Part shown: piece by piece, positions 1 to 7,836 of the stretch
Layout: each line of letters starts with the position of its first letter
Numbering within the stretch: position 1 is the stretch's first letter
Assembly (NCBI GenBank): GCA_017475875.1
Contig: JAFVET010000100.1
Coordinates: 1-7,836, forward strand
Direction: 5' to 3'
Origin: Candidatus Methanomethylophilaceae archaeon
Lineage (GTDB): Archaea > Thermoplasmatota > Thermoplasmata > Methanomassiliicoccales > Methanomethylophilaceae
Length of the DNA stretch: 7,836 nt
The notes under the pieces: model-generated
The model's input: the letters and a program-made list of their open reading frames with translations, nothing else
Databases searched by the model: none
Told to the model about the DNA's origin: nothing
Translations under genes and position numbers: made by a program

Positions 1-1739
1 AGGCCGGCAAGATGACCGAACTCGCCGGGAAGTACGCCGGAATGCCCGTGCTTGAGGCGAGGGAGGCGGCGATCGAGGACCTCCGCCGCGAGGGCATACT
101 GATCAAACAGGAGGACAACCCGCAGCAGGTCTCCATCTGCTGGAGGTGCCACACCCCGATCGAGTTCCTCCAGGTCCCCCAGTGGTTCCTCAAGACCACC
201 GACTTCAAGGAGCAGATCCTCAAGAGGGCGGACGAGATCAACTGGTTCCCCGAGTTCATGAAGATAAGGCTGCAGGACTGGACCAACTCCCTCGAGTGGG
301 ACTGGGTCCTGAGCAGGCAGAGGATCTTCGCCACCCCCATCCCGGTGTGGGAGTGCGAGAAATGCGGGCATGCGGTCTGCGCCACCGCCGAGCAGTGCTA
401 CGTCGACCCCGTGTTCGACGCACCGCCTGTCGACAAATGCCCGAAGTGCGGCGGGAAGCTCATCGGATGCCCCGACGTCTTCGACACGTGGATGGATTCC
501 TCCGGTTCCTCTCTGTACAATACGTACTGGGGCAGGGACGAGGAGATGCACAAGAAGCTCTTCCCCATGAGCCTCCGTCCCCAGTCGCACGACATCATAC
601 GCACCTGGGCGTTCTACTCCATCCTTAGGGCGGAGCAGATCGACCAGTCGATCCCCTGGAAGGACATCATGATCCACGGGTTCATCATGGCCCCGGACGG
701 GACCCCTATGCACTCGTCCATCGGAAACGTCATCGACCCCATCCCGATCATGCAGAACTACGGATCGGACGCCCTGCGTTACTTCGCCGCGACCTGCGCG
801 CTCGGAATCGACCACGCGTTCAGGGAGAAGGACGTCGTCCGCGGCAGGAAGATCTGTAACAAGGTATTCAACCTCGGACAGTTCGTCGGCCGCTACTTCC
901 AGGACGTTCCCAAGGAATGCCCTGAGCTCAGGGCTTCCGACAAATGGATCATCAGCCTGTACTCCAAGGTCGTCAAGGAAGTCACCGAGAACCTCGAGAA
1001 CTACCAGTTCGACCGTGCTATCAGGGCCGTCGAGGGATTCATCTGGCACGAGTTCGCCGACAACTACGTCGAGATGGTCAAGGGAAGGATGGACCCCGCC
1101 GTGAAGTACACGCTGTACAACGTGTTCCTCGGGAGCCTGAAGATGCTCGCCCCGTTCATGCCCCACGTCACCGAGGACGTCTACCAGGAGCATTTCAAGG
1201 CGATCGACGGGTGCAAGAGCATACACCTCACCTCGTGGCCGAAGCCCATGACCGTCGACGAGGGAGCCGAGAAGATCGGGTTCCTGCTCAGCGACGTGCT
1301 CGCCGGCATCCGCACCTGGAAGGGCGACAGGAAGATCCCGCTCAACGCGGAACTGAAATCGCTCGAGCTCGTCGGTGCCGATGCGGGACTGCTGGAATCG
1401 GTGCGCCAGGACATCGTCGAGACCACCAAGGCGAAGGAACTGGTCCTCGCTCCCGAAGCGAAACTCACTGAGGTAGTGGTGGGAATCAAACCGGTCCACT
1501 CCAAGCTCGGCCCCGCGTTCAAGAACCAGGCGAAGGCCATCGTCTCCGCGATTTCCGCCGTTCCTTTGGAAACGGCGGCGAAGGCGCTGTCCGAAGGTCC
1601 GATCGAACTCGAAGTCGACGGAGAGACGGTCGAGGTCGCGCCCGAGTTCTTCGAACTCTCGAAGGAGCTCACCCACGACGGAAAAGCCGTCGATACGATC
1701 CAGATCGGAAACATCCTCGTCCTCATCGAGAAAGACTGA
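1..1739 (+). CDS. valS: Valyl-tRNA synthetase, C-terminal part (5' end outside window)
   Basis: Class I aminoacyl-tRNA synthetase that charges tRNA-Val in the cytoplasm. The frame is open to the left edge (reading from base 3) and stops at TGA 1737-1739, so about 578 residues remain and the HIGH motif and most of the editing domain are missing. Numbering from the first ATG (base 12): the exit from the editing domain with a CxxC pair (C43, C46) and PQWFLK; the family block WDWVLSRQRIFATPIPVW (residues 96-113); two more CxxC pairs (C115/C118, C143/C146), probably zinc-binding; FDTWMDSSGSS; then GFIMAPDG and the KMSKS-loop position at 232-236, which reads PMHSS, followed by GNVIDP. The helical anticodon-binding domain covers roughly 300-460, and a short C-terminal domain follows without the long coiled coil of bacterial ValRS. 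The ATG at 12 is internal, not the start. The SRQRIFATPIPVW form is typical of archaeal ValRS. The identification is firm; the degenerate KMSKS is the only oddity. Confidence 0.96.
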   Translation, partial: AGKMTELAGKYAGMPVLEAREAAIEDLRREGILIKQEDNPQQVSICWRCHTPIEFLQVPQWFLKTTDFKEQILKRADEINWFPEFMKIRLQDWTNSLEWDWVLSRQRIFATPIPVWECEKCGHAVCATAEQCYVDPVFDAPPVDKCPKCGGKLIGCPDVFDTWMDSSGSSLYNTYWGRDEEMHKKLFPMSLRPQSHDIIRTWAFYSILRAEQIDQSIPWKDIMIHGFIMAPDGTPMHSSIGNVIDPIPIMQNYGSDALRYFAATCALGIDHAFREKDVVRGRKICNKVFNLGQFVGRYFQDVPKECPELRASDKWIISLYSKVVKEVTENLENYQFDRAIRAVEGFIWHEFADNYVEMVKGRMDPAVKYTLYNVFLGSLKMLAPFMPHVTEDVYQEHFKAIDGCKSIHLTSWPKPMTVDEGAEKIGFLLSDVLAGIRTWKGDRKIPLNAELKSLELVGADAGLLESVRQDIVETTKAKELVLAPEAKLTEVVVGIKPVHSKLGPAFKNQAKAIVSAISAVPLETAAKALSEGPIELEVDGETVEVAPEFFELSKELTHDGKAVDTIQIGNILVLIEKD

Positions 1740-1748
1740 GGACGGTTA

Positions 1749-1772
1749 CAGGGTCGGCGATGGCCGACCCTG
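1749..1772. terminator. Perfect hairpin between converging genes
   Basis: CAGGGTCGGC (1749-1758) pairs with GCCGACCCTG (1763-1772) across the 4-nt loop GATG, a perfect 10-bp GC-rich stem. It lies 10 nt after the valS stop and 3 nt after the end of the opposing gene at 1776. On the plus strand it is followed by GTTTC, on the minus strand by TAACC, so only the plus side has a short T run. Its place between convergent stops suggests a shared transcription end or mRNA 3'-end stabiliser. Archaeal termination usually relies more on U-tracts than hairpins, so the function is inferred. Confidence 0.6.
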
Positions 1773-1775
1773 GTT

Positions 1776-3797
1776 TCAATTCGAAACGATTTCGTCTATC
1801 TCGTCTATGCTGCGGCCGGAGTACTGCGAGAGGAATCCCACCGCATCCTCGACGAGTGCCTTCACATCGTTCTTGGGCGCGGATCCATCGATCACGTCGA
1901 GGGTGTATGACAAGACTTCCAACATCGGGGAGCTGGGGATCCTGCCGTCCAGGCCTTCCTCCAACAACTTCCCGACGTTGGAGTCCAGTTCCTCAGCTGG
2001 AACGGCATGGATATACTTGGAAACGACGGATCTGTAAGTGGACAGCCCGTTGATCGCGATTTCTAGCTTCTTCCTCGTGGCACTGTCCATCCTGACGGAT
2101 ATCAGCTTGAGCAGATCCTCGACCTCCGCCATAAGCTCCTCGGATTTACGGATGTCCGGTTCGGAACACATGTAGACGCTTATGAGGTCCATGAAAACGG
2201 TCATATGGGAACCGTTCAAAGTCGAGATGACGACATCATCGGAACGAATCTTCCTAACCAATTCCGCGATGAAATCGCCACACGCCCGGAACGGGTTGTT
2301 CTGCAGGCTGCGGAACAACGACAGGTATTCCGAGAACAGTGCCGTGGTCTCCGGATGTTTAGTGAACGCCTCCATCATGCGGTCCATGATCATATTGTAG
2401 AAACGGGGGGCGACCTCCGACGGGATCAGACTCGCCGTGAAGTTGGAGATCAGGAGCGAAAGCATAAGATCGCCGTTCAGATACGCGCTCTCAGCGGAAT
2501 AGTACGGTCCGTGCCAGTCCAGGTCGTCGGTAACATCGGATATCTTCTCGCCTATGTTGTACAGGGCTTCGGTATCGCCGTCCTCCATTGCCTTATCTCC
2601 GAGCCTGACCAGCTCGGAGACATCGTCCGACAGACTTTCATACATATCCGAAAGGAACTGGGAGGTTGCGCCACAGGAGCATACGGCGAGGCCGTGCTCG
2701 TCCGGAACCACTTCCTCGCCGCAGTTCCAACAAAGGGTGGAACCTGCTTTCTTGGAAAACATCGGGAATCCCGCCTCCTCCCATTCGCTGTATAACTCTT
2801 CGAAGGCTTCTAGGAAACCCTGCAGTCCCTTGTCCATCTTCTTGTTCGCACCTTTGTTCCTCATTCCGGAAGTAAGGAAAGCCTCGTACCCTTCGAGGAC
2901 CTGGTTGATGCAATCGCCCAGCTGCGAACGGTCCACGTACATGAGACGGACCGCGAAATCCTCTATGTGCTCCTCCCTCGGATCGAATTCCTCCCTCAGG
3001 CCGCCGTTGATCCGGTCTATGACACCCTTCCTGTATTCGATGGCGGATGTCACGAATGTTTCGGTGAAACGCTTGTCCGGTTTCTTGGAACCCACGGCGG
3101 ACAGGAGCTGGTCCTGGGAGGATGAGATGCATGTCATGTATAGGCGCAGGTCCGGTACGAAACACACGTTCTGCAGAGCGATCAGACCCATCTGGAAAAG
3201 CTCGTCCGACAATCCGTCCAACTCGGCCAGTGTCTCCACTTCCTCGTCAAGGTAACCTATCCTCGTGAAGAGGTCTTCCAGGAAGGACATCTCCTCGATG
3301 TCCGCGAAGAGGACGTCCATGTCCTCCGCCAGTTCCAGGAGCATGGTGGGCACTTCGAGCCACAGGTCCCACCCCTTCACGGATTCCAAAAGCGAATCCA
3401 GGAGCGCATCCATGAGCATCTCGTAGTATTCGTCGAAATTCTCCTCGTCGACCAGGTTCAAAGCGGCCTTGAAACGGTTGAGGGCGGTGACATCGTCCCC
3501 CTCCTGGAAGGCCAATACGGCCGAACATGCAAGGCCGTACCAGGAATAGGCCTTGTTTTTGATCATCTCGGACAGAATGTCGTCGATTCCGTCGTAATCC
3601 TTGTCGCGATACGCTTTCTCCAACAAGGGATAGTATTTCTCCACAGCCTGGTCCCTGGCCGTTTTGGCGTCTTCGAGTTCCTCGGGAGTGAGCGCACCCA
3701 TACGGTTACATGAAAGACATGTGGTGCTCCCAGTTTCAGAATCTATTATCAGAAAACCGCTTTTGCAGTTGGGGCACTGCCCGAGAATCATCGACAT
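1776..3797 (-). CDS. Large acidic protein with two zinc ribbons and duplicated helical repeats, unknown function
   Basis: I do not recognise this 673-residue protein. It has no signal peptide or membrane segment and is strongly acidic, so probably cytosolic. A zinc ribbon opens it (C8, C11, C27, C30). A helical region of about 300 residues follows, with TPR-like short helices. A second zinc ribbon (C356, C359, C373, C375; last pair CxC rather than CxxC) starts a second helical half. The halves look homologous: SWYGLACSAVLAFQEGD (85-101) aligns without gaps to DWHGPYYSAESAYLNGD (427-443), sharing 7 of 17 residues, and the preceding helices (EKAYRDKDYD, near 60; DKAMEDGDTE, near 401) line up too. 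This suggests duplication of a ribbon-plus-helices unit used as a protein-binding scaffold. It starts at ATG 3797; a second ATG lies two codons on (3791). A GGGGG (3808-3812) could act as ribosome-binding site. It stops at TGA 1776-1778, converging on valS. Confidence 0.85.
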   Translation of the reverse strand: MSMILGQCPNCKSGFLIIDSETGSTTCLSCNRMGALTPEELEDAKTARDQAVEKYYPLLEKAYRDKDYDGIDDILSEMIKNKAYSWYGLACSAVLAFQEGDDVTALNRFKAALNLVDEENFDEYYEMLMDALLDSLLESVKGWDLWLEVPTMLLELAEDMDVLFADIEEMSFLEDLFTRIGYLDEEVETLAELDGLSDELFQMGLIALQNVCFVPDLRLYMTCISSSQDQLLSAVGSKKPDKRFTETFVTSAIEYRKGVIDRINGGLREEFDPREEHIEDFAVRLMYVDRSQLGDCINQVLEGYEAFLTSGMRNKGANKKMDKGLQGFLEAFEELYSEWEEAGFPMFSKKAGSTLCWNCGEEVVPDEHGLAVCSCGATSQFLSDMYESLSDDVSELVRLGDKAMEDGDTEALYNIGEKISDVTDDLDWHGPYYSAESAYLNGDLMLSLLISNFTASLIPSEVAPRFYNMIMDRMMEAFTKHPETTALFSEYLSLFRSLQNNPFRACGDFIAELVRKIRSDDVVISTLNGSHMTVFMDLISVYMCSEPDIRKSEELMAEVEDLLKLISVRMDSATRKKLEIAINGLSTYRSVVSKYIHAVPAEELDSNVGKLLEEGLDGRIPSSPMLEVLSYTLDVIDGSAPKNDVKALVEDAVGFLSQYSGRSIDEIDEIVSN

Positions 3798-3817
3798 GCC
3801 CCGTCATCCCCCTGATG

Positions 3818-3830
3818 ATTTATAGGTATA
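3818..3830 (-). promoter_or_regulatory. TATA-like box for the double zinc-ribbon gene
   Basis: On the minus strand this reads TATACCTATAAAT, a good archaeal TATA-like element. Archaeal start sites normally lie about 25 nt downstream of the box centre, which would put transcription start at about 3797, the A of the ATG: a leaderless mRNA. If the GGGGG at 3808-3812 is a real ribosome-binding site, transcription must start further upstream, perhaps from the weaker ATACAAT near 3842. The element is partly symmetrical and could also work on the plus strand. Confidence 0.45.
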
Positions 3831-3866
3831 ACCGCCACATTGTATGAACATCGGATGAATTTGGTT

Positions 3867-3997
3867 GCGATGTGCCATCGGAACGAGAAACACATCGCCT
3901 TATCGGAAGGCCGGCCGACACGTCACCATCCATGGATGGCGATGGGTTCGCACCATGGACATCCGCCGAACCTTCTCGCTCGTCTCACGATAGACGA
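3867..3997. repeat. Series of short inverted repeats, possible structured RNA or protein-binding sites
   Basis: Several non-overlapping hairpins follow one another: GCGATGTG 3867-3874 with CACATCGC 3891-3898 (8 bp, 16-nt loop); TCGG 3903-3906 with CCGA 3915-3918 around the palindrome GGCCGGCC (3909-3916); the perfect 14-bp palindrome CCATCCATGGATGG at 3926-3939; GGTTCG 3945-3950 with CGAACC 3967-3972; and TCGTCT 3980-3985 with AGACGA 3992-3997. The 8-bp stem and the 14-bp palindrome are the least likely by chance; six-base stems alone are expected in sequence this GC-rich. The strand and whether it is transcribed are unknown. Confidence 0.3.
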
Positions 3998-4071
3998 CAT
4001 GATGTAGAACCTGGACCGTCCCTATCGTTGGTCAGATGAAAACAGCGTTGCGACGTAGGACGGATCGATGC

Positions 4072-4082
4072 GGGGGGGGGGG
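4072..4082. repeat. Homopolymeric tract of 11 G
   Basis: Eleven consecutive G residues followed by ACCCCC (4083-4088), in non-coding DNA. It is the longest single-base run seen in the window. Such a tract can slip in replication and is also a common place for sequencing or assembly error, so its exact length is uncertain. No gene start or promoter box lies at a distance that would suggest phase variation. Confidence 0.75.
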
Positions 4083-4141
4083 ACCCCCACTCAGTATCGG
4101 TCACCGCCCCTGGGGTCGGACGCTTCCCGCGGGATTTGAAA

Positions 4142-4184
4142 GCAGGCAATGGCCTGCGGGACGACCGTTCAGAAGAGGTCGTCC
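4142..4184 (-). terminator. Tandem hairpins at the 3' end of the small coiled-coil gene
   Basis: Two adjacent stems on the minus strand. The first, GGACGACC with GGTCGTCC (4177-4184 and 4159-4166), has a 10-nt loop that contains the TGA stop (4169-4171). The second, GCAGGC with GCCTGC (4152-4157 and 4142-4147), has a 4-nt loop and is followed by TTTC. The layout of stop in a loop, second stem and short T run suits a transcription end or 3'-end protection; the T run is short. Confidence 0.5.
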
Positions 4185-4579
4185 TTCCCTCTCTTCTCTT
4201 TGGCCTTCTCGGCTTTCGCCTGCTGGTCGGCCTCTTCGATCTCCCTGGCCCTGGCTTCCGCTTCGGCCTTGATGTTCTCCCTTTCGGCCTTGCCGTTCGC
4301 CTTGATCTCCTCGATCTGGGCCTCGCATTCCTCTATGAGCTTCCTGGATTCGTTGATCTCCTCGATCCATTTGTCGAAATTGGCTTTGTGGGCCTCGTCG
4401 CCATCATAGGTGTAGCGATAATACTCCTTGCCTATCATCTCGTACTTCTCCCTGACCTTGGCGCTCTCCTCCTTGATCTGGGATTCGATCTTGCTTACTT
4501 CCTTGTTCTCGGTCCTTTTACTCGAAGAACTGTCGAGCGATGATTTCGTCTTGTTGATGGCCTTGTCCAGGAAACCCAT
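4169..4579 (-). CDS. Small charged coiled-coil protein, unknown function
   Basis: 136 residues, with no membrane segment and no signal peptide. It starts with a short amphipathic MGFLDKAINKTK followed by a Ser-rich linker (13-20). Residues 28-95 form a two-helix unit with the pattern IESQIKEESAKVREKYEMIG...YYRY...FDKWIEEI, and about 96-130 is a long Lys/Glu/Ala helix, ending KRGKDDLF. The order (MGF-D-K start, ISxQI helix, IGxxYY block, second helix) resembles small bacterial and archaeal proteins that usually end in a zinc ribbon; that is from memory. Here the ribbon is absent (a single Cys, C85) and a charged helix takes its place. ATG 4579 is preceded by GTGAGG about 9 nt upstream and a TATA-like region at 4594-4620. 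It stops at TGA 4169-4171 inside a hairpin loop. The nearby double zinc-ribbon gene on the same strand may be unrelated. Function unknown; gene reality likely. Confidence 0.8.
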   Translation of the reverse strand: MGFLDKAINKTKSSLDSSSSKRTENKEVSKIESQIKEESAKVREKYEMIGKEYYRYTYDGDEAHKANFDKWIEEINESRKLIEECEAQIEEIKANGKAERENIKAEAEARAREIEEADQQAKAEKAKEKRGKDDLF

Positions 4580-4588
4580 GTCTCTGCC

Positions 4589-5398
4589 TCACACCGATAT
4601 ATGGTGAATCGATTTTAACGTTATCCCGTCATAAAACGCGGAAAAACCGTATGCCGGATGTTGCCGTAGGGTCACACACGTATGGGATAAAGGCGCGATT
4701 CGACCGTATGCCGGGAGATTATGGGACACTGCCGCTTCGAAAGTAACCGGATCCAATATCATCATATGCCCATGACGAACGCATCGGACGTCACCGTTAC
4801 CGTGGAACCGCAACGTTCGCTTGCGATGGGTCGTCGGCACCACGGACACCCGGTCGGACCTGAACAACACCGATATTATCGATGTGACGTTGCGGTCCAG
4901 CTCCTTGGAGAAGGAATTGATCAGCAGCTCCTCCAACGCACCGGCCATCGACACGGTCGACAGCATCATCATGACGGTCCCGGAATCCATGAAGAGCAGC
5001 ATCACCGGTGCGACCTTCAACAGGAGCCCTGCGGCCTTGTTCGTCAGGGTGTGGAGCAGGGCGACCTGCCCGAAGCGGCAGAGTCCGATGCAGGCCGAGA
5101 CCGTCCTGGTGAGACAGATGGCGACGATCGCCCAGATCATCCACTCCTCCCACGGCAGCACGGGCAGCAGGACGGCGATGACCGCGACGATCACCAGGAA
5201 GTCCGCCATGCTGTCGAGCACCTCTCCGTGGGCCGTCCTGAGACCGTACCTCCGGGCCAGGTATCCGTCCAGAAAATCCGTCAGGGCGCAGAGGCCGAAG
5301 ACGACGAAGAACCCCAACCCGAGAGGCTAGGTGAAGAGCAGCGCCACCGCCCCGGCTATCCTGGATGCGCTTAATGCGTCCGGGACGAGCGGGTTCAT
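4589..5398 (-). CDS. CDP-alcohol phosphatidyltransferase with in-frame TAG at codon 24
   Basis: Integral membrane enzyme family that moves a phospho-alcohol head group from a CDP-linked substrate in lipid synthesis; the exact substrate cannot be told. The signature D-x2-D-G-x2-A-R-x8-G-x3-D-x3-D is complete (D41, D44, G45, A48, R49, G58, D62, D66), with several hydrophobic segments after it and a SKELDRN block near the usual C-terminus. ATG 5398 lies 6 nt after the helicase stop, so the genes are probably co-transcribed and coupled. The first 23 codons give an LSASR motif and the start of the first membrane helix as expected, then TAG (5327-5329) interrupts, and the frame resumes with PLGLGFFVVFG. 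R13 to D41 spans 28 residues, close to the family norm, so nothing is inserted or lost. A TTG at 5317 would drop the first helix. The frame also runs about 90 codons past the normal family end. Either pyrrolysine read-through, or a pseudogene. Confidence 0.75.
4594..4620 (-). promoter_or_regulatory. Probable promoter of the small coiled-coil gene
   Basis: On the minus strand CGTTAAAATCG (centre about 4615) lies some 25 nt before position 4590, giving a leader of about 10 nt before ATG 4579 that includes GTGAGG as a ribosome-binding site. CCATATATCGG (4594-4604) is more TATA-like in base content but too close to the ATG. The elements fall inside the nominal 3' end of the phosphatidyltransferase frame, which argues that this frame's tail is not really coding. 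Confidence 0.4.
4646..4714. repeat. 12-bp direct repeat pair
   Basis: ACCGTATGCCGG occurs at 4646-4657 and again at 4703-4714, 57 bases apart, with a partial CGTATG at 4679-4684. Both copies fall in the tail of the phosphatidyltransferase frame (read there as PAYG twice), which is probably non-coding. They could be regulator-binding sites upstream of the gene at 4579 or remnants of a small duplication. Confidence 0.5.
5327..5329 (-). other. In-frame amber codon, candidate pyrrolysine site
   Basis: TAG at codon 24 of the phosphatidyltransferase, counted from ATG 5398. Family-like sequence reads in the same frame on both sides. Single-base ancestors would include GAG (Glu) or AAG (Lys), and a charged residue followed by PL is plausible at this point in relatives (memory, not checked). 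Pyrrolysine insertion needs pylT and pylS elsewhere in the genome, which this window cannot show. Confidence 0.5.
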
Positions 5399-5404
5399 GC
5401 GAGA

Positions 5405-6817
5405 TCAGTCCTGGATCACTTTGACGGTGACGGCCTTGCCCTTGAACTTGACCTTGGGAAGGTCCTTGGTCATACGGCTGCCGAAGTCCTTGTGGACCTC
5501 CACGATCGACGTATCGGGACCGACCTGCACCTTTCCTATGGAGACCTCCCTTACCCTCACGCTCTTGATGATGAAGTCCGCCAGGGAGACCTTGCCGACA
5601 CCGTCGTTCTTGCCGAGGTTGACTTCGAACTTGCACATGCCGAAGACGTCGGAGATCTGGTCGTAGTCTATGACCTTCTTGATGGTGTCCTTCGAGCCCG
5701 GTTCGGATTCGGGGACGTCCCTCTTCTCGATTTCCATCCCGGTCCTGAGCTGGAACTCGCGGATGAGGTGCTCCTCCTCGGACGTCACGAACGACACCGC
5801 GGTGCCTTCCTTCCCGGCCCTTCCGGTCCTGCCGATCCTGTGGATGTAGGTGTCGATGTCGTCGGGCATGTCATAGTTGATGACGTAACTGATGTCGTCG
5901 ATGTCGAGTCCCCTGGCGGCGACGTCGGTTGCGATGAGCAGGTCGGTGACGTCGTTCCTGAAGTCCCTTATGACCTTCTCCCTCTTGACCTGGGGGAGGT
6001 CGCCGTGGATGGCCACGACCTTGTAGCCGTAATCGGTCAGCCTCTCATCGAGCATGTCGACCATCTTCTTGGTCTGACAGAATATGATGGCCTTCGGCTT
6101 GTCTATGTCGATGATCCTACAGAGGGCCCAGGACTTGTTCCTCCTCCCGACCGAGATGTAGTACTGCTTCGTGAGGTCGAGGACGATCTCGTCCTTGGAG
6201 ACAGAGACCTCCTTGGGGGACTTCATATAATCGAACGCCAGCTGCTTGACGTTCTCCTGCATCGTGGCGGAGAACAGCATCGTGTGGCGCTCAGAAGGCA
6301 TCGCCTTCAGTATGAACTCGATATCGTCTGTGAAACCCATGTCGAGCATGCGGTCCGCCTCGTCAAGGACGAGGGACCCTATCTTCGCGAGGTTCAGAAC
6401 CTTGCGGTTGATCATGTCCCTGACCCTTCCGGGCGTGCCCACCACGATGTCGCACCCCTGGGCGAGCTTCTTCACCTGCCCCTCGATGCTGGCACCTCCG
6501 TATATCGGGATGACCCTGTGGCCTGAATATTTGGAAAGCTTCGTGAGCTCCTCCGCCACCTGGTTCGCCAGCTCCCTGGTCGGGACCATTACTATGGCGG
6601 TCGGGACATCCGAACCGGATTCCGTCGTGCTGAGGAGGATCGAACCGTATGCGCCCGTCTTTCCCGTACCGGTCTGCGCCTGGGCGAACATGTCCTTTCC
6701 CTCGACGCCCAGCGGGACCGAGGCCTTCTGAATCGGGGTAGGGTCGGTCCAACCCATGTCGCCCATCGCTTTTGCTACGTCCTCGGCAATACCAAGACTG
6801 ATGAAATCGGAAATCAT
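5405..6817 (-). CDS. DEAD-box RNA helicase with DbpA-like C-terminal RNA-binding domain
   Basis: ATP-dependent RNA helicase that remodels structured RNA in the cytoplasm, typically in ribosome assembly, RNA decay or cold adaptation. Numbered from ATG 6817 (470 residues), every motif is intact: Q motif (F5 to Q30, GWTDPTPIQ), motif I AQTGTGKT (47-54), Ia PTREL (79-83), Ib TPGR (128-131), II DEAD (152-155), III SAT (183-185), IV AIIFCQT, V TDVAARGLD (from 297), VI HRIGRTGR (326-333). Residues about 395-470 (VNLGKNDGV, SVRVREVSIGKVQV, then VEVHKDF and KFKGKAVTVKV) resemble the RNA-binding domain of the DbpA/CsdA group. The frame could start at TTG 6826, but TAG lies just upstream and the ATG is the better start; the nearest G-rich stretch (GGG, 6830-6832) is a weak ribosome-binding site for either. 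It stops at TGA 5405-5407, 6 nt before the lipid gene. Family sure, substrate unknown; deaD/csdA-like. Confidence 0.95.
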   Translation of the reverse strand: MISDFISLGIAEDVAKAMGDMGWTDPTPIQKASVPLGVEGKDMFAQAQTGTGKTGAYGSILLSTTESGSDVPTAIVMVPTRELANQVAEELTKLSKYSGHRVIPIYGGASIEGQVKKLAQGCDIVVGTPGRVRDMINRKVLNLAKIGSLVLDEADRMLDMGFTDDIEFILKAMPSERHTMLFSATMQENVKQLAFDYMKSPKEVSVSKDEIVLDLTKQYYISVGRRNKSWALCRIIDIDKPKAIIFCQTKKMVDMLDERLTDYGYKVVAIHGDLPQVKREKVIRDFRNDVTDLLIATDVAARGLDIDDISYVINYDMPDDIDTYIHRIGRTGRAGKEGTAVSFVTSEEEHLIREFQLRTGMEIEKRDVPESEPGSKDTIKKVIDYDQISDVFGMCKFEVNLGKNDGVGKVSLADFIIKSVRVREVSIGKVQVGPDTSIVEVHKDFGSRMTKDLPKVKFKGKAVTVKVIQD

Positions 6818-6840
6818 CTTATTCAACTACCCGAGATTCA

Positions 6841-6859
6841 GACTGCGACCGACGCAGTC
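6841..6859 (-). promoter_or_regulatory. Leader hairpin upstream of the helicase
   Basis: GACTGCG (6841-6847) pairs with CGCAGTC (6853-6859) across a 5-nt loop, a perfect 7-bp stem. If transcription starts near 6870 (TATA box at 6891-6900), the hairpin lies in a leader of about 53 nt, ending 23 nt before ATG 6817. A structured leader is a known way of controlling cold-induced helicases, but regulation here is inferred only from position. Confidence 0.4.
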
Positions 6860-6890
6860 AACTTTGTTTCTCGGACTCGTATATGATGCG

Positions 6891-6900
6891 CAATATATAG
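6891..6900 (-). promoter_or_regulatory. TATA box for the helicase operon
   Basis: On the minus strand this reads CTATATATTG, a clear archaeal TATA-like box, with its centre about 25 nt before a likely start near 6870. It would drive the helicase and probably the phosphatidyltransferase downstream of it. The surrounding AT-rich segment (6880-6955) holds other TATA-like strings (GTATATGATG, GTATTATAAATG, GTATATATCAC), so the start site is not certain. Confidence 0.5.
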
Positions 6901-7029
6901 GTTGGCCCATGATAGGGTCGATATGTATTATAAATGAAATTGGAGTATATATCACAGCACGACACAGTTGGGGCCGATCCGCTTGTTTTTGAACGATTCT
7001 CCGAACGCTTCACAAGACGTAATCGGGCA

Positions 7030-7038
7030 TTTTTTAAA
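7030..7038 (+). promoter_or_regulatory. TATA-like box for the right-hand gene
   Basis: TTTTTTAAA lies with its centre about 36 nt before ATG 7070, putting transcription start near 7060 with a leader of about 10 nt. That leader would begin close to the GGGATTGGG just before the ATG, leaving little room for a normal ribosome-binding site. It faces away from the helicase promoter, so this is a divergent intergenic region. Confidence 0.45.
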
Positions 7039-7069
7039 CAATGAGCGGTATGACTTAGCAGGGATTGGG

Positions 7070-7836
7070 ATGAGTGACGACTATCGCAGTTCGGGTAACG
7101 GTAACCCATTGAGGGGTTTGCTGAAGCCGAAGTCACGCAGGGGCACAGAAAAGCGTTCAACGACGGAGATGTTGGGAAGCATCACCGGTATCATCACCAG
7201 AAAAGAGAACAGCGAGTACCAGCAGGGTACCTCGAAACCGAGTCATGAGGGAGCCGACAAAATAAACATAGACACGGACCTCGAGATTTACATCACCAAG
7301 ACACCTAGGAAGACCGAAGACAAGAGGACGATGATCGACGTCACGAGCGGTGAATCCGGGGGATCCTCCGTTCAGGACTCCGAGAACATGTACATTGGGG
7401 ACTGCCAGGAGGTCCACGAACCGACCGGCTTCTTCGAAAACGTGGCACGTGGATTCCGCAACCAGCAAGTGACCGGAGTCACCGGCAAATACAACGAGGA
7501 CGGGACGTTCGTGCAAACCAGGCCCGCAAAGATCCAGCCTCCCGTCCAGTCCGTGGTGAACGAGACCGTGACCATGCCCCGCCCGGAGCCCCCGACCCCC
7601 GTCAAGATGGACGGATTCAAGGGTATGGCAGAGGTCAGCGAAGTCACGAAGGACATCCGTGTCCCGGAGGCACCGCAGATCATCATGAAACCCGATTCGG
7701 AGACGATGTTCCAGGCCAATGCACCTGAGGTGCCCTGCAAGGTCCCGATGATCAGCGAGAATTTCATGGCGCAGGAAGCCCCGGAAATCCCCGAGACCAA
7801 AACCACCGACGCCGGAACCGAGGGGGACTTCCTCGA
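7070..7836 (+). CDS. Proline-rich, probably disordered protein, unknown function (3' end outside window)
   Basis: The frame opens at ATG 7070 and runs to the right edge with no stop, giving 255 residues so far. I do not recognise the family. There is no membrane segment or signal peptide. The N-terminus is basic and polar (MSDDYRSSGNGNPLRG, then KPKSRRG and EKR to about 28); residues 65-150 are acidic and polar, with a possible folded stretch (INIDTDLEIYITK and GFFENVARGFRNQQVTGVTG); from about 150 it is rich in Pro, Glu, Val and Met, with loosely repeated units such as PEAPQI (199-204), APEVP (218-222) and APEIP (237-241). This looks like a linker or scaffold with a domain perhaps beyond the window. 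AGGGATTGGG precedes the start. The long open frame, codon pattern like its neighbours and a suitable upstream TATA support a real gene; opposite-strand frames at 7157-7806 are its shadows. Function unknown. Confidence 0.75.
   Translation, partial: MSDDYRSSGNGNPLRGLLKPKSRRGTEKRSTTEMLGSITGIITRKENSEYQQGTSKPSHEGADKINIDTDLEIYITKTPRKTEDKRTMIDVTSGESGGSSVQDSENMYIGDCQEVHEPTGFFENVARGFRNQQVTGVTGKYNEDGTFVQTRPAKIQPPVQSVVNETVTMPRPEPPTPVKMDGFKGMAEVSEVTKDIRVPEAPQIIMKPDSETMFQANAPEVPCKVPMISENFMAQEAPEIPETKTTDAGTEGDFL

Follow-up and report, generated by a model that had tools for sequence, protein, structure and literature searches.

Probable reading of an in-frame UAG codon as pyrrolysine in a CDP-alcohol phosphatidyltransferase gene of a Methanomethylophilaceae archaeon

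In the methylamine methyltransferases MtmB, MtbB and MttB, the UAG codon is conserved and the pyrrolysine that it encodes is catalytic. Pyrrolysine has reportedly also entered tRNA-His guanylyltransferase by neutral evolution, to judge by the title of the 2009 work of Heinemann et al., and a 2025 report is said to describe an archaeal code in which all TAG codons stand for pyrrolysine. For 'Candidatus Methanomethylophilus alvus', the parts of the paper that we draw on give a share of 1.6% for TAG stops and 16 predicted pyrrolysine proteins beyond the methyltransferases, including one enzyme that acts in archaeal phospholipid synthesis; its authors proposed that amber codons become stable mutations in a cell that decodes pyrrolysine (Borrel et al. 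2014, PMC4153887). The portions used of a paper on the rumen isolate ISO4-H5 report in-frame amber codons in 46 genes, which include two geranylgeranyl reductases of lipid synthesis, a nitrogenase gene and marker protein 8 (PMC5011839).

The window, meaning the whole stretch of DNA that was analysed, is one entire contig (C194) of 7,836 bases from a metagenome-assembled genome that is 76% complete and comprises 281 contigs with a total of 1.54 Mb. On its minus strand, 23 sense codons encoding MNPLVPDALSASRIAGAVALLFT lead from an ATG (5396..5398), the position at which relatives also start, to an in-frame TAG (5327..5329), which bears out the arrangement given in the initial annotation. Read through this TAG at codon 24, the gene has 269 codons (4592..5398, minus strand) and ends at a TGA (4589..4591). 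The catalytic motif DFLDGYLARRYGLRTAHGEVLDSMAD is indeed intact in the frame of the ATG, at residues 41-66 (5201..5278, minus strand), but its first Asp is residue 41 and the TAG is separated from it by 16 codons, not by 15 as had been counted. An upstream gene in the open reading frame list (5405..6826, minus strand), which we take from its sequence to encode a DEAD-box helicase-like protein, stops six bases before the ATG, and the two genes probably share one operon. A homologous gene adjoins the copy of one relative (locus L004) and matches Helicase_C and DbpA. Our reading is that the UAG at codon 24 is probably decoded as pyrrolysine, the codon being a private and nearly neutral change in a cell able to read UAG.

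The read-through protein can be assigned to the CDP-alcohol phosphatidyltransferases. It matches PF01066 over residues 5-150 with 59.8 bits (cut-off 22), and D41, D44, G45, A48, R49, G58, D62 and D66, which fit what we take to be the motif form of this family (D-x2-DG-x2-AR...G-x3-D-x3-D), are invariant in an alignment of 16 rows. This alignment sets the window protein beside 15 relatives, namely three database proteins and 12 loci of other genomes; these are 12 of the 14 loci L002-L015, less L014, which is cut by a contig start, and L010, in which the script found no motif. The window protein retains all 14 invariant columns, including R13, which lies upstream of the TAG and is also conserved at 90% or more among 64 proteins. 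Codon 24 is ungapped in the alignment, in agreement with the family-like spacing across the TAG that had been noted. Aligning orthologues across this codon had been proposed as a check, and none of the 15 relatives has a stop there: residue 24 is G in seven, E in four, T in two, P in one and Q in one. The notion that a UAG at this place is common to the relatives is thus rejected (0/15). In the closest relatives codon 24 encodes Gly, from which a change to TAG may take two steps. This lack of conservation makes the TAG look like a private mutation that the cell tolerates. The codon-usage score is coding-like on either side of the TAG (+0.32 and +0.25 per codon), and there is no further stop within the 154-codon core.

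A structure model built with the 64 aligned proteins has mean pLDDT values of 90-98 in blocks of residues 1-180 and of 38-61 from residue 181. Because its predicted helices span residues 5-20 and 28-51, residue 24 is predicted to lie in the loop that joins helices 1 and 2, rather than in the first membrane helix where the initial annotation had put it. Judged by title, the 20 highest Foldseek matches all belong to the family. The best is 7drj (probability 1.00), and the top entries are phosphatidylglycerophosphate synthase (7drj/7drk, E 2e-3 to 9e-3), with no match at E <= 0.001. Eight NCBIfam models for the PgsA, archaetidylserine synthase and archaetidylinositol phosphate synthase subtypes matched the protein, all below their cut-offs. 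The enzyme probably transfers the phosphatidyl-type group of an ether lipid to a polar alcohol.

The 3' end of the gene is irregular. Proteins of the relatives end at 176-192 residues, whereas the window frame has no stop there and continues to residue 269. Codon scores are coding-like up to residue 178 and negative from residue 179 onward, and the tail that runs past the family end comprises residues 184-269 (4592..4849, minus strand). At the density of stops in shifted frames, 85 codons would stay open by chance with a probability of about 0.09. The tail could stem from a lost stop, from an indel or from a fault in the assembly. It is the main mark against a healthy gene in the window and adds some weight to a lesion or a sequence error. 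In another part of the assembly, a frame for chorismate mutase-prephenate dehydrogenase (L302:3577-6591, plus strand) similarly lacks its stop and extends hundreds of codons beyond its last domain.

A search of the genome for the pyl genes, which had been proposed as a check, found pylT, pylS, pylB, pylC and pylD. They are spread over two contigs, with the break lying within pylS. Contig C84 contains the terminal part of pylS, which matches the PylS C-terminal family with 276 bits (cut-off 178), followed by pylB (436 bits), pylC (308) and pylD (192; cut-offs 348, 248 and 150, respectively), and it also bears a RamA-type corrinoid activase. A covariance model made from the tRNA-Pyl genes of six relatives has a single match, at C204:135-206 with 76.5 bits, and directly after it comes a frame that we take to resemble the start of PylS. 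The PylS N-terminal family TIGR03912 has no match in the genome; this does not weaken the case for the pyl system, since the C-terminal family is matched and the pyrrolysyl synthetase of this order is, in the sections of the source cited, a shortened form (PMC3941956). The genome's mtmB has one TAG inside a full family match, and the match of its mtbB (PF09505) likewise spans a TAG. Nothing was found that points to a changed release factor: aRF1 is cut before NIKS, and its remaining part has intact YxCxxxF and GGQ motifs. In G001, a related genome with in-frame TAGs, the aRF1 motif reads NIRS (locus L202), against NIKS in 26 other readable loci of relatives. Six genomes of the genus have a pylB-like gene with a terminal TAG (L018, L019, L023, L024, L026 and L040) and the next stop about 20 codons on, whereas the pylB of our genome ends in TGA. 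A link between pyrrolysine decoding and the output of pylB or pylC is possible in these six cases. The nearest named McrA sequences come from uncultured Methanomethylophilaceae and related MAGs, several with isolate names that mention ruminants; in an McrA tree our sequence falls with them in a group of 12 rows, within which its nearest sister is ambiguous. The searches turned up no other strain of this species.

Codon-usage scoring of open reading frames on 121 of the 281 contigs (635 kb, 41% of the genome, all of them whole except for 173 bases of one contig) yielded 525 closed frames, with TGA as the stop of 461, TAA of 42 and TAG of 22. Thirteen of the 22 TAG-ended frames continue in frame, 12 of them above the coding threshold and one (L137) on account of its family match. 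These 13 comprise mtmB, mtbB and 11 ordinary genes: DP2, CobN, ThiI, McrA, a precorrin-2 methyltransferase (CobI/CbiL), an LMWPc phosphatase-like protein, an M50 protease, a phosphoglycerate mutase, a nitrogenase-like protein, and two that are weakly typed (L066, with a sub-threshold PDDEXK match, and L123, without a family). The window gene, which came from a separate scan for short upstream parts, is the twelfth, so that at least 12 ordinary genes have an in-frame TAG on the 121 contigs sampled. The remaining nine of the 525 frames (1.7%) end in TAG without a clear continuation, and some of these may not be real genes. Seventeen frames with a continuation past TGA or TAA also exceeded the threshold; most were judged by eye to be separate neighbouring genes. 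UAG is probably read as pyrrolysine in about a dozen other ordinary genes of this host.

The UAG codons in mcrA and DP2 are the more surprising part of these findings. The assembly's only McrA match has an in-frame TAG (L139:745-747, plus strand, contig C92). The gene is truncated by the contig start, and a second mcrA copy may lie in the missing quarter of the genome. Searching 60 genomes, 48 of them with a match, gave a TAG in one of 49 matched places and no stop in the other 48. The site is glutamate in all 103 loci that cover it out of 108 given (GAG in 101, GAA in two), a count whose independent number is below 103 because certain genomes contributed a locus from each of two collections. 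The TAG is also the sole departure of this McrA from the columns that are invariant in 51 distinct relatives. In DP2 (L288:1374-4763, minus strand, contig C103) the TAG is residue 600, at which 12 of 12 relatives have methionine, and ATG to TAG requires two base changes.

The nine remaining TAG sites were compared in two to five genomes. The replaced residue is Q in two of two for thiI, E in three of three for LMWPc, Y in one for cobN, Y in one and F in three for cobI, and F in one and L in one for the nitrogenase-like gene. At the gpmA site M occurs in two genomes and Y in two solved structures shown. The alignment of the M50 protease was too poor at its site, and nothing was recovered at the sites of L066 and L123. 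Since Glu, Gln, Tyr, Met, Phe or Leu, and Gly are replaced, no single canonical residue fits the TAG sites. The ThiI stretch (L085:3431-4057, plus strand) is 99% identical to that of the related genome G017 (L325), whereas other genes compared are 43-68% identical to G017; either recent transfer or a mixed bin could lie behind this.

Internal stops of other kinds also occur. A beta-CASP gene (L291:3349-4644, minus strand) and a family-less gene (L131:2501-3430, plus strand) each have a probable internal TAA, and a TerB_N-like gene (L060:1582-3903, minus strand) has a probable internal TGA. We regard these three as probable lesions within the range of lesions, errors or readings of another kind. 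They overturned an earlier spectrum of 11 TAG in 11, which had assumed that there were no other internal stops. Given the genome's own codon usage, 59-63% of single-base nonsense changes yield TAG, and the 12 TAG among 15 internal stops in our sample have a P of 0.08-0.13. Adding the related genomes G001 and G017 gives 19 TAG of 23 (P 0.015-0.033), one of the 19 coming from a directed search. With about 60% TAG expected at random, the nonsense spectrum was rejected as a lone proof of recoding. By itself the spectrum is thus weak proof; the argument is carried by the pyl genes, by mtmB and mtbB, by mcrA, by the sites that lie two steps from TAG and by published precedents.

Related genomes were sampled at 62 loci (215 kb) of the same genus, with one locus (L022) from another family of the order; methylamine methyltransferase genes, recognized by eye, and the TAG-ended pylB genes were left out of the tally. 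In this sample, in-frame TAG codons interrupt ordinary genes in G001 (a helicase and pyrH) and in G017 (a nitroreductase). A further 60 kb of G001 added an LRR-type gene with an in-frame TAG, and a further 60 kb of G017 added marker protein 8, a family-less gene and, less surely, a site near the end of an ABC ATPase. A directed search showed that the nitrogenase-like gene of G001 also has a TAG, at a different place from that in our own nitrogenase-like gene. G001 has one probable internal TGA as well. An in-frame TAG in G008 (L192) was taken for an antisense artefact. About 190 kb from the other genomes contained no in-frame TAG, against 3.6 expected at the rate of our genome (P about 0.03). 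A survey of radical-SAM proteins in 14 genomes showed no stop among the matches listed; with too few codons per genome, it lends no support.

The initial annotation had left the choice between pyrrolysine read-through, a pseudogene and a sequence error. Read-through is now favoured by the pyl genes and by the TAG codons of mtmB, mtbB and the other ordinary genes, while the codon itself proved not to be conserved. The evidence against decoding includes the TAA and TGA lesions, the weak TAG excess, a private codon without a conserved role, the Gly of the closest relatives with its possible two steps to TAG, the run-on 3' end and the incompleteness of the draft. Were the TAG a nonsense mutation in a gene undergoing loss, translation would stop after 23 codons and the rest would be a young relic. 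The missing family stop with its non-coding-like tail fits such a history, as do the other probable TAA and TGA lesions in the assembly, and the gene is probably dispensable because 27 of 41 genomes have no match to it (E <= 0.001 needed). We nonetheless consider gene loss unlikely, given a 154-codon core that has acquired no other stop, 14 of 14 invariant columns kept and codon use that is coding-like on both sides of the TAG. The host also reads TAG in mtmB and mtbB, and in-frame TAGs occur in genes that are indispensable to a methanogen, such as mcrA. Restart of translation at a TTG past the TAG (5315..5317, minus strand), with UAG as a plain stop and a shortened working enzyme as the product, would agree with the 242-residue protein that a protein collection lists from this codon. 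That product would have neither the first helix nor R13, and the N-terminal part is present in 15 of 15 aligned relatives, so restart seems very improbable.

An error in the assembled bases or a mixture of strains at 5327-5329, with a sense codon in the living cell, is a distinctly unlikely source of the TAG. A draft as fragmented and incomplete as this one invites the suspicion, and the three probable TAA and TGA lesions add to it. Several TAG sites are one base from the replaced codon (Glu GAG, Gln CAG, Tyr), the thiI stretch that is 99% identical in another genome reads CAG, and our aRF1 has four odd residues at invariant columns against a mean of 1.5. However, the DP2 methionine is two changes from TAG, as the Gly of the closest relatives at the window site probably is, and at invariant columns our McrA has no odd residue besides the TAG and our PylS only one. 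G001 and G017, which are less fragmented than our assembly, have similar TAGs. A different suppressor tRNA with a CUA anticodon that inserts a canonical amino acid could be imagined for TAGs that lie mostly in ordinary genes and not in methylamine methyltransferases. It would be most improbable, since tRNA-Pyl is present, the replaced residues vary by gene and ARAGORN found no CUA tRNA on the 120 of our contigs scanned, which are the 121 sampled ones less C119.

Under pyrrolysine decoding, a mutation to UAG in a variable loop would have been close to neutral and would thus account for the private codon. PylB, PylC and PylD would make pyrrolysine, PylS would charge tRNA-Pyl(CUA) with it, and the ribosome would insert it at codon 24, perhaps with some termination. 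The product would be a CDP-alcohol phosphatidyltransferase of full length that carries pyrrolysine as residue 24. A wider proposal, that UAG is a general sense codon for pyrrolysine in this lineage and that McrA, DP2 and the lipid enzyme carry the residue, which is hence essential for life, is in our estimate evenly balanced between right and wrong. If it is true, the 22nd amino acid would be essential with or without the use of methylamines; if the mcrA case is true, methane formation itself would depend on pyrrolysine. The findings support the view that, where UAG is read constantly, in-frame UAG codons accumulate in ordinary genes by drift, after which the cell can hardly shed its pyrrolysine machinery. 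They also show that such proteins are truncated by gene callers, the window gene being catalogued as the 242 residues past the TAG.

A search of limited scope found no earlier report of the window gene or of mcrA as a UAG gene. The window gene is a further case of the kind already published for the relatives 'Ca. M. alvus' and ISO4-H5. Like 'Ca. M. alvus', the host belongs to the order Methanomassiliicoccales, and TAG stops, 1.6% there by the excerpts used, make up at most 1.7% (9/525) here. The two differ in that the genes concerned here are others (the CDP-alcohol phosphatidyltransferase, mcrA, DP2 and more) and in that only part of a draft genome is covered. With ISO4-H5 the likeness extends to a TAG in our own nitrogenase-like gene and in marker protein 8 of G017, whereas mcrA, DP2 and the CDP-alcohol phosphatidyltransferase are not named among its amber genes in the portions of that paper used. 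MtmB, MtbB and MttB share with the window gene the in-frame UAG and the same pyl genes for its decoding, but the UAG of the window gene is private and probably without a role. The reported case of tRNA-His guanylyltransferase would likewise be one of neutral pyrrolysine in an ordinary enzyme, although enzyme and organism differ. TAG as a sense codon in ordinary genes would also be common to our genome and to the archaeal code said to read every TAG as pyrrolysine, from which ours may differ in that up to 9 of 525 frames are still ended by TAG.
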